NCBI GenBank assembly: GCA_017520425.1
Contig: JAFXFO010000034.1
Coordinates: forward strand, 1 to 64,000
DNA: 64,000 nt
Reading direction: 5' to 3'
Origin: Lachnospiraceae bacterium
GTDB lineage: Bacteria; Bacillota; Clostridia; Lachnospirales; Lachnospiraceae
Shown: piece by piece, positions 1 to 64,000 of the stretch
Layout of the letters: each line of letters opens with the position of its first letter
How positions within the stretch are numbered: the stretch's first letter is position 1
Translations under genes and position numbers: made by a program
The notes under the pieces: model-generated
What the model saw: only the letters and a program-made list of their open reading frames with translations
What the model was told of the DNA's origin: nothing
Databases searched by the model: none

Positions 1-174
1 AATATACAACACACGATTTCTTACTAATGACTTTGGATGGTTAAGCAGGGACGCAAACGCATCAAAAAATTCATACCATTTATCAGTATCTTGACTTTCG
101 GATATGATTTTATCAGCAATGGCACAAGCATATTTATCATCCTTTGCTGTCAACTTTGCAATTATGTCCTGCAT
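1..174 (-). CDS. HEAT-repeat-like protein, N-terminal fragment (runs off window)
   Basis: An open frame begins at ATG 174 on the minus strand and runs off the left edge, giving the first 58 residues. It is preceded by a strong ribosome binding site, GGAGGTGA at 181-188. The fragment starts MQDIIAKLTAKDDKYA and ends with a segment like a HEAT helix pair (LLNHPKSLVRNRVLYI). I associate this start with a clostridial HEAT-like family often labelled 'SufBD protein', a name that does not describe a proven function. It is the first gene after the DUF6434 gene in the same direction and carries the same 36-nt leader repeat. Identity as a gene is fairly sure; function is not assigned. Confidence 0.72.
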   Translation of the reverse strand, partial: MQDIIAKLTAKDDKYACAIADKIISESQDTDKWYEFFDAFASLLNHPKSLVRNRVLYI

Positions 175-179
175 TAAAA

Positions 180-226
180 CTCACCTCCATATTCAAATTC
201 TTGCATGCTTTTACACTCTCTGCAAG
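180..226 (-). repeat. 36-nt leader repeat, single copy with RBS
   Basis: On the minus strand one 36-nt unit runs from 226 to 191 (begins CTTGCAGAGAG, ends AATTTGAAT) and is followed directly by ATGGAGGTGAG, which supplies the ribosome binding site of the gene starting at 174. The preceding bases TTTCAGT also match the copy at 793-900. The two copies align over about 60 bases at roughly three quarters identity by eye. Confidence 0.75.
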
Positions 227-237
227 ACTGAAATTTG

Positions 238-810
238 TCAGTTTAACGCAGCAAGGTCAGAATTTTCATAACGATTGTGTCCTTGTAAACTCTTTTTATA
301 TTTCCAACAGATAATAGCTTCTTCCAAACCTCTTCCTTGATTATCTTCGAAAAAATCCCGAATGTATGTATTATACTCAAATTGTTTATCAATCGTTGTT
401 TTACCTTTTTTCTTTTCTTCTAAAATCTGATAATATGCATTAATTGCATCACCATAAGTCTTTCCAGCATTACTCTTTAACCACTTCTGGAACAAAACAT
501 TAAAAGAAAAACTTTTACCTATTTTTTCTTTAAAAAAGGCTCTATGCTTTTCGGAACATACTATATTGGATTCAATTAATGTATTTTCTGTAATTAATCC
601 AACAACTATTGTTGCTTTTCTTTTTGCAGAAGTTTCTAATATCTTTCCCGTATCAAGAAAACAGGCAATTCTATCTGTAAGCTCAATCTTTCCACCCGAA
701 ACAGGCAGATTGTTTTCCCTACAAAAATCAACTAATTCTTCCTTCAAATAATAAAAACTTCGAAAAGTTTTTCCATCTAATTCCTTATTCAAATCTGGTC
801 TTTCACTCAT
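238..810 (-). CDS. SAP-like / DUF6434 domain protein
   Basis: 190-residue hydrophilic protein. Residues ~10-55 (KTFRSFYYLKEELVDFCREN through GGKIELTDRIACFLDTGK) look like a SAP-type helix-extension-helix module, a fold that often binds nucleic acid. The C-terminal part, with KSFSFNVLFQKWLKSNAGKT, matches my recollection of DUF6434. Function is unknown. I start at ATG 810 (MSERPDLNKE) because GGAGAG lies about 8 bases upstream. The frame stays open back to a TTG at 915, but that extension is simply translated 36-nt repeats (12-residue periods such as LVERLKATEDLK). It follows the epimerase gene in the same direction. Confidence 0.7.
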   Translation of the reverse strand: MSERPDLNKELDGKTFRSFYYLKEELVDFCRENNLPVSGGKIELTDRIACFLDTGKILETSAKRKATIVVGLITENTLIESNIVCSEKHRAFFKEKIGKSFSFNVLFQKWLKSNAGKTYGDAINAYYQILEEKKKGKTTIDKQFEYNTYIRDFFEDNQGRGLEEAIICWKYKKSLQGHNRYENSDLAALN

Positions 811-900
811 TTTCATTCTCTCCATAAACTTCAAATCTTCTGTTGCTTTCAATCTCTCTACAAGACTGAAAGTTTCTGTTGATTTCATTCTATTTACAAG
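793..900 (-). repeat. Three tandem 36-nt leader repeats
   Basis: Read on the minus strand, units start at 900, 864 and 828 with an exact 36-nt period: CTTGTAAATAGAATGAAATC, CTTGTAGAGAGATTGAAAGC and the degenerate TTTATGGAGAGAATGAAAAT. Units 1 and 2 agree at about 27 of 33 positions. The array spans the gap between the epimerase stop and the DUF6434 start, and its last unit supplies the GGAGAG used as ribosome binding site. Translated it gives 12-residue repeats (LVNRMKSTETFS, LVERLKATEDLK, FMERMKMSERPD). Confidence 0.8.
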
Positions 901-907
901 TTTAATT

Positions 908-1774
908 TTATCCAACCACTTGAATGTAATAATCTATAAGTTCATATATCCAATCGTGAAGTACCGAAAACCTAAATCCCAATGATTGTGCTTTGTCAGT
1001 ATTTATGCTGTATTCTGGTTCTCCGTTATATGGAGCGTTCTCTCCTTCATCACAAAGAATTGCTTTTGAACCAGTTTTTTTCTCAACATAGTCAATTAAT
1101 TCTCTTATAGAAATAGTACCTTCCGAACTTCCGTTAATTGCTCCTCTGACATCTTTATCAACCAAAAAAGCCATAAATCTTCCTGCTTCATCTGAACGTA
1201 TAAAACCCATCTGATAATCCAAATTATCTATATTCATTGGAATAGACTTCATAATATGTTCAACATAAAACAGTAGCCTTTTTGTATAATCATCTTTTCC
1301 TATTGCAAACGGATATCTTACCGCTATCCAGTTTCTATCAGAATACTTTTGCCATAAAGCATACTCTGCCTGCCTCTTTATTTGCTCATATGGGAAGTCC
1401 ATTCTATTGCACCATATAAGTTCTTTTGAAGTTCCGTCAAAATCAGATTCTACAGTATTCATGTGCTTAGGTTCATAAACTGATGTGCTTGACATATGAA
1501 TATATTTATCACAATCAACAACATCCATTACATATCTGATATCATTCGAACAATACGCTATTTTATCAATTACAACATCATAATGTGTACCAATTAAAGC
1601 TTCTTTTACGCTAGTCTCATTTGTTCTCTCAATAATAATTCTTTTTACTTTATCGCCGTATTCATCTGAAGTTTTTCCTCTTGTAGCGATAGTAACATCA
1701 TGACCATTTTCTATAAGTTCATTTACCATGTGTATTCCAAAAAATCTAGTACCACCAATCACCAAAATTTTCAT
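908..1774 (-). CDS. NAD-dependent epimerase/dehydratase (extended SDR)
   Basis: 288-residue extended short-chain dehydrogenase. The N-terminus MKILVIGGTRFFG carries the GxxGxxG dinucleotide-binding motif (residues 7-13); SSTSVY around residue 96 and YEQIK around residue 129 are the catalytic Ser/Tyr/Lys region. Substrate cannot be told; relatives act on nucleotide sugars or related isomerisations. The start is ATG 1774 with GGAGGTG upstream at 1782-1788. The gene is AT-rich compared with the GH36 gene next door and shares direction and leader repeat with the two following unrelated genes. It could be a sugar-nucleotide epimerase or reductase. No partner pathway genes are in view. Confidence 0.85.
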   Translation of the reverse strand: MKILVIGGTRFFGIHMVNELIENGHDVTIATRGKTSDEYGDKVKRIIIERTNETSVKEALIGTHYDVVIDKIAYCSNDIRYVMDVVDCDKYIHMSSTSVYEPKHMNTVESDFDGTSKELIWCNRMDFPYEQIKRQAEYALWQKYSDRNWIAVRYPFAIGKDDYTKRLLFYVEHIMKSIPMNIDNLDYQMGFIRSDEAGRFMAFLVDKDVRGAINGSSEGTISIRELIDYVEKKTGSKAILCDEGENAPYNGEPEYSINTDKAQSLGFRFSVLHDWIYELIDYYIQVVG

Positions 1775-1779
1775 CCCAA

Positions 1780-1810
1780 CACCTCCATGAACTTCAAAGT
1801 TTCCTCTCTA
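1780..1810 (-). repeat. Partial copy of the leader repeat before the epimerase
   Basis: On the minus strand 1810-1780 reads TAGAGAGGAAAC then TTTGAAGTTCATGGAGGTG. The first seven bases and the last 18 match the core of the copy at 793-900 (TAGAGAG ... TTTGAAGTTTATGGAG); about 16 middle bases are missing or changed. It again ends in the ribosome binding site of the gene it precedes. Confidence 0.6.
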
Positions 1811-1824
1811 TTATACTGCCATGC

Positions 1825-1860
1825 CGACAAACTTGCAACGCTTTGCGTTGTTCGTTGTCG
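1825..1860. other. Imperfect hairpin at the edge of the AT-rich block
   Basis: CGACAA(A)C pairs with GTTGTCG on the outside, then a 3x3 internal loop, then CAACGC / GCGTTG with a TTT loop. The outer stem has one extra unpaired A. It sits between the leader of the epimerase gene and the promoter of the plus-strand GH36 gene. It might be a terminator-like or recombination-site-like structure; it lacks a T-run on either strand. Confidence 0.5.
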
Positions 1861-1900
1861 CGTCATGGGGTATTAGCAAATCATAGATGTGCTTTTTCCA

Positions 1901-1929
1901 TTGTAATATGAATATGAAATTGTTAAAAT
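1901..1929 (+). promoter_or_regulatory. Sigma-A type promoter of the GH36 gene
   Basis: TTGTAA at 1901-1906, 17-base spacer, TAAAAT at 1924-1929. Transcription would begin near 1936, leaving too little leader for ATG 1944 and favouring ATG 1965 as the start. Confidence 0.6.
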
Positions 1930-1964
1930 AGAAGTAAGATTTTATGGAAAGGTCGGGTATTGCA

Positions 1965-4196
1965 ATGGGAATTGTTTATTTAGAGAAGGAAAGACTATTT
2001 AAACTGGATACACCGCATACTACATATATCATAGGTATTGTAGGGGAAGAAGGTTTTTTAGGACATGCTTACTATGGAAAGACAATAAAGGATGCGCAGG
2101 GAGCTTCGGCCCTCATGCGTATTTATGAAAATCCTTTTACGCCGGATACCAATGCCAGGGACAGACTGTCCTTTATGGATTGTTTCCCTACTGAGTATTC
2201 GGGCCATGGTGTTGGGGATTATCGGGAAAGCAGTATTCGCGTTACGACAAAAGGAGGATATAATGCCGTATCCTTAGCCTATGTGTCTCATGAGATTTAT
2301 AAGGGAAAGCGGAAGCTGCCGGGATTGCCGGCTACCTTTGGCTCCGAGGAGGAAGTAACAACATTGGCCATTGTCTGTGAGGACAAAGCCATAGGACTTA
2401 CGGCAGTGCTGGAATATAGTGTTTTTGAGACGGTAGATGCCATTGCCAGGAGTGCGAGGATTCTAAACGACAGTAAGGAGGCAGTAGTACTCAATAAGGT
2501 AATGAGTGGTTGTCTGGATATGGATAACAGGGATTTTGAGGTGATTACCTTGCATGGTTCCTGGGCAAGAGAACGGCATATGGAAAGAAAACAATTAGGA
2601 CATGGCAAGTTTCTGGTATCCAGTCTGCGTGGGGAAGGAGGTCACCAGGAGCATCAGTTTATGGCGCTTTTGGACAAGCATGCTACCCAAACGACAGGTG
2701 ATGTGTATGGCTTCCATTTGGTGTATTCCGGTAATTTCCGTATGCTGGCAGAGGTGAATCAGTTTGACAGTGTGAGAGTCATGGGTGGTATCGAACCGGA
2801 GGGATTCCGTTGGCTGTTAAAGCCCGGTGAGAGCTTCCAAAGTCCGGAAATGATTTATGCATATTCATCGCAGGGCTTAGGGGGAATGAGCAGAACCTTC
2901 CATGATTTGTACCGGAATCACTTGATACGCAGTCCCTATAAGGATCAAAAACGCCCCATTTTGATTAATAACTGGGAAGCAACTTATTTTGATTTTGATG
3001 AGCAGAAGCTGTTAGATATCGCCAAAGAAGCTTCCAAACTGGGAATCGAAATGCTGGTCATGGACGACGGATGGTTCGGTAACCGTTTTGATGATAACCG
3101 CGCTTTAGGAGACTGGCAGGTCAATGAAGAAAAGCTTAAGGGAGGACTTAAGAAGCTGGTAGATGGCGTGAATGTACTGGGTATGAAGTTTGGAATCTGG
3201 TTTGAGCCGGAGATGGTTTCCCCGGAGTCAAAGCTTTACCGGGAGCATCCGGACTGGGCCATTGCCATACCGGGCAGAACACCGGGACTGGCCCGAAATC
3301 AGTATGTATTGGATATAAGCCGTAAGGAAGTGCGGGATTACATATTGGAGATGATGTTTAAGGTACTTCATAGTGCCAATATCAGCTATGTGAAGTGGGA
3401 TATGAATCGTCCTTTGAGTGATTTGGGCAGTGCTTGCTTACAGGCGGAAAATCAGGGCGAACTGTACCACAGATATGTGCTGGGTATGTATGAAATGCAG
3501 GAAAGATTGCTGGCAGAATTCCCGGATTTACTGTTGGAGAACTGTTCCGGCGGCGGGGCACGTTTTGATCCGGGCATGCTATATTACAGTCCGCAGATAT
3601 GGTGCTCTGATGATACGGATGCTATCGAACGATTACAGATTCAGGAAGGGACGGCTTTGATATACCCCTTATCCGCTATGGGCGCACATGTCAGTGTTTG
3701 TCCCAACCATACAGTGGGTCGAAATACTCCTTTTGAAACCAGAGGATACGTTGCGCTGGCAGGAACCTTTGGATATGAGTTGGATATTACCAAGCTGACT
3801 GACGAGGATAAGGCAATGGTAAAGTTACAAACTGCCATGTATCATAAGTTTAATGATTTGGTAAGGGAAGGGGATTATTACCGTATTGCTTCTTACAGAG
3901 AGAATCATTTATATGATTGCTTCCAAGTGGTGAGCAAGGACAAAAAGAGAAGTCTGGTATTCTATGTGCAGGTACTGAATGAGGCGAATAAAAAGTCAAG
4001 AATCTTAAAGCTGCAAGGACTGGAGGAAGGACTTACCTATACTGTGAAGGAGCTTGATATGAATGTGGCAGATTCGGAAGATATGGTGAAAGATATGCAG
4101 AAGGCGTTTAGCGGCGAATTGTTGATGAATGCAGGCTTACATTTTGAGAGGATGTGGGGAGATTTCAGAGCTAAGGTAATCGTGTTGGAGGCGTAA
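1965..4196 (+). CDS. GH36 alpha-galactosidase
   Basis: 743-residue family GH36 alpha-galactosidase, full length for the bacterial ~730-residue group. It should release terminal alpha-1,6-galactose from raffinose-type sugars or galactomannan oligomers, in the cytoplasm since there is no signal peptide. The substrate-pocket motif LVMDDGWFGNR is present. Asp479 in KWDMNR is the expected nucleophile and Asp549 in WCSDDTD the expected acid/base; this numbering is close to the pair 478/548 I recall for Geobacillus AgaA. CSGGGARFD is also intact. I start at ATG 1965, after GGAAAGG, because the promoter lies just upstream; ATG 1944 is in frame but nearly at the transcription start. The CE2-type esterase follows 21 bases downstream and is probably cotranscribed. 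Confidence 0.95.
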   Translation: MGIVYLEKERLFKLDTPHTTYIIGIVGEEGFLGHAYYGKTIKDAQGASALMRIYENPFTPDTNARDRLSFMDCFPTEYSGHGVGDYRESSIRVTTKGGYNAVSLAYVSHEIYKGKRKLPGLPATFGSEEEVTTLAIVCEDKAIGLTAVLEYSVFETVDAIARSARILNDSKEAVVLNKVMSGCLDMDNRDFEVITLHGSWARERHMERKQLGHGKFLVSSLRGEGGHQEHQFMALLDKHATQTTGDVYGFHLVYSGNFRMLAEVNQFDSVRVMGGIEPEGFRWLLKPGESFQSPEMIYAYSSQGLGGMSRTFHDLYRNHLIRSPYKDQKRPILINNWEATYFDFDEQKLLDIAKEASKLGIEMLVMDDGWFGNRFDDNRALGDWQVNEEKLKGGLKKLVDGVNVLGMKFGIWFEPEMVSPESKLYREHPDWAIAIPGRTPGLARNQYVLDISRKEVRDYILEMMFKVLHSANISYVKWDMNRPLSDLGSACLQAENQGELYHRYVLGMYEMQERLLAEFPDLLLENCSGGGARFDPGMLYYSPQIWCSDDTDAIERLQIQEGTALIYPLSAMGAHVSVCPNHTVGRNTPFETRGYVALAGTFGYELDITKLTDEDKAMVKLQTAMYHKFNDLVREGDYYRIASYRENHLYDCFQVVSKDKKRSLVFYVQVLNEANKKSRILKLQGLEEGLTYTVKELDMNVADSEDMVKDMQKAFSGELLMNAGLHFERMWGDFRAKVIVLEA

Positions 4197-4217
4197 GCTT
4201 GTGAGAAGGGTGATAAT

Positions 4218-5306
4218 ATGAGTGTATTGTTAAAATATATAGGTTCAGGAGAAAAGCCAATCTTCCCCTTGGAAGACAAGCTTCAATACTGCGGCAGAAT
4301 GGATTTTGATTATAAGGGTGGTCTCCTGTGGGTTTATCCCTGCAGTTACGTAAAACTGCGATTTACAGGTAAGAGTATAAAAGCAGTACTGACCAATCAT
4401 AAGGGCTACTGGAATAATGAAATGGGCTGGATACTGGATGGCAAAGAGGGCCGGGGAGTGCTTGCTGACAGTGGAGTAACGGTCATTGATATAGCAGCTG
4501 AACTGTCCGATGGCGAGCATGAACTTTGCTTTTACAAGAGAATGGACTCCTGCCATATGGTAGTGTTTCATGGCTTTGTGGTGGATGAAGACTTTGAACT
4601 TCTGGAGCCACCCGTGAGACCGGCAAGAAGAATTGAAGTGTATGGAGATTCCGTATCCGCAGGGGAGGTTTCAGAGGCCGTAGAATATAGCGGACAGCCG
4701 GACCCGGAGCATGACGGAGAGTATTCCAATAGTTATTATTCTTATTCCTGGATAACAGCCCGCAAGTTGGGAGCAGAGCTTCATAATATAGCACAAGGCG
4801 GAATTGCTCTTTTGGAGGGGGAAGGCTATTTTAACATGCCGGAAACCAAGGGGATGGAGTATGTGTATGATAAGATTCAATACCAGCCATGGTTTGGCGT
4901 CAAGGAATGGGATTTTTCCAAATATATTCCGCAACTGGTATTGGTGGTCATTGGACAAAACGATAAGCATCCTTATGATTATATGAAGGAAGATTATGAT
5001 GGGGAGAGGGCAGCGGTTTGGCGAAAACGTTATGCCGCATTTATCAGAAAGCTGAGAAGCGTATATCCCGAGGCACATATTATTTGCAAAACTACTATAC
5101 TATACCATGATAAGAGCTGGGACAGTGCTATACATCAGGTGGTGCAGGAATTGCAGGATGCTCATGTACATTATTTCGAATATAGCAATAATAGTGTGGG
5201 TACACCGGGACATGTGAGACGTCCGGAGGCGGAGAAGATGGCGGAAGAGCTATGCAGGTTTGTTGAGGAATTGAATAGAAAGTGGAGTGTTTTTCAGGAT
5301 TCTTGA
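4218..5306 (+). CDS. CE2-like SGNH carbohydrate esterase
   Basis: 362-residue two-domain esterase. Residues 1-130 are a beta-rich jelly-roll-like N-terminal domain (FDYKGGLLWVYPCSYVKLRF); the rest is an SGNH hydrolase with YGDSVSAGE (Ser145), the block-III motif GQND and His332 in GTPGHVRRPE. This arrangement is typical of carbohydrate esterase family 2, which removes acetyl groups from xylan or mannan oligosaccharides. No signal peptide is present, so an intracellular role on imported sugars is likely. AAGGGTGATA precedes the ATG. Its place behind the GH36 gene fits deacetylation coupled to glycoside hydrolysis. Exact acyl substrate is not determinable. Confidence 0.87.
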   Translation: MSVLLKYIGSGEKPIFPLEDKLQYCGRMDFDYKGGLLWVYPCSYVKLRFTGKSIKAVLTNHKGYWNNEMGWILDGKEGRGVLADSGVTVIDIAAELSDGEHELCFYKRMDSCHMVVFHGFVVDEDFELLEPPVRPARRIEVYGDSVSAGEVSEAVEYSGQPDPEHDGEYSNSYYSYSWITARKLGAELHNIAQGGIALLEGEGYFNMPETKGMEYVYDKIQYQPWFGVKEWDFSKYIPQLVLVVIGQNDKHPYDYMKEDYDGERAAVWRKRYAAFIRKLRSVYPEAHIICKTTILYHDKSWDSAIHQVVQELQDAHVHYFEYSNNSVGTPGHVRRPEAEKMAEELCRFVEELNRKWSVFQDS

Positions 5307-5463
5307 CGACAATGTGCGGGAATGGAAAAGATATCTTTCAAAATATTTGGAATAATTTGAAAAAACGTGAAAAATATTGTGGGATTTTGCTTTACTTCCC
5401 ACAGGAATTACTATAAAATAAAACTAATAGGTACCAAAATCCCAAGGAAAGGTAACAAACATT

Positions 5464-6840
5464 ATGTTTCAGGAAAATTTCGTATGGGGCGTGGCAGACA
5501 GCGCTTTTCAGGTAGAAGGTAAGGATGTGACAGACGGCAGTGGTATGACTGTGTGGGATACCTATTGTGCCGAAGGTCACATATTTGACGGACAGGATGC
5601 CAAGGTGGCCTGTGACAGATTACATAAGTATCCGGAGGACTTTGCACTGATGAAGGAACTGGGCGTGAAGAATTACCGCTTTTCCGTGAATTGGGCAAGG
5701 ATTCTGCCGGAAGGAACCGGTAAGGTAAATGAGCAGGGTATTGCTTTCTACAAGGATATGTTGAAGGAAATGAAGAAGAATGGTATTACTCCTTATTTAA
5801 CCATGTTTCATTGGGAGTATCCCCAGGTCTTGCAGGATAAGGGTGGTTGGTTGAATCCGGACAGTGTGGAATGGTTCGGCGAGTATGCGAAAGTCATTGC
5901 AGAGAACTTTTCTGAGGATTGTGAGTACTTCTTTACCTTTAATGAGCCTCAGTGTTTCGTGGGACTTGGATATCTGCGTGGTGCGCAGGCACCGGGAATG
6001 ATGCTTCCTCAGAAGGACGTGTTCCAGATTACTCACAATGTATTGAAGGCACATGGTACAGCGGTTATCAATTTAAGAAAATATGCAAAGAGACCTATTA
6101 AGATTGGCTATGCGCCTACTTGTGGCGTGGCATTGCCTGCATCTGACAGGCCGGAGGATATAGAAGCGGCGCGAGAGACCTATCTTGGCTTGAATATCCC
6201 CATGGATAACTGGACTTGGAATGTAGTATGGTTCAGTGACCCGGTATTCCTGGGCAAATATCCGGAGGCGGGTTTGAAGAAGTTTGCAGAGTATCTGCCG
6301 GAGATTACCGAGGAGGATATGAAGCTGATTCATCAGCCCTTGGATTTCATGGGGCAGAATATTTATAATGGTTACTACGTGCGCAGAGGTGAAGACGGTA
6401 GTATAGAGGATGTGAAGCGTCCTGTGGGTTATGCTAAGACGGCTGTGAACTGGCCCGTGACACCGGAGTGCTTGTACTGGGGCTGCAAGTTCCTTTATGA
6501 GCGTTATCAGATGCCTATTTATATTACGGAAAATGGTATGTCCTGCCATGATGTAGTGTCTTTGGATGGTAAGGTACATGATCCCAATCGTATTGATTTC
6601 CTGGAGCGATATCTGGCAGCCATACAGAAAGCTATCGAGGAAGGTGTTGATATTAAGGGCTATTTCGAATGGACCTTTCTGGATAATTTTGAATGGACCC
6701 ATGGCTATAATGAACGTTTCGGTCTGGTATATGTGGACTTTGCCACACAGAAGAGAATCCCTAAGGATTCCGCTTACTGGTATAAGGAAGTCATGGAAAG
6801 CAATGGTGCCAGTCTGTTTGTAAATTGGGAGGGCAAGTGA
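5464..6840 (+). CDS. GH1 beta-glucosidase
   Basis: 458-residue family GH1 enzyme of normal length. The acid/base is Glu161 in FTFNEPQ and the nucleophile is Glu356 in YITENGMS; the N-terminal FVWGVADSAFQVEG and C-terminal NFEWTHGYNERFGLVYVDF signatures are intact. It should hydrolyse cellobiose or other beta-glucosides. The active-site loop has no evident phospho-sugar signature, though 6-phospho-beta-glucosidase activity cannot be excluded. There is no signal peptide. The 157-base gap before it contains TATAAA at 5412 and an AGGAAAGG ribosome binding site, so it probably has its own promoter. The DUF4250 gene overlaps its stop codon. Confidence 0.95.
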   Translation: MFQENFVWGVADSAFQVEGKDVTDGSGMTVWDTYCAEGHIFDGQDAKVACDRLHKYPEDFALMKELGVKNYRFSVNWARILPEGTGKVNEQGIAFYKDMLKEMKKNGITPYLTMFHWEYPQVLQDKGGWLNPDSVEWFGEYAKVIAENFSEDCEYFFTFNEPQCFVGLGYLRGAQAPGMMLPQKDVFQITHNVLKAHGTAVINLRKYAKRPIKIGYAPTCGVALPASDRPEDIEAARETYLGLNIPMDNWTWNVVWFSDPVFLGKYPEAGLKKFAEYLPEITEEDMKLIHQPLDFMGQNIYNGYYVRRGEDGSIEDVKRPVGYAKTAVNWPVTPECLYWGCKFLYERYQMPIYITENGMSCHDVVSLDGKVHDPNRIDFLERYLAAIQKAIEEGVDIKGYFEWTFLDNFEWTHGYNERFGLVYVDFATQKRIPKDSAYWYKEVMESNGASLFVNWEGK

Positions 6841-7013
6841 TGATACCTAACGACCCGGTAATGTTACTAAGCTTTGTGAACTTAAAGCTGAGAGATTTTT
6901 ATTCCAATTTGGATGCCATGTGTGAAGATTTGGATATTAGTAAAGAGGAACTGGTACAGAAGCTGGAAGGTATTGACTACCATTACAATGCGGAGAGAAA
7001 TCAGTTTGTGTAA
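6840..7013 (+). CDS. DUF4250 small protein
   Basis: 57-residue protein beginning MIPNDPVMLLSFVNLKLRDF, with LDAMCEDLDISKEELVQKLE and a C-terminal YNAERNQFV. I recognise this pattern as DUF4250, a small conserved protein of Firmicutes with no known function; the middle part resembles a small helix-turn-helix. ATG 6840 overlaps the TGA of the GH1 gene by one base and GGAGGG lies 7 bases upstream, so translation is probably coupled. A longer in-frame start upstream would sit inside the GH1 gene without a ribosome binding site. Confidence 0.8.
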   Translation: MIPNDPVMLLSFVNLKLRDFYSNLDAMCEDLDISKEELVQKLEGIDYHYNAERNQFV

Positions 7014-7037
7014 GGGAAGTCCTTGGAGGGATGTCCG

Positions 7038-8228
7038 ATGGAAGCTAAGAGGAAATGTGCGGTTTGTATAGGTTGTGGTCGATGCGGAGAGTATCGGAAA
7101 GACCTACAGGTGATTACAGATAGTTTTTTAAAATCAGAACTTTTGTCTGCAGATACTGCGGACAAAGGTTCTTTTGTGATTGTTGATATCGGAACCACCA
7201 CCATAGCCATGGAGGCTTATGATGCGTATGGTGCAAAGCAGGCACAGTACGTGCAACATAATCCCCAGAGAATTTTCGGCAGGGATGTGATTTCCCGGAT
7301 TCAGGCAGCAGAAAATCCTATCCCGGCGAAGCAAATGCAGGGATTGGTAAAGCAGATGTTACTACAGGGGCTGGAGGAGTTGCAAAAAAAAGTTCCGGAT
7401 ATTCGGAAGGTTTATGTGGCAGGCAATACCACCATGCTGTATTTGTTGTTGGGATATGATACCAATGAATTGGGTTATGCACCTTTTAGGGCCAGCCGAT
7501 TGGAGCGGGCTGAGACCTCCCTGGGAGAGTGGAATGCTGTTTGTTTGCCCGGATTTTCCGCTTTTGTAGGAGCAGATATAGCGGCCGGTGTGTTGGCTAC
7601 GGGTATGGCAGAAAAAGAAAGCGTCAGCCTGTTGATAGATTTGGGTACCAACGGAGAAATGGTGCTGGGCAATAATGAGAAGCTACTTGCCTGTGCTACG
7701 GCAGCAGGTCCCGCCTTTGAAGGAATGCTGGAGGATGGAAGACAGGCCCTGTGGGGGGCTGATCTGGTAAAGGCCGTAGCAGAACTTTTGGACAAGGGGA
7801 TCCTGGATGAGACAGGGCTTTTGGCAGAACCCTATTTTAAAGAAGGTGTGACCGTTGCCGGTGTGCAAATTACGCAGGAGCATGTAAGGAATCTGCAGAC
7901 TGCCAAGGCTGCCCTTAAGGCAGGGATTGAAATATTGGCGGAGGCATATGGGATCGCCGTAGAGGATATTGAACAGGTTTATCTGGCGGGAGGCTTCGGG
8001 TATTTTCTGGAGGAAGAGTCGGCTATACGAATCGGATTGTTACCGAAGGCGTTGAAAGGAAAGGTGCAGGCGGTTGGAAATAGTGCGTTGGCAGGTTGTT
8101 ATGCATATCATTTTGCCGGGGATGCAGAAGAAAAACTCGCGCGGATAAAAGAGCTTACGAAAGTGATTAATTTGGCTGAATGGGAAGGGTTTAGTCAGAG
8201 ATTTGTGGAGAATATGTATTTGAGATAG
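7038..8228 (+). CDS. Orphan RACo-like ASKHA protein (DUF4445 type)
   Basis: 396-residue protein of the family that includes the reductive activators of corrinoid proteins (RACo). The ASKHA ATPase core is clear: VIVDIGTTTIAMEAYD, LLIDLGTNGEMVLG, YLAGGFGYFLE. Typical RACo proteins are about 600 residues with an N-terminal [2Fe-2S] ferredoxin domain; here that is replaced by a short Cys cluster (CAVCIGCGRCGEYR). No corrinoid protein or methyltransferase gene is nearby, so the client is unknown. I start at ATG 7038, with GGAGGG 7 bases upstream, rather than TTG 7023. Electron transfer through the short Cys cluster is inference. Confidence 0.8.
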   Translation: MEAKRKCAVCIGCGRCGEYRKDLQVITDSFLKSELLSADTADKGSFVIVDIGTTTIAMEAYDAYGAKQAQYVQHNPQRIFGRDVISRIQAAENPIPAKQMQGLVKQMLLQGLEELQKKVPDIRKVYVAGNTTMLYLLLGYDTNELGYAPFRASRLERAETSLGEWNAVCLPGFSAFVGADIAAGVLATGMAEKESVSLLIDLGTNGEMVLGNNEKLLACATAAGPAFEGMLEDGRQALWGADLVKAVAELLDKGILDETGLLAEPYFKEGVTVAGVQITQEHVRNLQTAKAALKAGIEILAEAYGIAVEDIEQVYLAGGFGYFLEEESAIRIGLLPKALKGKVQAVGNSALAGCYAYHFAGDAEEKLARIKELTKVINLAEWEGFSQRFVENMYLR

Positions 8229-8238
8229 GAGTGGAAGG

Positions 8239-8444
8239 ATGTTAAAGATTGCAGTGGTAGGATATTCGGAGAGCATGAAGTGATTTTTGCCAATTGCAAG
8301 GATGAGGTTATGACATTTAAACATCAGGTGTCTTCCAGAGAAACCTTCGCAGATGGTGCGGTAGAAGCTATGCTTTGGACAAGCAGACAGGTTCCGGGGT
8401 TGTATAATATGGATGATTTGTGTCTGGTGGTTGGGGATTTTTAG
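8239..8444 (+). pseudogene. dapB: dapB remnant (C-terminal piece)
   Basis: The frame ending at TAG 8442-8444 reads GEHEVIFANCKDEVMTFKHQ followed by SSRETFADGAVEAMLW and PGLYNMDDL. This matches the C-terminal end of 4-hydroxy-tetrahydrodipicolinate reductase (compare [20 protein letters not shown] and NGAVRSALWLSG, recalled for the E. coli enzyme). The N-terminal NAD domain is missing. A short ATG frame at 8239 (MLKIAVVGYSESMK, stop 8280) overlaps it in a different phase and may be a scrap of the original N-terminus. Most of the gene is deleted, with a frameshift, so no function is expected. Confidence 0.72.
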
Positions 8445-8503
8445 GTATATAGAAATAAATTGACTACGTATAAAAAACGGTAATGATAAAGGAATAAAAA
8501 ACA

Positions 8504-8509
8504 TATAAT
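8504..8509 (+). promoter_or_regulatory. -10 box before the CE4 deacetylase
   Basis: Perfect TATAAT at 8504-8509. No good -35 lies at 16-18 bases; TTGACT at 8460 is too far for this box but could serve a second start with TGATAA at 8484. A start near 8516 would exclude ATG 8513. Confidence 0.45.
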
Positions 8510-8542
8510 AGGATGAATGACAGAAAGAGGTATTGTCTTATT

Positions 8543-9241
8543 ATGAAAAGAATAAGGATGGCAGTCGTAATATTGGATGTGATATTAGGACTGCTATTAT
8601 TATGCGCTTTGGTAGGGGGAAGTACGAAGCGGGAAAGGGGAGAACTGACTTCCGGTAATAAGATAGAAGTTCCGGAAGAGGCAGAGGTCAAGCGTATCGC
8701 TTTAACCTTTGATGACGGTCCCCATCCTTCTTATACAGAGTGTTTATTGGATGGCTTAAAGGAGCGTGGTGTGGTGGCGACCTTTTTTGTGACCGGGGAG
8801 CATGCATCCTTACATCCGGACATTGTTAAGAGGATGTACGAGGAGGGTCATGTGATTGGCAATCATACCTACAGTCATATACAATTGAGACAGGATAATA
8901 GAGAAACATTCAAAAAGGAACTTCAACAGACCAATCAGGTACTGAAGGAGCTGACCGGAGAGGATGTGGTGTATGTGCGGCCCCCATACGGTTCCTGGGA
9001 TAAGGAACTGGAGAAAGAACTGAATATGATACCGGTTCTTTGGAGTGTGGATCCTTTGGATTGGTGTACGGGAAATGTGCAGACAGTGGTAAGAAGAGTA
9101 AAGGAGAAGGTGAAGGATAATAGTATTATCCTGATGCATGACTATTATGAAACATCCGTTACGGCAGCACTGCAAATTGTGGATGAACTGATTGAGGAGG
9201 GATATGAGTTTGTGACAGTGGAAGAGATGCTGTTTGACTAA
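8543..9241 (+). CDS. Membrane-anchored polysaccharide deacetylase (CE4)
   Basis: 232-residue NodB-fold deacetylase with an N-terminal membrane anchor (residues ~6-28, RMAVVILDVILGLLLLCALV). The five CE4 motifs are visible: TFDDGPH, HTYSH (metal-binding His pair), RPPYGSWD, DPLDW and LMHD. It should remove N-acetyl groups from peptidoglycan or acetyl groups from a surface polymer outside the membrane; similar short proteins are peptidoglycan deacetylases. I start at ATG 8543, preceded by AAAGAGGT, because the -10 box at 8504 places the transcript start after ATG 8513. It stands alone. Confidence 0.9.
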   Translation: MKRIRMAVVILDVILGLLLLCALVGGSTKRERGELTSGNKIEVPEEAEVKRIALTFDDGPHPSYTECLLDGLKERGVVATFFVTGEHASLHPDIVKRMYEEGHVIGNHTYSHIQLRQDNRETFKKELQQTNQVLKELTGEDVVYVRPPYGSWDKELEKELNMIPVLWSVDPLDWCTGNVQTVVRRVKEKVKDNSIILMHDYYETSVTAALQIVDELIEEGYEFVTVEEMLFD

Positions 9242-9246
9242 GGGAG

Positions 9247-9275
9247 TTGACAAAGCAGATCGGAAAGCCTATACT
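9247..9275 (+). promoter_or_regulatory. Promoter of the ABC exporter leader
   Basis: Consensus TTGACA at 9247-9252, 17-base spacer, TATACT at 9270-9275. Transcription would begin near 9282, about 274 bases before the first ABC gene. Confidence 0.85.
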
Positions 9276-9308
9276 AAGTGTGTAGTTCAAGAAAGAGGTG
9301 TTGTCATC

Positions 9309-9338
9309 ATGATTATAGGTTCCGGAAGAATGCGTTAG
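9309..9338 (+). CDS. 9-codon leader peptide MIIGSGRMR
   Basis: ATG 9309 to TAG 9338 encodes MIIGSGRMR. AAAGAGGTG at 9292-9300 is a good ribosome binding site with 8-base spacing, and the consensus promoter lies just upstream. The peptide is followed by several hairpins and two terminators before the ABC exporter. In Bacillus subtilis the heterodimeric exporter bmrCD is controlled by translation of a leader peptide (BmrB) that relieves attenuation; the layout here is analogous. That it is translated is inference. Confidence 0.55.
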   Translation: MIIGSGRMR

Positions 9339-9433
9339 TTTCAAATCGATTTTGTAGACAAGAAGAGGCGGTGTGAACCGTCTGTTTGTGTTACACGATA
9401 AGCATTTATCCGTAATCAATATGGCGATACCTG

Positions 9434-9466
9434 GATATGGAAGTTCGGACTTCCATATGTGTTTTT
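9434..9466 (+). terminator. Attenuator hairpin 1 in the ABC leader
   Basis: ATATGGAAGT (9435-9444), TCGG tetraloop, ACTTCCATAT (9449-9458), perfect 10-bp stem followed by GTGTTTTT. It precedes a second terminator by about 20 bases. Confidence 0.75.
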
Positions 9467-9479
9467 GGTATGCGTATTT

Positions 9480-9507
9480 GCTGCGGGTGAAAGCCTGCAG
9501 CTTTTTT
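9480..9507 (+). terminator. Attenuator hairpin 2 in the ABC leader
   Basis: GCTGCGGG pairs with CCTGCAGC (8 bp with one G-U pair), loop TGAAAG, then TTTTTT at 9502-9507. It lies 49 bases upstream of the ABC start and inside its transcript, so it is an attenuator unless read-through is regulated. Confidence 0.78.
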
Positions 9508-9555
9508 GTGCGACAATTTTGAGCGGATATTTCGAAAGATGAGAAAGGCGTAAAA

Positions 9556-11379
9556 ATGAGAGAAAAATGGAAGATGAGAACGGAGAATTTTAAGTTCCTG
9601 TTCTGTAATTTATATAGGTATCAAAAGAACGGTTTATTCTTGCCGTTGCAAGGTTGTTTGGCGAAGGTGACTCTTGCACTGGTAACCATATATGTCCCAA
9701 AACGGATATTGGATTTGCTGGAAGCACAGGCGGATTTGGATATCCTGTTAAAGGAGGTGCTGGTGTTATCGGTTTTAATGGCAGCAGCTTCCCTGTGGAA
9801 TAACAACGCCCACAATGCAGTGGACAAGTGTTCCCAGACCTTTTTGTACAGAAGAATGATTCCCATGTGGCAACGGGGAATGATGACCATGGATTATGAA
9901 ATATTGACTTCGCCGGTCGGAAAGGTGACGGCCGAGAAAGCCAGAAATACCATAGAGAGTCCTAACAGAGGTGTGGTAAGTTATTTGCCGGCTTGCACAA
10001 AGGTGCTGGAGAGTCTGGCAGGCCTAATATCCTTCAGTGTTATTATCGGAAGCTTACATCCCGGGATTTTGGCAGTGCTGTTATTGTTCTTTTTGCTTGA
10101 GATGGGATATGCCTCCAAAATGGAGGAAAGAAAGCATGGCCTGCAGGACAAACGTGCCGTGATCACGGGGAAATTGAATTATCTGGCCTATGGTACCAAA
10201 GGCATGCAGGAGGGAAAGGACATCCGTATCTATGGTATGGTTCCCTGGCTGAAAACCATAATGACAGCAGTGGTAAAGGAAAAGGATAAGATAGAGACAC
10301 AGGCAGCTATGTATCAGCTGAGAAGCCTTGTGTTGACCGGAGTTCTGATCCTTTTGAGAGACGGCTTGGCATATGGATATTTGATTTATTGCTTTTTACA
10401 TACCCCTATGCAGATTGGTGATTTTGCATTGTATTTTGCAGCCATTACCGGGCTGGGAAATTGGTTGACCGGATTGGTTGGAAGCATGGGAGGATTCCTG
10501 GAAGCAGATTATTTTGTGGAAAGCTTTCGGGAGTTTATGGAACTGCCCGCACCCTTGGAAAAGGAGTTGCCTGAAGAATGCCTGAAAGCACCTTATACCT
10601 TTACCTTTGAGAATGTATCCTTTTCTTATGTGCAGGAAGGGGAGGAAAAGCAGGAGATACCGGTGTTTCGAAATTTGAATCTTACCATAGCGCCCAAAGA
10701 AAAATTGGCGATTGTGGGGGTGAACGGAGCAGGTAAGACTACCCTGGTCAAACTCCTTTGCGGCATGGTCAGTCCCAAAGAAGGCCGGGTATTGGTGAAT
10801 GGTATGGATATAAAAGAGATACCCAAGAAGGAATACTTTAAGCTTTTTTCGGCGGTGTTCCAAGATTCCGGTGTTTTGCCTGTCAGTATAGCAGAGAATG
10901 TGATGCTGAATGTTCGGGAGACGCAGGATGTGAAAAACATGTGGCATGTGCTGCGTCAGGCCGGTTTAGAAGAGGTGGTGAAGCAGCTGCCGGAACAAGA
11001 AATGACCCGATTGGTCAAAGAGGTTTCACGGGAGGGAACGGAGCTATCCGGCGGTCAATTGCAAAGATTATTGCTGGCCAGAGCCCTTTATAAGGATGCA
11101 CCGGTCTTGCTTTTGGACGAGCCCACCGCTGCATTGGACCCTGTAGCGGAAAGTGAAATCTATGAGCAGTACCATCGGTTTACAGAAGGAAAGACTGCAG
11201 TGTTTATCTCCCACAGACTGGCCTCCACCGGATTTTGTGACCGGATTATTTTCCTGGAAGATGGCAATATTTTGGAAGAAGGCACTCATGAGGAACTGTT
11301 AAAGGCCGGTGGAAAATATGCCGGAATGTTTGAGGTGCAAAGCCGATACTACCAAAGGGAAGGGAGTGTGATGGGCTGA
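9556..11379 (+). CDS. ABC exporter half-transporter, subunit 1
   Basis: 607-residue ABC half-transporter: an N-terminal region of about six membrane helices (residues ~20-320) fused to an ATPase domain. Walker A is GVNGAGKTT, signature ELSGGQLQR, Walker B LLLDEPTAALD and H-loop ISHRLAS, all intact. It overlaps the next half-transporter by one base (TGATG), so the two almost certainly form a heterodimer. Such pairs export peptides, lipids or drugs; the substrate cannot be read. It starts at ATG 9556 behind GAGAAAGG. The preceding leader with a mini-ORF and two terminators suggests induction by antitermination, possibly by a ribosome-targeting compound. Confidence 0.92.
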   Translation: MREKWKMRTENFKFLFCNLYRYQKNGLFLPLQGCLAKVTLALVTIYVPKRILDLLEAQADLDILLKEVLVLSVLMAAASLWNNNAHNAVDKCSQTFLYRRMIPMWQRGMMTMDYEILTSPVGKVTAEKARNTIESPNRGVVSYLPACTKVLESLAGLISFSVIIGSLHPGILAVLLLFFLLEMGYASKMEERKHGLQDKRAVITGKLNYLAYGTKGMQEGKDIRIYGMVPWLKTIMTAVVKEKDKIETQAAMYQLRSLVLTGVLILLRDGLAYGYLIYCFLHTPMQIGDFALYFAAITGLGNWLTGLVGSMGGFLEADYFVESFREFMELPAPLEKELPEECLKAPYTFTFENVSFSYVQEGEEKQEIPVFRNLNLTIAPKEKLAIVGVNGAGKTTLVKLLCGMVSPKEGRVLVNGMDIKEIPKKEYFKLFSAVFQDSGVLPVSIAENVMLNVRETQDVKNMWHVLRQAGLEEVVKQLPEQEMTRLVKEVSREGTELSGGQLQRLLLARALYKDAPVLLLDEPTAALDPVAESEIYEQYHRFTEGKTAVFISHRLASTGFCDRIIFLEDGNILEEGTHEELLKAGGKYAGMFEVQSRYYQREGSVMG

Positions 11380-13232
11380 TGAGAAAGAACGGAAGAAGTG
11401 TAAAAGAAGATTTAAGACTAATTCGCCGTGGCCTCAAAGAATTTCGCAGATTGCTTCCCGGACAGATGGGGATGGTGTTTTGGAAATGTATTTTGGCAGC
11501 AGGCATTCCTTATATCGGGGTAATCCTGATGACAGGTGTTGTGAATGAACTGACAGGAGGGCAGGATAAAAAGCGTTTGTTGACTTATGTGAGTGTTGCT
11601 TTGGGTGCCACTTTTCTTTGTTATATTTGTAAGATTTTTTTGGAGGCGAAAATCTCCGTGGGATACAGCAGACTATTCAGCAGCCATGAATTATTACTGA
11701 CTCAAAAGGCCTATGCTATGCCCTATGAGGATTTGGAAAAGAGTAGCGTTCGTGAGTTGAGAGATAAGGTGTCCGGTACCATTGATTTGTCCGGCGGCGG
11801 TATGGCCAGTTTGTACTGGGATATGGAGGTGGTTTTCACCAATCTGTGTTCCGCAGGAATCGCTTTGGTGTTATGCATGAGTATGCTGGTGCAGTTGTGC
11901 CGGGGCAATGCCGGAGAGGAGGAAATAGCAGTATCAGTATTGGGCTTAATCGTCTTAGTGATATTTTGTGCGTATATATCCTGCAAGATGACCGGTAAGC
12001 GATTTGATGTGAACTTTGAAGTGTTTGAGGAGGGAGCAAAGTATATCCGAGTGGGTGATTTCTATACAAGGGAATACTTGTCTACGGATGCAGGCGCCTT
12101 GGACAGTCGTATGTTCGCCCAGGAAGAACTGGTGCTTAAAGAAAGTCAGAAGCATTGCTTCGAGCATTTTGCCACCGGCAAAGAAAAGGAACTGAATGCA
12201 GTAAACCGCTATGACGGTGTAAAGCTGATTTGTGCGGCTGTTTGCGGCGGATGTGTGTATGGTCTGATTGGCTGGCATACCCTACAGGGGACTATGGGAA
12301 TCGGACAGGTGCTGATGCAATATGCGGCAGTTACGGGACTGATTTTGGCATTCAGTGAATTGGCACAAATCTGGACGGACCTTCGTAATAATAATGAGCA
12401 TCTTATTAACTTCTTTGCCTTTATGGATTTGCCGGAGGAAGAGGAGTCTGCTTCTAAAGTGACGCAAAGAACGGAATACGCAGTAAAAAGCATTCGTTTT
12501 GAAGGGGTGTCCTTTGCTTATCCCGGGACGGAGAGAAAAGTGCTGCAGGATATCAGCTTGGAAATCACGGTCGGAGAGAGTTTAGCCATGGTGGGCAGGA
12601 ACGGTTCCGGAAAAAGTACACTAATCAAGCTTTTGTGCGGTTTTTATGAACCCACTGAAGGGCGGATTCTGTTAAATGATAAGGATATCCGGGAATATCC
12701 GGCGGATGAATACAGGAAGTATTTGAGTACCGTATTTCAGGATTTTGCCGTATTTGCATTTACTCTGGGAGAGAATGTGGCAGCTACAGGGGAATATTCG
12801 AAAGAGCGCGTGGAGAAGGCTCTGGAGCAGGCAGGTTTGGCAGAAAAGTGCAAGAAACTGCCCAAAGGATTGCAACAATGTATTTCAAATGCTTTTGAGA
12901 AGGATGGGGTGAATCTGTCGGGGGGAGAAGCCCAGAAGCTGGCCATCGCCAGAGCACTCTATAAAGATGCACCGATTATGATTCTGGATGAGCCTACGGC
13001 GGCTTTGGACCCTTACGCGGAAGCGCAAGTTTATCAGCAATTTCAGAGACTGGCAGAAGGGAAAACACTCATATCCATCAGTCACAGATTATCCTCCTGC
13101 AGAATGTGTGAGCGTATCTTGGTACTGGAGGATGGAAAGCTGATACAAAGCGGTACCCATGAGGAATTGCTGCAGAATATGCAGGGAAGGTACTTCGAGA
13201 TGTGGGAAAAACAGGCGCAGTATTATAGGTGA
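11379..13232 (+). CDS. ABC exporter half-transporter, subunit 2
   Basis: 617-residue partner of the upstream half-transporter, with the same layout: membrane domain to about residue 360, then an ATPase with Walker A GRNGSGKST, signature NLSGGEAQK, Walker B MILDEPTAALD and H-loop ISHRLSS. Both subunits keep the catalytic Glu after Walker B, so the degenerate ATP site common in heterodimeric exporters is not obvious here. The ATG overlaps the previous TGA (translational coupling). The helical domain has a long hydrophobic segment around residues 180-205 (VLGLIVLVIFCAYISC). No terminator is seen before the next promoter at 13242. Confidence 0.92.
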   Translation: MRKNGRSVKEDLRLIRRGLKEFRRLLPGQMGMVFWKCILAAGIPYIGVILMTGVVNELTGGQDKKRLLTYVSVALGATFLCYICKIFLEAKISVGYSRLFSSHELLLTQKAYAMPYEDLEKSSVRELRDKVSGTIDLSGGGMASLYWDMEVVFTNLCSAGIALVLCMSMLVQLCRGNAGEEEIAVSVLGLIVLVIFCAYISCKMTGKRFDVNFEVFEEGAKYIRVGDFYTREYLSTDAGALDSRMFAQEELVLKESQKHCFEHFATGKEKELNAVNRYDGVKLICAAVCGGCVYGLIGWHTLQGTMGIGQVLMQYAAVTGLILAFSELAQIWTDLRNNNEHLINFFAFMDLPEEEESASKVTQRTEYAVKSIRFEGVSFAYPGTERKVLQDISLEITVGESLAMVGRNGSGKSTLIKLLCGFYEPTEGRILLNDKDIREYPADEYRKYLSTVFQDFAVFAFTLGENVAATGEYSKERVEKALEQAGLAEKCKKLPKGLQQCISNAFEKDGVNLSGGEAQKLAIARALYKDAPIMILDEPTAALDPYAEAQVYQQFQRLAEGKTLISISHRLSSCRMCERILVLEDGKLIQSGTHEELLQNMQGRYFEMWEKQAQYYR

Positions 13233-13241
13233 TAGCCGGGT

Positions 13242-13270
13242 TTGACGTATCATATTTTAGATGGTATACT
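13242..13270 (+). promoter_or_regulatory. Promoter of the 25-aa peptide gene
   Basis: TTGACG at 13242-13247, 17-base spacer, TATACT at 13265-13270. It is followed within 35 bases by a strong ribosome binding site. Confidence 0.85.
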
Positions 13271-13303
13271 GGTTGTGGTAATAATATTGGGGGAGGTGCT
13301 TGT

Positions 13304-13381
13304 TTGGAAGAGAAGAAGCAGCGTGGACGAAAGAAAATACTATTAATGATTTCCCTGATTCCATATGCAATGTTTGGTTAG
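13304..13381 (+). CDS. 25-residue cationic membrane peptide
   Basis: TTG 13304 to TAG 13381 encodes a 25-residue peptide: a highly charged start (MEEKKQRGRKK) followed by a hydrophobic helix (ILLMISLIPYAMFG). GGGGGAGGTG at 13289-13298 is a near-perfect ribosome binding site 5 bases upstream. The gene has its own consensus promoter (13242) and its own terminator (13385), making a complete transcription unit of about 130 bases. I do not recognise a family. It could be a small membrane regulatory protein, for instance an accessory peptide of the ABC exporter just upstream, or a toxin-like peptide. No antisense RNA is evident. Confidence 0.7.
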   Translation: MEEKKQRGRKKILLMISLIPYAMFG

Positions 13382-13384
13382 GCG

Positions 13385-13412
13385 TGCTGCGAGGATATCC
13401 TCGCAGCATTTT
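13385..13412 (+). terminator. Terminator of the small-peptide gene
   Basis: TGCTGCGAGG (13385-13394), ATAT loop, CCTCGCAGCA (13399-13408), perfect 10-bp stem followed by TTTT. It begins four bases after the stop codon of the 25-residue peptide. Confidence 0.85.
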
Positions 13413-13468
13413 AATGTATAAAAACCCGAAGACAAATCACAAAAAGTCCACAAAATGTCAGAAAACAA

Positions 13469-13497
13469 TTTACTAATCAACGAATTTGTATTATACT
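13469..13497 (+). promoter_or_regulatory. Promoter of the second CE2-like esterase
   Basis: TTTACT at 13469-13474, 17-base spacer, TATACT at 13492-13497. A start near 13504 excludes the in-frame ATG at 13455 and supports ATG 13521. Confidence 0.8.
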
Positions 13498-13520
13498 TAA
13501 CAATAGGTGGGTATAGGCTT

Positions 13521-14594
13521 ATGAAAGAGATAATACTGGATAAAACGAACAGCAAAATAATCGGAAGAAGCTTACTTTTAGGCGAAAACAGGTGGGTGGC
13601 ACTATCCGGTGCCGGTGTGGCTTTTTCCTTTCGGGGTAAATATTTAAAAATCACCCTTCTGGGAAGTAATCGCTCGCATGTGACGGGTGATGATAGTGAG
13701 TATGCCAGATTTGCGGTACTTATGGATGGTGTCCGTGTGTTGGATGATGTGATAGACCGCCCTAAGAAATCTTACGAGATTATCCGGGAAGAAAAGATAA
13801 AAATCTGTGAGATACAAATTATTAAGCTTTCGGAAGCCCCCATGTCTGCTATGGCCATAGCACCTATCGAGTGTGACGAGGAGGCTGTAATAAGTCCCTT
13901 GACACCTAAGATGCATTCCATAGAGTTTATAGGAGATTCCATCACCTGCGGTTACGGAGTGGATGAAACCCTGGCGGAGGACCATGTTTTTTCTACCAGA
14001 ACGGAGGATGTGACCAAGGCATATGCTTATAAAACAGCACAGCTTTTGGATGCGGATTACAGTATGTTTTCCTGTAGCGGATATGGGATTATATCGGGCT
14101 ATACGGGTGACTCCGAAGTGCGGACTGCAGATGAATTGATACCGCCCTATTATGAATCACAATGCTTTTCCAGAGATGATTTCGGAGAGGCGGGGAAGCC
14201 GGACAAGCTGCCCTGGGATTTCTCGGAGTATCAGCCGGAGGTAGTGGTGATTAATCTGGGGACCAATGATTTCAGCTTCTGTCAGGATACGGAGTGGAAG
14301 CAGGAAGAGTACCGGCAGAAGTATACAGAGTTTATTAAGGTGGTTCGAAAGAACAATCCGAAGGCGTATATATTTGCTGTGCTTGGACTGATGGGGGATG
14401 GATTGTATGAGAAGCTCTGTCAGGCAGTGGCAGATTATACGGAGCATACTGGTGATATCCGTATTGCCGCAGTGCATATTCCGGAACAGAATCCGGAAGA
14501 CGGATATGCAGTGGATTGGCACCCCTTGCCCAAGTCTCACACTATGGCAGCAGAGGTAGTAGCCGGGGCTATCCGTGAAACCCTGGGATGGTAG
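13521..14594 (+). CDS. CE2-like SGNH carbohydrate esterase, second copy
   Basis: 357-residue relative of the esterase at 4218. An N-terminal beta-rich domain (residues 1-130) precedes an SGNH domain with FIGDSITCGYG (Ser140), the block-III motif NLGTND and the catalytic His334 in DWHPLP. Family CE2 members of this shape deacetylate xylo- or manno-oligosaccharides. No signal peptide is seen. It is only distantly similar to the first copy, so this is paralogy with different preference rather than recent duplication. The start at ATG 13521 follows AATAGGTGGG and lies 17 bases after the predicted transcription start. It is probably monocistronic. Confidence 0.87.
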   Translation: MKEIILDKTNSKIIGRSLLLGENRWVALSGAGVAFSFRGKYLKITLLGSNRSHVTGDDSEYARFAVLMDGVRVLDDVIDRPKKSYEIIREEKIKICEIQIIKLSEAPMSAMAIAPIECDEEAVISPLTPKMHSIEFIGDSITCGYGVDETLAEDHVFSTRTEDVTKAYAYKTAQLLDADYSMFSCSGYGIISGYTGDSEVRTADELIPPYYESQCFSRDDFGEAGKPDKLPWDFSEYQPEVVVINLGTNDFSFCQDTEWKQEEYRQKYTEFIKVVRKNNPKAYIFAVLGLMGDGLYEKLCQAVADYTEHTGDIRIAAVHIPEQNPEDGYAVDWHPLPKSHTMAAEVVAGAIRETLGW

Positions 14595-14660
14595 GACGTA
14601 TGTTATTGAGAACCATAAGTGAATGGAAATTATAGTTTTACATATAAAGGAGAGATTTAT

Positions 14661-15887
14661 ATGTTAGTTACTTTAGTACCCTTATTTGATGAATATATGG
14701 TGATTCGTGCCTATTCTTTGTTTACGCAGAAGTCTAATTTCTTCCTGCATCCCAGCTTGTTGGGAACAGGACATTTAGACGGTGCAGGCCGTGTGGATGG
14801 TCTGGAAGTGATTCAGAATATGGGCATTGAGACCTTGTCCAATGTAAATGAGGTTTTTGTGCCGGTTAACAATCTTTCACTGTTTTCGGATTTGCAGTCA
14901 CAGTGTGATGCACCGCCTAATACTTTAGTGCTTTTAATAGACCATGGTGTAAAGCCGGAGCCCATGTATTTGGAACGTATTAAAGAACTGAAGAACATCG
15001 GTTATCGTTTTGCCATGCAGAGGTTGCTGGTACATGAATTCCAGGCATATACGGAAGTACTGAAGCTGATGGACTTTGTATTTTTGAATCATAAGAAGGT
15101 GGATTTGCAAAAGGCTACCATCTATTTCAGCAAACTGTTTCCGCATATTAGGATTTGTGCGGTGGAGGTGGATGATTCTGCAAGCTATGAAAAGTTAAAA
15201 ACCACCACCAGCTGTAAGCTTTTTGAGGGTAATTTCTATCAATTGCCGGTAACCAGCGGACAAAAGGATGTATCTCCCTTAAAGGTAAACTATATTGAGC
15301 TTTTGAATATTGTAAATGACGACGATTTTGATCTGACCAAGGCGGCGGATATTATCGGAAGAGACCCGGCGCTTACCATTTCCCTGCTTCGTATGGTAAA
15401 TAATATGGCGGTGCTTTCTGAGATTACTTCCATCCGCCATGCAGCAGCCATGCTGGGACAAAAGGAATTGAAGAAGTGGATTACCACGGCGGTGATGAAA
15501 GAACTGTGTGCGGACAAGCCCAACGAAATCACCCGTCTTACCATGCTTCGTGCAAAATTCATGGAGAATCTGGCAAAGCCCTTCGAAATGGCTATGTTAT
15601 CCCAGGAAATATTTATGCTTGGTTTGTTCTCCGTATTGGATGTTATCTTGGACCAGAACATGGAAGAGGCCCTCAAATTGGTTCGCTTGCCTAAGAGTGT
15701 CAATGAGGCATTGCTGTATAAATCCGGAAAATATGCGGAAGTTTATGAATTTATGCTTCATTATGAGAAGGGTAACTGGCAGGAGGTTTCCCGCCAGCTG
15801 ATATTAAGGGATATCGATGTAAACCGTATTTATCAGGCCTATACAGATGCCTTGATTTGGTATCGTAAGTTGATTTTAGGAAAATAG
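14661..15887 (+). CDS. EAL/HDOD domain protein (degenerate EAL)
   Basis: 408-residue YuxH-like protein. Residues 1-190 resemble an EAL cyclic-di-GMP phosphodiesterase fold, but the ExL catalytic motif is not visible, so enzymatic activity is unlikely. Residues ~200-390 form an HDOD domain (LNIVNDDDFDLTKAADIIGR, LTISLLRMVNN, AAAMLGQKELKKWI). Such proteins are thought to act as signalling scaffolds in motility or stress regulation. The start at ATG 14661 follows AAAGGAGAG. It ends seven bases before a 14-bp hairpin that probably terminates transcription. Confidence 0.85.
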   Translation: MLVTLVPLFDEYMVIRAYSLFTQKSNFFLHPSLLGTGHLDGAGRVDGLEVIQNMGIETLSNVNEVFVPVNNLSLFSDLQSQCDAPPNTLVLLIDHGVKPEPMYLERIKELKNIGYRFAMQRLLVHEFQAYTEVLKLMDFVFLNHKKVDLQKATIYFSKLFPHIRICAVEVDDSASYEKLKTTTSCKLFEGNFYQLPVTSGQKDVSPLKVNYIELLNIVNDDDFDLTKAADIIGRDPALTISLLRMVNNMAVLSEITSIRHAAAMLGQKELKKWITTAVMKELCADKPNEITRLTMLRAKFMENLAKPFEMAMLSQEIFMLGLFSVLDVILDQNMEEALKLVRLPKSVNEALLYKSGKYAEVYEFMLHYEKGNWQEVSRQLILRDIDVNRIYQAYTDALIWYRKLILGK

Positions 15888-15894
15888 TAAAGCG

Positions 15895-15927
15895 AAAAGT
15901 GAAAAATCCATGATTTTTCACTTTTCT
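15895..15927 (+). terminator. Hairpin after the EAL/HDOD gene; half-copy of dispersed element
   Basis: AAAAGTGAAAAATC (15895-15908), CAT loop, GATTTTTCACTTTT (15912-15925): a perfect 14-bp stem with T-rich 3' side. The GAAAAATC/GATTTTTC core and following CTTT match the first hairpin of the elements at 21924 and 57460; the second hairpin of that element is absent here. Confidence 0.7.
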
Positions 15928-15951
15928 TTAGGTAATGATTCGGAGGATAGT

Positions 15952-17280
15952 ATGGATTTATTTGAATATATGAGGTCGACCAATATGGAAAAGGAATCCC
16001 CTCTGGCGGCCAGAATGCGCCCTCGTACATTGGATGAGGTAGTAGGTCAGGAGCATATTATCGGTAAGGATAAGCTGCTATATCGTGCCATAAAGGCAGA
16101 TAAGGTGAGCTCTGTCATATTTTACGGTCCTCCCGGTACCGGTAAGACTACTCTTGCCAAGGTGATTGCCAATACCACCAGTGCAGAGTTTACTCAGATT
16201 AATGCTACCGTTGCCGGCAAAAAGGATATGGAAGAGGTCATAGCAAAGGCCAAGGATTTGCAGGGCATGTACGGAAAGCGTACCATTCTTTTTATTGATG
16301 AGATTCATCGTTTTAACAAGGGTCAGCAGGATTATCTGCTTCCTTTTGTGGAGGACGGTACCATTGTGTTGATTGGTGCAACCACAGAGAATCCATATTT
16401 TGAAGTGAATAGTGCGTTGATTTCCAGGTCCATTATTTTTGAGCTGGAGCCTATCCCCAGGGAAGCCATTAAAGAACTGCTGCGTAAGGCTGTTTATGAT
16501 GCGGAGCGAGGGATGGGAAGCTATAATGCAGAGATAGATGAGGAGGCTTTGGATTTCCTGGCGGATATTTCCGGGGGAGATGCCAGACATGCTTTGAATG
16601 CCATCGAACTGGGCGTTATGACTACCAATCGGTCAGAAGACGGCAAGATTCATATTACACTGGATGTGGCCCAGGAATGTATCCAAAAGCGTGCCGTTCG
16701 TTATGACAAAAACGGTGATAATCATTATGATACCATATCTGCCTTTATTAAGAGTATGCGTGGCTCCGATGCGGATGCTGCCGTGTATTATCTGGCAAGG
16801 ATGCTGTATGCGGGCGAAAGTGTGACCTTTATCGCCAGACGTATTATGATTTGTGCGTCAGAGGATGTGGGCAATGCAGACCCCATGGCTTTGGTGGTAG
16901 CTACCAATGCGTCCATGGCTGTGGAACGAATCGGTATGCCGGAAGCACAGATTATTCTGTCACAGGCGGCAGCCTATGTGGCCAGTGCACCGAAAAGCAA
17001 CGCCTCCTGTAATGCTATTTTTGATGCTAAGGCAGAAGTGGAGCGAACCGGCAACTTACCCATTCCTACCCATTTGCAGGATGCCCATTACAAGGGAGCT
17101 GCAAAGCTGGGACACGGAATCGGCTACAAATATGCCCATGAATATAAAAACCATTATGTGAAGCAGCAGTATCTGCCCTATGAATTGTCCGGCAAGGAAT
17201 TTTATAAGCCTACGGGCAATGGATATGAACAGAAAATCAGGGAGCATATGAAGCGGCTTAAGGAAGAAGCAGAAGAATAG
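15952..17280 (+). CDS. rarA: Replication-associated recombination protein RarA (AAA+ ATPase)
   Basis: 442-residue RarA/MgsA/WRNIP1 family clamp-loader-like ATPase acting at stalled replication forks. Walker A is GPPGTGKT (residues 59-66) and Walker B ILFIDEIHRFNKGQQD; the sensor-1 motif GATTENP and the arginine finger region ALISR follow, then the C-terminal MgsA tetramerisation domain (NADPMALVVATNASMAVERI). Length is normal. The start at ATG 15952 follows GGAGGATAGT 5-9 bases upstream; a longer frame begins inside the preceding hairpin and is rejected. A bidirectional terminator at 17294 separates it from the convergent DUF4364 gene. Confidence 0.96.
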   Translation: MDLFEYMRSTNMEKESPLAARMRPRTLDEVVGQEHIIGKDKLLYRAIKADKVSSVIFYGPPGTGKTTLAKVIANTTSAEFTQINATVAGKKDMEEVIAKAKDLQGMYGKRTILFIDEIHRFNKGQQDYLLPFVEDGTIVLIGATTENPYFEVNSALISRSIIFELEPIPREAIKELLRKAVYDAERGMGSYNAEIDEEALDFLADISGGDARHALNAIELGVMTTNRSEDGKIHITLDVAQECIQKRAVRYDKNGDNHYDTISAFIKSMRGSDADAAVYYLARMLYAGESVTFIARRIMICASEDVGNADPMALVVATNASMAVERIGMPEAQIILSQAAAYVASAPKSNASCNAIFDAKAEVERTGNLPIPTHLQDAHYKGAAKLGHGIGYKYAHEYKNHYVKQQYLPYELSGKEFYKPTGNGYEQKIREHMKRLKEEAEE

Positions 17281-17293
17281 TGAGGATAGAATA

Positions 17294-17328
17294 AGAGCAG
17301 TTGTTCGTCAGAACAGCTGCTCTATTAA
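17294..17328. terminator. Bidirectional terminator between rarA and DUF4364
   Basis: AGAGCAGTTGTTC, loop GTCA, GAACAGCTGCTCT at 17311-17323; 13-bp stem with one wobble pair. It lies between convergent genes and overlaps the last codons of the minus-strand gene. Confidence 0.7.
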
Positions 17329-17823
17329 GTATTGATAAATTATTTGATTTTTTTCCAACCAATTGTCACAGATAGAAGAGGCCATTTCCTTGTTGGGAAC
17401 GGATATGGTCAGGTCTATCAGATGAATGCCTCTTTCTTTTGCAATCAGATGGGCCTCATATTCGCCGGATGTGGCTTTGTAGTAGTCGCTTGTAACAGAG
17501 ACCTCTTCCCGAAGGGAATATTCCTTTTCCTGAAAAAAGGTATGAATCTCGCTTTTGATGGCGGGACTGATACGGTTTTCAAAGAAGTGAAGGGTTTCGG
17601 TACCTTCGGAGGTAAGGGTCAGATGGGTACGATTGTTATCGGAACGGGTAGTAACCAGTCCGGTATCGGCCAGTTCACCGATGACCTGTTGCAGTGTCAG
17701 AAAATTGGTATACTCCTTTTCCAGGATAAAATCGCTGATCTGTGCAGTTGTCAGGGGAAAGGTCACTCTGTCCAGCATATACAGAACGATTAATTTATAG
17801 AGTGTCAATGGATCCTGTAGCAT
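17308..17823 (-). CDS. DUF4364 family protein
   Basis: 171-residue member of DUF4364, typical of Clostridia. The N-terminal part (YMLDRVTFPLTTAQISDFIL, LQQVIGELADTGLVTTR) looks like a winged helix-turn-helix, so a role as a transcription regulator is plausible but unproven. The start is ATG 17823 (MLQDPLTLYK) with AAGGGAGA about 8 bases upstream; a longer start at 17847 has no ribosome binding site. Its start lies within the 3' end of the radical SAM gene (29-base overlap), so the three minus-strand genes from malic enzyme to here are likely one operon. Confidence 0.85.
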   Translation of the reverse strand: MLQDPLTLYKLIVLYMLDRVTFPLTTAQISDFILEKEYTNFLTLQQVIGELADTGLVTTRSDNNRTHLTLTSEGTETLHFFENRISPAIKSEIHTFFQEKEYSLREEVSVTSDYYKATSGEYEAHLIAKERGIHLIDLTISVPNKEMASSICDNWLEKNQIIYQYLIEQLF

Positions 17824-18760
17824 GAAATAATCTCCCTTGATAAGCATTTGTCAGTTTCATTTGTTGGTGCAGGCTGTTCAGGACATCTCTTTTATTCAGG
17901 CTCCACCGAGGAGCCAATAAGATGTCTTTGGGACCGTCACCGGTTAATCTGTGGACGATGATGTCCGAAGAAAGATATTCCAGACATTTGATAAGGATGT
18001 CCAGATATTCTTCCTTGTCATACGTACGGATTTTGGCTGCACGATATTCATCCGCCAGATCCGTCCCTTCCAGTATATGCAAAAGCTGCAGCTTGATACC
18101 AAAAGGGTGCAGGTGATTCAGATACTGTATGGTCCGGTATATCATATTCGGTGTTTCACCGGGAAGTCCCAATATCACATGAACAATATAGGGAATATTA
18201 CGGGCGGCTAAACCCTTCACGGCTTCTTCAAAGCAGGAGAGCGGATAACCTCTTCGGATATAGGAAGCAGTCTCTTCATGAATGGTCTGTAAGCCAAGCT
18301 CTATCCAGAGAAATTTATCCGGAAAAGCGTCTTGCAATTCCTCTAATAAATTCAGTACTTCATTGCCCAGGCAATCCGGTCTGGTGGCGATGGAGATGCC
18401 GCAGACCTCCGGATGGGAAAGGGCCTCTGTATAGATGTGACGCAAATATCCGACAGGGGCATAGGTATTGGTATAGGCCTGAAAATAAGCAATGTAATGC
18501 TCCCCGATATTTTTGTCTCCGAATAATCTTTTACCCTGCTCCAATTGTGTTGTGATAGAGTCGCCGGTGGCTGCAAAATCACCGCTTCCGCCTGCACTGC
18601 AGAAGATGCAGCCGCGGGTGTCCAGGGTGCCGTCACGGTTAGGACAGGTCATACCTGCATTTATGGCTATTTTATAGCATTTGTGTCCGTATCTGTTTTT
18701 CAGGTAAGCGTCCAAAGAATAATAGGGCTTACCATGCCATGTAGTGTTTGTGCCGAACAT
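17795..18760 (-). CDS. TIGR01212 family radical SAM protein
   Basis: 321-residue radical SAM protein of the TIGR01212/YtqA family. The cluster cysteines are Cys39, Cys51 and Cys54 (CPNRDGTLDTRGCIFC), a CX11CX2C spacing unlike the usual CX3CX2C and typical of this family and of Elp3-like proteins. GLQTIHEETASYIRRGY and VHVILGLPGE are conserved core segments. The reaction is unknown; a role in RNA modification has been suggested for related proteins. ATG 18760 overlaps the TAA of the malic enzyme gene (TAATG), indicating coupled translation. Confidence 0.9.
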   Translation of the reverse strand: MFGTNTTWHGKPYYSLDAYLKNRYGHKCYKIAINAGMTCPNRDGTLDTRGCIFCSAGGSGDFAATGDSITTQLEQGKRLFGDKNIGEHYIAYFQAYTNTYAPVGYLRHIYTEALSHPEVCGISIATRPDCLGNEVLNLLEELQDAFPDKFLWIELGLQTIHEETASYIRRGYPLSCFEEAVKGLAARNIPYIVHVILGLPGETPNMIYRTIQYLNHLHPFGIKLQLLHILEGTDLADEYRAAKIRTYDKEEYLDILIKCLEYLSSDIIVHRLTGDGPKDILLAPRWSLNKRDVLNSLHQQMKLTNAYQGRLFHATGSIDTL

Positions 18761-19911
18761 TATTTAATATGTGCCTTCACTGCATTGGCAACCACTTCTG
18801 CCACACAGGGGTCAAAGGCTTCCGGCATGATATTGTCATCGGAGAGCTTGTCTTCCGGAACCAGTCCTGCGATGGCTATGGCGGCAGCCAGCTTCATTTC
18901 CTCTGTAATCTGAGTGGCACGTCCTTCCAAAGCACCCTTGAAGATGCCGGGGAAAGCTACCACATTGTTGACTTGATTTGGGAAATCGCTTCGACCGGTA
19001 CCAACCACTCTGGCACCTGCAGCCTTTGCCACATCGGGCATGATTTCCGGAACAGGATTAGCCATGGCAAATAAAATGGAATCCTTATTCATAGAGGCTA
19101 CCATTTCCGGTGTCACAATATTGGGTGCAGACACACCTACAAAGATATCTGCGCCCTTCATGGCATCCGCAAGGCTACCGGTTTCGTTCTGCAAATTGGT
19201 GACCTCAGTCATTTTTTTCTGCATCCAGTTAAGGCCTTCTGTATCCTTGGATACGATGCCTACCTTGTCACACATAATAATATTGGGGAAACCGTAGGTA
19301 AGTAACAGTTTGGTAATGGCCACACCGGCGCTGCCGGCACCGTTTACTACCACCTTACAGTCTTCTTTCTTTTTGCCCACTACCTTCAAACCATTGATGA
19401 TACCTGCCAGTACCACAATGGCAGTACCATGCTGGTCGTCGTGGAATACGGGAATATCCAGAGTGGATTTCAGGCGTTCTTCGATTTCAAAACATCTGGG
19501 TGCGGAAATATCTTCCAGATTGATGCCGCCGAAACCCGGAGCCAGCCAGGTTACAGCTTTGATGATTTCTTCCGTATCCTGAGTATCCAGACAAATGGGT
19601 ACTGCATTTACCCCGCCGAATTCCTTGAAAAGAACGGCCTTTCCTTCCATAACAGGCATAGCCGCATGGGGACCGATATTACCCAGACCAAGTACAGCGC
19701 TTCCGTCAGAAACAACGGCTACCGTATTGGCCTTCATGGTATATTTGTAAGCGGCTTCCTTATCCTGTGCAATTACCTTGCAAGGTTCGGCTACACCGGG
19801 AGTATAAGCCAGGGAAAGTGCTTCGCGTGACTTGACCGGTGATTTGGAAACCGTTTCTATTTTTCCATTCCATTCTTCATGTAATAATAATGCTTTTTCA
19901 TTGGTTGTCAT
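18760..19911 (-). CDS. NAD(P)-dependent malic enzyme
   Basis: 383-residue short bacterial malic enzyme, which oxidatively decarboxylates malate to pyruvate. Visible signatures are the substrate region [31 protein letters not shown], the metal-binding [16 protein letters not shown] and the nucleotide-binding [12 protein letters not shown], then [11 protein letters not shown]-like [11 protein letters not shown]. It lacks the phosphotransacetylase domain found in MaeB. Cofactor choice cannot be fixed by eye. I start at ATG 19911 with AGAGGA 6 bases upstream; a longer frame begins 22 codons earlier without a ribosome binding site. It is the first gene of a three-gene minus-strand operon divergent from rho. 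Confidence 0.94.
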
Positions 19912-20006
19912 AGGGATTCCTCTTTTCGCTTGATTGTAAGACGATACTATTTTAATGCCAACAGCCACCTTTTTCAAGGAAATTATAAGAAAAACAAAAA
20001 TTTTAC

Positions 20007-20035
20007 TTCCTATTTTGCCGAGAGTGTTATATAAT
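20007..20035 (+). promoter_or_regulatory. Promoter of rho
   Basis: TTCCTA at 20007-20012, 17-base spacer, TATAAT at 20030-20035. The rho leader would be about 100 bases. Confidence 0.6.
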
Positions 20036-20140
20036 GCTGGTGGAAAGTATTATTAATGCATCCATGTACATATCAAAGCAATTCGAAAACTTACCCAGAT
20101 ACGAACAAATTAATATATGTTGACAGAATGAGGAGGAACC

Positions 20141-21529
20141 ATGAGAGAAAAGTATGAATCCTTAGCGCTTGCACAATTACGTGAATTGGCAAAAGTCCGC
20201 GGTATTAAAGGTGCAGCAACCATGAAAAAATCAGAAGTGGTAGAAGCTATGTTGGCAGAGGATGAAAAGGATAAGGCAGCTACAGGCACCACAGAAACAA
20301 AGGAAGCAGTGAAAAACACAGAAGAAACCAAGGAAGAGAGCACACCGAAGAATTACAGAGCGGACAATGCTTATGATTCGACCATGTATCCGGTGGAATT
20401 GGATAGTGGGATTCCGGCAGAAGGTATATTGGAGGTTATGCCGGATGGCTATGGATTTATTCGTAGTGCCAATTATCTGCCCGGTGATAATGATATCTAT
20501 GTGGCACCCAGCCAGATTCGCCGTTTTGGATTAAAGACCGGTGATATTCTTTGCGGTAATAAGCGTATTAAGACCCAGCAGGAGAAGTTCCAGGCATTGT
20601 TGTTTGTAAAAACCATCAACGGCTATACTCCGGAAGAATCCGCCAAGAGACCGGCTTTTGAAGATATGACACCTATTTTCCCGGATGACCGTATCCGCAT
20701 GGAAACAGCAGGTTGCAGTGTGGCTATGAGAGTTATGGATTTGATCAGCCCGGTTGGTAAGGGACAGCGTGGTATGATTGTATCACCTCCTAAGGCAGGT
20801 AAAACCACTTTGTTAAAGGAAGTGGCAAAGTCCGTGCTTCGCACCAATCCCCAGATGCATATGCTGATCCTTTTGATTGATGAACGTCCCGAGGAAGTTA
20901 CGGATATTAAGGAAGCTATTGTAGGAGATAACGTGGAAGTTATTTACTCTACTTTTGATGAGCTTCCCGAGCATCACAAGAGAGTGTCGGAGATGGTAAT
21001 CGAGCGTGCAAAACGTTTGGTAGAGCATAAGAAGGATGTTGTGATTTTATTAGACAGTATTACCCGTCTGACCAGAGCCTACAATCAGGTAGTGCCCCCC
21101 AGCGGACGTACTCTTTCCGGCGGTTTGGACCCGGCGGCTCTTCATATGCCGAAGAGATTCTTCGGTGCGGCACGTAATATGCGTGAGGGCGGTAGCTTAA
21201 CGATTTTGGCAACAGCACTTGTAGAGACCGGAAGCAAGATGGATGATGTGGTTTACGAAGAATTTAAGGGTACCGGTAACATGGAAATGGTACTGGACAG
21301 AAAGCTTTCCGAAAAGCGTATTTTCCCGGCTATCGATATCCAGAAATCCAGCACCAGAAACGAGCATTTGCTATTGAGTGCAGAGGAGTTGGAAGCAGTG
21401 AATATTATGCGTCGAGCCCTGAACGGACTGAAGTCAGACGAGGCTACGGACCGCATTCTGGATATGTTTGCCCGTACCAGAACCAACAAAGATTTTGTGG
21501 CAATGGTAAAAAAGAATAAATTTATTTAA
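20141..21529 (+). CDS. rho: Transcription termination factor Rho
   Basis: 462-residue Rho helicase. The N-terminal helix bundle ([19 protein letters not shown]) is followed by a short acidic, low-complexity insertion (residues ~45-70), the RNA-binding cold-shock domain ([20 protein letters not shown]) and the ATPase domain with Walker [12 protein letters not shown], Walker [12 protein letters not shown], the Q-loop and the secondary RNA-binding loop [13 protein letters not shown] 20141 follows GAGGAGGAA. It heads the rho-rpmE-yqhQ-prmC-prfA series, a gene order common in Clostridia. The bicyclomycin-site region looks normal. Confidence 0.97.
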
Positions 21530-21535
21530 AAACTA

Positions 21536-21564
21536 TTGCAATAGAAAAATTTATGTGTTACAAT
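21536..21564 (+). promoter_or_regulatory. Promoter of rpmE
   Basis: TTGCAA at 21536-21541, 17-base spacer, TACAAT at 21559-21564, starting seven bases after the rho stop codon. Confidence 0.75.
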
Positions 21565-21645
21565 AGCAACGCTGTTTGTGGTTGCATAAGCAGTGCGGAT
21601 GAGAACAAAATATACTGTAGTTAAGAATATAGAGAGGTGAAAATC

Positions 21646-21849
21646 ATGAGAGAAGGAATCCATCCTAATTACTATCAGGCAACTGTAACCTGTAACTGTG
21701 GAAACACTTTCGTAACCGGTTCTACCAAGCCTGAAATTCACGTAGAAGTTTGCTCTAAGTGCCATTCATTCTACACCGGTCAGCAGAAGGCTGCAAGAAT
21801 TGACGGACGTATTGAGAAGTTCAACAAGAAATACGGTATCAAAAACTAA
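21646..21849 (+). CDS. rpmE: Ribosomal protein L31, zinc-binding form
   Basis: 67-residue large-subunit protein bL31. Cys16, Cys18, Cys36 and Cys39 form the zinc-binding set of the C+ form; paralogues without these residues replace it under zinc shortage in some bacteria. The start at ATG 21646 follows AGAGAGGTG with 6-base spacing; an in-frame GTG at 21637 overlaps that ribosome binding site and is rejected. It has its own promoter at 21536 and terminator at 21862, as befits a highly expressed gene between rho and yqhQ. Confidence 0.97.
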
Positions 21850-21861
21850 TAAGAAGTGCGA

Positions 21862-21898
21862 AAGGGTTGAGGTATTTGGTTATCTCAACCTTTTATTC
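21862..21898 (+). terminator. Terminator after rpmE
   Basis: GGTTGAG (21865-21871) pairs with CTCAACC (21884-21890) around a 12-base loop, followed by TTTTATTCT. Confidence 0.8.
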
Positions 21899-21923
21899 TC
21901 TAATGGTATGCAAGGGGTGTAGT

Positions 21924-21990
21924 GTGAAAAATCAAAGATTTTTCACTTTCTATTTAGGCAGTATCGCAAGCGGTGCTTGCGATATGCATG
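21924..21990 (+). repeat. Dispersed two-hairpin element, copy before yqhQ
   Basis: Hairpin 1: GTGAAAAATC / GATTTTTCAC (10 bp, AAA loop, 21924-21946). Spacer CTTTCTATTTAG. Hairpin 2: GCA.TATCGCAAGC, GGT loop, GCTTGCGATATGC (21958-21987, one bulged G). The element ends 10-13 bases before the yqhQ start and is followed by CATGGAG, part of its ribosome binding site. A second full copy is at 57460-57521 and a half copy at 15895. Between the two full copies one base pair of hairpin 2 changes from G-C to A-T on both sides. Confidence 0.85.
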
Positions 21991-21999
21991 GAGATTATT

Positions 22000-22974
22000 A
22001 TGGCGAGAAAGAAAAGAAAAGTATGCTATTCCGGAGTGGGCGGGCAGGCCGTTCTGGAAGGTGTTATGATGAAGAATAAAGATCGATACGCTGTGGCTGT
22101 ACGTAAGCCAAACGGCGAAATCGATGTGGAAATATCCAATTACCAGGGGATTTTAGAAGACAGTAAGGTCAAGAAAATACCTTTTATCAGAGGTGTGTTC
22201 AATTTTATTGATTCCCTGATTTTGGGAATGAAGTCTCTGAATCATTCTGCAGATTTTTATGAGGAAGAAGAGGAAGAGACCAAGTTTGACAAGGCTTTGA
22301 ATAAGCTGACTAAGGGGAAAGGCGAAGAGGTGCTGACTACTTTTGTAATGCTTCTGTCCATTGTTCTGGCAGTGGGGATCTTTATTGTATTACCCTATTT
22401 TATTTCTGCCTGGTTGCAGGAACGTTATAGTATTATGAATGAGTCCATCATTGCTGTAATAGAAGGTGGCCTTCGTATCGGAATATTTATTTTGTATGTG
22501 GTAGCCATCAGTGCCATGAAGGATATCCGCAGAGTCTATATGTACCATGGTGCAGAACATAAATGTATCAATTGTATTGAGCATGGTCTTGCACTGAATC
22601 TGAAGAATGCAAAGCGCAGTTCCAGACTGCATAAAAGATGCGGTACCAGCTTTTTGTTCTTTGTAATGTTTGTAAGTATTATTCTGTTTTTCTTTATCAG
22701 AGTGGATAATCAGTTGCTTAAGGTACTTTTGCGTATAGCGCTGATGCCGGTAGTGGCGGGAATATCCTTTGAATTGATTCGTCTGGCAGGCAGAACGGAC
22801 AATATCATTGTGCGAATTTTATCTGCGCCTGGTATGCTGATTCAGCGTATGACCACCAAGGAGCCGGATGACAAGATGATTGAAGTGGCCATTGCTTCCG
22901 TAGAGGCAGTATTTGACTGGAAGCAGTATCTGAAGGACAATTTTGATAAGGATGTAGAGAGTAACGAGGGGTGA
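22000..22974 (+). CDS. yqhQ: YqhQ-like membrane protein (DUF1385)
   Basis: 324-residue DUF1385 membrane protein. The N-terminal signature YSGVGGQAVLEGVMMKNKDR is followed by IPFIRGVFNFIDSLILGMK, two membrane helices near residues 110-135 and 150-175, the conserved YHGAEHKCINCIEHG with RSSRLHKRCGTSFLFFVM, and further helices. Its function is unknown; it is widely conserved and often next to prmC and prfA, as here. I start at ATG 22000 (MARKKRK) with GGAG 7 bases upstream rather than ATG 21973, which lies in the repeat element. The stop overlaps the prmC ribosome binding site. Confidence 0.92.
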   Translation: MARKKRKVCYSGVGGQAVLEGVMMKNKDRYAVAVRKPNGEIDVEISNYQGILEDSKVKKIPFIRGVFNFIDSLILGMKSLNHSADFYEEEEEETKFDKALNKLTKGKGEEVLTTFVMLLSIVLAVGIFIVLPYFISAWLQERYSIMNESIIAVIEGGLRIGIFILYVVAISAMKDIRRVYMYHGAEHKCINCIEHGLALNLKNAKRSSRLHKRCGTSFLFFVMFVSIILFFFIRVDNQLLKVLLRIALMPVVAGISFELIRLAGRTDNIIVRILSAPGMLIQRMTTKEPDDKMIEVAIASVEAVFDWKQYLKDNFDKDVESNEG

Positions 22975-22976
22975 GC

Positions 22977-23813
22977 ATGAAGTATCTGGAGTGTTATAAA
23001 GAAGGCTGCAGGAAGCTGGCAGAAGCCGGTGTACCGGAGGCTCAGCTGGATGCCAGATTGCTTTTGGAATATATCTGCGGAACCAATCGGAATGATCTTT
23101 TGGTCCGCGGAGACAGGGAAGTGGAGGCAGAAAAGCAGACTGCCTATGAAACCGCTATCGCGAAAAGAGCAGAACGGATTCCTTTACAGCATATTACCGG
23201 AGAACAGGATTTCATGGGGCTTGGCTTTCGTGTAAATGAGCATGTTCTGATTCCCCGTCAGGACACGGAGATATTGGTGGAAGAAATCCTGAAGGATATG
23301 CAGGATTATGAGCGGATACTGGATATGTGTACCGGCTCAGGATGTATCCTTATCAGCCTGCTTCACTACAATAACTGGTGTGAAGGCGTGGGTGTGGATA
23401 TTTCTCCTTTGGCATTACAGGTAGCGGAAGAAAACGGACAGAGACTGTTACCGGAAGAAAAAAGACCGGTTTGGCTGAAAAGCAATCTCTTTGAAAAGGT
23501 GGAAGGAAAGTTTGATATTATTGTATCCAATCCGCCCTATATTAAAAGTGAAGTGATAGCAACCCTGATGCCGGAGGTAAAGGACCACGAGCCCGTGAAT
23601 GCGCTGGATGGTATGAAGGATGGCTTGTATTTTTATCGCGAGATTGTGAGAGTGGCTTCGAAGTACCTGAACAAGGAAGGCAAATTGTATTTTGAAATCG
23701 GACATGATCAGGCAACAGAGGTAAGCGAACTGTTGAAACAAGCCGGCTTTAAAGAGATTCATGTAGTAAAAGATTATGCAGGACTTGACCGGGTGGTGTA
23801 CGCCACTTTGTAA
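22977..23813 (+). CDS. prmC: Release factor glutamine methyltransferase PrmC
   Basis: 278-residue SAM-dependent methyltransferase that methylates the Gln of the GGQ motif in release factors; its substrate prfA is the next gene. Motifs: N-terminal substrate-binding helices (residues 1-80), [13 protein letters not shown], the SAM motif [15 protein letters not shown] and the catalytic [10 protein letters not shown]. Length is normal. ATG 22977 lies 5 bases after GAGGGG and immediately after the yqhQ stop. An in-frame GTG at 22971 is too close to the ribosome binding site. Confidence 0.96.
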
Positions 23814-23842
23814 TAGAAATTAATGTAAGAAAGAGGCAGACT

Positions 23843-24919
23843 ATGTTTGATAAGTTAGAGGATTTATTGATTCGTTTTGAAGAAATCATGGGTGAATTAA
23901 ACGAGCCTACCGTGACTAATAATCAGGAACGTTTCCGTAAGCTTATGAAGGAGCAAAGCGATTTGACACCTATCGTGGAAGCGTATAAGGAATATAAGAA
24001 GAGTAAGCAGGATATCGAGGATTCTTTGATGATGTTGGAAGAAGAGTCTGATGAGGATATGCGTGAAATGCTGAAGGAAGAGTTAGGCGGCAGCAAGAAG
24101 CGCGTGGAAGAGCTGGAGCAGGAATTAAAGATTCTGTTATTACCTAAGGACCCTAACGATGACAAGAACGTTATCGTGGAAATCCGTGCAGGTGCCGGTG
24201 GTGATGAAGCGGCACTCTTTGCAGCAGAAGTATATCGTATGTATGTGCATTATGCGGAAGGTCATCGTTGGAAGGTAGAAACCATGAACGTGGACGATAT
24301 CGGTATCGGCGGTATGAAGGAAGTACAGTTTATGATTTCCGGTCAGGGTGCTTACTCTAAGATGAAGTATGAGAGTGGAGTACACCGTGTACAGCGTGTG
24401 CCGGAAACCGAAAGCGGTGGACGTATCCATACCTCTACCATTTCCGTAGCGGTAATGCCGGAAGTAGATGAGGATATTGATATTGTGATTGATGACAAGG
24501 ACATTCGTATTGACGTAATGCGTGCGTCCGGTAATGGTGGACAGTGTGTCAACACCACTGACTCCGCAGTGCGTCTGACTCATTACCCTACCGGTATTGT
24601 GGTATACAGCCAGACCGAGAAGTCCCAGCTGCAGAATAAGGCAAAGGCATTTGCTTTGTTAAAGGCGAAGCTGTACGATATCGAACAGCAGCAGCGTCAT
24701 GATGCGGAAGCAGAGCTTCGTCGTAGCCAGATTGGTACCGGCGACCGTTCGGAGAAGATCCGTACCTACAACTTCCCACAGGGACGTGTAACTGACCACA
24801 GAATCAACCTGACATTGTACAAACTGGATAAGATTATGAATGGTGATATTCAGGATATTATTGATGCTTGTATCGCAGCTGACCAGGCAGCGAAGCTGGC
24901 AAAGATGAACGAAAGCTAA
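23843..24919 (+). CDS. prfA: Peptide chain release factor 1
   Basis: 358-residue class I release factor recognising UAA and UAG. The GGQ motif that triggers peptidyl-tRNA hydrolysis lies in [19 protein letters not shown]; the codon-recognition region is [13 protein letters not shown]. The preceding [14 protein letters not shown] signature is intact. It starts at ATG 23843 behind AAGAGGC and follows prmC by 29 bases, so the methylase and its substrate are likely cotranscribed. A strong terminator follows at 24948. Confidence 0.97.
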
Positions 24920-24947
24920 TTCAAATTGGTATATTGAAATTTGTCAG

Positions 24948-24982
24948 AAAACATGCTGCCCTTTAGGGGAAGCATGTTTTTC
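24948..24982 (+). terminator. Terminator of the rho-prfA cluster
   Basis: AAACATGCT (24949-24957) pairs with AGCATGTTT (24971-24979), with an inner CCC/GGG pair, followed by TTTCTTATTTTT. The next ~155 bases before the promoter at 25139 hold no gene or structure I can support. Confidence 0.85.
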
Positions 24983-25138
24983 TTATTTTTCAATGAATTC
25001 TATTATTCTTACAGTTCGAAAATCTATGCTTTCAAATTCAATCAAAGAGGGCAGGTGTTTGACTATATAAGGGGTTCGGGAGACGAGCGGGTGCTTGCAG
25101 ATTTGGGAAGTCAGAAACAAAGTGAGGTAACAAGTATA

Positions 25139-25167
25139 TTGAAAATAAGCAAGAAATTGTGTATAAT
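25139..25167 (+). promoter_or_regulatory. Promoter of the LytTR regulator
   Basis: TTGAAA at 25139-25144, 17-base spacer, TATAAT at 25162-25167. Confidence 0.8.
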
Positions 25168-25229
25168 AAAAACGTTACCGTATATAGGGAGGGGTTAGAA
25201 TTTTATTCATAGGAAAGCGGAGTATGAAT

Positions 25230-25934
25230 ATGATGAAACGAATTCGTATTGCTCTATGTGATGATAGTGACATGGAGAGGCGCATTATTCGCAAGATGAT
25301 TGATCAATATTTAGAAGAGCACGATTATCCTGTTCAGGTGGAAGAGTTTTCTTCCGGAGATGCATTGTTGAAAAGTGATGTGACATCATATGACCTGATG
25401 ATATTGGATATTTACATGGGAGGAATAAATGGGATTGATACAGCCAAGGAGTTGTTGAGTATCCATCCAAAAGGAAGGATTATTTTTTGCAGCTCATCCA
25501 ATGAGTTTGCGGAGGAATCCTATGATGTAGAGGCCTTCCGGTATTTGCTAAAACCATTATCTGCGGAGAAGCTGCATCAGTGTTTTGACAGGTTTTTTAA
25601 GCTTTGTACAGACAAAAAAGTCTTGGAATATAAGTACCAACGTACGGTTCGGAGTATGCTTCTTAAAGATGTGGTGTGGATTGAAGCGGCAGGAAGGCAT
25701 TCTGTTATCCATACTCTGAAGGAGAAGATTGAAACCAATACTTCACTGGCAGAATTTACAGAGGAACTTTGCGGTACGGACTTTGTGAAGCCCATCCGTT
25801 ACGCGTTGGTATCATTATCAGCAGTGACAGAATTGACAGCAGATACTTTAGTGCTGACAGGTGGTACGAGCATACCTGTCAGTAGAGAAAAACGCAAGGA
25901 AATACAAGAGGCATTTATACGATTTCAGGCGTGA
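25230..25934 (+). CDS. Orphan LytTR-family response regulator
   Basis: 234-residue response regulator of the AgrA/LytR type. The receiver domain shows the acidic pair ALCDDSD, the phosphorylation site MILDIYMGGINGIDTA (Asp ~56) and the conserved Lys in YLLKPL; the C-terminal half (residues ~135-234, VWIEAAGRHSVIHTL and IPVSREKRKEI) is a LytTR DNA-binding domain. No histidine kinase gene is adjacent. The start is ATG 25230, 7 bases after GGAG; ATG 25224 and 25233 are possible alternatives. A small RNA gene appears to start about 80 bases downstream. Confidence 0.9.
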   Translation: MMKRIRIALCDDSDMERRIIRKMIDQYLEEHDYPVQVEEFSSGDALLKSDVTSYDLMILDIYMGGINGIDTAKELLSIHPKGRIIFCSSSNEFAEESYDVEAFRYLLKPLSAEKLHQCFDRFFKLCTDKKVLEYKYQRTVRSMLLKDVVWIEAAGRHSVIHTLKEKIETNTSLAEFTEELCGTDFVKPIRYALVSLSAVTELTADTLVLTGGTSIPVSREKRKEIQEAFIRFQA

Positions 25935-25979
25935 TAAATACCGTTCATTACAGTTGAGATACACTTCATGTCATTTGGG

Positions 25980-26007
25980 TTGAAATAATTCGGATATTTG
26001 ATAGAAT
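25980..26007 (+). promoter_or_regulatory. Promoter of a small RNA gene
   Basis: TTGAAA at 25980-25985, 16-base spacer, TAGAAT at 26002-26007. No start codon with a ribosome binding site lies between it and the terminator at 26113-26147. Confidence 0.7.
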
Positions 26008-26013
26008 GAAAAC

Positions 26014-26147
26014 AAGCAAGGAGCGTAAGCTCTTGTAATGGCGGGGAGAAAGTGAAATAGTGCAAGTCCATTGGCCGGAGGGGGACAATGGGCTGCATAC
26101 GGGAAATTCAGTTTGCAGTGAGAGAATCTCGTTGCAAGCTTTTTTTG
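26014..26147 (+). ncRNA. Unassigned structured small RNA, about 135 nt
   Basis: A sigma-A promoter at 25980 and a U-tract terminator at 26113-26147 bracket about 135 non-coding bases rich in paired segments. ACAAG..GAGC pairs with GCTCTTGT (GTAA loop) at the 5' end. CCATTG and CAATGG pair around the purine-rich GGCCGGAGGGGGA. CTGCAT and TTTGCAG lie next to each other. The terminator is TTGCAGTGAGA / TCTCGTTGCAA (11 bp with two wobbles), then TTTTTTT. I compared it from memory with common riboswitches, 6S, SRP, tmRNA and RNase P and found no match. It could be a trans-acting sRNA or a riboswitch-controlled premature terminator ahead of the DUF5984 gene, though that gene has its own promoter. 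Confidence 0.6.
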
Positions 26148-26207
26148 TGTGTAAACCTCCTGGGGGATCCGGAATCTGAGCTATAAATATCAGCGTACTC
26201 ATTTTCG

Positions 26208-26236
26208 TTGAACGGGTAAAGTAGATATAGTATAAT
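26208..26236 (+). promoter_or_regulatory. Promoter of the DUF5984 gene
   Basis: TTGAAC at 26208-26213, 17-base spacer, TATAAT at 26231-26236. Confidence 0.8.
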
Positions 26237-26321
26237 GATTTATGGAAGGTCAAATAGGAAGGCAATTACCATAAAGCGCCCCCCTATTGATTTTACAAAA
26301 ATTACTGCATGAGGAAGCATT

Positions 26322-27143
26322 ATGCGAAAAATACTAGAAATGAATCATATAAAATTTAATTTTAAACTACAGGATTTAAATCACGTTATGCTATGGGGCG
26401 AGGAGCCTCATCGGCATATCCATTGGTTTGGATTGACGGATGGATTGTTGTGGATTGATGTAGGTGGGCAGACCATATACGAATACAGTGATGCGGCTCG
26501 GAAATATTTTGGAACAGATATAAGATACAATGATTATCAAATCGTAAGGTTTTTGGAGGATTTTTTCGGAACCTTTCGCTACGTAGGAGAAGCCATACCG
26601 GAAGAATTGTATTCGGACTTAGATGAGTTCGGCGATAAAATGCATGTCTGGAAAGCATTGCATGATGATGACGAGGATGAGCAGTTTGATGAATTTTATT
26701 TTGACCAATATTGTGAGTTGAACCAATGGCACGCAGACAGAAGCTTTGATTCGGGACATTTGGTTGGAGGACCCTATATCAGTTGCTTCCGCTGTGGGGA
26801 GAAGCTGAAAATCATGTGGGAAAGTAACTATCTTTTGGAGGATGGTAATAGTATCTGGACTTCGCCCAAGGGAAGCTATGAGATGCCTTATGAAGAACTT
26901 GTAGCGGCAGTGGCTGCCTTTTGGGGAGATTTTGCGGAGGCCATGGACAAACAGGTAAAGGCAGCGGTAGAAAAAGAATGGGACGGTGTGGAACTGGACA
27001 AAAAGCGCCTGATAGAGGAAAATGAGGAAAGAAAACAAAGATTTTTGCAAGATTTGTCCTACTTGAAGGGAACTCCTATAAAAACAGACTGGGAGAAAAT
27101 ATCAGACCTATATGCTAAGATGGAACAAGAACTGGCAAAATAA
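26322..27143 (+). CDS. DUF5984 family protein
   Basis: 273-residue soluble acidic protein. The stretch HRHIHWFGLTDGLLWIDVGG followed by IVRFLEDFFG matches DUF5984 as I recall it; the centre has an acidic run (DDDEDEQFDEF) and the C-terminal third is a predicted helical, coiled-coil-prone segment with AVEKEWDGVELDKKRLIEEN. Function is unknown. ATG 26322 follows GAGGAAG; a second ATG six codons later is possible. It has its own promoter at 26208. The MBL hydrolase gene follows after 31 bases and is likely cotranscribed. Confidence 0.75.
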   Translation: MRKILEMNHIKFNFKLQDLNHVMLWGEEPHRHIHWFGLTDGLLWIDVGGQTIYEYSDAARKYFGTDIRYNDYQIVRFLEDFFGTFRYVGEAIPEELYSDLDEFGDKMHVWKALHDDDEDEQFDEFYFDQYCELNQWHADRSFDSGHLVGGPYISCFRCGEKLKIMWESNYLLEDGNSIWTSPKGSYEMPYEELVAAVAAFWGDFAEAMDKQVKAAVEKEWDGVELDKKRLIEENEERKQRFLQDLSYLKGTPIKTDWEKISDLYAKMEQELAK

Positions 27144-27174
27144 AGAGAATTGCAATGTGTAAAAGGAGGAAACA

Positions 27175-27789
27175 ATGAACAATATTTTCGTAAACACAAG
27201 AAGCAGTATTAAGGTCACAGGTTCCAAGACCATTTATTTTGATCCTTTGGAACTTGAAGAAGCACCTAAGGATGCAGATATTATCTTTGTGACCCACGAG
27301 CATTATGACCATTTCTCACCGGAGGATATCCGTAAGGTGCTGAAGGATGATACCAAGGTGATTGTGCCCGCATCCATGCTGGAAGTGGTGAAGGAAAAAT
27401 GTGTGGAAGTAAAGAATTTGTATGGTATATTACCCGGTCAGACCGGTGAATGTGACGGAGTAAAATATCACGGAATTCCGGCCTACAATATCGGCAAGGC
27501 TTTTCATCCCAAGGAAAGGAACTGGGTGGGATATCTGGTAGAAATGGATGGAGTGACTTATTATGCCATGGGGGATACGGACGTGACTCCTGAAGCGCAA
27601 GTAGTAGATGTGGATGTGATATTCGTGCCTGTGGGCGGGAAATATACCATGGATGCTGACGAGGCGGCAGAATTTATAAACCAGAAGCCCCGGGGACTGG
27701 TAGTGCCCATACATTATGCAGATCCGGAAGCTTGTGAAAGATTCTTAGGATTGCTGAAGCCGGAGGTTAAGACAAAGTATCGTAATTAG
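27175..27789 (+). CDS. MBL-fold metallo-hydrolase (UlaG/YtkL-like)
   Basis: 204-residue metallo-beta-lactamase-fold hydrolase. The metal motif THEHYDHFS (HxHxDH) is intact, as is MGDTD, which carries a bridging Asp, and the late His in VVPIHY. It resembles the UlaG/YtkL group of small soluble metal-dependent hydrolases; the substrate is unknown. It lacks a signal peptide. ATG 27175 follows AAAAGGAGG. It begins 31 bases after the DUF5984 gene. Confidence 0.9.
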   Translation: MNNIFVNTRSSIKVTGSKTIYFDPLELEEAPKDADIIFVTHEHYDHFSPEDIRKVLKDDTKVIVPASMLEVVKEKCVEVKNLYGILPGQTGECDGVKYHGIPAYNIGKAFHPKERNWVGYLVEMDGVTYYAMGDTDVTPEAQVVDVDVIFVPVGGKYTMDADEAAEFINQKPRGLVVPIHYADPEACERFLGLLKPEVKTKYRN

Positions 27790-27810
27790 TCCATATAAAA
27801 ACGATAACTA

Positions 27811-27827
27811 TGCTACCACCGGTAGCA
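27811..27827. promoter_or_regulatory. Dyad operator candidate before the XRE regulator
   Basis: TGCTACC ACC GGTAGCA is a perfect 7-bp inverted repeat 70 bases before the XRE start. A weak promoter (TTCTGG-17-TACTAT) lies between it and the gene. It may be an autoregulatory site. Confidence 0.4.
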
Positions 27828-27896
27828 AAAATGCAACCAACACTTTCTGGTTATAGCATGTTGAAAATACTATTATTTTCTTCGGAGGTGGCTAAA

Positions 27897-28568
27897 ATGA
27901 ACTTTTCTGAGAAGTTACAATTGTTAAGAAAAAGTAAGGGATTTACACAGGAGGAGTTGGCGGAAAAACTGAATGTGTCAAGGCAGGCTGTGGCGAAATG
28001 GGAAGCCGGTCAGACATATCCTGATGTTATGAATTTGATTCAGATTAGTGATATGATGAATGTGACAGTGGACTATTTGGTTAAGGATCGGGAATGTGCG
28101 GTAGCACTTCAAAAGAGAGAAGATAATGATGTGGAAGAACTCATGCTCTTTCGTCTGGAAGCCAATGTAAATACCTATGCAGCATTTATGAATGAAGTGG
28201 ATGCGACCAGACCGGATTCTCATGATTTCAGGTATGAGAAGGGTGATTATATGTATTATGATACCTATGTGGGAGGAGAGCAATTCGCAGGACAGGAAGC
28301 TGTCTGGAGAATGGGCAAGGCGGTTTATGCCATGAACTATGCGGGTAGAGTCCTTAGTGATAAATTCAGTGGTAATTTCCTGAAAGAGGCTTTGCGTAAA
28401 GCAGACATAAATATGCCATACCGCGGACCGGAATATTATCAGGCAGGAGAATATGTGTATAAGGCAAAGGTTTCCGGAGATATTAATTGGTTCCAGGGAT
28501 ATGAGGAAATTTACTGGCAGAATGAAAAGGTATATGAATGTTATTTTCATGGGGGATTGTTGCGATAA
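27897..28568 (+). CDS. XRE-family regulator with DUF5680 domain
   Basis: 223-residue protein. Residues 1-65 are an XRE helix-turn-helix (LQLLRKSKGFTQEELAEKLN, VSRQAVAKWEAG); residues ~85-223 form a DUF5680 domain (SHDFRYEKGDYMYYDTYVGG, FAGQEAVWRMGKAVYAMNYAGRV split here for length), which is common behind HTH domains in Clostridia and may sense a ligand. The start is ATG 27897 with GGAGGTG 6 bases upstream; the frame is open further upstream but without start signals. A perfect dyad lies at 27811. Target genes are not evident. Confidence 0.88.
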   Translation: MNFSEKLQLLRKSKGFTQEELAEKLNVSRQAVAKWEAGQTYPDVMNLIQISDMMNVTVDYLVKDRECAVALQKREDNDVEELMLFRLEANVNTYAAFMNEVDATRPDSHDFRYEKGDYMYYDTYVGGEQFAGQEAVWRMGKAVYAMNYAGRVLSDKFSGNFLKEALRKADINMPYRGPEYYQAGEYVYKAKVSGDINWFQGYEEIYWQNEKVYECYFHGGLLR

Positions 28569-28642
28569 GTGTTATTTTTTGAAAAATAGATTCCGATATA
28601 TTAATAGATAATATTAAAATCAGAATCAAGGAGGTTTATTTC

Positions 28643-29338
28643 ATGAAAAAGCTTATTGCAGAATTTATTGGTACGGCAGTGCTTGTTACTTTAGGTTGTG
28701 GTACTGCTATGTTAGTGGGATGTGACGCTTCTCAGGGAAGCGGTTATCTGCTGACAGCACTTGCATTTGGTCTGGTCATCGTAGGTATGGCTTACTGTGT
28801 AGGGAATATTTCCGGATGTCATATTAATCCTGCGGTTTCATTGGGTGTTCTCATGAGCGGCGGAATGAAAGCAAAGGAATTTGTTGGTTATGTAATAGCT
28901 CAGTGTCTTGGAGCATTGGCAGGTGCAGGCATATTGGCGGCAATTTTCGGTCTTGGTGGTGTAACAGATAAGACAGGCGGTTTTGGATCCAATGGTCTTG
29001 GAAGCATCAACGGAAGTATTGCGGCCGGCTTACTTGTAGAAGTAGTTTTAACCTTTATTTTTGTATTGACAATTCTCGGAGTTACCAGTAAAAAGGCAGG
29101 ACATGGTTCCTTTGGTGGCCTTATCATCGGTTTGACCCTTACTCTGGTACATATCCTGGGAATCGGTTTGACCGGAACCAGTGTAAATCCTGCAAGAAGT
29201 CTTGGCCCTGCTATGGTAGCTGCGATGAATGGAAATACAGACCCCATCGCATGCGTTTGGGTGTTTATTGTAGGACCTTTCGTGGGTGCCGCACTGGCAG
29301 CAGTAGTATATAAGTATCTTGAAAAAGAGAATGATTAA
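28643..29338 (+). CDS. Aquaporin (AqpZ-like MIP channel)
   Basis: 231-residue six-helix channel of the major intrinsic protein family. Both NPA half-helices are present (HINPAVSLG and SVNPARSLGPA); the Arg after the second NPA and the absence of the GlpF-type NPARD aspartate point to a water channel of the AqpZ type rather than a glycerol facilitator. Length is normal. ATG 28643 follows AAGGAGG. It is probably monocistronic; the manganese riboswitch with its own promoter begins right after its stop. Confidence 0.92.
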   Translation: MKKLIAEFIGTAVLVTLGCGTAMLVGCDASQGSGYLLTALAFGLVIVGMAYCVGNISGCHINPAVSLGVLMSGGMKAKEFVGYVIAQCLGALAGAGILAAIFGLGGVTDKTGGFGSNGLGSINGSIAAGLLVEVVLTFIFVLTILGVTSKKAGHGSFGGLIIGLTLTLVHILGIGLTGTSVNPARSLGPAMVAAMNGNTDPIACVWVFIVGPFVGAALAAVVYKYLEKEND

Positions 29339-29352
29339 CAGGAAAAAAGTGG

Positions 29353-29381
29353 TTGACAAATCCGGGAAGCAGTGTTAAGGT
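29353..29381 (+). promoter_or_regulatory. Promoter of the manganese riboswitch leader
   Basis: Consensus TTGACA at 29353-29358, 17-base spacer, TAAGGT at 29376-29381 (keeps the three key -10 positions T, A and final T). Confidence 0.6.
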
Positions 29382-29398
29382 AATAAAAAATAAAATTC

Positions 29399-29484
29399 CC
29401 ATGAGGGAGTAGCAGGCGTTTTACGTAGCAAGTCACCATCTCGATCGTACGATCTGGCTTTGCTTTAAATTGCGAGACTCATGT
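29399..29484 (+). promoter_or_regulatory. yybP-ykoY (manganese) riboswitch aptamer
   Basis: The closing stem is CATGAG (29400-29405) with CTCATG (29478-29483). Inside it are the family hallmarks: GGGAGTAGC just after the first strand, CAAGTCACCA ... TGGCTTTG forming the second arm, and GCGAGAC just before the closing strand. These match the yybP-ykoY class, which binds Mn2+. A perfect 11-bp terminator follows at 29533; bases ATAGCTAAAACTAT (29485-29498) could pair with its loop (ATAGTTTTATAGCT, 29543-29556) as an antiterminator. The controlled gene would be the ABC ATPase at 29609. Confidence 0.85.
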
Positions 29485-29532
29485 ATAGCTAAAACTATGC
29501 ATGAAGTCCGTACATATGTGATGTGAATGATG

Positions 29533-29575
29533 AACCCCAAGTATAGTTTTATAGCTTTACTTGGGGTTGTTTATT
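29533..29575 (+). terminator. Expression-platform terminator of the manganese riboswitch
   Basis: AACCCCAAGTA (29533-29543) and TACTTGGGGTT (29558-29568) form a perfect 11-bp stem followed by GTTTATTTG. It stands between the aptamer and the ABC ATPase gene. Confidence 0.8.
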
Positions 29576-29608
29576 TGCTTACATTTTACAAGTCAGGAGG
29601 AAAGAAAG

Positions 29609-30307
29609 ATGTTTATTGCTTTGAAAAACGCAACCAAAAAGTACGGAGAGGGAGAAAGCCTGGTCTATGCATTGGACCATACCAGCCTGGAGATTGAAAA
29701 GGGTGAGATTTGCGTGATTTTGGGGCCTTCCGGTTCCGGCAAGTCCACCATGTTAAATATGTTGGGTGGCTTGGACCATTTGGATGAAGGAGAAATCATT
29801 GTGGGAGAGAGAAATCTCTCAGGGTATCGTAGCAAAAAGCTGACAGAGTACCGTAAGGAGGATGTGGGTTTTGTCTTTCAGTTCTACAATCTGATACCGG
29901 ATTTGACGGTAGAAGAAAATATCCAGGTGGTATCGGATATTGCAGAAAATCCTTTGGATATTACGGAAGTGCTGGAGGCCATGGGGATGGAAAAGTATCG
30001 CTATCGATTCCCCAGAGAGCTGTCCGGTGGTCAGCAGCAACGAGTAGCTATCGCCAGAGCCATTATTAAGAATCCCAAGCTTCTTTTGTGTGACGAGTTG
30101 ACCGGAGCTTTGGATACCAAATCATCTAAAACTGTTTTGGAGTTCATCGAGAAAATCAATCAGCTTTATCATACCACTACTGTGATTATTACCCATAATG
30201 AGGCTATCGCTCAGATGGCGGACCGGGTGATTTACATCAAAGACGGCAAGGTACAGGAAAACAGATTAAATGAGCAGAAGAGACCTGCCGGCGAATTGGA
30301 ACTGTAA
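29609..30307 (+). CDS. ABC transporter ATPase (MacB/LolD-like)
   Basis: 232-residue ATPase of the MacB/LolD/FtsE type. Walker A is GPSGSGKST, the Q-loop lies in VGFVFQFYNLIPDLTV, the signature is ELSGGQQQRVAIARA and Walker B LLLCDELTGALD; here the usual DEP is DEL, a common variant in this group. It pairs with the FtsX-type permease that follows 13 bases after its stop. ATG 29609 follows GGAGGAAAG. Such mechanotransmission pairs act on peptides, lipoproteins or cell-wall enzymes rather than carrying ions, which makes the manganese riboswitch upstream unexpected. Confidence 0.94.
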   Translation: MFIALKNATKKYGEGESLVYALDHTSLEIEKGEICVILGPSGSGKSTMLNMLGGLDHLDEGEIIVGERNLSGYRSKKLTEYRKEDVGFVFQFYNLIPDLTVEENIQVVSDIAENPLDITEVLEAMGMEKYRYRFPRELSGGQQQRVAIARAIIKNPKLLLCDELTGALDTKSSKTVLEFIEKINQLYHTTTVIITHNEAIAQMADRVIYIKDGKVQENRLNEQKRPAGELEL

Positions 30308-30320
30308 GGGAGGGATGGAG

Positions 30321-32543
30321 ATGACGCTAAACAAAAGATACTCAAGAAGCATCAAAAGCAATCTGTCCTTCTATGTTTCCACTACCATATTAACTGTCAT
30401 GACCTTGGTTTTAGTCTTTATCATGTACATGGGTGGAAAAGCGATTTGGGAGTTTGGTGATAAATTCTTTGTAAGACAAAACCTGGAGGATGCAGAGTTT
30501 GAAACCTATCTGCCTATCTCTGCTGAGGCTGAAAATGAGCTGGAAAAGGAGTTTGGAGTAACCATTGAGGCCCAGTATTACAATAATATTGAAACCAAGG
30601 GTACTACCGCCAGAGTGTTTAAAAAGACCCATGAGATAAACTTATACAGCATTACGGAAGGGAAAGATATTACGGCCAATGATGAGGTGATTCTTTCGGA
30701 AGGGTATGCAGTTTTTAATGAAATTACTATCGGTGACACCATACAAATCGGTGAAAAAGTATATACTGTGACCGGCTTTTTTCAGCGGCCGGACTATCTC
30801 TACATGCTGCAGAATGAAGGGGACGCCTATAAGAATGTAACCACCTTTTTTCTGGCCTATGTGACGGATGAGGAATTTGAGGAAATCGGCAGTGAAAACT
30901 GCCTGTATCTGGTTCGTTACGGTGAAGGTGACAGTGGCGAATTCCGTAAGGCTGTCAATGAAAGATACTATATGAGCAGTTATTTGACTGCACAGGAAAA
31001 CATGCGAATTGATATGGTGAAGATGCAGGCGGATTTGATGGTTTACATGGCCTATGGTCTTTTGGTGGTAATGCCTTTGATCGTGGTGGTGCTGGTAAGT
31101 ATCGTCATCAACCGTAAGGTGAAGTCGGAGCAAAAGCTGATAGGTACCCTGACAGCACTAGGGTATAAGAAGCGTAAGCTGATGCTGCATTATGCAGGTT
31201 TTGCCATGATTCCCGGATTGTTGGGCGGTCTTCTTGGCGTCGGTTTGAGTCTTGTGTTTGCACAGAGCTTTGGTGAGCTTTGCTTAATGGATTATGAGCC
31301 TATGCGGATAGAATGTCATATGAATCCTGTGATGGCTCTGGTAAGTATACTGCTACCCACATTCATGTATGTGCTGGCAGCAATGCATTCGGTAAATAAG
31401 TTGTTGAAAAAGGATACAGTACTTTTACTAAGCAGCAATGCAGACCAGGGGAAGAAATCCTACAGAAATCTGCTGAGAAAAAAGAAAATATCCTTCCGTA
31501 TCAAGTATGCTCTGCGTTCCTTGATTGGAAATCCGGGAAGAAGCTTTGTGGTACTTTTGGGTATTTTCCTGGGAAGTTTTATTGCACTTTTGGGCTTTGG
31601 GCTGATGGATACCATGGAAAATACACAGATAAATATGGTAGATGAGATGGGAAGCTATGAATATCAGTATGTGCTGAAGGAGCGGATCGAAGGAAGTGAG
31701 TATGGCGGAGAACCACTGATTCTGTTTGTGATGGAAGATACATCCGGGGAGCAGTTCCAGATGATTGGTACTGAGGATACCAATCCATATTTAGACTTAA
31801 AGGATGTGGACGGAAATTCTGTCCATCTGAAGGATGGCTATTATATTACCAGTGTGATGGCAAAGCTTCGGAATCTGGAAGCGGGAGACAAGATGATGCT
31901 TTGTAATCCTCTGACAATGGAAGAAACGGAGATTACCGTAAGCGGTATTATAGACAATGATATGCAGAATGCAGTGTTCACCAATCGGGCAAGGGTAGCG
32001 AAACTTTTGGGAATCGATGAAAGCATCAGCAATGTGATTATGAGTGATGTGTCCCTTGAAATACCTGAGAAAAAGCTGATGCAGACCATCAAAAAGAGCG
32101 ACGCCAAGGAACAGTTTCAGAATATGACCAATCAGATGAATACCATGATTTATTTTATCATCGGAATGGGGGCGGTAATCTGTGTGGCATCCATATACGT
32201 GGCAGTGAATATGCTGGTAGCGGAAAACCGCGCCAATATCTCCATGCTGAAGGTATTGGGCTATGATGATAAGAACATCAATCAGATTGTACTGCGTATC
32301 AATCATATTTTGGTGCCCATAGGATTTTTGCTTGGCATACCCGCAGTATTTGCCTTAAGTAATTGGTTCATGATGCTTCTGGCAGGGTTTATAGGGATGC
32401 TGCCCAAGACATATATTGCACCTGAGAGTTTGCTTTATACCGCAGTCCTGATTGGTATCAGTTATTTTGGCTCCCTGTTTCTCCTTCGCCGTAAGGTATC
32501 CAAGGTGGATATGGTAGAAAGTTTGAAAGGAAATAGGGAGTAA
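30321..32543 (+). CDS. FtsX-like ABC permease, MacB type
   Basis: 740-residue permease with two FtsX modules: a helix near residues 15-40, a large extracytoplasmic domain (residues ~45-255), three helices to ~370, then a second helix near 425, another external domain and three C-terminal helices ending LRRKVSKVDMVESLKG. This is the duplicated topology of clostridial antimicrobial-peptide or lipoprotein-related systems. The start is ATG 30321, 6 bases after GGGAGGG; ATG 30315 abuts the ribosome binding site. No two-component system is next to it. The substrate is unknown. Confidence 0.92.
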   Translation: MTLNKRYSRSIKSNLSFYVSTTILTVMTLVLVFIMYMGGKAIWEFGDKFFVRQNLEDAEFETYLPISAEAENELEKEFGVTIEAQYYNNIETKGTTARVFKKTHEINLYSITEGKDITANDEVILSEGYAVFNEITIGDTIQIGEKVYTVTGFFQRPDYLYMLQNEGDAYKNVTTFFLAYVTDEEFEEIGSENCLYLVRYGEGDSGEFRKAVNERYYMSSYLTAQENMRIDMVKMQADLMVYMAYGLLVVMPLIVVVLVSIVINRKVKSEQKLIGTLTALGYKKRKLMLHYAGFAMIPGLLGGLLGVGLSLVFAQSFGELCLMDYEPMRIECHMNPVMALVSILLPTFMYVLAAMHSVNKLLKKDTVLLLSSNADQGKKSYRNLLRKKKISFRIKYALRSLIGNPGRSFVVLLGIFLGSFIALLGFGLMDTMENTQINMVDEMGSYEYQYVLKERIEGSEYGGEPLILFVMEDTSGEQFQMIGTEDTNPYLDLKDVDGNSVHLKDGYYITSVMAKLRNLEAGDKMMLCNPLTMEETEITVSGIIDNDMQNAVFTNRARVAKLLGIDESISNVIMSDVSLEIPEKKLMQTIKKSDAKEQFQNMTNQMNTMIYFIIGMGAVICVASIYVAVNMLVAENRANISMLKVLGYDDKNINQIVLRINHILVPIGFLLGIPAVFALSNWFMMLLAGFIGMLPKTYIAPESLLYTAVLIGISYFGSLFLLRRKVSKVDMVESLKGNRE

Positions 32544-32561
32544 TTATCGGTAAAACAAATC

Positions 32562-32590
32562 TTGTAGAATCGGAGAAATTGAAATATAAT
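32562..32590 (+). promoter_or_regulatory. Promoter of azlCD
   Basis: TTGTAG at 32562-32567, 17-base spacer, TATAAT at 32585-32590; leader of about 70 bases with a short GC hairpin possibility (TGCGGAATGCGGCA) but no recognised riboswitch. Confidence 0.7.
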
Positions 32591-32667
32591 GTAGCTAATG
32601 TGTTTGCTTGTAGTGCGGAATGCGGCATTTTGTTCCTAAGTGATTTGAGCAGGCAAGGGAGCTATAT

Positions 32668-33366
32668 ATGAAAAAATCAAAAGAAACAATAAAATATGCA
32701 TTTAAAGCGTCCATACCCATCATGGCCGGATATATCGTGCTGGGTATGGGCTTTGGTGTGTTAATGGAGAGTAAGGGCTACGGCTGGTGGTGGTCCCTGC
32801 TTATGAGCCTGACGGTTTATGCAGGCTCCATGCAGTATGTGGCCATTGATTTGTTGGCAGGAGGCGCCACACTGATTTCGGCGGCGCTGATGACTCTCTT
32901 AGTAAATATCAGACATATTTTTTACGGCATTACCATGCTGGAGGGGTATAAGGATACCGGAGCGAAAAAGCCTTACTTAATCTGCGCCTTGACGGATGAG
33001 ACCTTCTCCCTGGTATGTTCACCTAATTTGCCGAAAGGTGTGGAACGAAAAGCATATTATTTATTTGTTTCTCTCTTTAATCACTTTTATTGGGTGGCAG
33101 GAAGTGTACTGGGTGGTATTATAGGGAATGTATTTACCTTTAATACTGCCGGTGTGGATTTCGCCATGACTGCCCTGTTTGTGGTGATTTTCGTGGAGCA
33201 GTGGGAGAGTACCAAGCAACATATTCCGGCACTAACGGGAGTTCTTTGTTCCCTGGTGATGTTACTCATTTTCGGCCCCTCAGATTTCCTGATACCGGCC
33301 ATGATAACCATTACAGCAGCCCTTCTTTTAGAGCGTAAAATACTGGAAGGAGGTGCTTCTGAATGA
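32668..33366 (+). CDS. azlC: AzlC family amino-acid exporter large subunit
   Basis: 232-residue membrane protein of the AzlC family, exporting branched-chain amino acids or analogues with AzlD. Characteristic segments: the N-terminal [41 protein letters not shown] and the DETFSL segment. About seven membrane helices are expected. ATG 32668 follows GGGAG. Its stop overlaps the azlD start by the ATGA arrangement, so the two subunits are made together. The export role comes from homology (AzlC in Bacillus, BrnFE and YgaZH elsewhere). Confidence 0.94.
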
Positions 33367-33686
33367 TAGATGGTATGCATTCTTTCCTTCTTATCGCAGT
33401 AGTTTCACTGGTTACTATGGGCATCCGTTTTCTGCCCTTTGTGGTATTCCGAAAGAAGACACCGAAGTGGATTTTGTATATGGGGAAGGTATTACCCTTT
33501 GCCATAATGGGTATGCTGGTAGTGTATACTTTGAAGAATGTCACTCCGTTAAAAGGAAATCATGGGATTCCGGAGCTTTTGGGAGTACTTTTTGTAGTAT
33601 TATTGCATAAATGGAAGCACAACACCTTATTATCTATCGTGGGCGGTACGATATTATATATGTTACTGATTCAAGTGGTGTTTTAG
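33363..33686 (+). CDS. azlD: AzlD family amino-acid exporter small subunit
   Basis: 107-residue membrane protein with four hydrophobic segments ([64 protein letters not shown]). Together with AzlC it forms a two-component branched-chain amino acid exporter. ATG 33363 overlaps the azlC stop; the ribosome binding site GGAGGTG lies inside the azlC 3' end. Length is normal for the family. Confidence 0.92.
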
Positions 33687-33704
33687 TTTGGTGTGCTGCT
33701 TTTG

Positions 33705-33733
33705 ATGACGAATAAGTAAAAATGTGATATAAT
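33705..33733 (+). promoter_or_regulatory. Probable promoter of yvcK
   Basis: TATAAT at 33728-33733 with TGACG-containing bases at the -35 (ATGACG, 33705-33710; 17-base spacer). Confidence 0.5.
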
Positions 33734-33758
33734 AATACCGTAGTTTCAGGAGGCGACA

Positions 33759-34721
33759 ATGAAACGTAAAGTCGTAGTATTAGGCGGTGGGACGGGCTCG
33801 TCCACTTTACTTCGAGGATTAAAGGAGTTTCCTTTGGATATTACAGCCATCGTATCCGTATGCGATGATGGCAGAAGTACAGGGGTACTCAGAGAAGAAT
33901 TTAATATACCGGCGGTGGGAGACATCCGAAGAGTGTTGGTAGCCCTTTCGGAGACGGAGCCCCTTGTGATGGAGTTGTTCAACTATCGTTTTCATACCAC
34001 CAGTGAGTTGGATGGTCATACGGTGGGGAATCTTCTGTTGACCGCATCTTCGGAAATCACAGGTAATCTTTCCGATGGGATTGAGGCACTGAGTAAGGTG
34101 TTTAATCTGAAGGGGAAAGTGGTTCCCCTGACAGAGGATAATGTGGTGTTGATGGGCGAAATGGCGGATGGTACCATAGTAGAAGGGGAACACAATATTA
34201 CGGAAAATACGGATGCCGTAAAGCGTGTTTTTTATAAAGAGGAGCCGGTGCCTACCAGAGAAGCCATTCGGGCGCTGGAGGAGGCGGATTTGATTCTCCT
34301 TAGTATGGGAAGTTTGTTTACCAGTATTATTCCCAACTTAATTTGCGAGGAAATCGTAGAAGCCATTGACAGGAGCCGGGGCAAGATTATGTATGTTTGT
34401 AACATGGTGACCCAACCCGGAGAGACGGAAGACTTTAAGGTGTCAGACCATATCAGACTGATTAATCAGTATTTGGGCAAGCGGAAGGTAGATGTGGTGA
34501 TAGCCAATGACGGTGAGATAGATGAGGCTATGGCAAGACGTTATGAGTCGCTGGAGCAAAAGGACCCGGTGGATCTGGATTTGGAAGCTACGGAAAGCCT
34601 GGTAGAGCGAGTGATTCATGATGATTACGTGACGGTGAAGAACAATCTGCTCAGACACAATGTATTGAAGCTGGGCATGCATATATTCGGATATCTGTTA
34701 GAGGATAAAAAGGATTGGTAA
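33759..34721 (+). CDS. yvcK: YvcK family protein (gluconeogenesis factor)
   Basis: 320-residue CofD/YvcK-like protein, linked in Bacillus to cell-wall precursor supply and growth on gluconeogenic carbon; YvcK binds UDP-sugars. VVLGGGTGSSTLLRGLKEF and VSVCDDGRSTGVLREEF are the family signatures, with GNLLLTA and LILLSMGSLFTSIIPNL following. In many Firmicutes it sits between rapZ and whiA; here it is separated from them. ATG 33759 follows AGGAGGCG. The clostripain gene begins 21 bases after it. Confidence 0.93.
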   Translation: MKRKVVVLGGGTGSSTLLRGLKEFPLDITAIVSVCDDGRSTGVLREEFNIPAVGDIRRVLVALSETEPLVMELFNYRFHTTSELDGHTVGNLLLTASSEITGNLSDGIEALSKVFNLKGKVVPLTEDNVVLMGEMADGTIVEGEHNITENTDAVKRVFYKEEPVPTREAIRALEEADLILLSMGSLFTSIIPNLICEEIVEAIDRSRGKIMYVCNMVTQPGETEDFKVSDHIRLINQYLGKRKVDVVIANDGEIDEAMARRYESLEQKDPVDLDLEATESLVERVIHDDYVTVKNNLLRHNVLKLGMHIFGYLLEDKKDW

Positions 34722-34742
34722 CAAAGGATAAGGAGAAAGATT

Positions 34743-37229
34743 ATGGCAGGTAACAGACCAAGGTCAAGAGAGAAAAATGTGACAGGGGGTAGCAAAGGCG
34801 TAAAACGCCGCGGAACAGGCTTGGGAACAGGTTCGGTAGGAGGCAGCAGCTCTTACGGCCCAAGCTCCGTGTCAAGCGGTTCTTTTGAAAGCAGTGCCGG
34901 CGGTTCGGGACGTAAGGTAACCCGTGCCGGTGGCGGAAAGAGTCCCTTGCTGATTATTATTCTGGCAGTTGTGTTATTAGGTGGTGGCGGAGGATTAAGT
35001 AGTTTGCTTCCTGCATTGCTTGGGGGTGGTGGCTCCGGAAGTGAACAGTCTATCGTAGGTGATGTGCTGGATTCTGTAGTGGGCAATAACACCGGAACAA
35101 GTACCAATACAAATACCGGTAATTCTACCAACACAGGAAGTTTGTTATCCGGCTTAGGTTCCTTGTTAAACAGCGGAACCACCAGTACCGGTTGGGAGCT
35201 GGGTGCCAATACAGGTAAGCTGGATAAAACCGTGGCAAAGGAAGCCAGAGATAAGAGAACCGAAATCAAGGGTAAGGGCAAGGATGAAGTAACCATTATG
35301 GTCTACATGTGCGGTACGGACTTGGAGTCCCGTTCCGGTATGGGTACCTCTGATTTGCAGGAAATGTTGAATGCAGATTTGGGCGACAAAGTGAACCTGA
35401 TTGTTTATACCGGTGGTTGTAAGGGCTGGAAGAACAATGTGGTAAGCAATAGCAAGAACCAGATTTATCAGATTAAGAATGGAAAGATGCAGCTTCTGAA
35501 GGAAGAGTCAGCGGTTTCCATGACGGACCCGGATACTCTTACCAACTTTATCAAGTGGAGTACCAAGAATTATCCGGCCAACAGAAATCAGTTGATTTTC
35601 TGGGATCACGGCGGTGGCTCCATCAGTGGTTTTGGCTATGATGAAAAGTTTAAAAATACCGGTTCCATGAACCTGGCAGAAATCAACCAGGCTTTAAAGA
35701 AGGCCGGTGTAACCTATGATTTTGTGGGCTTTGATGCTTGTCTGATGGCTACTTTGGAAAATGCATTGATGCTGACTTCTTATGCGGATTATATGATTGC
35801 ATCGGAGGAAACAGAACCCGGTGTGGGTTGGTATTATACGGACTGGCTGACTGCACTTTCAGAGAATACTTCCATGTCTACCATTGAGATTGGTAAGAAT
35901 ATCGTAGATGATTTTGTGGATACCTGTGACAGCAAGTGCAGAGGTCAGAAGACAACCTTGTCCGTTGTGGATTTAGCTGAGTTGGAAGCTACTGTTCCGG
36001 ATGAGTTTAAGGGATTTGCAAAGTCTGCAAGTGAGTTGATTCAGGAGGATGATTACCAGACCGTATCCGATGCCCGCTACAACACCAGAGAGTTTGCGGC
36101 ATCCAATGGTATCGACCAGGTGGATTTGGTACATTTGGCACAGAATATAGGTACAGAAGAGGGAGAAGAACTGGCAGAAGCTCTACTGGGCGCTGTGAAA
36201 TACAACCGTACCTCCTCTAATATGACTAATGCATACGGTATTTCTATTTACTTCCCGTATAAGAAGGTTTCTACCGTGGACCAGGCAGTGAATACTTATG
36301 AAGCCATCGGTATGGATGAAGAATACATGCGTTGTATTCAGGAGTTTGCCAGCCTGGAAGTGGGCGGTCAGACCTCGGCCGGCGGTACTTCTTCACCCAT
36401 TCCTTCCCTCATGGGTACCTTGTTGGGAGGCGGCTCAAGCAGCGGCGGAAGCTCGGATATGATTGCAGAATTGTTAGGCGGATTCCTGACCGGTCAGTAC
36501 GGCAGAGTTGCCGGATTAGACAGAAGCAACACCAGCTTTATGGAAGAGAGCGGTATGGAAACCGAGGCTATGGCTGAGTATCTGGCGGATAACTACTTTG
36601 ATGCATCCCAGCTGGTTTGGAGTAAGGACAGCCAGGGCAGAAGAATCCTGCAAATGAGCGAAAAGCAGTGGAGTCTGGTGCATAGTCTGGAGCTGAATAT
36701 GTTCTATGACGATGGCGAGGGCTATGTGGACTTAGGATATGATAATGTATTCGAATTTGACGAGCAGGGATGTCTGCTTGGTGATACGGACAGAACCTGG
36801 CTTGCTATCAACGGCCAGCCGGTAGCGTACTACTATGAGGATACCGTGGATGATGGTACCAATTATACCATCACCGGTCATGTACCCGTGCTTCTGAACG
36901 GAGAGCGAGCAAACCTGATTTTGGTATTTGACAACGAAAATCCTTACGGTTATATTGCAGGTGCCCGTACCGATTATGTGGAGGGCGAAACTGAAACCGT
37001 GGCTAAGGGTATGGAAGCACTTCAGGTAGGTGATACCTTAGACTTTATCTGTGATTATTATACCTATGACGGTGAGTATGAGGATAGCTATTTCCTGGGT
37101 GAGCAGATGATTGTGTCAGAGAATATGACCATCAGTAACGTAGATGTGGGAGAAGGTGCTGTAAAAGTGACCTATCGTTTTACCGATATCTACAATCAGC
37201 ATTATTGGACACCTGCCTTTACTCAGTAA
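34743..37229 (+). CDS. Membrane-anchored clostripain-family (C11) protease
   Basis: 828-residue protein. A positively charged, Gly/Ser-rich cytoplasmic tail (residues 1-66) is followed by a membrane helix (LLIIILAVVLLGGGG) and a Gly/Asn/Thr linker, so it is a type-II membrane protein facing outward. Residues ~185-540 are a clostripain-like C11 peptidase: His289 in FWDHGGGSISGFGYD and Cys333 in FDACLM form the catalytic pair. A second Gly/Ser linker (~550-590) leads to a C-terminal beta-rich domain of unknown role. C11 proteases prefer Arg or Lys at P1 and usually self-activate. Target is unknown. Confidence 0.9.
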   Translation: MAGNRPRSREKNVTGGSKGVKRRGTGLGTGSVGGSSSYGPSSVSSGSFESSAGGSGRKVTRAGGGKSPLLIIILAVVLLGGGGGLSSLLPALLGGGGSGSEQSIVGDVLDSVVGNNTGTSTNTNTGNSTNTGSLLSGLGSLLNSGTTSTGWELGANTGKLDKTVAKEARDKRTEIKGKGKDEVTIMVYMCGTDLESRSGMGTSDLQEMLNADLGDKVNLIVYTGGCKGWKNNVVSNSKNQIYQIKNGKMQLLKEESAVSMTDPDTLTNFIKWSTKNYPANRNQLIFWDHGGGSISGFGYDEKFKNTGSMNLAEINQALKKAGVTYDFVGFDACLMATLENALMLTSYADYMIASEETEPGVGWYYTDWLTALSENTSMSTIEIGKNIVDDFVDTCDSKCRGQKTTLSVVDLAELEATVPDEFKGFAKSASELIQEDDYQTVSDARYNTREFAASNGIDQVDLVHLAQNIGTEEGEELAEALLGAVKYNRTSSNMTNAYGISIYFPYKKVSTVDQAVNTYEAIGMDEEYMRCIQEFASLEVGGQTSAGGTSSPIPSLMGTLLGGGSSSGGSSDMIAELLGGFLTGQYGRVAGLDRSNTSFMEESGMETEAMAEYLADNYFDASQLVWSKDSQGRRILQMSEKQWSLVHSLELNMFYDDGEGYVDLGYDNVFEFDEQGCLLGDTDRTWLAINGQPVAYYYEDTVDDGTNYTITGHVPVLLNGERANLILVFDNENPYGYIAGARTDYVEGETETVAKGMEALQVGDTLDFICDYYTYDGEYEDSYFLGEQMIVSENMTISNVDVGEGAVKVTYRFTDIYNQHYWTPAFTQ

Positions 37230-37246
37230 CAGGAGAGAATAAATCT

Positions 37247-38089
37247 ATGCGAACAACAGAAGAAATGTTGGAGTTAATATTAAATGTGGCAAAGGAAGAC
37301 CCGGATATCAGAGCTGTTCTGATGTCCGGGTCTCGGGCAAATAAGGACTGTCCCGTAGATAAGTATCAGGATTTTGATATTGTGTACTTTGTGAAGGACG
37401 TGCAACCTTACTGGGACAATATGTCCTGGATAGAAGAGAAATTCGGCAAGCCTATACTGGTGCAAAAGCCGGAAAGTATAGAGTTGATACCACCGGACGC
37501 TGATGGAAACTATATGTATCTGATGCTGTTTGAAGATGGGAACCGCATCGATTTGCAGTTTACAGCTTCACCCTATGTGGATGATGGAGAGCCGGTGGTT
37601 TTGCTTCTGGATAAGGATGGAACCTTCCCGGATATCAAGGTGCAAGAGGATTTCTGGTATGTGCGTAAGCCAAGTCAAAAATACTTTGCAGATTGTTGCA
37701 ATGAGTTCCATTGGTGTTTGAACAATGTGACCAAAGGAATTGCCAGGGATGAGCTTTCTTATGCTATGAAGCAGTTGAATGAATATGTCCGGGATATGCT
37801 GGTTATTATGTTACAGTGGTATGTGGGTACCCGGCATGATTTTCAGGTATCGCCAGGTAAGGAAGGCAAATATTTTAAGAAATATCTGCCGGAGGAACTT
37901 TATGAGCGTTTCCGAAAGACCTACTCTGATGCGGACTATGAGCATATGTGGGAGGCTGCTTTTGAGATGCTGTATCTCTTTGGAGATGTGGCAAGAGATA
38001 TGGCAGAGAAGCTTGGATTTGCATATGATGAAGAGGAAGAACAGGGCATCGAGAAGTATATGAAGATGGTGAGAAGTGGGGAAATATAG
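37247..38089 (+). CDS. ANT(6)-like aminoglycoside 6-adenylyltransferase
   Basis: 280-residue nucleotidyltransferase of the AadE/AadK type. The active site shows MSGSRAN with the metal-binding DFDIVYFV, and later DGNRIDLQF supplies the third Asp; FWYVRKPSQKYFADCCNEF and the C-terminal helices match the family. Members adenylylate streptomycin at position 6, but chromosomal homologues need not confer resistance. There are no mobile-element marks and codon use looks like the neighbours. ATG 37247 follows GGAGAG. It lies between the clostripain gene and a lipoprotein gene, in what looks like a continuous transcript. Confidence 0.85.
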   Translation: MRTTEEMLELILNVAKEDPDIRAVLMSGSRANKDCPVDKYQDFDIVYFVKDVQPYWDNMSWIEEKFGKPILVQKPESIELIPPDADGNYMYLMLFEDGNRIDLQFTASPYVDDGEPVVLLLDKDGTFPDIKVQEDFWYVRKPSQKYFADCCNEFHWCLNNVTKGIARDELSYAMKQLNEYVRDMLVIMLQWYVGTRHDFQVSPGKEGKYFKKYLPEELYERFRKTYSDADYEHMWEAAFEMLYLFGDVARDMAEKLGFAYDEEEEQGIEKYMKMVRSGEI

Positions 38090-38090
38090 T

Positions 38091-38576
38091 TTGAGGACTA
38101 AAAAGATTTTTTTATGTTTTATGGTGGGAATCCTTTTAACCGGTTGCGGAAATTCTGATTCGGGGGAGAAGGATGTAGTAGTGGTAGAACAAATTCCTGT
38201 GAAAGAGGAAGGAAAGCCTCAAGAAGAAAGTATAATAGCACAGGAGACAATCTTGGACGATGCGCTATATATTGGGGAATATCTGGATGAGAACAAGGAA
38301 CCGAATCTGGAGATTGCGAAAGGTGAGGATGGCAAATATAAGGTGCAAATCGGTATCTTCCGCTTAGCCAGTTTCGATGATGGCATGGGAGAATTGACTG
38401 AGGAGGGAATGCATTTTACCGCTACGGATATGGCGGGAGATCCCATCCGTGGTATTATCACCGTAGAAAATGGAGTTGCTACCGTAACCTTTACAGATTC
38501 CACCTGGGAATACATCGAGAACGGAGCAAGTTATGAATATACAAAAAGTTCGGATGAACCGAGGGCTTGGGAGTAA
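38091..38576 (+). CDS. Small lipoprotein of unknown function
   Basis: 161-residue predicted lipoprotein: charged start MRTKK, hydrophobic segment and lipobox LLTGC with lipidated Cys19, followed by an acidic linker and a C-terminal beta-rich domain of about 90 residues (YIGEYLDENKEPNLEIAKGE, ATVTFTDSTWEYIENG). I choose TTG 38091, which has GGGG 8 bases upstream and gives a clean signal peptide; GTG 38076 is in frame but lies inside the previous gene. No family is recognised. The PHP-domain gene begins one base after its stop codon. Confidence 0.75.
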   Translation: MRTKKIFLCFMVGILLTGCGNSDSGEKDVVVVEQIPVKEEGKPQEESIIAQETILDDALYIGEYLDENKEPNLEIAKGEDGKYKVQIGIFRLASFDDGMGELTEEGMHFTATDMAGDPIRGIITVENGVATVTFTDSTWEYIENGASYEYTKSSDEPRAWE

Positions 38577-38577
38577 T

Positions 38578-39420
38578 ATGAGTATAGATTTGCATATGCA
38601 TTCCGTATATTCAGATGGGGTATGGACTCCGGTTGAATTGGTGAAGAGTGCGAAAGAAAAACAATTGTCGGCAATAGCGTTGACGGACCATGATACCATT
38701 GCCGGTTTACAGGAGACGAGAGAACAGGCTGAATTAGCCGGTATCCGGTTTGTCAATGGCGTGGAGATAAATTCACATTATTATTTAAATAATAAAAAAC
38801 GAAATATTCATGTGTTAGGCTATCTCTTTGATCCGGAGAAGTTGGAGCCTTATATGATGCAGTTGAAGGAAGTGCGGGATGAACATAATGAGGCCATTCG
38901 AAGGGCATTAAGGGTTCATGGGATAGAAATCAGCTATGAAGATATGAATCTTCCCTCAGAGCATAGCATGGTAAACCGTTTATATTTTGCAGAGGCATTG
39001 GTTCGAAAAGGATATGCGGAAAATGTAAAAGAAGCGCTGGCAAAATATTTACGAAAAGGCGGTATCGCCTATGTGGAGGGCAATTACCCTCCTTTTAGAG
39101 AAGTGGCTGAGAAAATAAAAGAAGCAGGAGGCCTTGTGGTACTGGCACATCCGGGAGAATCATCCCTGACAGATGAAGAAGCGGAACGTTTGTTAGATGA
39201 ACTGGTATTTCAAGGTTTAGACGGAGTGGAATGTATTCACCCTTCTCATAGCAATGAATATGCGTCAAAAGTGATAAAATGGGCGAAAGAGAAAGGGCTG
39301 TTAATGACCGGCGGAAGCGATTCCCATGGTGCAGGCACAGCACTTGGATACGGTGGCGGTGGCATGAAGATTCCGGAGAATTTTTATGACGAACTGCTAC
39401 TTAGAAAAAAGACCAATTAA
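38578..39420 (+). CDS. PHP-domain phosphoesterase (TrpH-like)
   Basis: 280-residue PHP metal-dependent phosphoesterase of the RNase AM/TrpH type. Metal ligands: DLHMHSVYSDG (HxH), LTDHDTIAG, the Glu/His region GVEINSHYY, LAHPGE and GGSDSHG near the C-terminus. Relatives hydrolyse 3',5'-nucleoside bisphosphates or RNA 5' ends. ATG 38578 follows GGGAG and lies directly after the lipoprotein stop; upstream in-frame ATG codons fall inside that gene and are rejected. Confidence 0.92.
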   Translation: MSIDLHMHSVYSDGVWTPVELVKSAKEKQLSAIALTDHDTIAGLQETREQAELAGIRFVNGVEINSHYYLNNKKRNIHVLGYLFDPEKLEPYMMQLKEVRDEHNEAIRRALRVHGIEISYEDMNLPSEHSMVNRLYFAEALVRKGYAENVKEALAKYLRKGGIAYVEGNYPPFREVAEKIKEAGGLVVLAHPGESSLTDEEAERLLDELVFQGLDGVECIHPSHSNEYASKVIKWAKEKGLLMTGGSDSHGAGTALGYGGGGMKIPENFYDELLLRKKTN

Positions 39421-39443
39421 GATAATAATGGGAGGTTACAAAC

Positions 39444-40523
39444 ATGACAACAGTAAATACACCAATTAAAATCGGAAGCTACACATTGAAGAACCGAATC
39501 ACCTTTGCACCAACGGTGAAGTTTGATTTTACGGATGATTCGGGAGTGGCGACACAGAAGCTGATAGACCATTATGTGGAAAGAGCCAAGGGCGGATGTG
39601 GCCTTATTTGTGTGGAAGCAACGGCGGTGGTACCAGGTGGAAGATTTGGCAAGAATCATATGGGACTGTGGTGTGATGAGCAGATAGAAGGACATAAGAA
39701 GATTACGGAAGGCTGCCATGCGTATGGTTGCGTCATGATTATCCAGTTGAATCATACGGGCTATACCTCCAATCCGGAGTGTGGTCCGGCTATCGGCCCT
39801 TCAGCCATTACCAGACAGGGCTTCCGTGGGGAGTATACCACCGTGGAAATGAGTGTGGAAGAAATTCATGCTATGCAGCAGGCTTTTGTGGATGCGGCAG
39901 TCCGTGCCAAGAAGGCAGGATATGACGGAGTTCAGTTCCATGGCTGTCACGGCTATCTGATCAATCAGTTCATGTCCCCCAATACCAATTTCAGAACAGA
40001 TGCATATGGTGGCAGTGCAGAAAACAGGGCACGCTTCTGTACGGAAATGATGGAAAAGGTACGAGAGCTTTGCGGACCGGAGTTTTTGATATCCATCCGT
40101 ACTTCCGGTTGTGAGGATACTTTGGAGGAAGCAATCGCCATGGCAGAGGAATATGTAAAGGCCGGTTGTGAGTATTTGCAGGTGTCTTCCGGTTTGTCTT
40201 CCTTAGATAGCGTAAAGCCTTATAAAGACGAAAAAGTAAGTGATATTCAGAGTCTGGGTGTGTATTTTAAGGAGCATTTTAAGGGTCGTGTGCCGGTTTC
40301 CTGCGTGGGTGGATTGACCACGCCGGAGCAGGTAGAATATCTGATTGAAAAGGAATACATAGATACCGTGGATGTGGCCAGAGCCATCCTGGCGGATCCT
40401 GAGTTTGCCAATGCAGTGGCAGAGCATAAGGAATATACCAAGTGCTTCGGCTGTCAGGCATGCCAGTACGGACCTTTTACCCAGCATAAATGCCCGGCAG
40501 AGATTGTGAGACTTAGGAAGTAG
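39444..40523 (+). CDS. Old-yellow-enzyme-type NADH:flavin oxidoreductase with Fe-S motif
   Basis: 359-residue FMN-dependent reductase of the old yellow enzyme fold. Signatures: the N-terminal LKNRITFAPT, MIIQLNHTGY, GVQFHGCHGYLINQFMSP with TDAYGGSAENRARF, and the C-terminal VDVARAILADPEF. After the barrel comes CFGCQACQYGPFTQHKC, a Cys cluster like the [4Fe-4S] site of 2,4-dienoyl-CoA reductases, but the NAD-binding C-terminal half of those ~650-residue enzymes is missing. So it should reduce activated double bonds with an outside electron donor. ATG 39444 follows GGGAGG. Confidence 0.88.
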   Translation: MTTVNTPIKIGSYTLKNRITFAPTVKFDFTDDSGVATQKLIDHYVERAKGGCGLICVEATAVVPGGRFGKNHMGLWCDEQIEGHKKITEGCHAYGCVMIIQLNHTGYTSNPECGPAIGPSAITRQGFRGEYTTVEMSVEEIHAMQQAFVDAAVRAKKAGYDGVQFHGCHGYLINQFMSPNTNFRTDAYGGSAENRARFCTEMMEKVRELCGPEFLISIRTSGCEDTLEEAIAMAEEYVKAGCEYLQVSSGLSSLDSVKPYKDEKVSDIQSLGVYFKEHFKGRVPVSCVGGLTTPEQVEYLIEKEYIDTVDVARAILADPEFANAVAEHKEYTKCFGCQACQYGPFTQHKCPAEIVRLRK

Positions 40524-40533
40524 GGGGGAGCCT

Positions 40534-41178
40534 ATGAATTACGAAGAACTGTTTGCCTATGTAAAGGATGAGCTTACGGCTTATGACAGCCATGGGGGAG
40601 TAGCCAAAACCCGAATCAAATACAGCCGTTATGACCATACCGTGAGAGTCTATAACTGGGCCATGATTTTGGCAGAAGACTATAAAGATACCATAGATAT
40701 GGAGGTTTTGCAGATTGCTACGATTTTTCATGATATCGGATATGGCCTGAATAAGGATGACATGGATCATCATGCAGCGGACGGGGCGGTGCTTTGCAGA
40801 GAGTATTTGGAGAGTATCGGATATCCGCAAGATAAGGCGGATTTTATTTGTGAACTGATTGCAAGACATTCCGATAAGGATTGCATGCATTCGGAAGAGA
40901 TTCCTCTGGAGCTGGTACTTTTGATGGAAGCGGATTTATTAGATGATACGGGAGCTCATGGAATTATCATGGATGCATGGATTCGGTCTACCAGAGAGGA
41001 TGTGAGCTTCGAGACAATCTTAAAACATATTAAAAAGTTTACCCAAAAGCGGATGCAGGATAACCCTATGCGAACAAAGAAAGCCTATGAGATTTGGGAA
41101 GATAAGAAAGAGCTGACCAATCGCTTTGTGGAGTCGCTTACGGTGGATTTGTATGGAAATTTGGAAAATGGAATATAA
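40534..41178 (+). CDS. HD-domain hydrolase
   Basis: 214-residue HD-superfamily protein. The metal motif is H...HD...D: YDHTVRVYNWA, TIFHDIGYG, DHHAADGAVL and MEADLLDD. Such proteins hydrolyse phosphate esters of nucleotides; no substrate is evident. ATG 40534 follows GGGGAG, 10 bases after the flavin oxidoreductase stop, so they are probably cotranscribed. A strong terminator at 41185 ends the run of genes that starts with yvcK. Confidence 0.9.
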   Translation: MNYEELFAYVKDELTAYDSHGGVAKTRIKYSRYDHTVRVYNWAMILAEDYKDTIDMEVLQIATIFHDIGYGLNKDDMDHHAADGAVLCREYLESIGYPQDKADFICELIARHSDKDCMHSEEIPLELVLLMEADLLDDTGAHGIIMDAWIRSTREDVSFETILKHIKKFTQKRMQDNPMRTKKAYEIWEDKKELTNRFVESLTVDLYGNLENGI

Positions 41179-41184
41179 AGAAAG

Positions 41185-41223
41185 AAGAAGCCTTCTGTAT
41201 ATCAGGAGGCTTCTTGCTTTTTT
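41185..41223 (+). terminator. Terminator after the HD-domain gene
   Basis: AAGAAGCCTTCTG (41185-41197), TATAT loop, CAGGAGGCTTCTT (41203-41215), then GCTTTTTT. Confidence 0.88.
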
Positions 41224-41237
41224 CGACTAATCAGCTT

Positions 41238-42020
41238 TTATTCTTCCTTTGATACGGCACAAATGATTGCACGTCCTGTGGCTTCGCTGATGGGATTGCC
41301 GGAATAGTCGCCGTATTCCCTTTCGATACGAAAGCCTTCATCCTTCAACCAAGTATGTACCTGTTCTAACAATACATAATGCTTTACGGATGGTATTTCC
41401 TTCCGGATTTTTACACCGGTTGATGTTTCGAGCTCATAGCACCGAGTGGCATGAATCATGCCTGTTTCTGCATCATAGGTACTGTTGCTCAGAAGCATGG
41501 TACCGCTTGTTCCCTGACTGTCAGTTCCCTGCCAAATAATACGTTCTCCGGAATATACAAACCACTGCTTAGGATGATAGGTTTGATTGTAGTCAATATA
41601 AAGTATTCCACCCGGTTTTAAGGCGGATTTTGCCTTTTTAATCAACAACCGCTGAGCATATTCCGGACTCTCTTCTGATATGATATTCATGAGGAAGTTG
41701 CCGGCAATGACTACGGCATCATAATCATTTCCCCAGTCTTCGGCAATCACATCTGCCATTTTCCAGGTAATGTTATCCATACCTTCTGCTTTGGAAGGTA
41801 TTTTGGCAAGCATGGATTCATCCAAATCCAGGCCTGTTACGGTATGTCCGGCCTTCGCCAGAGGCACCAAAATACGTCCGCTGCCACAAGCAATTTCCAA
41901 TACATGCTTGGGGGTGGTACCGAGACATTTAAGTAAAAATTCCACATCTGCCGTTTCTGTTTCATCAATCTCATACATATCTGCAGACCAATCTGCAATG
42001 ATTTTTTCTTTGTTAATCAC
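41238..42020 (-). CDS. Class I SAM-dependent methyltransferase
   Basis: 260-residue methyltransferase with the SAM-binding motif I LEIACGSGRILVPLAKAG (residues ~41-58), the acidic motif II TGLDLDESML and the later YDAVVIAGNFLMN and ALKPGGILYIDYN segments. Substrate is not determinable. The start codon is GTG 42020, preceded by GGAGG with 6-base spacing. Upstream on the same strand, a 9-bp inverted repeat (42041-42070) flanks a TATAAT, suggesting that promoter access is controlled. It faces the HD-domain gene across a terminator. Confidence 0.9.
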   Translation of the reverse strand: MINKEKIIADWSADMYEIDETETADVEFLLKCLGTTPKHVLEIACGSGRILVPLAKAGHTVTGLDLDESMLAKIPSKAEGMDNITWKMADVIAEDWGNDYDAVVIAGNFLMNIISEESPEYAQRLLIKKAKSALKPGGILYIDYNQTYHPKQWFVYSGERIIWQGTDSQGTSGTMLLSNSTYDAETGMIHATRCYELETSTGVKIRKEIPSVKHYVLLEQVHTWLKDEGFRIEREYGDYSGNPISEATGRAIICAVSKEE

Positions 42021-42040
42021 TTTTTTCCTCCGTTTTCGTG

Positions 42041-42070
42041 CAGGAGGATTAGATTATAGTCATCCTCCTG
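42041..42070 (-). promoter_or_regulatory. Inverted repeat around the methyltransferase -10 box
   Basis: CAGGAGGAT (42041-42049) and ATCCTCCTG (42062-42070) form a 9-bp dyad with a 12-base spacer; read on the minus strand the spacer contains TATAAT. It could be an operator or an mRNA hairpin near the ribosome binding site. The remaining ~400 bases to 42452 show no gene or further structure I can support. Confidence 0.4.
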
Positions 42071-42449
42071 ATGGTTGTTCGGTTATCTATTGTTTTTCTC
42101 ATATCATATCACCCTTTCTTTTTGTTGATGTTTTTATTTTAGCACAGTCGATGAACGGATGCAAGTGATGGGGGAATGGGAGGTTGCTGATGTGTGAAAG
42201 GTGTACTTAAAAGTATCTATAGATAAGGATTGAAAGAAATTGTATCCATATTTGCCTAATAAGTGGTACTGCTTGTCTATGATGTTTTCTAGGGATACTT
42301 TTGGGGGATAAATTATAGGAAAAAGCAGTGAAATTTACACGCAAACGGGTACCAAAATGACAAATATTTTTCTATAGACCGAGTTGCCTGATTGAGTCGG
42401 TATGCAGCTGAGACGGAAACGAAAAATCTCTCCCTAAAAGCAATTTTTA

Positions 42450-42458
42450 TGGTATACT
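42450..42458 (+). promoter_or_regulatory. Extended -10 promoter of the serine hydrolase
   Basis: TGGTATACT: an extended -10 (TGn) joined to TATACT at 42453-42458; no recognisable -35. The ATG is 33 bases downstream. Confidence 0.5.
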
Positions 42459-42490
42459 TTATGTATTGTAGGATGTTTAGGAGGTACATT

Positions 42491-43663
42491 ATGGCAAATA
42501 CAAAGAATTTGGACAGATTATTGGAAAGTTTTATAGAGAATGGACTGCCCGGCTGCGGCTTGCAGATTTGTAAGGACGGCAATACCATATATGAGGGGTA
42601 TGCAGGGTATTCCGATATTGAGAAGAATATATCGGTGACGGCGGACAGCTTGTTTCGACAGGCATCCATGTCAAAGCTGCCTTTGTATACCACCATGATG
42701 ATGCTTTATGAGAGAGGGTATTTCCTTCTTTCGGACCCTATATCGAATTATTTTCCGGAGTGGAAGACTTCTAAGAAATACATACGTCACCCTAATGGTT
42801 ACCTGGTAGCAGTGCCTACGAAAAGACCGGTGACCATCGCCGATACCCTTTCCATGAAGTGCGGTCTGCCCTATTGTAATGCACCGGGCAAGACGGACAA
42901 TCCTACCATGCAGGCTATGATGGATGCCATGCAGCCCCTTTGGGATAAGGGACACTTCAACATCCGAGAGCAGGTAAGGGCCATGGCAGAGGTGCCCCAG
43001 CAGTTTGAGCCGGGAAGCCATTGGCTTTATGGCTTTTCCAGCGAGCTGGCAGCAGGTATTATCGAGGAGGTTTGTCAGAAATCCATTGATGATGTGTTTG
43101 AGGAAATGCTTTTTGACCCTTTGGAGATGCATGATACCCGTTCCCATTATTTCCCGGGAGCTAAGGAGCGTATGGTGACCTTATACGGCAAATCTCCGGA
43201 GAAAAAGCCGGTGCCTATCAACTTCCCGTTAGATGAGAAACATGAGCCGGGAGAGGAGCACCAATGCGGCTGGGCAAGACTTTTTGCCACCGTAAATGAT
43301 TATTCTAAATTGATGTCCATGCTGGCTTGCGGCGGTATGTATAAGGGCAGACAGATTATGGGCAGAAAAACCATTGACCTCATGCGTACCAATACCCTGA
43401 CCCCGGAAATGCAGCAGGATATTGAGGATACTTACAACGGCGGCTATGGTTACGGCTATGGTGTGCGTACTCTTATTGCACCGGAAAGAGGCCATCACAA
43501 TGGTTCTTTGGGAGCTTTCGGATGGACCGGAGGCTTTGGTACCTGGTGTGAGTCAGACCCTGCGGAAGGCTTGTCCATTGTGTATATGCACAATATGATA
43601 CCCAACGATGAGCAGTATTATCATTTGCGGGTAAGAAATGCAGCCTATGGATGTTTGGAATAA
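42491..43663 (+). CDS. Beta-lactamase-family serine hydrolase (EstB/class C-like)
   Basis: 390-residue cytoplasmic serine hydrolase of the beta-lactamase/transpeptidase superfamily. RQASMSKLPLYTTMMML holds the SxxK nucleophile motif, YGFSS occupies the YxN position (Tyr kept, Asn replaced), and HNGSLGAFGWTGGFGTW near the C-terminus matches the HxG region of esterase-type members. It is more likely an esterase than an antibiotic-degrading enzyme. The start is ATG 42491 with AGGAGG 6 bases upstream; the frame is open 33 codons further up without signals. No signal peptide is present. Confidence 0.9.
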   Translation: MANTKNLDRLLESFIENGLPGCGLQICKDGNTIYEGYAGYSDIEKNISVTADSLFRQASMSKLPLYTTMMMLYERGYFLLSDPISNYFPEWKTSKKYIRHPNGYLVAVPTKRPVTIADTLSMKCGLPYCNAPGKTDNPTMQAMMDAMQPLWDKGHFNIREQVRAMAEVPQQFEPGSHWLYGFSSELAAGIIEEVCQKSIDDVFEEMLFDPLEMHDTRSHYFPGAKERMVTLYGKSPEKKPVPINFPLDEKHEPGEEHQCGWARLFATVNDYSKLMSMLACGGMYKGRQIMGRKTIDLMRTNTLTPEMQQDIEDTYNGGYGYGYGVRTLIAPERGHHNGSLGAFGWTGGFGTWCESDPAEGLSIVYMHNMIPNDEQYYHLRVRNAAYGCLE

Positions 43664-43677
43664 GATGAGGATGGATT

Positions 43678-44112
43678 ATGGAATTATTAATGGTGCTGAT
43701 CATAGTGATTGTGCTATGTTTGGTTTTGAATATTAGTCTGAATTACATTGTGACCGGTATCCTGATCCTGGCGGGTGTAGGTGCAGTGTTTTTTGCAGTA
43801 AGCTTTTTGTACTGCTTTGTGATGCTACTTTGTTCCAAGAAGAAAGTAGCAAGGTTTGTCCGCATCGGTCCCGCCAAGGGGGAACGATTTCAAGTGGCTT
43901 TTTATCTTGTGGAAGGAGTGGAATGTCCTTGCATGTTTCCCAGAGAGGCTGTGCTTACGGATAAATTGTATCGTACAGACAGGTCCTGCCGGGTAATGTG
44001 GCATCCCGGGAAGGGCAAAGTGTTTGACCGGTATGCCTGTGTCACCTGTGTGCTGGGACTGGCGGTTAGTGTGGCTTTGAGCGTGGGTACCATGATTGCA
44101 TTGATAGGATGA
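43678..44112 (+). CDS. Small membrane protein of unknown function
   Basis: 144-residue protein with two adjacent N-terminal helices (LLMVLIIVIVLCLVLNISL and ILILAGVGAVFFAVSFLYCF), a hydrophilic middle containing a Cys pair (VECPCMFPREAV), and a C-terminal helix (VTCVLGLAVSVALSVGTMIA). No family is recognised. It begins 15 bases after the serine hydrolase stop and its own stop overlaps the possible upstream start of the next gene, so the three form a probable operon. Possibly a YD-repeat protein partner, but this is a guess from position alone. Confidence 0.7.
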   Translation: MELLMVLIIVIVLCLVLNISLNYIVTGILILAGVGAVFFAVSFLYCFVMLLCSKKKVARFVRIGPAKGERFQVAFYLVEGVECPCMFPREAVLTDKLYRTDRSCRVMWHPGKGKVFDRYACVTCVLGLAVSVALSVGTMIALIG

Positions 44113-44123
44113 GGAAAAGGGGT

Positions 44124-45020
44124 ATGAGGAAGAAAATTGTTAGTGTTGCCATCGTTTTACTTTTTACCTGTTTGGTGGTATATGCAGGTGCAAAAGCGCC
44201 GGTAAGTGATGATAAAGTGCTGCCTGATTTGGAAACTGTACTGAAAGAAGCAAAAGAGGATGGGTACACAGTAAGGAAGGCTACCAGGTATGATGCCGAT
44301 GATACTGCAGAAGATATACATATTGTTCTGTATTCCGAAGAACAAGAAGTCAAATCTTTCAGTTTTGATGTAATGGGCAATCAAACCGGTTATGGCCTAA
44401 TCAAACGTGATGCGGACCGGCGAATCATAATGGATATAGGGTACAATAGCGATGATCAGGTATCGAGTAAGAGAACTTATGAATATGTAGGTAATAATGT
44501 GATAACCGAGCATAGTTACCATTATGATTATAGAGGCTATTATGATGATTCCGGGGAATATCACACGAAGTGTTGGGGAATATATCATGAGATTTATAGA
44601 TATGAATATGATGACCAGGGGCGTAAAAGTTTCATGTGGACTGGGATCGGAGAAGATACAACAGCTGATGTAGATCCCGGATTTTATACATCGTATTTTT
44701 TTTATGATGAAGAGGGAAGGCTAATCCGAGAAGAATTTGGTGAGTTTGGTGAAGCTTATATTGCTTATGTGTATGACGGTCCGCTATTGTCAAAAGAAGA
44801 GGTATATTGGGTTGCCGATGGAGCGAATTATTGTGCCAGTGTAACCGAATATGAGTATGATGAAGAAGGAAGAATGCTAAAATGGGCAAAGTATGAAGAG
44901 GATTATTATAGTGGCGGAGCGGAATATGAGTATGATGAAAAAGGAAGAATGCTAAAATATACACAATTTAAAGGTAATCATAAACCTTTGCAATATTGGA
45001 CTTATGAGTATTTTGATTGA
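44124..45020 (+). CDS. Exported protein with YD/RHS-like repeats
   Basis: 298-residue protein with a signal peptide or anchor (MRKKIVSVAIVLLFTCLVVYAGA). The C-terminal half holds YD-type repeats, as in RHS proteins: YRYEYDDQGRKSFMW, YFFYDEEGRLIREE, YEYDEEGRMLKWAKY and YEYDEKGRMLKYTQF. The last two come from a 37-base direct repeat (44847-44883 and 44922-44958) with one mismatch, so the array is still evolving. It is far too short to be an RHS toxin shell; it may be an immunity- or adhesion-like surface protein. I prefer ATG 44124, preceded by AGGAAAAGGGG, over ATG 44109, which overlaps the upstream stop. Confidence 0.72.
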   Translation: MRKKIVSVAIVLLFTCLVVYAGAKAPVSDDKVLPDLETVLKEAKEDGYTVRKATRYDADDTAEDIHIVLYSEEQEVKSFSFDVMGNQTGYGLIKRDADRRIIMDIGYNSDDQVSSKRTYEYVGNNVITEHSYHYDYRGYYDDSGEYHTKCWGIYHEIYRYEYDDQGRKSFMWTGIGEDTTADVDPGFYTSYFFYDEEGRLIREEFGEFGEAYIAYVYDGPLLSKEEVYWVADGANYCASVTEYEYDEEGRMLKWAKYEEDYYSGGAEYEYDEKGRMLKYTQFKGNHKPLQYWTYEYFD

Positions 45021-45089
45021 AACCGGAAGTCAGGGATGCTGAATAGATACGTTGCGGAAAGCAACTAATCAGAAATAGGAGGAACTAAA

Positions 45090-45293
45090 ATGGCAACATA
45101 TAAAGAACTTTACCTTGCAGGAGAGATTGAATTTGAAGAAATAGACAAATATTCCTACCAATGGGGAATGAGTGATGATGAACGAACACTGGCCCAATAT
45201 CTGGGCCTGAATGCCGAGGAAGAGGATGCATGGGTTAGTATAAGCGAGGATGCGTTGAAGGAGCTTTTGGATAAGCAGAGGAAGAGACGTTAG
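45090..45293 (+). CDS. Conserved small acidic protein
   Basis: 67-residue acidic protein, MATYKELYLAGEIEFEEIDK and onward, ending in a basic tail (KQRKRR). GGAGG lies 8 bases upstream of ATG 45090. The segment DDERTLAQYLGLNAEEEDAW recalls small proteins seen in other Lachnospiraceae, but I cannot name a family or function. It stands just before a 50-residue XRE-like protein; the two could be a pair, for example regulator plus modulator. Confidence 0.68.
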   Translation: MATYKELYLAGEIEFEEIDKYSYQWGMSDDERTLAQYLGLNAEEEDAWVSISEDALKELLDKQRKRR

Positions 45294-45343
45294 GTTTGAG
45301 TAATTATTAGAGAGTTTATAATGGTTATATAAGAGAGAGTATT

Positions 45344-45496
45344 ATGAATTTAACAGCATTCGGAAATTGTATGAAACGCAATCGCGAGAAACATAACATT
45401 ACTTTAGATGATTTGGCACAGAGAACCGGTCTTTGCAAGGAGCTTTTACAAGCATTTGAAGACGGAAAGTCTGTATGTGACTGGAGAGAATATTAA
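45344..45496 (+). CDS. 50-residue XRE-like helix-turn-helix protein
   Basis: ATG 45344 to TAA 45496 encodes 50 residues: MNLTAFGNCMKRNREKHNIT, then LDDLAQRTGLCKELLQAFED and a short tail. The spacing of helices matches the first four helices of an XRE DNA-binding domain, cut short before helix five. AAGAGAGAG precedes the start at a suitable distance. It may be a minimal regulator or the remains of a longer one. It shares direction with the small acidic protein upstream and the serine hydrolase downstream. Confidence 0.62.
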   Translation: MNLTAFGNCMKRNREKHNITLDDLAQRTGLCKELLQAFEDGKSVCDWREY

Positions 45497-45550
45497 CAAA
45501 GTATCTATACACAAATTTCCCTTTAGAGGCCCTTACAGGAGGAAACTTTG

Positions 45551-46537
45551 ATGAAGAAAGTTATGAACAATTATTCAAGTAAAAACGATATCAATATAAA
45601 ACAGATTGTAGCCTACAAAAATAACAAACTTGAAATAGAAGAGTATAGAGCCGGCTTTGAGAAAGAACATACGATGAATGTAATGAGTGTAACAAAATCG
45701 GTAACATCATTACTGATAGGGATTGCCATTGACCAGGGCTTGATAAAAAGTGTAGACGATTTTGTGATGGATTATTATAAGGACACTTATACTCCTAAAA
45801 GAGGAGAGCAAACCATATATGATGTTACAATCAAGCATTTGCTTACCATGACAGCTCCTTATAAAGGGAAGAGTGAGCCGTGGACAAAGGTTTGCACATC
45901 GGAGGATTGGACACTGACAACATTGGATGTTTTGGGCGGTCGAAACGGTATTACGAATGAATTCAGATATCACACTCTCGGTGTTCAAATTCTTTTGGGA
46001 ATTATCAGAATTACAAGCGGTATGAATGTGCTTGACTTTGCCAACGAATATCTTTTTAAGCCTTTGGGAATTGCACCAAGAAGCAATGCGGGCTGTGAGA
46101 GCAAAGAAGATCAGTTTGCGTATTTAATGAACCGAAACGACCACGGAACGGTTTGGTTTTTGGACCCCACAGGTATGCCAACCGCAGGCTGGGGATTGTC
46201 TCTTTCTGCTTTTGAAATGGCGCAGATAGGATTGCTGGTGCTTAATAAGGGGGTATATCATAATGCCCGTATCGTAAGTGAGAAGTGGATTGATAGGATG
46301 ACAAGATCCTATGTATCTACTGATGAGAAATTTGGTAATCAGGATTATGGTTTTTTGTGGTGGCTTCCTCACAGAACAAGCGAGGTAATTGCTGCTATTG
46401 GGGATGGTGGAAATATAATATACATTAACAGGAAAAATAAAATTGTAGTGGCCATCACTGCACATTTTAAGCCCATGGTTTTTGACAGAGTAGAATACAT
46501 TGAAAAAAATATTGTGGAAGCATTGATGGACAAATAA
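45551..46537 (+). CDS. Beta-lactamase-family serine hydrolase
   Basis: 328-residue member of the beta-lactamase/transpeptidase superfamily. The nucleophile motif SVTKS (SxxK), YHTLG at the YxN position and GDGGN near the C-terminus in place of KTG are visible; TAGWGLSLSAFEMAQIGLLV is typical of the esterase and aminopeptidase-like members. It lacks a signal peptide. ATG 45551 lies 8 bases after AGGAGG; a TTG at 45548 is less likely. It is only distantly like the serine hydrolase at 42491. Its base composition looks slightly more AT-rich than the neighbours. Confidence 0.88.
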   Translation: MKKVMNNYSSKNDINIKQIVAYKNNKLEIEEYRAGFEKEHTMNVMSVTKSVTSLLIGIAIDQGLIKSVDDFVMDYYKDTYTPKRGEQTIYDVTIKHLLTMTAPYKGKSEPWTKVCTSEDWTLTTLDVLGGRNGITNEFRYHTLGVQILLGIIRITSGMNVLDFANEYLFKPLGIAPRSNAGCESKEDQFAYLMNRNDHGTVWFLDPTGMPTAGWGLSLSAFEMAQIGLLVLNKGVYHNARIVSEKWIDRMTRSYVSTDEKFGNQDYGFLWWLPHRTSEVIAAIGDGGNIIYINRKNKIVVAITAHFKPMVFDRVEYIEKNIVEALMDK

Positions 46538-46573
46538 TTTTCAATGTTACTGAAATTTTTCATACCGACAGAC

Positions 46574-46602
46574 TTGACAAATAAGGTCGAATGTATTAGA
46601 CT
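46574..46602 (+). promoter_or_regulatory. Promoter of the BlaI/M56 pair
   Basis: Consensus TTGACA at 46574-46579, 17-base spacer, TAGACT at 46597-46602. The left half-site of the operator dyad lies inside the spacer. Confidence 0.8.
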
Positions 46603-46632
46603 AAAACAAAAAGGTTTAATGCGTTCGACCTT
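46583..46632. promoter_or_regulatory. Operator candidate for the BlaI-like repressor
   Basis: AAGGTCGAA (46583-46591) and TTCGACCTT (46624-46632) are perfect 9-base inverted half-sites, one between -35 and -10 and the other just downstream of the transcription start. A dimeric BlaI-type repressor bound to both would block transcription. It differs from the TACA/TGTA operators of staphylococcal BlaI/MecI. Confidence 0.6.
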
Positions 46633-46676
46633 TGTGCCACAAAAGACCAATACATTTGAAGAAAGAGGTATCATTT

Positions 46677-47036
46677 ATGGAAACCCCAAAAGTATTTGAA
46701 AGTGAATATCGTTTTTGTTTGATTCTGTGGGAGCATGAACCAGTGAAGAGTACGGAGCTGGTGAAGCTTTGTCAGGAGGAGCTGGGCTGGAAAAAGGCTA
46801 CCACATATACGGTGATTAAGCGTCTGGCAGAGAGAGGGGTATTAAAAAGTGAGGATGCGGTAGTGACTTCTTTGGTCACCAAAGAGCAGGTACAGGCGGC
46901 GGAAATCGATGAGCTGGTGGAGAAAACCTTTGAGGGTTCCCTGCCGGCCTTTATCGCAGCCTTCAGTAAGCATAAAAAGCTGTCTGCCAAAGAGGTGGAG
47001 GAGCTGCGTCATTTGATAGATTCCTTTGAGGAATAG
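46677..47036 (+). CDS. BlaI/MecI/CopY family repressor
   Basis: 119-residue winged-helix repressor of the Penicillinase_R family: EYRFCLILWEHEPVKSTELV, WKKATTYTVIKRLAERGVLK (recognition helix) and a C-terminal dimerisation helix rich in Glu. It lacks an obvious metal site. ATG 46677 follows GAAAGAGG. It precedes an M56 peptidase gene by 14 bases, the standard arrangement in which the membrane protease inactivates the repressor on a signal. Its likely binding site is the perfect dyad across its own promoter. Confidence 0.92.
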   Translation: METPKVFESEYRFCLILWEHEPVKSTELVKLCQEELGWKKATTYTVIKRLAERGVLKSEDAVVTSLVTKEQVQAAEIDELVEKTFEGSLPAFIAAFSKHKKLSAKEVEELRHLIDSFEE

Positions 47037-47050
47037 GAAAGGAGGCAAGC

Positions 47051-49306
47051 ATGGAAGGATTTTTTCTGCATGTTTTAGAACGAAGTGTGACGGTCTGTTG
47101 GTTAATACTGGCAGTGGTTTGTGTTAGATTCCTGCTAAAGAAAGCACCCAAATGGATTCGCGGGATTCTGTGGGGGATGGTAGCTTTGCGCCTGGTGCTT
47201 CCCTTTTCCTTGGAAAGTGTATTCAGCCTGTTGCCGGAGGAGACTCCCGTGGAATATGTAAGGATGGAAGAGGTGCGTCTGCCGGCTACATCCGTGATAC
47301 AGGAGCTGAATCCGGGCAATGCGCCCATGATGGTGACGCCTACGGGTGGTGCTGATGTCGGGTTGGTACGGGAAGAAGTAACTATGACCGGAGGAGTCAA
47401 CATAATAAGTGTTGTAACCATTCTTTGGTTGGCTGGTGTAATCCTAATGGTTTTGTATTGCGTCTTATCCTATGGCAAGCTGCGCAGGCGGGTGGCAGAG
47501 GCAATCATTTACAGAAAGGAAAAGCCCTGCATTTATGAAAGTGAAAAGGTGGATTCCCCCTTTGTACTGGGCCTCATAAAGCCCTGTATTTATCTGCCTC
47601 ATGGGATGAACGAAGAGGATAGGCAGTGCGTAATCGCCCATGAAGAAGCACATATTTCCAGAGGGGACCATTTTATTAAGCCCATGGGATTTTTGATTCT
47701 GGCGGTATATTGGTTTCATCCTTTGGTCTGGCTGGCGTATATATTGCTTTGCCGGGATATTGAGATGGCCTGCGATGAAAAGGTCGTAGCGAGTTTGAAT
47801 GGAGCTGATAAAAAGGTTTATACCAAGGCTTTGTTGGAATGCAGCAAGCCTCAGCGTATGATATCCGCATGTCCCCTGGCATTTGGAGAGGTAGGAGTGA
47901 AGAAGCGTATTATGAATGTTTTGAATTATAAGAAGCCTGCATTTTGGATTATCCTTTTATCCATACTGGCTTGCGTGGTGGTGGGTGTGTGCTTTCTGAC
48001 AGACCCCAAGGACAAAACGGAAAAAGGCTTGGAAACAGAGTCTGTAGACTCACAGAGTCAACGGGAAGATTTGAATGTTTTAGAAGAAAAGAAGGGGGAT
48101 GAGGCTTCCACAGATGCTAAGGAAAGCGAATCCATTGGAACAGAAGAAAGTGTTGAGAAGTCGATTGAAGTATTGACGGAGCCGCCTACCATGTATCTTC
48201 AGGATGCACTTTCCAGTACTTGGAATGAATTCCCGGTAGACAGCAGTACCTACGGCTGGAGTTCCCTGACAGAGGACGGGAAGATATTGTGTGTGGACGC
48301 TGCCGCAAAGCATGGAATCAGCAGTGAGGTGAAAGGAAAAGAATGGTTGCAGGTTCATGAATACAGTAGGCATGATGCCTGGTATTCGGCAACATTTGAG
48401 GTGAATCCGGACAATATGAGCATCCGGGAGTATGATTTGCTGGATTTGGGAGATATGAATCCGGAGCTTCTGTCAGAAACAAATACAGATTTGGGACTGT
48501 TGGGGCTGAAGCCTAGGCGTATGTATGAAATCACCGCTACCTGGCAGGAAGATAAATTTGAGGAACGCGGCTTCAGCGGCGTCGCAACTTACGTCTTTGC
48601 TACAGACAATTATGCTGTAAGTGGTACGGAGCTGCAGGGAGAGAAGCAACCGGTACTGATTGAAGCATATATCAAAGATGCCATGGTGGATACCAAAGAT
48701 AGGATTTGTATCCATTCTGAAACGGAAGGATTTCCGGGAGCGTTTATGGTGATTGTGCCGGAAAGTGTATATGACAAAAGAAAGCTGGAACGTAATGCCG
48801 GCAGGTTGATAATTGCTATGAAAGATACAGGAGAAATGCAGAGTAACATGCATGTATACGAAGCTACTTATTTGCAACAGATAGATAAAAATGCGGAGGG
48901 TTCCAATTTGCCCGCAGTAAGTGCACTATGGACCGAAGAGGTGAATACCTTCTTAGGAGCGGAGCTGCATTTTGAGAAGTATTCTGCTACAGAGGGAGAA
49001 TTAGAATTTGTAAATTGTTTAGATAGAGATTTACAGTACGGTGAATGGTTTGATATTCAACGAAGAGTAAATGGTGAATGGTACAGTCTCTCCTATATCA
49101 TTGATGGTTTGGCATTTCATCAGGTGGCGTATCTGCTTCCGAAGGGAGAAACTTCCGTCAACAATGTTAATTGGGTTTGGATGTATGGTGAATTAGTACC
49201 CGGAGAATACAGAATAGTAACGGAAGTGATAGATTATCGTGCCCCGGGAGATTTTGACAAACATTATTTGGCAGAAGAGTTTGAGGTTATGCAAGGAGTG
49301 AAGTAG
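47051..49306 (+). CDS. M56 (BlaR1-like) membrane metalloprotease sensor with atypical external domain
   Basis: 751-residue protein. Residues 1-300 are a BlaR1/MecR1-type membrane protease: helices near 10-30, 35-55 and 118-140, then the zinc motif HEEAHISRGDH, a third ligand region CRDIEMACDEKVV and a helix near 295-315. The external C-terminal part (~430 residues) is not a penicillin-binding domain: there is no SxxK/KTG set. It starts with an acidic linker and ends in a beta-rich domain (LPKGETSVNNVNWVWMYGEL, PGEYRIVTEVID). It therefore probably senses something other than beta-lactams. It forms an operon with the BlaI-like repressor. Confidence 0.87.
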   Translation: MEGFFLHVLERSVTVCWLILAVVCVRFLLKKAPKWIRGILWGMVALRLVLPFSLESVFSLLPEETPVEYVRMEEVRLPATSVIQELNPGNAPMMVTPTGGADVGLVREEVTMTGGVNIISVVTILWLAGVILMVLYCVLSYGKLRRRVAEAIIYRKEKPCIYESEKVDSPFVLGLIKPCIYLPHGMNEEDRQCVIAHEEAHISRGDHFIKPMGFLILAVYWFHPLVWLAYILLCRDIEMACDEKVVASLNGADKKVYTKALLECSKPQRMISACPLAFGEVGVKKRIMNVLNYKKPAFWIILLSILACVVVGVCFLTDPKDKTEKGLETESVDSQSQREDLNVLEEKKGDEASTDAKESESIGTEESVEKSIEVLTEPPTMYLQDALSSTWNEFPVDSSTYGWSSLTEDGKILCVDAAAKHGISSEVKGKEWLQVHEYSRHDAWYSATFEVNPDNMSIREYDLLDLGDMNPELLSETNTDLGLLGLKPRRMYEITATWQEDKFEERGFSGVATYVFATDNYAVSGTELQGEKQPVLIEAYIKDAMVDTKDRICIHSETEGFPGAFMVIVPESVYDKRKLERNAGRLIIAMKDTGEMQSNMHVYEATYLQQIDKNAEGSNLPAVSALWTEEVNTFLGAELHFEKYSATEGELEFVNCLDRDLQYGEWFDIQRRVNGEWYSLSYIIDGLAFHQVAYLLPKGETSVNNVNWVWMYGELVPGEYRIVTEVIDYRAPGDFDKHYLAEEFEVMQGVK

Positions 49307-49309
49307 AAT

Positions 49310-49357
49310 AAGGAGCCGTCGATAGCCGGTAAAAGGTTGTCGGCGACTCCTTTTGTT
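49310..49357 (+). terminator. Terminator after the M56 gene
   Basis: AAGGAGCCGTCGA pairs imperfectly with TCGGCGACTCCTT around a long loop, followed by TTGTTTGT. Confidence 0.65.
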
Positions 49358-49364
49358 TGTATAT

Positions 49365-49748
49365 TTATACTAACCTCTTCCCGGCTTCATAAGCCATCTC
49401 CAACAATTCCTGTGAAAGTGTGAAGCCCGGAACCACATCTCCGTAAATCAGCAAATTCTCCAAAATCTCCCAGCCGCATAGTTTGAAGAAATTATGAGTG
49501 GATTCCATGGCATCGGCAAACAGCTTGCTGTCAGGATTGGCCTGGGCAAACACCGTTACGACCTTTTTGCCGGGGAAACGGGGCTGGAACTGATTCCCTA
49601 CCATAGGGTACAGACGGTCCAACAATATTTTGCCCTGACCGCTGACTGCGCCGAAGTAGATGGGGAAGCCGGCTACGATGCCGGTGGCATCCTTTAAGTC
49701 TTCGTACATGGGCTGCAAAAGGTCCCTTGTGGCACCGCCTCTGAACCG
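49365..49748 (-). pseudogene. N-terminally deleted flavodoxin-like reductase
   Basis: About 125 residues of the C-terminal part of an NADPH-dependent FMN reductase/flavodoxin-fold protein remain: TRDLLQPMYEDLKDATGIVA, GFPIYFGAVSGQGKILLDRL, FPGKKVVTVFAQANPD and the final helix. The first ~65 residues, including the flavin-phosphate loop SPR.NGNT, are gone. The frame continues upstream into unrelated low-complexity residues and has no start with a ribosome binding site. The break at about 49745 coincides with the promoter region of the divergent SseB-like gene. It is probably non-functional. Confidence 0.7.
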
Positions 49749-49758
49749 GAAGAGAAGA

Positions 49759-49786
49759 TTGAGTTTGTAAAAAACTATGATAAAAT
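49759..49786 (+). promoter_or_regulatory. Promoter of the SseB-like gene
   Basis: TTGAGT at 49759-49764, 16-base spacer, TAAAAT at 49781-49786; leader of about 127 bases. Confidence 0.6.
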
Positions 49787-49919
49787 GTGAAAATTTTATA
49801 TATTTCTTCAGAAACAGTGGCAAAAATCTCGGAATTGTGGGATAATGGAAAAGGTTCCCGACAGAACCGATACATATGCCCCCTTTATGAGGGTGCTTCA
49901 AAGAGACAGGAGAAGAAAT

Positions 49920-51194
49920 ATGGGTTTGTTTGATAAGCTGAAAAAGAAAAAATCAATAGCGGTGGAATCTGTTAGTGATGTTATGGATAAGGTTTCTGAG
50001 AAAAGCGTTGCCGAAGAGGAAGAGGTAGCGGAGGCTGCTGTGGCAGCAGAAGAACAGAAGGAGGCAGCACCGCAGGTACAGGAGGATGACGACAGACGTT
50101 TTACCATATTGGTAGAGCAGGCATTCCAGATGGAGGGCGATGAAGGCGTTCTGGCAGTGGGTGAACTGTTTGGTAAGATGAAGCAGGGAGACCGTATTTA
50201 TGTACTGTTCCCGAATAATCGTATGGTGATTACTACCGTAGAAGATATGGAAGTAGGACCCGGACGAGTGGCTACGGAAGCAGAAAATGAGACGGTGGCT
50301 GTAAGACTTGCAGATATTAAGAGAAAAGAGCAGGTGCCTCAGTATACTGTTATCAGTAATTATGCACCCAATCCGGATACCAAAGAAGGAAAGGAACTGG
50401 AGAATCCTTTGCTTTGCGGCATGGCCATGGAGTATCCCAAGCGTGGTCAGGACCCCACATATAATAATTTCCTGATTTATCTGCTTTGCCATACCAGATA
50501 TGTGGTACCTGCCAGCTTCCATTCAGTACCGGAATCAGAGGGAGCAGCACAGAGGGTTAGTTTCCCAACCTTGCCTGATATGAATGACCCCAACAAACAG
50601 ATTTTGCCGGTGTTCACAGACTGGAAAGCCTTGAGCAGATGGGAAGGTTTGTTTAGTGAAGAGCATCCTGAGCAGTCCGTTGTGATGGATTTCCGTGAGG
50701 CGGTAGCTGTTTGCAAGGGCAATGGTTTTGTGATTAATCCTTTTGGACCCATGACTATCATGGTGAGTGATGAGAATATTAAGCAGATTGTGAATCTGGA
50801 TAGCTTTAAGAAGGAGTTCGGCTTGGATAAGCTTCAAAAAGAAGCAGCACCGAAAGCATCCCAGCCCGCACAGGGCCCGGGTATGATACTGGGTGTGCCC
50901 AAAGCGGACAATCCGGAAGTAAAGGCGGTTACGAATGCAATTGTGGCTTATGCAAAGCAGGATGCCACCATAAAGAGAGTTGACCTTTTGTTAAGGTCCG
51001 ATATGCAACAGAAGAAAACCTTTGTATGTATTGTGGACTGTCCTCAGGACCAGACTGCAAGAATCGGAGAAGGTATTTTGAAAGCAACAGCATATCAAAG
51101 AAAGGAAGTTCAGAACATAGAATTCTTCCTGCTTGGTTCTGCCAAGTTTGTGGATGATATGGTTTCTGAAGAGTCCGTGATTTATCGGAAATAG
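49920..51194 (+). CDS. SseB-family protein with N- and C-terminal SseB domains
   Basis: 424-residue protein. After a Lys-rich start (MGLFDKLKKKKS) and an acidic Ala/Glu linker (residues ~15-60), residues ~65-330 contain SseB-like segments (PVFTDWKALSRWEG, VMDFREAVAVCKGNGFVINP) and residues ~345-424 an SseB C-terminal domain (VDLLLRSDMQQKKTFVCIVD). SseB was named for serine sensitivity in E. coli; related domains also occur in type VII secretion settings. Function here is unknown. The start is ATG 49920 with AGGAGAAG upstream; the longer frame lacks signals. A terminator follows at once. Confidence 0.85.
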   Translation: MGLFDKLKKKKSIAVESVSDVMDKVSEKSVAEEEEVAEAAVAAEEQKEAAPQVQEDDDRRFTILVEQAFQMEGDEGVLAVGELFGKMKQGDRIYVLFPNNRMVITTVEDMEVGPGRVATEAENETVAVRLADIKRKEQVPQYTVISNYAPNPDTKEGKELENPLLCGMAMEYPKRGQDPTYNNFLIYLLCHTRYVVPASFHSVPESEGAAQRVSFPTLPDMNDPNKQILPVFTDWKALSRWEGLFSEEHPEQSVVMDFREAVAVCKGNGFVINPFGPMTIMVSDENIKQIVNLDSFKKEFGLDKLQKEAAPKASQPAQGPGMILGVPKADNPEVKAVTNAIVAYAKQDATIKRVDLLLRSDMQQKKTFVCIVDCPQDQTARIGEGILKATAYQRKEVQNIEFFLLGSAKFVDDMVSEESVIYRK

Positions 51195-51197
51195 TCA

Positions 51198-51237
51198 GAA
51201 AGACCCTTGAGATGAACTCAAAGGGTCTTTCTTTTCA
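51198..51237 (+). terminator. Terminator after the SseB-like gene
   Basis: GAAAGACCCTTGAG (51198-51211) pairs with CTCAAAGGGTCTTTC (51217-51231), followed by TTTTC. Confidence 0.85.
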
Positions 51238-51263
51238 AGACGTGAATAATGGTTGGTGGAAGC

Positions 51264-52703
51264 ATGAAGAAAAAGTGTAAGTGGATAATCGGCAGCAGTA
51301 TCATAGTATTACTGGTTTTGGGTTTGGTTTGCTTTGGAATATATTCGTCAACAAAGACAGAGGATAGATTTGATTTACGGGAATACGAAGGCGTTTTCTG
51401 TGCAATGTACGATATGGACAACATATCAGAGGAGTATTTTGTAACATATAGAGGATTAAAGATAAAAAAAGAATCTTCTCTTTTCCATACCGGTCAGCAG
51501 TTGTTGGATTATGTGAATAGGGCATTGGATGCTAAAGCAGATTTGAAAGCTGTTTATCTGGGTTTGGAGCCGGTAATGCTGTGGCAGGAAGCAGGAGCAG
51601 ATTCTGAAAAGTGGCAGAAGAAAATAGCAGAACTGTCAGATATCATGGAACAGAATCCCAATACCATGTTTGAGATTTTATTGCCATTTCCGCAATTGAC
51701 TTATTGGTGCAACAGGGAGCAAACATTTAAAGCGGAACTGGATGTTTACGGGTCATTTGTGGAATGCTTGGAATCTGCACAAAATGTAAAGTTATATTAT
51801 TTGGGTGATGAAGAATGGCTGATTTGCAACGAGAGACATTATACTAGCGATTTCGGGGTTAATGCAGACATGGCAAAGCATATTTTTCTGTCCGCTTTTT
51901 GTGATGGAAATTATCAGGTAAATGGCGATAGCATCAGAAATAAGCTGAGCTGCTTGTCCGATAAAATTGCGGCAGAGCGCGTGACTCCTACCCAATATCC
52001 GGATTTATCAGGGTATTCCATTGTGTTTATCGGGGATAGTATTGTGGGACTTGACAGAAGCACGGCATCGATTCCTCAAATCGTTAGTACGTTGAGTGGG
52101 GCGGATACCTATAATCTTGCTCAGGGAGGATTGACGGCAACGAAGGTAGAGGATAGAATCTCCTTTTTGACAATTGTGGATGCATTGGAAAAGCCGGATG
52201 ATACGCAGATTCAAGAGGAAGAAGTGTGGAAGGGAATACAAGAATTTCAGCAAAGAGAAACGAATGAGAATAAGTTGGTTTTTGTGATAGCCTTTGGATT
52301 AAACGATTATTTTCAGGGAGAAAGAGTGAAAGAAAGCAATAATCCCTTGAATCCCCAGACCTATTACGGGGCACTCCGCCTGGGGACAGAACGGTTGAAA
52401 GCATTGTATCCGGATGCTGAGGTGGTGATAATGGCACCTACGTATACCAATTTTTATTCCCACGGAAATGAGTATATGAGCGAACAGGGAGGAATATTGG
52501 AGGATTACAGACTGGCGGCAAAAGAGGTGGCAGACGTAGAAAAGGTTCTGTTTAAAAACCAGTACGAGGATCTGAAGGTATTTGCGGAAAATGAGATACT
52601 GTATCTTACAGACGGATGTCATCTGACTCAACAGGGGAAATTTGTATATGGGATTAACATGATAGAGTATTTGGGAGAAGTGTTAGATGATTGGGAAGAT
52701 TAG
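51264..52703 (+). CDS. Membrane-anchored SGNH/GDSL hydrolase
   Basis: 479-residue extracytoplasmic protein held by an N-terminal helix (IIGSSIIVLLVLGLVCFGIY). Residues ~30-250 form a domain I do not recognise; the C-terminal half is an SGNH hydrolase with FIGDSIVGL, GLND and LTDGCHLTQQG (catalytic Asp and His). Possible roles are deacetylation of a surface polysaccharide or cell-wall polymer. I prefer ATG 51264 (MKKKCKW), giving a normal signal-anchor, over ATG 51249. Its end overlaps the start of the MFS gene by 17 bases, so the two are coupled. Confidence 0.82.
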   Translation: MKKKCKWIIGSSIIVLLVLGLVCFGIYSSTKTEDRFDLREYEGVFCAMYDMDNISEEYFVTYRGLKIKKESSLFHTGQQLLDYVNRALDAKADLKAVYLGLEPVMLWQEAGADSEKWQKKIAELSDIMEQNPNTMFEILLPFPQLTYWCNREQTFKAELDVYGSFVECLESAQNVKLYYLGDEEWLICNERHYTSDFGVNADMAKHIFLSAFCDGNYQVNGDSIRNKLSCLSDKIAAERVTPTQYPDLSGYSIVFIGDSIVGLDRSTASIPQIVSTLSGADTYNLAQGGLTATKVEDRISFLTIVDALEKPDDTQIQEEEVWKGIQEFQQRETNENKLVFVIAFGLNDYFQGERVKESNNPLNPQTYYGALRLGTERLKALYPDAEVVIMAPTYTNFYSHGNEYMSEQGGILEDYRLAAKEVADVEKVLFKNQYEDLKVFAENEILYLTDGCHLTQQGKFVYGINMIEYLGEVLDDWED

Positions 52704-53880
52704 AACGGATTATAATCATACCATATACGCCTGCTATATTGCTTATATTGTGCAGGCAATCATAAATAATTTTGCTCCTTTGTTGTTTATCACCTTTGCT
52801 ACGGATTACCGATTGGGACTAAATCAGATTACCCTGATTACCACGGTGAATTTCCTGGTGCAATTATTGGTGGATTTAATATCGACGAAAGCCATTGATA
52901 AGGTGGGATATCGGCCGGCGCTTATGTTCGGGCATGGCTGTGCGGCAGTAGGACTCATAGGTATGGCTGTTTTGCCCGGGGCATTTGGGAACCCCTTTGC
53001 AGGGATTATGGTAGCTGTGGTATTGTATGCCATTGGCGGAGGATTGATGGAAGTGTTGGTAAGTCCTGTGGTAGAAGCCTGTCCCACCGAAAGGAAAGAG
53101 GCAGCCATGAGCTTGTTACATTCCTTTTATTGCTGGGGACATGTAGGAGTGGTATTGATATCTACTGCATTTTTTACAATTTTTGGTATGAGTCAATGGA
53201 AGATACTGGCCTGTGTTTGGGCGTTGGTTCCGCTCCTGAATATTTTCTATTTTGCTTTGGTGCCGATCTATCCGATTGTGGAGGAGCATGAAAAGCTGCC
53301 CTTAAGAAGCTTGTTGGTACATAAGACCTTTTGGCTGTTATTGGTGCTGATGGTATGCGCCGGAGCATCGGAGCTTGCTATGAGTCAGTGGGCCTCTGCT
53401 TTTGCGGAAGCCGGTTTGAAGGTGTCGAAGACGGTTGGGGATTTGGCTGGCCCCTGTGCTTTTGCAATATTGATGGGAACCTCCAGGGCGCTGTACGGAA
53501 AGTATAGTGAGAAGATACCTTTGATGAAGATGATGATGGGCAGTGCCGTTTTGTGTATGGTATGCTATTTGGTTACTTCATTGGCACAGAATCCGGTGGT
53601 CAGTCTGATAGGCTGTGCAGTCTGCGGATTTTCCGTGGGTATCTTTTGGCCGGGTACCTTTAGTGTGGCTGCTAAAAAGCTACCCGGTGGCGGAACTGCC
53701 ATGTATGCTTTGATGGCCCTGGCAGGAGATTTGGGCTGTTCTTCAGGACCTACGGTGGTGGGAATGGTGGCCAATGCATTTAGCGGTAAGCTCACATGGG
53801 GAATACTGTGTGCAATCCTGTTTCCCATCGTTATGTTATTAGGGTTATGGAGAATGAAGCATAAGCGGAATAGGGTTTGA
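52687..53880 (+). CDS. MFS transporter
   Basis: 397-residue 12-helix major facilitator. The loop-2 motif AIDKVGYRPALMFGHG fits the MFS signature (D..GRR type, degenerate), and PGTFSVAAKKLPGGGTAMYA is typical of sugar or fucose-permease-like members. Substrate unknown. It starts inside the SGNH hydrolase gene (17-base overlap) behind GGGAGAAG, so it may carry a product of that enzyme, but this is inference from position only. The MATE transporter follows after 28 bases. Confidence 0.88.
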   Translation: MIGKIRTDYNHTIYACYIAYIVQAIINNFAPLLFITFATDYRLGLNQITLITTVNFLVQLLVDLISTKAIDKVGYRPALMFGHGCAAVGLIGMAVLPGAFGNPFAGIMVAVVLYAIGGGLMEVLVSPVVEACPTERKEAAMSLLHSFYCWGHVGVVLISTAFFTIFGMSQWKILACVWALVPLLNIFYFALVPIYPIVEEHEKLPLRSLLVHKTFWLLLVLMVCAGASELAMSQWASAFAEAGLKVSKTVGDLAGPCAFAILMGTSRALYGKYSEKIPLMKMMMGSAVLCMVCYLVTSLAQNPVVSLIGCAVCGFSVGIFWPGTFSVAAKKLPGGGTAMYALMALAGDLGCSSGPTVVGMVANAFSGKLTWGILCAILFPIVMLLGLWRMKHKRNRV

Positions 53881-53908
53881 TGCATTTGCGGAATGGAGAT
53901 GAATGTAA

Positions 53909-55261
53909 TTGAAATTTATGAATTATGAAAAAGAGCATGTGAAGAAAGTCATACAAATTGCATGGCCGGCAGTGTTGGAATCCTTTTTTGTCGCCTTTGT
54001 GGGATTAGTGGATTCCCTGATGGTGAGTTCTCTCGGATCCGAAGCAGTGGCTTCGGTGGGGCTGACCACGCAGCCTAAATTTGTGGGATTGGCCATGTTT
54101 TTTGCGGTGAATGTATCCTTATCTGCCCTGGTGGCCCGACGAAAGGGTGAGAATAACCGGGAGGGTGCCAATCGTATCTTTTTGACGGCTTTGTGCTTTG
54201 TGATATTGGCGGCAATCATGATTAGTGTGTTGTTGGTGGTATTTGCAAGTCCCATTATGGAGCTTTGCGGTTCGGAGCCTGAGACCCATCAGGGAGCGGT
54301 GGAGTATTACCGTATCATTATGGGTGGTATGATATTTAACTGTATTCAGATGGGCATTAATTCGGCTCAGAGGGGCTGTGGTAATACAAAAATCACCATG
54401 CGTACAAATCTTGTGTCAAATACGGTGAATGTGATTTTTAACTATCTGCTGATCGGTGGACATTTCGGCTTCCCGGCGTTAGGAATCAAAGGCGCGGCAT
54501 TGGCTACAGTACTGGGTACTGTAGTGGCATGTGTGATGAGTATTTTGTCCGTTTGCGGAAAAGATACCTTTGTCAGCTTTGTATATATTGCGAAAGAAAA
54601 GATTAAACCTACTTTCAGTGCATTTGGAAATATTGTGAAAGTGGGATACAGTGTATTTGCGGAACAACTGCTTCTTCGAGTGGGATTTATGGCTACGGCT
54701 TTGATGGCGGCGAAGCAGGGAACGGATGCCATGGCAGCCCATCAGGTGGGTATGAATATTATGGGACTATCCTTTTCCTTCGGTGACGGTCTTCAGGCTA
54801 CTGCAGTGGCACTGATAGGATACAGTTTGGGCGCCAGGGACCCGGAGCTTGCGAAGAAATACGGTAGTATCTGCCGATATATCGGCGGGTGTATTTCTGT
54901 GGTGCTGGCAGTGCTGTATTTTGTGGGCGGCGGATTGCTTTACAGCTTGTTCTTTAAAGAGGAAGTTATCATAGCTTATGGTGTGGATATCATGAGGGTA
55001 ATCGGTCTTATTGTGGTATTGCAGATTTCCCAGGTAATCTATATGGGATGCTTAAGAGGTGCAGGAGATACCTTGTTTACTGCTATTGTATCCACCATCA
55101 GTGTAACCATTATGCGTACCGCAGGTTCTTTCTTTTTCTGTTATGTAATGGGATGGGGCATCGTCGGTATCTGGATGGGTGTGGTGGCAGACCAGGTGAC
55201 CCGACTGGTATTGGCCTCCGCCCGGTTTAAACGGGGTAAGTGGATGAGTATAAAGATATAG
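53909..55261 (+). CDS. MATE family efflux transporter
   Basis: 450-residue, 12-helix MATE (DinF/NorM-type) transporter that exports organic cations or drugs in exchange for H+ or Na+. Signatures: IAWPAVLESFFVAFVGLVDS, NSAQRGCGNTKITM, AAHQVGMNIMGLSFSFGDG and the mirrored second half RGAGDTLFTAI. The likely start is TTG 53909 (GGAG 10 bases upstream); ATG 53918 in frame is 20 bases from that site. It is transcribed with the MFS gene or alone. Substrate cannot be told. Confidence 0.92.
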   Translation: MKFMNYEKEHVKKVIQIAWPAVLESFFVAFVGLVDSLMVSSLGSEAVASVGLTTQPKFVGLAMFFAVNVSLSALVARRKGENNREGANRIFLTALCFVILAAIMISVLLVVFASPIMELCGSEPETHQGAVEYYRIIMGGMIFNCIQMGINSAQRGCGNTKITMRTNLVSNTVNVIFNYLLIGGHFGFPALGIKGAALATVLGTVVACVMSILSVCGKDTFVSFVYIAKEKIKPTFSAFGNIVKVGYSVFAEQLLLRVGFMATALMAAKQGTDAMAAHQVGMNIMGLSFSFGDGLQATAVALIGYSLGARDPELAKKYGSICRYIGGCISVVLAVLYFVGGGLLYSLFFKEEVIIAYGVDIMRVIGLIVVLQISQVIYMGCLRGAGDTLFTAIVSTISVTIMRTAGSFFFCYVMGWGIVGIWMGVVADQVTRLVLASARFKRGKWMSIKI

Positions 55262-55318
55262 CAGCGATTTTGCGAATAGGGATTTTAATCGTCTGGTATA
55301 TAGTTAAAGGAGTATAGA

Positions 55319-56038
55319 ATGAAGGAATTTTATTCCAGAACAGCCATGCTGTTAGGGGAAGAAGCTATAGAGAAGTTACAACAGTCAAGAGTGGCAGTAT
55401 TTGGTATCGGAGGCGTAGGCGGTTATGTGGTGGAAGCACTGGTGCGTGCCGGTATCGGAGCTATCGATATCATTGATAATGATGAGGTGTGTGAATCGAA
55501 CCTGAACCGTCAGATTATCGCTACAAGAGCAACCTTGGAGATGGCTAAGACAGACGCCATGGAAGCGCGTATCCATGACATCAATCCCGAGTGTAAAGTA
55601 AAGAAATATCAGTGCTTTTACCTGCCGGAAACTGCAGGGCAGTTCGATTTTAAGCACTATTCCTATGTGGTGGATGCTATTGATACGGTGACCGGCAAAA
55701 TACAATTGGTAATGCAGGCGGAAGAGGCCAAGGTCCCGATTATTAGTAGTATGGGCACAGGCAACAAGCTGAATCCTATGCAGCTGGAGGTGACAGATAT
55801 TTACAAAACCTCTGTATGCCCGTTGGCAAAGGTGATGCGCAGGGAATTAAAACAGAGAGGAATCAAGAAATTAAAGGTGGTATATTCCAAGGAGGAGCCA
55901 CGAACTCCCATAGCGCTATACAAAGAAGCTGTGACAAATGAAAAACGCAGAGCCACCCCGGGCTCCGTATCCTTTGTGCCATCCGTGGCGGGGCTTATTA
56001 TAGCGTCTGAAGTGATAAAGGATTTGACCGGAGTGTAG
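55319..56038 (+). CDS. tcdA: tRNA threonylcarbamoyladenosine dehydratase (TcdA)
   Basis: 239-residue E1-like enzyme that converts t6A37 in tRNA to the cyclic form. It shows the N-terminal FYSRTAMLLGEEAIEKL, the nucleotide-binding VFGIGGVGGYVVEALVRAGI and DNDEVCESNLNRQIIA with the adenylation Arg, and the later TPGSVSFVPSVAGLIIA. This group is distinguished from ThiF and MoeB by length and by the C-terminal RRATPGS region. ATG 55319 follows AAAGGAG. A 41-residue ORF begins one base after its stop codon, coupled to it. Confidence 0.93.
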   Translation: MKEFYSRTAMLLGEEAIEKLQQSRVAVFGIGGVGGYVVEALVRAGIGAIDIIDNDEVCESNLNRQIIATRATLEMAKTDAMEARIHDINPECKVKKYQCFYLPETAGQFDFKHYSYVVDAIDTVTGKIQLVMQAEEAKVPIISSMGTGNKLNPMQLEVTDIYKTSVCPLAKVMRRELKQRGIKKLKVVYSKEEPRTPIALYKEAVTNEKRRATPGSVSFVPSVAGLIIASEVIKDLTGV

Positions 56039-56039
56039 C

Positions 56040-56165
56040 ATGGAGACGGCAATTGACAGTAAATATTTTAAGCAGGCAGAGGATATTTTGTACGGTGAAC
56101 TATCAGTGGTGCTGGACATAGAACGTGACAGGGTGAGTCAATATATTGAGGCTCAGTTGGCATAG
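56040..56165 (+). CDS. 41-residue ORF coupled to tcdA
   Basis: ATG 56040 to TAG 56165 encodes 41 residues (METAIDSKYFKQAEDILYGE followed by a short amphipathic helix ending YIEAQLA). GGAG lies 6 bases before the ATG, within the last codons of tcdA, so translation could be coupled. The composition looks protein-like (alternating charge, no stops in a helical pattern), but I recognise no family. It may be a real microprotein or the remnant of a longer gene. The terminator at 56177 begins 11 bases later. Confidence 0.5.
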   Translation: METAIDSKYFKQAEDILYGELSVVLDIERDRVSQYIEAQLA

Positions 56166-56176
56166 TATTGGGTAAA

Positions 56177-56225
56177 GGGTTTTCGGGTTGAGACAATTAA
56201 AGTCTTAATCTGAAAACCTGTTTTA
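56177..56225 (+). terminator. Terminator after tcdA
   Basis: GGTTTTC (56178-56184) pairs with GAAAACC (56212-56218), and the inner TTGAGAC with GTCTTAA (one wobble), followed by TGTTTT. Confidence 0.72.
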
Positions 56226-56274
56226 GTTTGAAGAAATATGATATGAAAAAATAACGAAAAAATCCATTCAAGGA

Positions 56275-56303
56275 TTGCCGAAAATCCAAAGAACAGTTAT
56301 ACT
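56275..56303 (+). promoter_or_regulatory. Promoter of the TPR lipoprotein
   Basis: TTGCCG at 56275-56280, 17-base spacer, TATACT at 56298-56303. Confidence 0.75.
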
Positions 56304-56343
56304 AAAATAGAAACGGTCGTTTTTTGAAGATGGGGAAATGAAA

Positions 56344-57390
56344 ATGACGAAAAAGTGCAAAAGATTAGTGGTTTTATTGGCGTGTGCAGCTATCGGATGT
56401 GTGCTGTCGGGATGTGGTAGTAAGGAGAGTATTACCCAGGCCATGACGAAGATTAGTGAGCTGAATTATCAGGAAGCTTTGGAACTGTTTGAGACAGCAG
56501 AGGAAGCGGGCGAAAACGAGAAGTTGATTGCCAGAGGCAGAGGAATTGCCTATATGGGCATGACCCGCTATGATGAAGCGGAAGAATGGTTTCTGAAGGC
56601 TTTGGATTGCAGTGATGGGATTGTGGAGGATATGGATTATGATATTAATCTGTATCTGGCAGCCGTATATACCAAGCAGGAGAAGTACGCTAAAGCAGAA
56701 GAGATATATGATGCGATTTTGGCATTGGAGCCTAAGGAAGATAGTGTGAAGTTTTTGCGGGGGATTGCCCGCTTGAAATTGAATAAGTATGAAGAAGCCA
56801 AGGCTGATATGGACCAGGTGATTGCCAAAAATCCCAAGAACTATGAACAAATCATTGAGATATATGAAGCCATGGAAGCTGCCGGACATAAGGATGGCGG
56901 ACAGGGATATCTGACGGAAGCTTTGCAGAATTATGAGGACCAGATGAGCGACTATACCAAGGGACGTATGTATTTTTATATGGGCGAGTATCAAAAGGCC
57001 TATGTAGCTTTGGATAATGCGAAAAAAGAAGGTGGAGTGGAAGCTTATTTGTATCTGGGAATGGCTTATGAAGCTACCGGCGATTATAACTATGCTTCCA
57101 GCGTATACAATTCTTATCTGGCGAAAGAAGGGGATGATGCCCGGATTTACAATCAATTGGGGTTGTGCGAGATGAAGAAGGGTGAATACACCACTGCCCT
57201 GAACGCGTTTCAGTCCGGATTAAAGATAGAAGGAAATACCATGATGCAGTCCCTGCTTTATAATGAGATTGCAGCTTACGAGTACTTGGGTGATTTTGAG
57301 CAGGCCAAGGTGCTTATGAACAAGTATTTGAGCAAGTATCCGGATGATGAAAAGGCGCAACGCGAGGCGGGATTTTTGTCTACCCGATAA
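56344..57390 (+). CDS. TPR-repeat lipoprotein
   Basis: 348-residue lipoprotein. The signal peptide ends in a VLSGC lipobox; the mature part consists of about eight tetratricopeptide repeats (for example YAKAEEIYDAILALEPKEDS, YEEAKADMDQVIAKNPKNYE, YTTALNAFQSGLKIEGN), a scaffold for protein interaction on the outer face of the membrane. No catalytic domain is present. ATG 56344 (MTKKCKR) lies 8 bases after GGGG; ATG 56338 is too close. It has its own promoter, and pyrF is transcribed from a separate one. Confidence 0.88.
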   Translation: MTKKCKRLVVLLACAAIGCVLSGCGSKESITQAMTKISELNYQEALELFETAEEAGENEKLIARGRGIAYMGMTRYDEAEEWFLKALDCSDGIVEDMDYDINLYLAAVYTKQEKYAKAEEIYDAILALEPKEDSVKFLRGIARLKLNKYEEAKADMDQVIAKNPKNYEQIIEIYEAMEAAGHKDGGQGYLTEALQNYEDQMSDYTKGRMYFYMGEYQKAYVALDNAKKEGGVEAYLYLGMAYEATGDYNYASSVYNSYLAKEGDDARIYNQLGLCEMKKGEYTTALNAFQSGLKIEGNTMMQSLLYNEIAAYEYLGDFEQAKVLMNKYLSKYPDDEKAQREAGFLSTR

Positions 57391-57415
57391 GGGGTAATTT
57401 CTTGGACGGAAAGCA

Positions 57416-57444
57416 TTGACAAAGCAATAAGCTTTTACTATAAT
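57416..57444 (+). promoter_or_regulatory. Consensus promoter of pyrF
   Basis: TTGACA at 57416-57421, 17-base spacer, TATAAT at 57439-57444, a perfect sigma-A promoter. The transcript would start near 57451, so the two-hairpin element occupies its extreme 5' end. Confidence 0.9.
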
Positions 57445-57459
57445 ATGGAACGATAATGC

Positions 57460-57521
57460 GAAAAATCAAAGATTTTTCACTTCCTATTGGGGCAGTATCA
57501 CAAGCACGGCTTGTGATATGC
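57460..57521 (+). repeat. Dispersed two-hairpin element, copy before pyrF
   Basis: Hairpin 1: GAAAAATC / GATTTTTC (57460-57478, AAA loop). Spacer ACTTCCTATTGGG. Hairpin 2: GCA.TATCACAAGC, ACG loop, GCTTGTGATATGC (57492-57521, bulged G). Compared with 21924-21990 it is near identical, with loop changes and one compensatory pair change in hairpin 2, which supports conservation of an RNA structure. Confidence 0.85.
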
Positions 57522-57553
57522 ACGGGTATAAAATAGAAAAGGATGGGCAAAGC

Positions 57554-58477
57554 ATGATTAACAAATTAGTAGAAAAGATCAAAAAAACCAATGCACCGAT
57601 AGTAGTAGGTCTGGATCCGATGATGAAGTTTATTCCGGAACACATTAAAACTAAGGCGTTTGCAGAGTTTGGCGAGACCTTGGAAGGTGCCGCAGAAGCT
57701 ATCTGGCAGTACAATAAGGGATTGGTAGATGCGATTTATGATTTGATACCTGCAGTAAAGCCTCAGATTGCTATGTATGAGCAGTTCGGTATTCCCGGAT
57801 TGGTAGCTTTCAAGAAGACTGTGGATTACTGTAAGAGCAAAGGTCTGGTGGTAATCGGCGATGTGAAGCGTGGCGATATCGGTTCTACCTCGGAAGCTTA
57901 TGCAGTAGGACACTTGGGTAAGGTTCAGGTAGGCAGCAATTCTTTCTACGGATTTGATGAGGACTTTGTAACCATTAATCCATATATGGGAGCGGACAGT
58001 GTGCTTCCTTTTGTAAAGGTATGTAAGGAAGAAAAGAAAGGTCTTTTCATCTTAGTAAAGACTTCTAATCCCAGTAGCGGAGACTTCCAGGACAGATTGA
58101 TTGACGGTAAGCCCCTGTATGAGCATGTGGGTGAAAAGGTGGCTGAATGGGGTGCGGATCATATGGGAGATTCCTACAGCTACATCGGTGCCGTAGTAGG
58201 AGCTACATATCCGGAACAGGGTAAAATCTTACGTAAGGTAATGCCCAAGTCCTTTATTCTGGTGCCAGGTTATGGTGCACAGGGCGGTAAAGGTGCTGAT
58301 TTGGTACATTTCTTTGATGAAGATGGTCTGGGTGCTATCGTAAACTCTTCCAGAGGAATCATTGCGGCTTATCAGCAGGAGAAGTACGCTTCTTATGGTG
58401 ATACCGGCTATGCAGATGCGGCGAGAGCAGCAGTACTGGATATGAGAGAGGATATTGCCGGAGCATTGTGTAAGTAA
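57554..58477 (+). CDS. pyrF: Orotidine 5'-phosphate decarboxylase, type 2
   Basis: 307-residue OMP decarboxylase of the longer PyrF type (TIGR02127), the last step of UMP synthesis. The catalytic Lys/Asp array lies in VVIGDVKRGDIGSTSEAYA; IVVGLDPMMKFIPEHI, VTINPYMGADSVLPF and LVPGYGAQGGKGADL are conserved. No other pyr gene is adjacent. The start is ATG 57554 (MINKLVEK) after AAAGGATGGG; the upstream ATG at 57518 lies in the repeat element. Expression starts from a consensus promoter with the two-hairpin element in the leader, which may regulate it. Confidence 0.95.
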   Translation: MINKLVEKIKKTNAPIVVGLDPMMKFIPEHIKTKAFAEFGETLEGAAEAIWQYNKGLVDAIYDLIPAVKPQIAMYEQFGIPGLVAFKKTVDYCKSKGLVVIGDVKRGDIGSTSEAYAVGHLGKVQVGSNSFYGFDEDFVTINPYMGADSVLPFVKVCKEEKKGLFILVKTSNPSSGDFQDRLIDGKPLYEHVGEKVAEWGADHMGDSYSYIGAVVGATYPEQGKILRKVMPKSFILVPGYGAQGGKGADLVHFFDEDGLGAIVNSSRGIIAAYQQEKYASYGDTGYADAARAAVLDMREDIAGALCK

Positions 58478-58488
58478 ATAGAAATAAT

Positions 58489-58527
58489 AAACCGTAGCAT
58501 TCTTGCATGGGAAGGCTGCGGTTTTTT
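58489..58527 (+). terminator. Terminator after pyrF
   Basis: AAACCGTAGC (58489-58498) pairs with GCTGCGGTTT (58515-58524, one mismatch), followed by TTTT. Confidence 0.78.
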
Positions 58528-58543
58528 AAATAGGGAGAAGGAT

Positions 58544-60640
58544 ATGAAAAAGATTTACAGCAGTTTTGTATTTGGGGATATGTGCGCAGTATATCTGTTG
58601 GATACGGATACGCAGATTTGCGGTGTTACATTGGTACCACTGGGGTATGAGAATCAGCTGGATTTAGAGGGCTGGTGGAATATAGAACCCACAGTACAGG
58701 TGAAGTTTGTGGGGGAACCTTATCCGGATGGCTTTATTCACGGTCATTCCATGAAGAATAGTCTGATGTTGGGTGAGATTAAGTTTAAGGAGCAGTTGGT
58801 TGAGGGGGAGAATCCCTTGAGAATTACAACTATTTCCGAGGGAAATGGTATAGAGACCAGGCATATTCTGGAGTATGTACCGGGTGGCTTATCTCTGACC
58901 ATGTATTCACAAGTGATTTCCCATCGGGAGGAAGTGGCAGAGCTGGAGCTTTTCACATCTTACAATCTTTGTGCTTTTTCTTCCCTGGGTGGAGGGCTAC
59001 GGATGGAGGATTATGTGCTGCACCGTATGCTGAGTAAGTGGAGCATGGAAGGCAAGCTTCAAAGTGAGGAGTTCCTGGATCTGCATTTAGAGCCTGCGTG
59101 GCTTCGTATCGGTGCCAATAGTGTACGTTTCGGACAGGTGGGTTCCATGCCTGTGCGCCGCTATTTCCCCTGGATGATAGTCGAGGATAAGAAGTTTCAT
59201 TATAGTATCGGTATTCAACTTTCGCATCCTGCCAGCTGGCAAATGGAGGTCTATAATAAGGACGAGAGGATTGCTTTGTCAGGAGGATTAGCAGACAGAG
59301 AGTTTGGTCATTGGACCAAGAAATTGGTGAAGGGAGAGGTGTTTGAATCTCCTAAGGCCACGTTAACAGTGGCAAAGGAAGATGTGGAGGGTATCAGTTA
59401 TCGTCTTACCTCTGCCCAGTGGCCCAATCTGGAGCGGGTTCCGGAGGTGGAGAAGAGTCTTCCCATCATCTTTAATGAATATTGTACTACCTGGGGCAAT
59501 CCTTCCGAGGAAAATATGTTGAAAATCATTGATGCGCTGAAGGGGCGAGGCATTCAGTACTGTGTTATTGATGCAGGCTGGCATGTAAAGGATGGCAATG
59601 ACTGGTCCGATATCGGTGACTGGATAACCAATGAAAAGCTGTTCCCCAAGGGATTAAAGTATATAGCAGATAAGATTAAGGAGGCAGGAATGCTTCCCGG
59701 GATATGGTATGAGATGGAAGTGGTTGGTAAGGATTCGGAGGTGTTTAAGCAACCGGAGTATTTGCTTCACAGAGACGGTTATCCCTTGCAGACCTGTTTC
59801 AGACGTTTTCTGGATATGCGAAAAGATAGTGTGCAGGAATATCTGGAAGAAAGAGTGATTCATCAGTTGGAGGAATGGGGCTTTGATTATCTGAAGGTGG
59901 ATTATAATGATAATATCGGTATCGGCTGTGACGGTGCAGAGTCCCTTGGCGAAGGCCTTCGTCAGAATATGATGGCTTCTCAGGGCTTCTGGCGTAAGTT
60001 AGGCAAGAGACTTCCTAACCTGGTCATCGAGAACTGTTCTTCCGGTGGACATCGATTAGAGCCTTCTATGCAGGCTTTGGCAAGTATGGCATCCTTCTCC
60101 GATGCCCACGAATGGAAGGCTATACCGGTGATTGCAGCCAATGTGACAAGAGCTATATTGCCTGCACAGAGCCAAATCTGGGCGGTGCTTCGAAAGGATG
60201 ACGACAGTAAGCGCCTTCATTACTCACTGGCATGTACATTCTTGGGAAGAATGTGCCTTTCCGGCGATATTTATGACCTGTCGGAAGAACAGTGGGGAGT
60301 CGTAGAGAAGGCTATGAACTTGTATAAGAGGAGTGCCGTGGTGATAAAGTCCGGTCGTTCCTTCCGTTTTGGGCCTCATGTAAAGAGTTATAATCATTTG
60401 CAGGGTTGGCAGGCAGTATGCCGAAAGAGTGAGGATGGTACTCAGATGTTGGTAGTGCTGCACAGCTTTGAAAACTGTGGCGAATGTGTGACTGTTGATT
60501 TGCCGGCGGATGAAGCAGAAGGCTGGAAGCTGTCTGAAGTATTCGGCAGAGAGAACTTGCAGGTGGATGTACAAAACAATCAGCTTAGCGTGCAGGGCTT
60601 AGAAGAGTACGATGGGGTGGTTGGTCTGCTTACTTGTTAA
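58544..60640 (+). CDS. Divergent GH36-type glycosidase
   Basis: 698-residue glycosidase with the GH36 layout: an N-terminal beta-supersandwich (1-~300), a barrel, and a C-terminal beta domain. VIDAGWHVKDGNDW matches the DDGWF position; the nucleophile is likely Asp453 in YLKVDYNDNIGIG and the acid/base Asp520 in SFSDAHEW, with CSSGGHRLEPSM between. It differs strongly from the GH36 enzyme at 1965 (SSGGHR rather than SGGGARFD), so specificity may differ: alpha-galactoside, alpha-N-acetylgalactosaminide or another alpha-glycoside. It has no signal peptide. ATG 58544 follows GGGAGAAGG. Confidence 0.87.
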   Translation: MKKIYSSFVFGDMCAVYLLDTDTQICGVTLVPLGYENQLDLEGWWNIEPTVQVKFVGEPYPDGFIHGHSMKNSLMLGEIKFKEQLVEGENPLRITTISEGNGIETRHILEYVPGGLSLTMYSQVISHREEVAELELFTSYNLCAFSSLGGGLRMEDYVLHRMLSKWSMEGKLQSEEFLDLHLEPAWLRIGANSVRFGQVGSMPVRRYFPWMIVEDKKFHYSIGIQLSHPASWQMEVYNKDERIALSGGLADREFGHWTKKLVKGEVFESPKATLTVAKEDVEGISYRLTSAQWPNLERVPEVEKSLPIIFNEYCTTWGNPSEENMLKIIDALKGRGIQYCVIDAGWHVKDGNDWSDIGDWITNEKLFPKGLKYIADKIKEAGMLPGIWYEMEVVGKDSEVFKQPEYLLHRDGYPLQTCFRRFLDMRKDSVQEYLEERVIHQLEEWGFDYLKVDYNDNIGIGCDGAESLGEGLRQNMMASQGFWRKLGKRLPNLVIENCSSGGHRLEPSMQALASMASFSDAHEWKAIPVIAANVTRAILPAQSQIWAVLRKDDDSKRLHYSLACTFLGRMCLSGDIYDLSEEQWGVVEKAMNLYKRSAVVIKSGRSFRFGPHVKSYNHLQGWQAVCRKSEDGTQMLVVLHSFENCGECVTVDLPADEAEGWKLSEVFGRENLQVDVQNNQLSVQGLEEYDGVVGLLTC

Positions 60641-60652
60641 TATGTGTATTTT

Positions 60653-60695
60653 GGGTCCAAGGATTCCGTGAAAGGGGATTCTTGGACTTTATTTT
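60653..60695 (+). terminator. Terminator after the divergent GH36 gene
   Basis: GTCCAAGGATTCC pairs with GGGGATTCTTGGAC (one mismatch) around GTGAAA, followed by TTTATTTT. Confidence 0.78.
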
Positions 60696-60957
60696 AGGGA
60701 AAGAGAGTACGAAAGCCATGGATTGTTGTGGGGGGAGAAAATAAACTGAAAAAAACATGTAAACACTTCCAAATATACTACACAAAAAATGGTAAAAAAG
60801 TTAAATTCTGCATAACTCACAAAAACGAAAACAACTTAATCGATTTCGACTTTCGTAAAATTGAACATATTTCACAGAAATTAAAAAAGTGAAATTATGC
60901 TATTTACACAAAAGGTGTTAATGTGTTAAGCTTAGTTTCGAAAAGGAGGTATTTACT
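60696..60957 (+). promoter_or_regulatory. AT-rich control region of the xylanase
   Basis: About 260 very AT-rich bases upstream of the xylanase. TTTCAC (60870-60875) and GTGAAA (60889-60894) form a dyad. I find no confident -35/-10 pair; TATGCT near 60896 is a possible -10. The ribosome binding site AAAAGGAGG at 60941-60949 is strong. Regulation by carbon source would be expected but no catabolite site is clear. Confidence 0.45.
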
Positions 60958-63741
60958 GTGAAAGGTAAAACGATTGGGAAAATTAAAGCAGCAGCGTTGT
61001 CGGTTGCGATGTGCTTACAGCTTGCAGTTCCTTCAGTGGATGTAGAAGCAGCACAAACATTCTATGACAACAAAACGGGTTACGAAGATGGTTTTGACTA
61101 CGAGCTTTGGAAAGATTACGGGAGCACAAGCATGACCATCAAAGGTGGTGGAAATTTCGAATGTTGGTGGGAGAACATTGGAAATGTCCTTTTTAGAAAA
61201 GGTAAAAAATTCGACTGCACACAGACATATCAGCAGATCGGAAACATGACAATCAATTTTGGTGTTGATTATCAGCCGAACGGAAACTCTTACTTATGCG
61301 TTTATGGTTGGACCAGAAATCCTCTCGTAGAGTACTACATCGTAGAGAGCTGGGGTTCTTGGCGTCCACCAGGAGCAAACTCAAAGGGACAGATTACAGT
61401 AGATGGCGGTACATATGATGTATATGAAACCACTCGTGTAAATCAGCCTTCCATCGATGGAAATACTACCTTCCAGCAGTACTGGAGTGTACGTACTTCC
61501 AAGAGAAACAGCGGTACCATTTCCGTATCTCAGCATTTCCAGGCATGGGAAAGAATGGGTATGAAGATGGGTAACATCTACGAAGTAGCTTTCAATGTTG
61601 AAGGTTATCAGAGTAGCGGTTGGGCAGATGTTTACAAGAATGAATTAAGCATCGGCGGTAATATCAGCTCAGGCGGTAACAACGGTGGTTCAGGTTCAGG
61701 CGATAATAGCAACAGTGCCGCTCCCGGTACTGCACAGGGAACCAGAATCGAATGCGAAGACATGACAATTTCAGGTCAGTATGCAGGAACAATTTCTTCT
61801 CCTTTCAATGGAGTTGCATTGTATGCAAATGACGAATCTGTATCTTATACACAGAACTTCACCAGCGGAACCCACGATTTTACTTTAAGTGGTGCATCCA
61901 ACGGTGACAATCTGGCAAGCGTAGATCTTTATATCGGCGGCCAGAACAAGGGTACCTTCTATTATGGTGATGCAAACCATGCAGAATACACCATCAAGAA
62001 TGTATCTCACGGAACCGGTAACCAGAAGATCGAATTAAAGGTATCCGGCGATGATGGTACCTGGGATTTATATGCGGATGCATTGATTATCAGCGGCAAT
62101 GGCGTTGGTGGTAACAGTGGCAGCCAGGGCGGCAACAGCGGTAATCAGGGTGGAAATACCGGCAACCAGGGCGGCAATACTTCAGGCGGAACCACTGCAA
62201 GCGGTGCAGTAATTGAATGTGAAGACATGACCAAGAGCGGTCAGTACACCGGAAATGTATCAAATCCTTTCAACGGTGTGGCATTATATGCAAACGATGA
62301 CTGTGTATCCTTTACCCAGAACTTTACCGGTACATCAAGTGACTTCACCTTAACAGGTGCTTCTAACGGCGATAACATGGCTAGAGTAGATCTGTTCATC
62401 GGCGGTCAGAACAAGGGAACCTTCTACTATGGTGATGCAAATGTAGCAAACTACACTATCGAAGGCGTAACTCACGGAACCGGCAACCAGAAGGTTGAAT
62501 TAAAGGTAACTGCAGATGATGGTTCTTGGGATGCTTACATCGACAAGCTTACCATCGGCGGTCAGACAGCAGGTGGCAACACTTCAGGTGGCAATAACAG
62601 TGGTAACACTGATAACAACGGTGGAAATACCGACAACAACAATAACAACAATAATAACACCGGAAACAATAATGGTGGTGCTGTTTCTAACAACAGCAGC
62701 ATGGAATGTGAAGAAATGACCAAGAGCGGTCAGTACACCGGTAATGTATCTTCACCTTTCAACGGAGTTGCATTATATGCAAACGATGATTCTGTATCTT
62801 ATACACAGAACTTTGCAAGCGGAACTCATGACTTTACTTTAAGAGGAGCTTCCAACGGCGATAACATGGCTAGAGTAGACCTCTTTATCGGTGGCGAAAA
62901 CAAGGGTACCTTCTACTATGGTGATGCAAATGTAGCAGAATACACCATCGAGAACGTATCTCACAAGACCGGCAACCAGAAGGTTGAATTAAAGGTAACT
63001 GCAGATGATGGTTCTTGGGATGCATTTATTGATACTTTGATTATCAGTGCAGCAGGAACCGCAGGTGCAGGCAGCAACTCCGGTAACAGCGGAAGCAATA
63101 ATAACAATAACAACAATACCAAGCCCTCCGGCAAGATGGTAGCGTTGACCTTTGATGATGGCCCTTCCACCACAACTCCTTATGTATTGGATGTGTTGGA
63201 AAGATATAATGCGAAGGCAACCTTCTTCCTTATCGGCCAGAATGTAAACAGTGATACTGCATCAATTATGCAGCGTCAGGTTAACATGGGTTGTGAATTA
63301 GCGAACCACTCTTATACACACCAGGATATGAGCGGCATGAGCGCAAACGATGTCAAGAATCAGATTCAGTGGACATCTTCAGCCATCAAGAACACCGTAG
63401 GTGTGGATGTGAAGTTCTTCAGAGCACCTTATCTGTCAACCAGCAATACCATGTTCCAGAATGTAGGTTTATCTTTTATCCAGGGTATCGATACCAAGGA
63501 TTATGATAGCAATACTTCTGTAAACCAGAGAGTAAACAATGTTCTGAATAATGTTTCAGATGGTTCCATCATCCTGATGCATGATTTCCAGGGCAATAAT
63601 GCAACTGTAGAAGCATTGCCTCAGATTATCGAAGGTTTACAGAGACAGGGCTATACACTTGTAACCGTAAGCGAATTGTTTGAGTACAAGGGAATCAACC
63701 CTAACCAGAGCTACAAGGTATGGTCTAATGTATACAACTAA
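60958..63741 (+). CDS. Secreted multidomain xylanase/acetylxylan esterase: GH11-CBM36x3-CE4
   Basis: 927-residue secreted enzyme, GTG start behind AAAAGGAGG. A signal peptide (1-~32, ending VDVEAA) leads to a GH11 xylanase (~33-235) with nucleophile Glu125 in [13 protein letters not shown] and acid/base Glu215 in NVEGYQSSG. Gly/Asn/Ser linkers then separate three CBM36-like modules starting at residues 264, 419 and 582 (each begins ECED/ECEE and contains [26 protein letters not shown] or KTGNQK). CBM36 binds xylan through calcium. Residues ~727-905 are a CE4 deacetylase: TFDDGP (Asp733, Asp734), HSYTH (His784, His788), FRAPY and LMHD. It can both cut and deacetylate xylan. No dockerin or sortase motif is seen. 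Confidence 0.96.
61748..63050 (+). repeat. Three direct repeats encoding CBM36 modules
   Basis: Three copies of about 350 bases start near 61748, 62212 and 62701. Copies 2 and 3 are the most alike: long shared stretches such as GGTGATGCAAATGTAGCA and GCAGATGATGGTTCTTGGGA are identical, suggesting recent duplication or gene conversion. Linkers between them are rich in GGC/AAC codons (Gly, Asn). Confidence 0.85.
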
Positions 63742-63799
63742 ATAGCTTGATACTACGGGTCATTTGTAGAATACTCTTTGACCATTAGTTTCATTCCCA

Positions 63800-63839
63800 C
63801 CCCCTGCTCTAACTCCCTATATGAGCAGGGGGAATTTTT
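63800..63839 (+). terminator. Terminator after the xylanase
   Basis: CCCCCTGCTC (63800-63809) and GAGCAGGGGG (63823-63832), perfect 10-bp stem followed by AATTTTT. It runs into the palindrome ATTTTTCGCGAAAAAT (63834-63849). Confidence 0.85.
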
Positions 63840-63859
63840 CGCGAAAAATGAAGCCGTGC

Positions 63860-63923
63860 TGTCCGGTGCCTAAAGTGCTCGTCGGATGCTTGCATACGAA
63901 AGATCGCCTTTAGACACCGGACA
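63860..63923. repeat. GC-rich 16-bp inverted repeat at the right edge
   Basis: TGTCCGGTGCCTAAAG (63860-63875) and CTTTAGACACCGGACA (63908-63923) are inverted arms with one mismatch and a 32-base spacer. Beyond it come GGGCGAAGCCC and GCGAGCAAGCTTGTTTGCGAG, also self-complementary. Composition is clearly more GC-rich than the flanks. No ORF is supported. It may be the edge of a dispersed repeat or mobile element continuing past the window. Confidence 0.6.
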
Positions 63924-64000
63924 ATAGGGCGAAGCCCGCGACCGAGATGAAGCGAGCAAGCTTGTTTGCGAGTGGAATCGAGGTGCCACGGCACAAGAAG

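Follow-up and report, generated by a model that had tools for sequence, protein, structure and literature searches.

Which process sets unrelated genes one behind another on the same strand, with copies of one short repeat between them? This question is raised by the first 1.8 kb of the window, the 64,000-nt stretch of Lachnospiraceae DNA analysed here. An initial annotation had noticed a 36-nt repeat before three unrelated minus-strand genes and had read the arrangement as foreign genes in a cassette-like array that recalls an integron but is not tied to a known integrase. That reading came through most of the tests proposed for it, and we consider it likely that the region is one end of a mobile gene-cassette array. 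Base 1 of the window is base 1 of contig C31 in its assembly, and any leftward continuation of the array would lie beyond the contig end. The features are collected in Table 1; on the minus strand, the order inward is promoter-like sequence, half-site, epimerase gene, site B, SAP/DUF6434 gene, site A and third gene.

Table 1. Features of the array end, in window coordinates.
Feature	Position	Strand	Basis
Third cassette's gene, start	1..174	-	ORF list; 58 codons, gene cut by the contig edge
49-nt cassette site A	189..237	-	nhmmer 33 bits; 3 mismatches to the pattern; includes unit 191-226
SAP/DUF6434 gene, cassette 2	238..816	-	Pfam SAP_new25 5.7e-23, DUF6434 1.3e-20
49-nt cassette site B	827..875	-	nhmmer 54 bits; includes unit 829-864
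Second 36-nt unit, decayed, adjoining site B on its upstream side	865..900	-	27/36 identities to 829-864
NAD-dependent epimerase/dehydratase gene, first cassette	908..1774	-	Pfam Epimerase 4.9e-10
Right half-site AAACTTTGAAGTT at the array start, without left half	1790..1802	-	sequence reading
Promoter-like TTGCAA-17-TATAAT, directed into the array	1810..1838	-	10/12 positions matched

The repeat units are genuine, although two of the copies originally described are not well supported as such. Unit 829-864 agrees with 191-226 at 25 of 36 bases and with 865-900 at 27 of 36, and among the 127,928 36-mers on both strands of the window, exactly these three units, the query counted, reach at least 25 identities to 829-864. 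The supposed third tandem unit (793-828) has 19/36 identities, a level that 107 of the 127,928 36-mers reach, and it partly coincides with the start of the DUF6434 gene; the shortened unit at 1780-1810 comprises the right half-site ACTTTGAAGTT only. We infer that the DUF6434 gene starts at the ATG at 810 or 816, rather than at the upstream TTG at 915. The label 'HEAT-like' for the third gene was not supported, as only 58 codons are present and their best Pfam and NCBIfam matches have E values of 0.08-0.1, none of them to HEAT. The AT-rich composition that had been noted was confirmed, with a GC content of 0.322 in positions 1-1800, below every other 1.8-kb block (0.385-0.481).

The promoter-like sequence is the top one of 13 matches in window positions 1-2000, a total that is itself unremarkable against shuffled sequences (mean 9.1, sd 2.7). 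The neighbour of the array start is a plus-strand ORF (1944-4196) and no integrase; the array starts of other loci were seen in part. A recombinase, which the initial annotation had proposed to seek at the array end, was not found among the matches listed. Window positions 1-1860 had no match in the plasmid collection, and a generic dyad pattern had 0 matches in the window against 1.85 expected. A long imperfect hairpin (1817-1866; CATGCCGACA...TGTCGCG) adjoins the array start; together with similar sequences in loci L040, L049, L064 and L161, it may represent a dispersed palindromic repeat.

Comparison across loci showed a 49-nt site between same-strand genes, with the consensus AAmTTTCAGTCTT-n5-GAGAyTGAAAGC-n8-ATTTGAAkTT. 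Conservation spans positions 2-49 and hardly extends further, among flanks of which 116 on the left and 119 on the right are distinct. The last block, ATTTGAAkTT (positions 40-49), is conserved although it lay outside the search pattern. Positions 5-14 form a stem with positions 20-29, in which 1453 of 1500 cells are paired and all ten pairs are present in 117 of 150 sites, with a few changes from T-A to G-T or G-C at pair 11:23. The folding energy is only modestly better than that of shuffled sequences (z of -1.67 and -0.30 for two copies). The site contains an arm-spacer-arm core, TTTCAGTCTT-n5-GAGATTGAAA, and its ends, AAm...kTT, are inverted repeats. The ribosome-binding sites that the repeat was thought to supply fall just 3' of it, outside the conserved part, and a Shine-Dalgarno sequence plus start codon follows within 60 nt of 89 of 146 sites (425 of 2920 in the control). 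The repeat makes more sense as a site at which cassettes join than as a leader that provides ribosome-binding sites.

The exact core TTTCAGTCTT-n5-GAGAnTGAAA was found in 103 stretches of the species-genome collection and had no match in the viral collection; eight contigs from an earlier viral scan were dropped because the rest of the site is absent from them. Titles of 77 of the 103 stretches name Lachnospiraceae or its genera (genus membership by recall) and four name Eubacterium sp. The 22 others name Oscillospiraceae, Ruminococcus, Treponema, Spirochaetia, Bacteroidales, Mollicutes, Flavobacterium or broad ranks such as Clostridia, some of which are ranks that include Lachnospiraceae and some of which are not (Treponema, Bacteroidales, Flavobacterium). 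Off-family titles may come from transfer, from errors in binning or, in the case of Flavobacterium, from chance. Transfer or binning error may likewise account for the sites at L032, L054, L056, L065, L071, L084, L112 and L114, which lie in bins titled Oscillospiraceae, Treponema, Spirochaetales, Spirochaetia or Mollicutes. Named records other than metagenome-assembled genomes (MAGs) also contain the site: Roseburia inulinivorans (L116), R. porci (L037), Blautia caecimuris (L108) and Lachnospiraceae A2. Over 397 genomes of the family, a strict site pattern matched eight, of which five were real, namely the window's own genome and four of other genera; G401, G342 and G330 were rejected because the site matched in part only. 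The site pattern matched 52 of 53 genomes, which had been picked because earlier searches had found the site there. The window's genome has two site matches at up to three mismatches, both on C31, and sites occur on several contigs of one genome in, for example, G457 and G492. Most loci are MAG contigs, with many sites near contig ends when overlapping loci are counted too, and the site counts exclude L001-L017, L020, L021, L025, L026 and L038 (Flavobacterium, core only). Among the titles and abstracts listed, from a collection without preprints and with few subscription papers, none describes these arrays.

As the initial annotation had proposed to check, the repeat precedes many unrelated genes in other Lachnospiraceae, and the order of these arrays is strict. 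Of 50 loci with at least two sites, 49 have all of them on the same strand (30 of 31 once overlapping refetched loci are removed). In counts that take in overlapping loci, the nearest ORF is on the strand of the site in 183 of 191 cases upstream, with a median of 17 nt from stop codon to site, and in 171 of 187 cases downstream. The short stop-to-site gaps suggest that the cassettes may lack promoters of their own. Among 41 distinct cassettes with a site at both bounds, ORFs of at least 60 aa on the site's strand number one in 17, two to four in 18 and zero in six; the longest ORF lies on that strand in 35 of 39. Sixty cassette ORFs matched 74 Pfam families. GNAT acetyltransferases (7) were the most frequent, ahead of HTH proteins (4) and alpha/beta hydrolases (3); glyoxalase-like proteins were also present, and the 25 families shown include no transposase. 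In a set of loci that partly overlap, the 45 largest gene clusters near sites are either entirely on the sites' strand (39) or entirely opposite (6); the latter include IS91-like genes and a transposase that we take to be IS110-like. In L027, L044/L200, L155 and L168, a shared stretch and a promoter-like GTGG-TACAAT end in ATTTGAAkTT, after which the cassettes differ; this stretch, which has a DUF6061 gene in L044 and L155, resembles a common array start. The part behind DUF6061 was rejected as an integrase-bearing platform, as no recombinase is found among the ORFs of L155 4300-5187 and L044 6400-8000.

Endpoints of homology between loci were taken from alignments of 80-99% identity. Inside the site window lie 128 of 339 internal endpoints, against a random mean of 11.4 and maximum of 26 in 200 draws. 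Of 171 endpoint positions, 58 fall at 0-11 and 75 at 36-55. A dyad-like sequence lies no more than 20 nt away from 39 of the remaining 211 endpoints (mean 4.7 and maximum 12 in the control). DNA homology stops at the site far above chance, and the stops cluster at its left and right parts. Of 454 alignments, redundant pairs counted, 29 begin and end at a site in at least one of the two loci. The DUF6434 cassette (window 177-875) matches L120/L131 1211-1909 at 91% over 700 nt with both ends at sites, and stands there between other genes than in the window; the three genes are not kept together, and a given cassette can have other neighbours in another genome. DUF6434 is present in the window's genome and in 0 of 60 relatives. 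Window positions 1-182 match L084 1652-1833 at 97%, and this match ends 7 nt short of site A. The proposed comparison of loci for gain or loss of single units gave no case, with 0 whole-cassette events among the ten indels found between loci. As the same cassette is found with new neighbours and homology breaks at the site, the cassette idea holds.

In 19 pairs of sites that share the left gene but not the right, sequence agreement reaches position 14; where the right gene is shared (33 pairs), it begins at position 41. Identity of the loop (15-19) and spacer (32-39) is 0.60 for same-left, 0.56 for same-right and 0.52 for unrelated pairs, and the middle matches exactly in 0.105 of the 19 same-left pairs, compared with 0.024 of unrelated pairs. 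The variable middle tracks neither neighbouring gene clearly. Linkage between loop and spacer is partial (MI 2.16; mean 1.65 and maximum 1.90 in 1000 shuffles). Loop/spacer identity is 0.605/0.434 within genomes (154 pairs) and 0.581/0.486 between them (6516 pairs); CRISPR-type repeat duplication was rejected, as it needs near-identical repeats in each array. At other loci, TAAGCCGGTGTGTTTAACTGAGAGACGA stands as the middle between the same cassette ends, or there is no middle at all and kTT comes straight after AAmTTTCAG. A cassette that precedes the standard middle in L128 has a different one behind it in the one-contig genome G292.

The simplest reading of these breakpoints, we infer, is that the site consists of two short dyads, AAmTTTCAGTCTT and ATTTGAAkTTTG, 36 bp apart, and that a site-specific recombinase, acting in trans or lost from the window's genome, would swap cassettes at either of them. 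If either dyad can recombine, the 36-nt middle would behave as a small cassette without a gene, and the decayed copy at 865-900 agrees with this. The promoter-like sequence at 1810-1838 would drive the first cassettes. Further middles were observed: the second piece TAAGCCGGTGTGTTTAACTGAGAGACGA or a near variant is found in L036, L068, L074, L075, L109 and L159, and a third, with the hairpin GTTCAATC...GATTGAAC or similar, in L159 and L022. At L140 9536-9600, from a one-contig genome, the cassette shared with L128 is followed by another middle, with a TTCCC...GGGAA hairpin, suggesting that other site families may exist.

Among the closest known arrangements is the integron. Here, as in integrons, same-strand cassettes of mostly one to three genes, carrying GNAT, hydrolase, HTH and glyoxalase-like genes, follow a promoter-like sequence at one end, and the site can form a hairpin and has AAm...kTT ends that are inverted repeats. 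A standard integron remnant (CALIN), with attC sites moved by the IntI integrase, is nevertheless disfavoured and in our estimate highly improbable. The integron integrase model TIGR02249 was above its cut-off of 265 bits in 0 of 30 array genomes. The boxes of attC follow the motifs RYYYAAC (R'') and GTTRRRY (R'), and of 150 distinct site contexts, none has both, while each is present alone in one. The middle of the site, unlike that of integrons, does not clearly accompany the upstream gene, the site is 49 nt long, and small clusters can lie on several contigs of one genome. The array works like an integron array but lacks three of the integron features tested. Treponema chromosomal integrons also form cassette arrays, and a few of our sites come from Treponema-titled bins; their attC sites, however, measure 63-132 bp, with AAC/GTT triplets, and are accompanied by intI (PMC3607928), unlike the 49-nt sites here, which lack an IntI above cut-off. 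In Firmicutes, integrons are extremely rare according to the IntegronFinder 2.0 report (PMC9024848). A conserved leader RNA or other regulatory element would fit a site that lies 5' of genes and has so well paired a stem (1453/1500 cells), but no Rfam match up to E 1 was found in window positions 1-2500, the left part of the site accompanies the upstream gene and the downstream genes are unrelated; it is disfavoured by the breakpoint data and seems to us hardly credible.

The remaining alternatives concern what moves the cassettes. Host Xer recombinases, acting as on the dif modules of Acinetobacter plasmids, would account for the missing dedicated integrase: tyrosine recombinases of 298-314 aa, which we take to be Xer-sized, are encoded in at least nine of 17 genomes, and the site contains an arm-spacer-arm core. 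XerCD dif modules reportedly likewise place genes between short recombination sites with no integrase of their own, but the sites here differ from theirs in sharing one orientation. The real strict-pattern matches in only 5 of 397 family genomes argue against host Xer enzymes, an explanation that we regard as unlikely. A dif pattern was not discriminating (three matches in two of seven genomes; reversed control, six in three). No tyrosine recombinase consistently adjoins sites in 17 genomes, among the matches listed, and a phage-integrase gene at L130 was set aside, being present at one fetched locus only. The XerA/XerD-like P0001 was rejected as the integrase, as its homologs of about 60% are located elsewhere, next to what are presumably hsdS (type I restriction specificity) genes, and G000, G292, G357 and G432 are outside the 53 genomes that match it (E<=1e-60); we keep it as a captured passenger gene. 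It directly follows AACTTTCAG-TAAT in L037, L078, L170, L171 and L178, with the L037 copy (6516-7484) behind an inserted IS91-like element; the junction is altered in L046 and L106, and the form AAmTTTCAG-TAAT, or an altered version, directly precedes the gene in different arrays. A deleted remnant of P0001 lies at L033 3146 and a fragment in L106. Mobilisation by IS91-like rolling-circle elements, which pair a Y2 transposase with a tyrosine recombinase, would be in keeping with the orientation of both genes, always opposite to the sites in arrays (0 of 9 and 0 of 6 ORFs on the same strand, overlapping loci included), and with [AC]YYnnRRTTT following 17 of 27 distinct element ends, against 44 of 54,000 positions by chance. 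The full motif is at 13 of 16 ends from the family search; in array loci it is at 4 of 11, and the remaining seven begin [AC]TTT. Since the full motif stands at most IS91-like ends, a related dyad is their recognised target, the same kind as in the site. Such insertions at a short dyad motif are seen across Lachnospiraceae, within arrays and outside (L037 3907-6458, L124, L066, L034, L094, L108, L109, L201-L213, L216, L224 and L227-L230). P0002, the array-located tyrosine recombinase of such an element, scores 153.7 bits to TIGR02249 (cut-off 265). Homologs of P0002 (E<=1e-50), however, occur in only 23 of 397 family genomes, and the site-bearing G000 (the window's genome), G292, G146, G357 and G432 are not among them; in L238 and L240 the recombinase lies amid mixed-strand genes, like an ordinary IS, and, unlike in IS91/ISCR, the 25 Pfam families shown for cassette ORFs include no transposase. 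We rate this mobilisation as quite improbable. Finally, there may be no dedicated system: the site would be a short dispersed repeat, and recombination between its copies, by RecA or through short homology, would shuffle the cassettes. The breakpoints within the repeat, the reassorting middle and its partial loop-spacer linkage (MI 2.16) speak for this, whereas conserved blocks of only 7-12 bp, the strict one-strand order, the close fit to stop codons and the transplantation of single cassettes between genomes speak against it, and we find it improbable.

The arrays would belong to a known kind, that of mobile gene-cassette arrays. We give roughly even odds to the fuller proposal that Lachnospiraceae have a gene-capture system parallel to integrons, in which a dedicated putative recombinase would act on the double-dyad site, cross at either dyad, shuffle genes and 36-nt middles and so spread accessory genes among gut Clostridia. 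This raises the question of which enzyme reads the site, to which the dyad common to the site and IS91-like insertions is a direct lead. A dedicated recombinase, if found, would make the arrays a separate system. If the proposal is true, genes would be exchanged in Lachnospiraceae, one of the main families of the gut, by a route so far unrecognised, within a phylum in which integrons are described as extremely rare (PMC9024848), and the site would offer a means to search for many small accessory genes.
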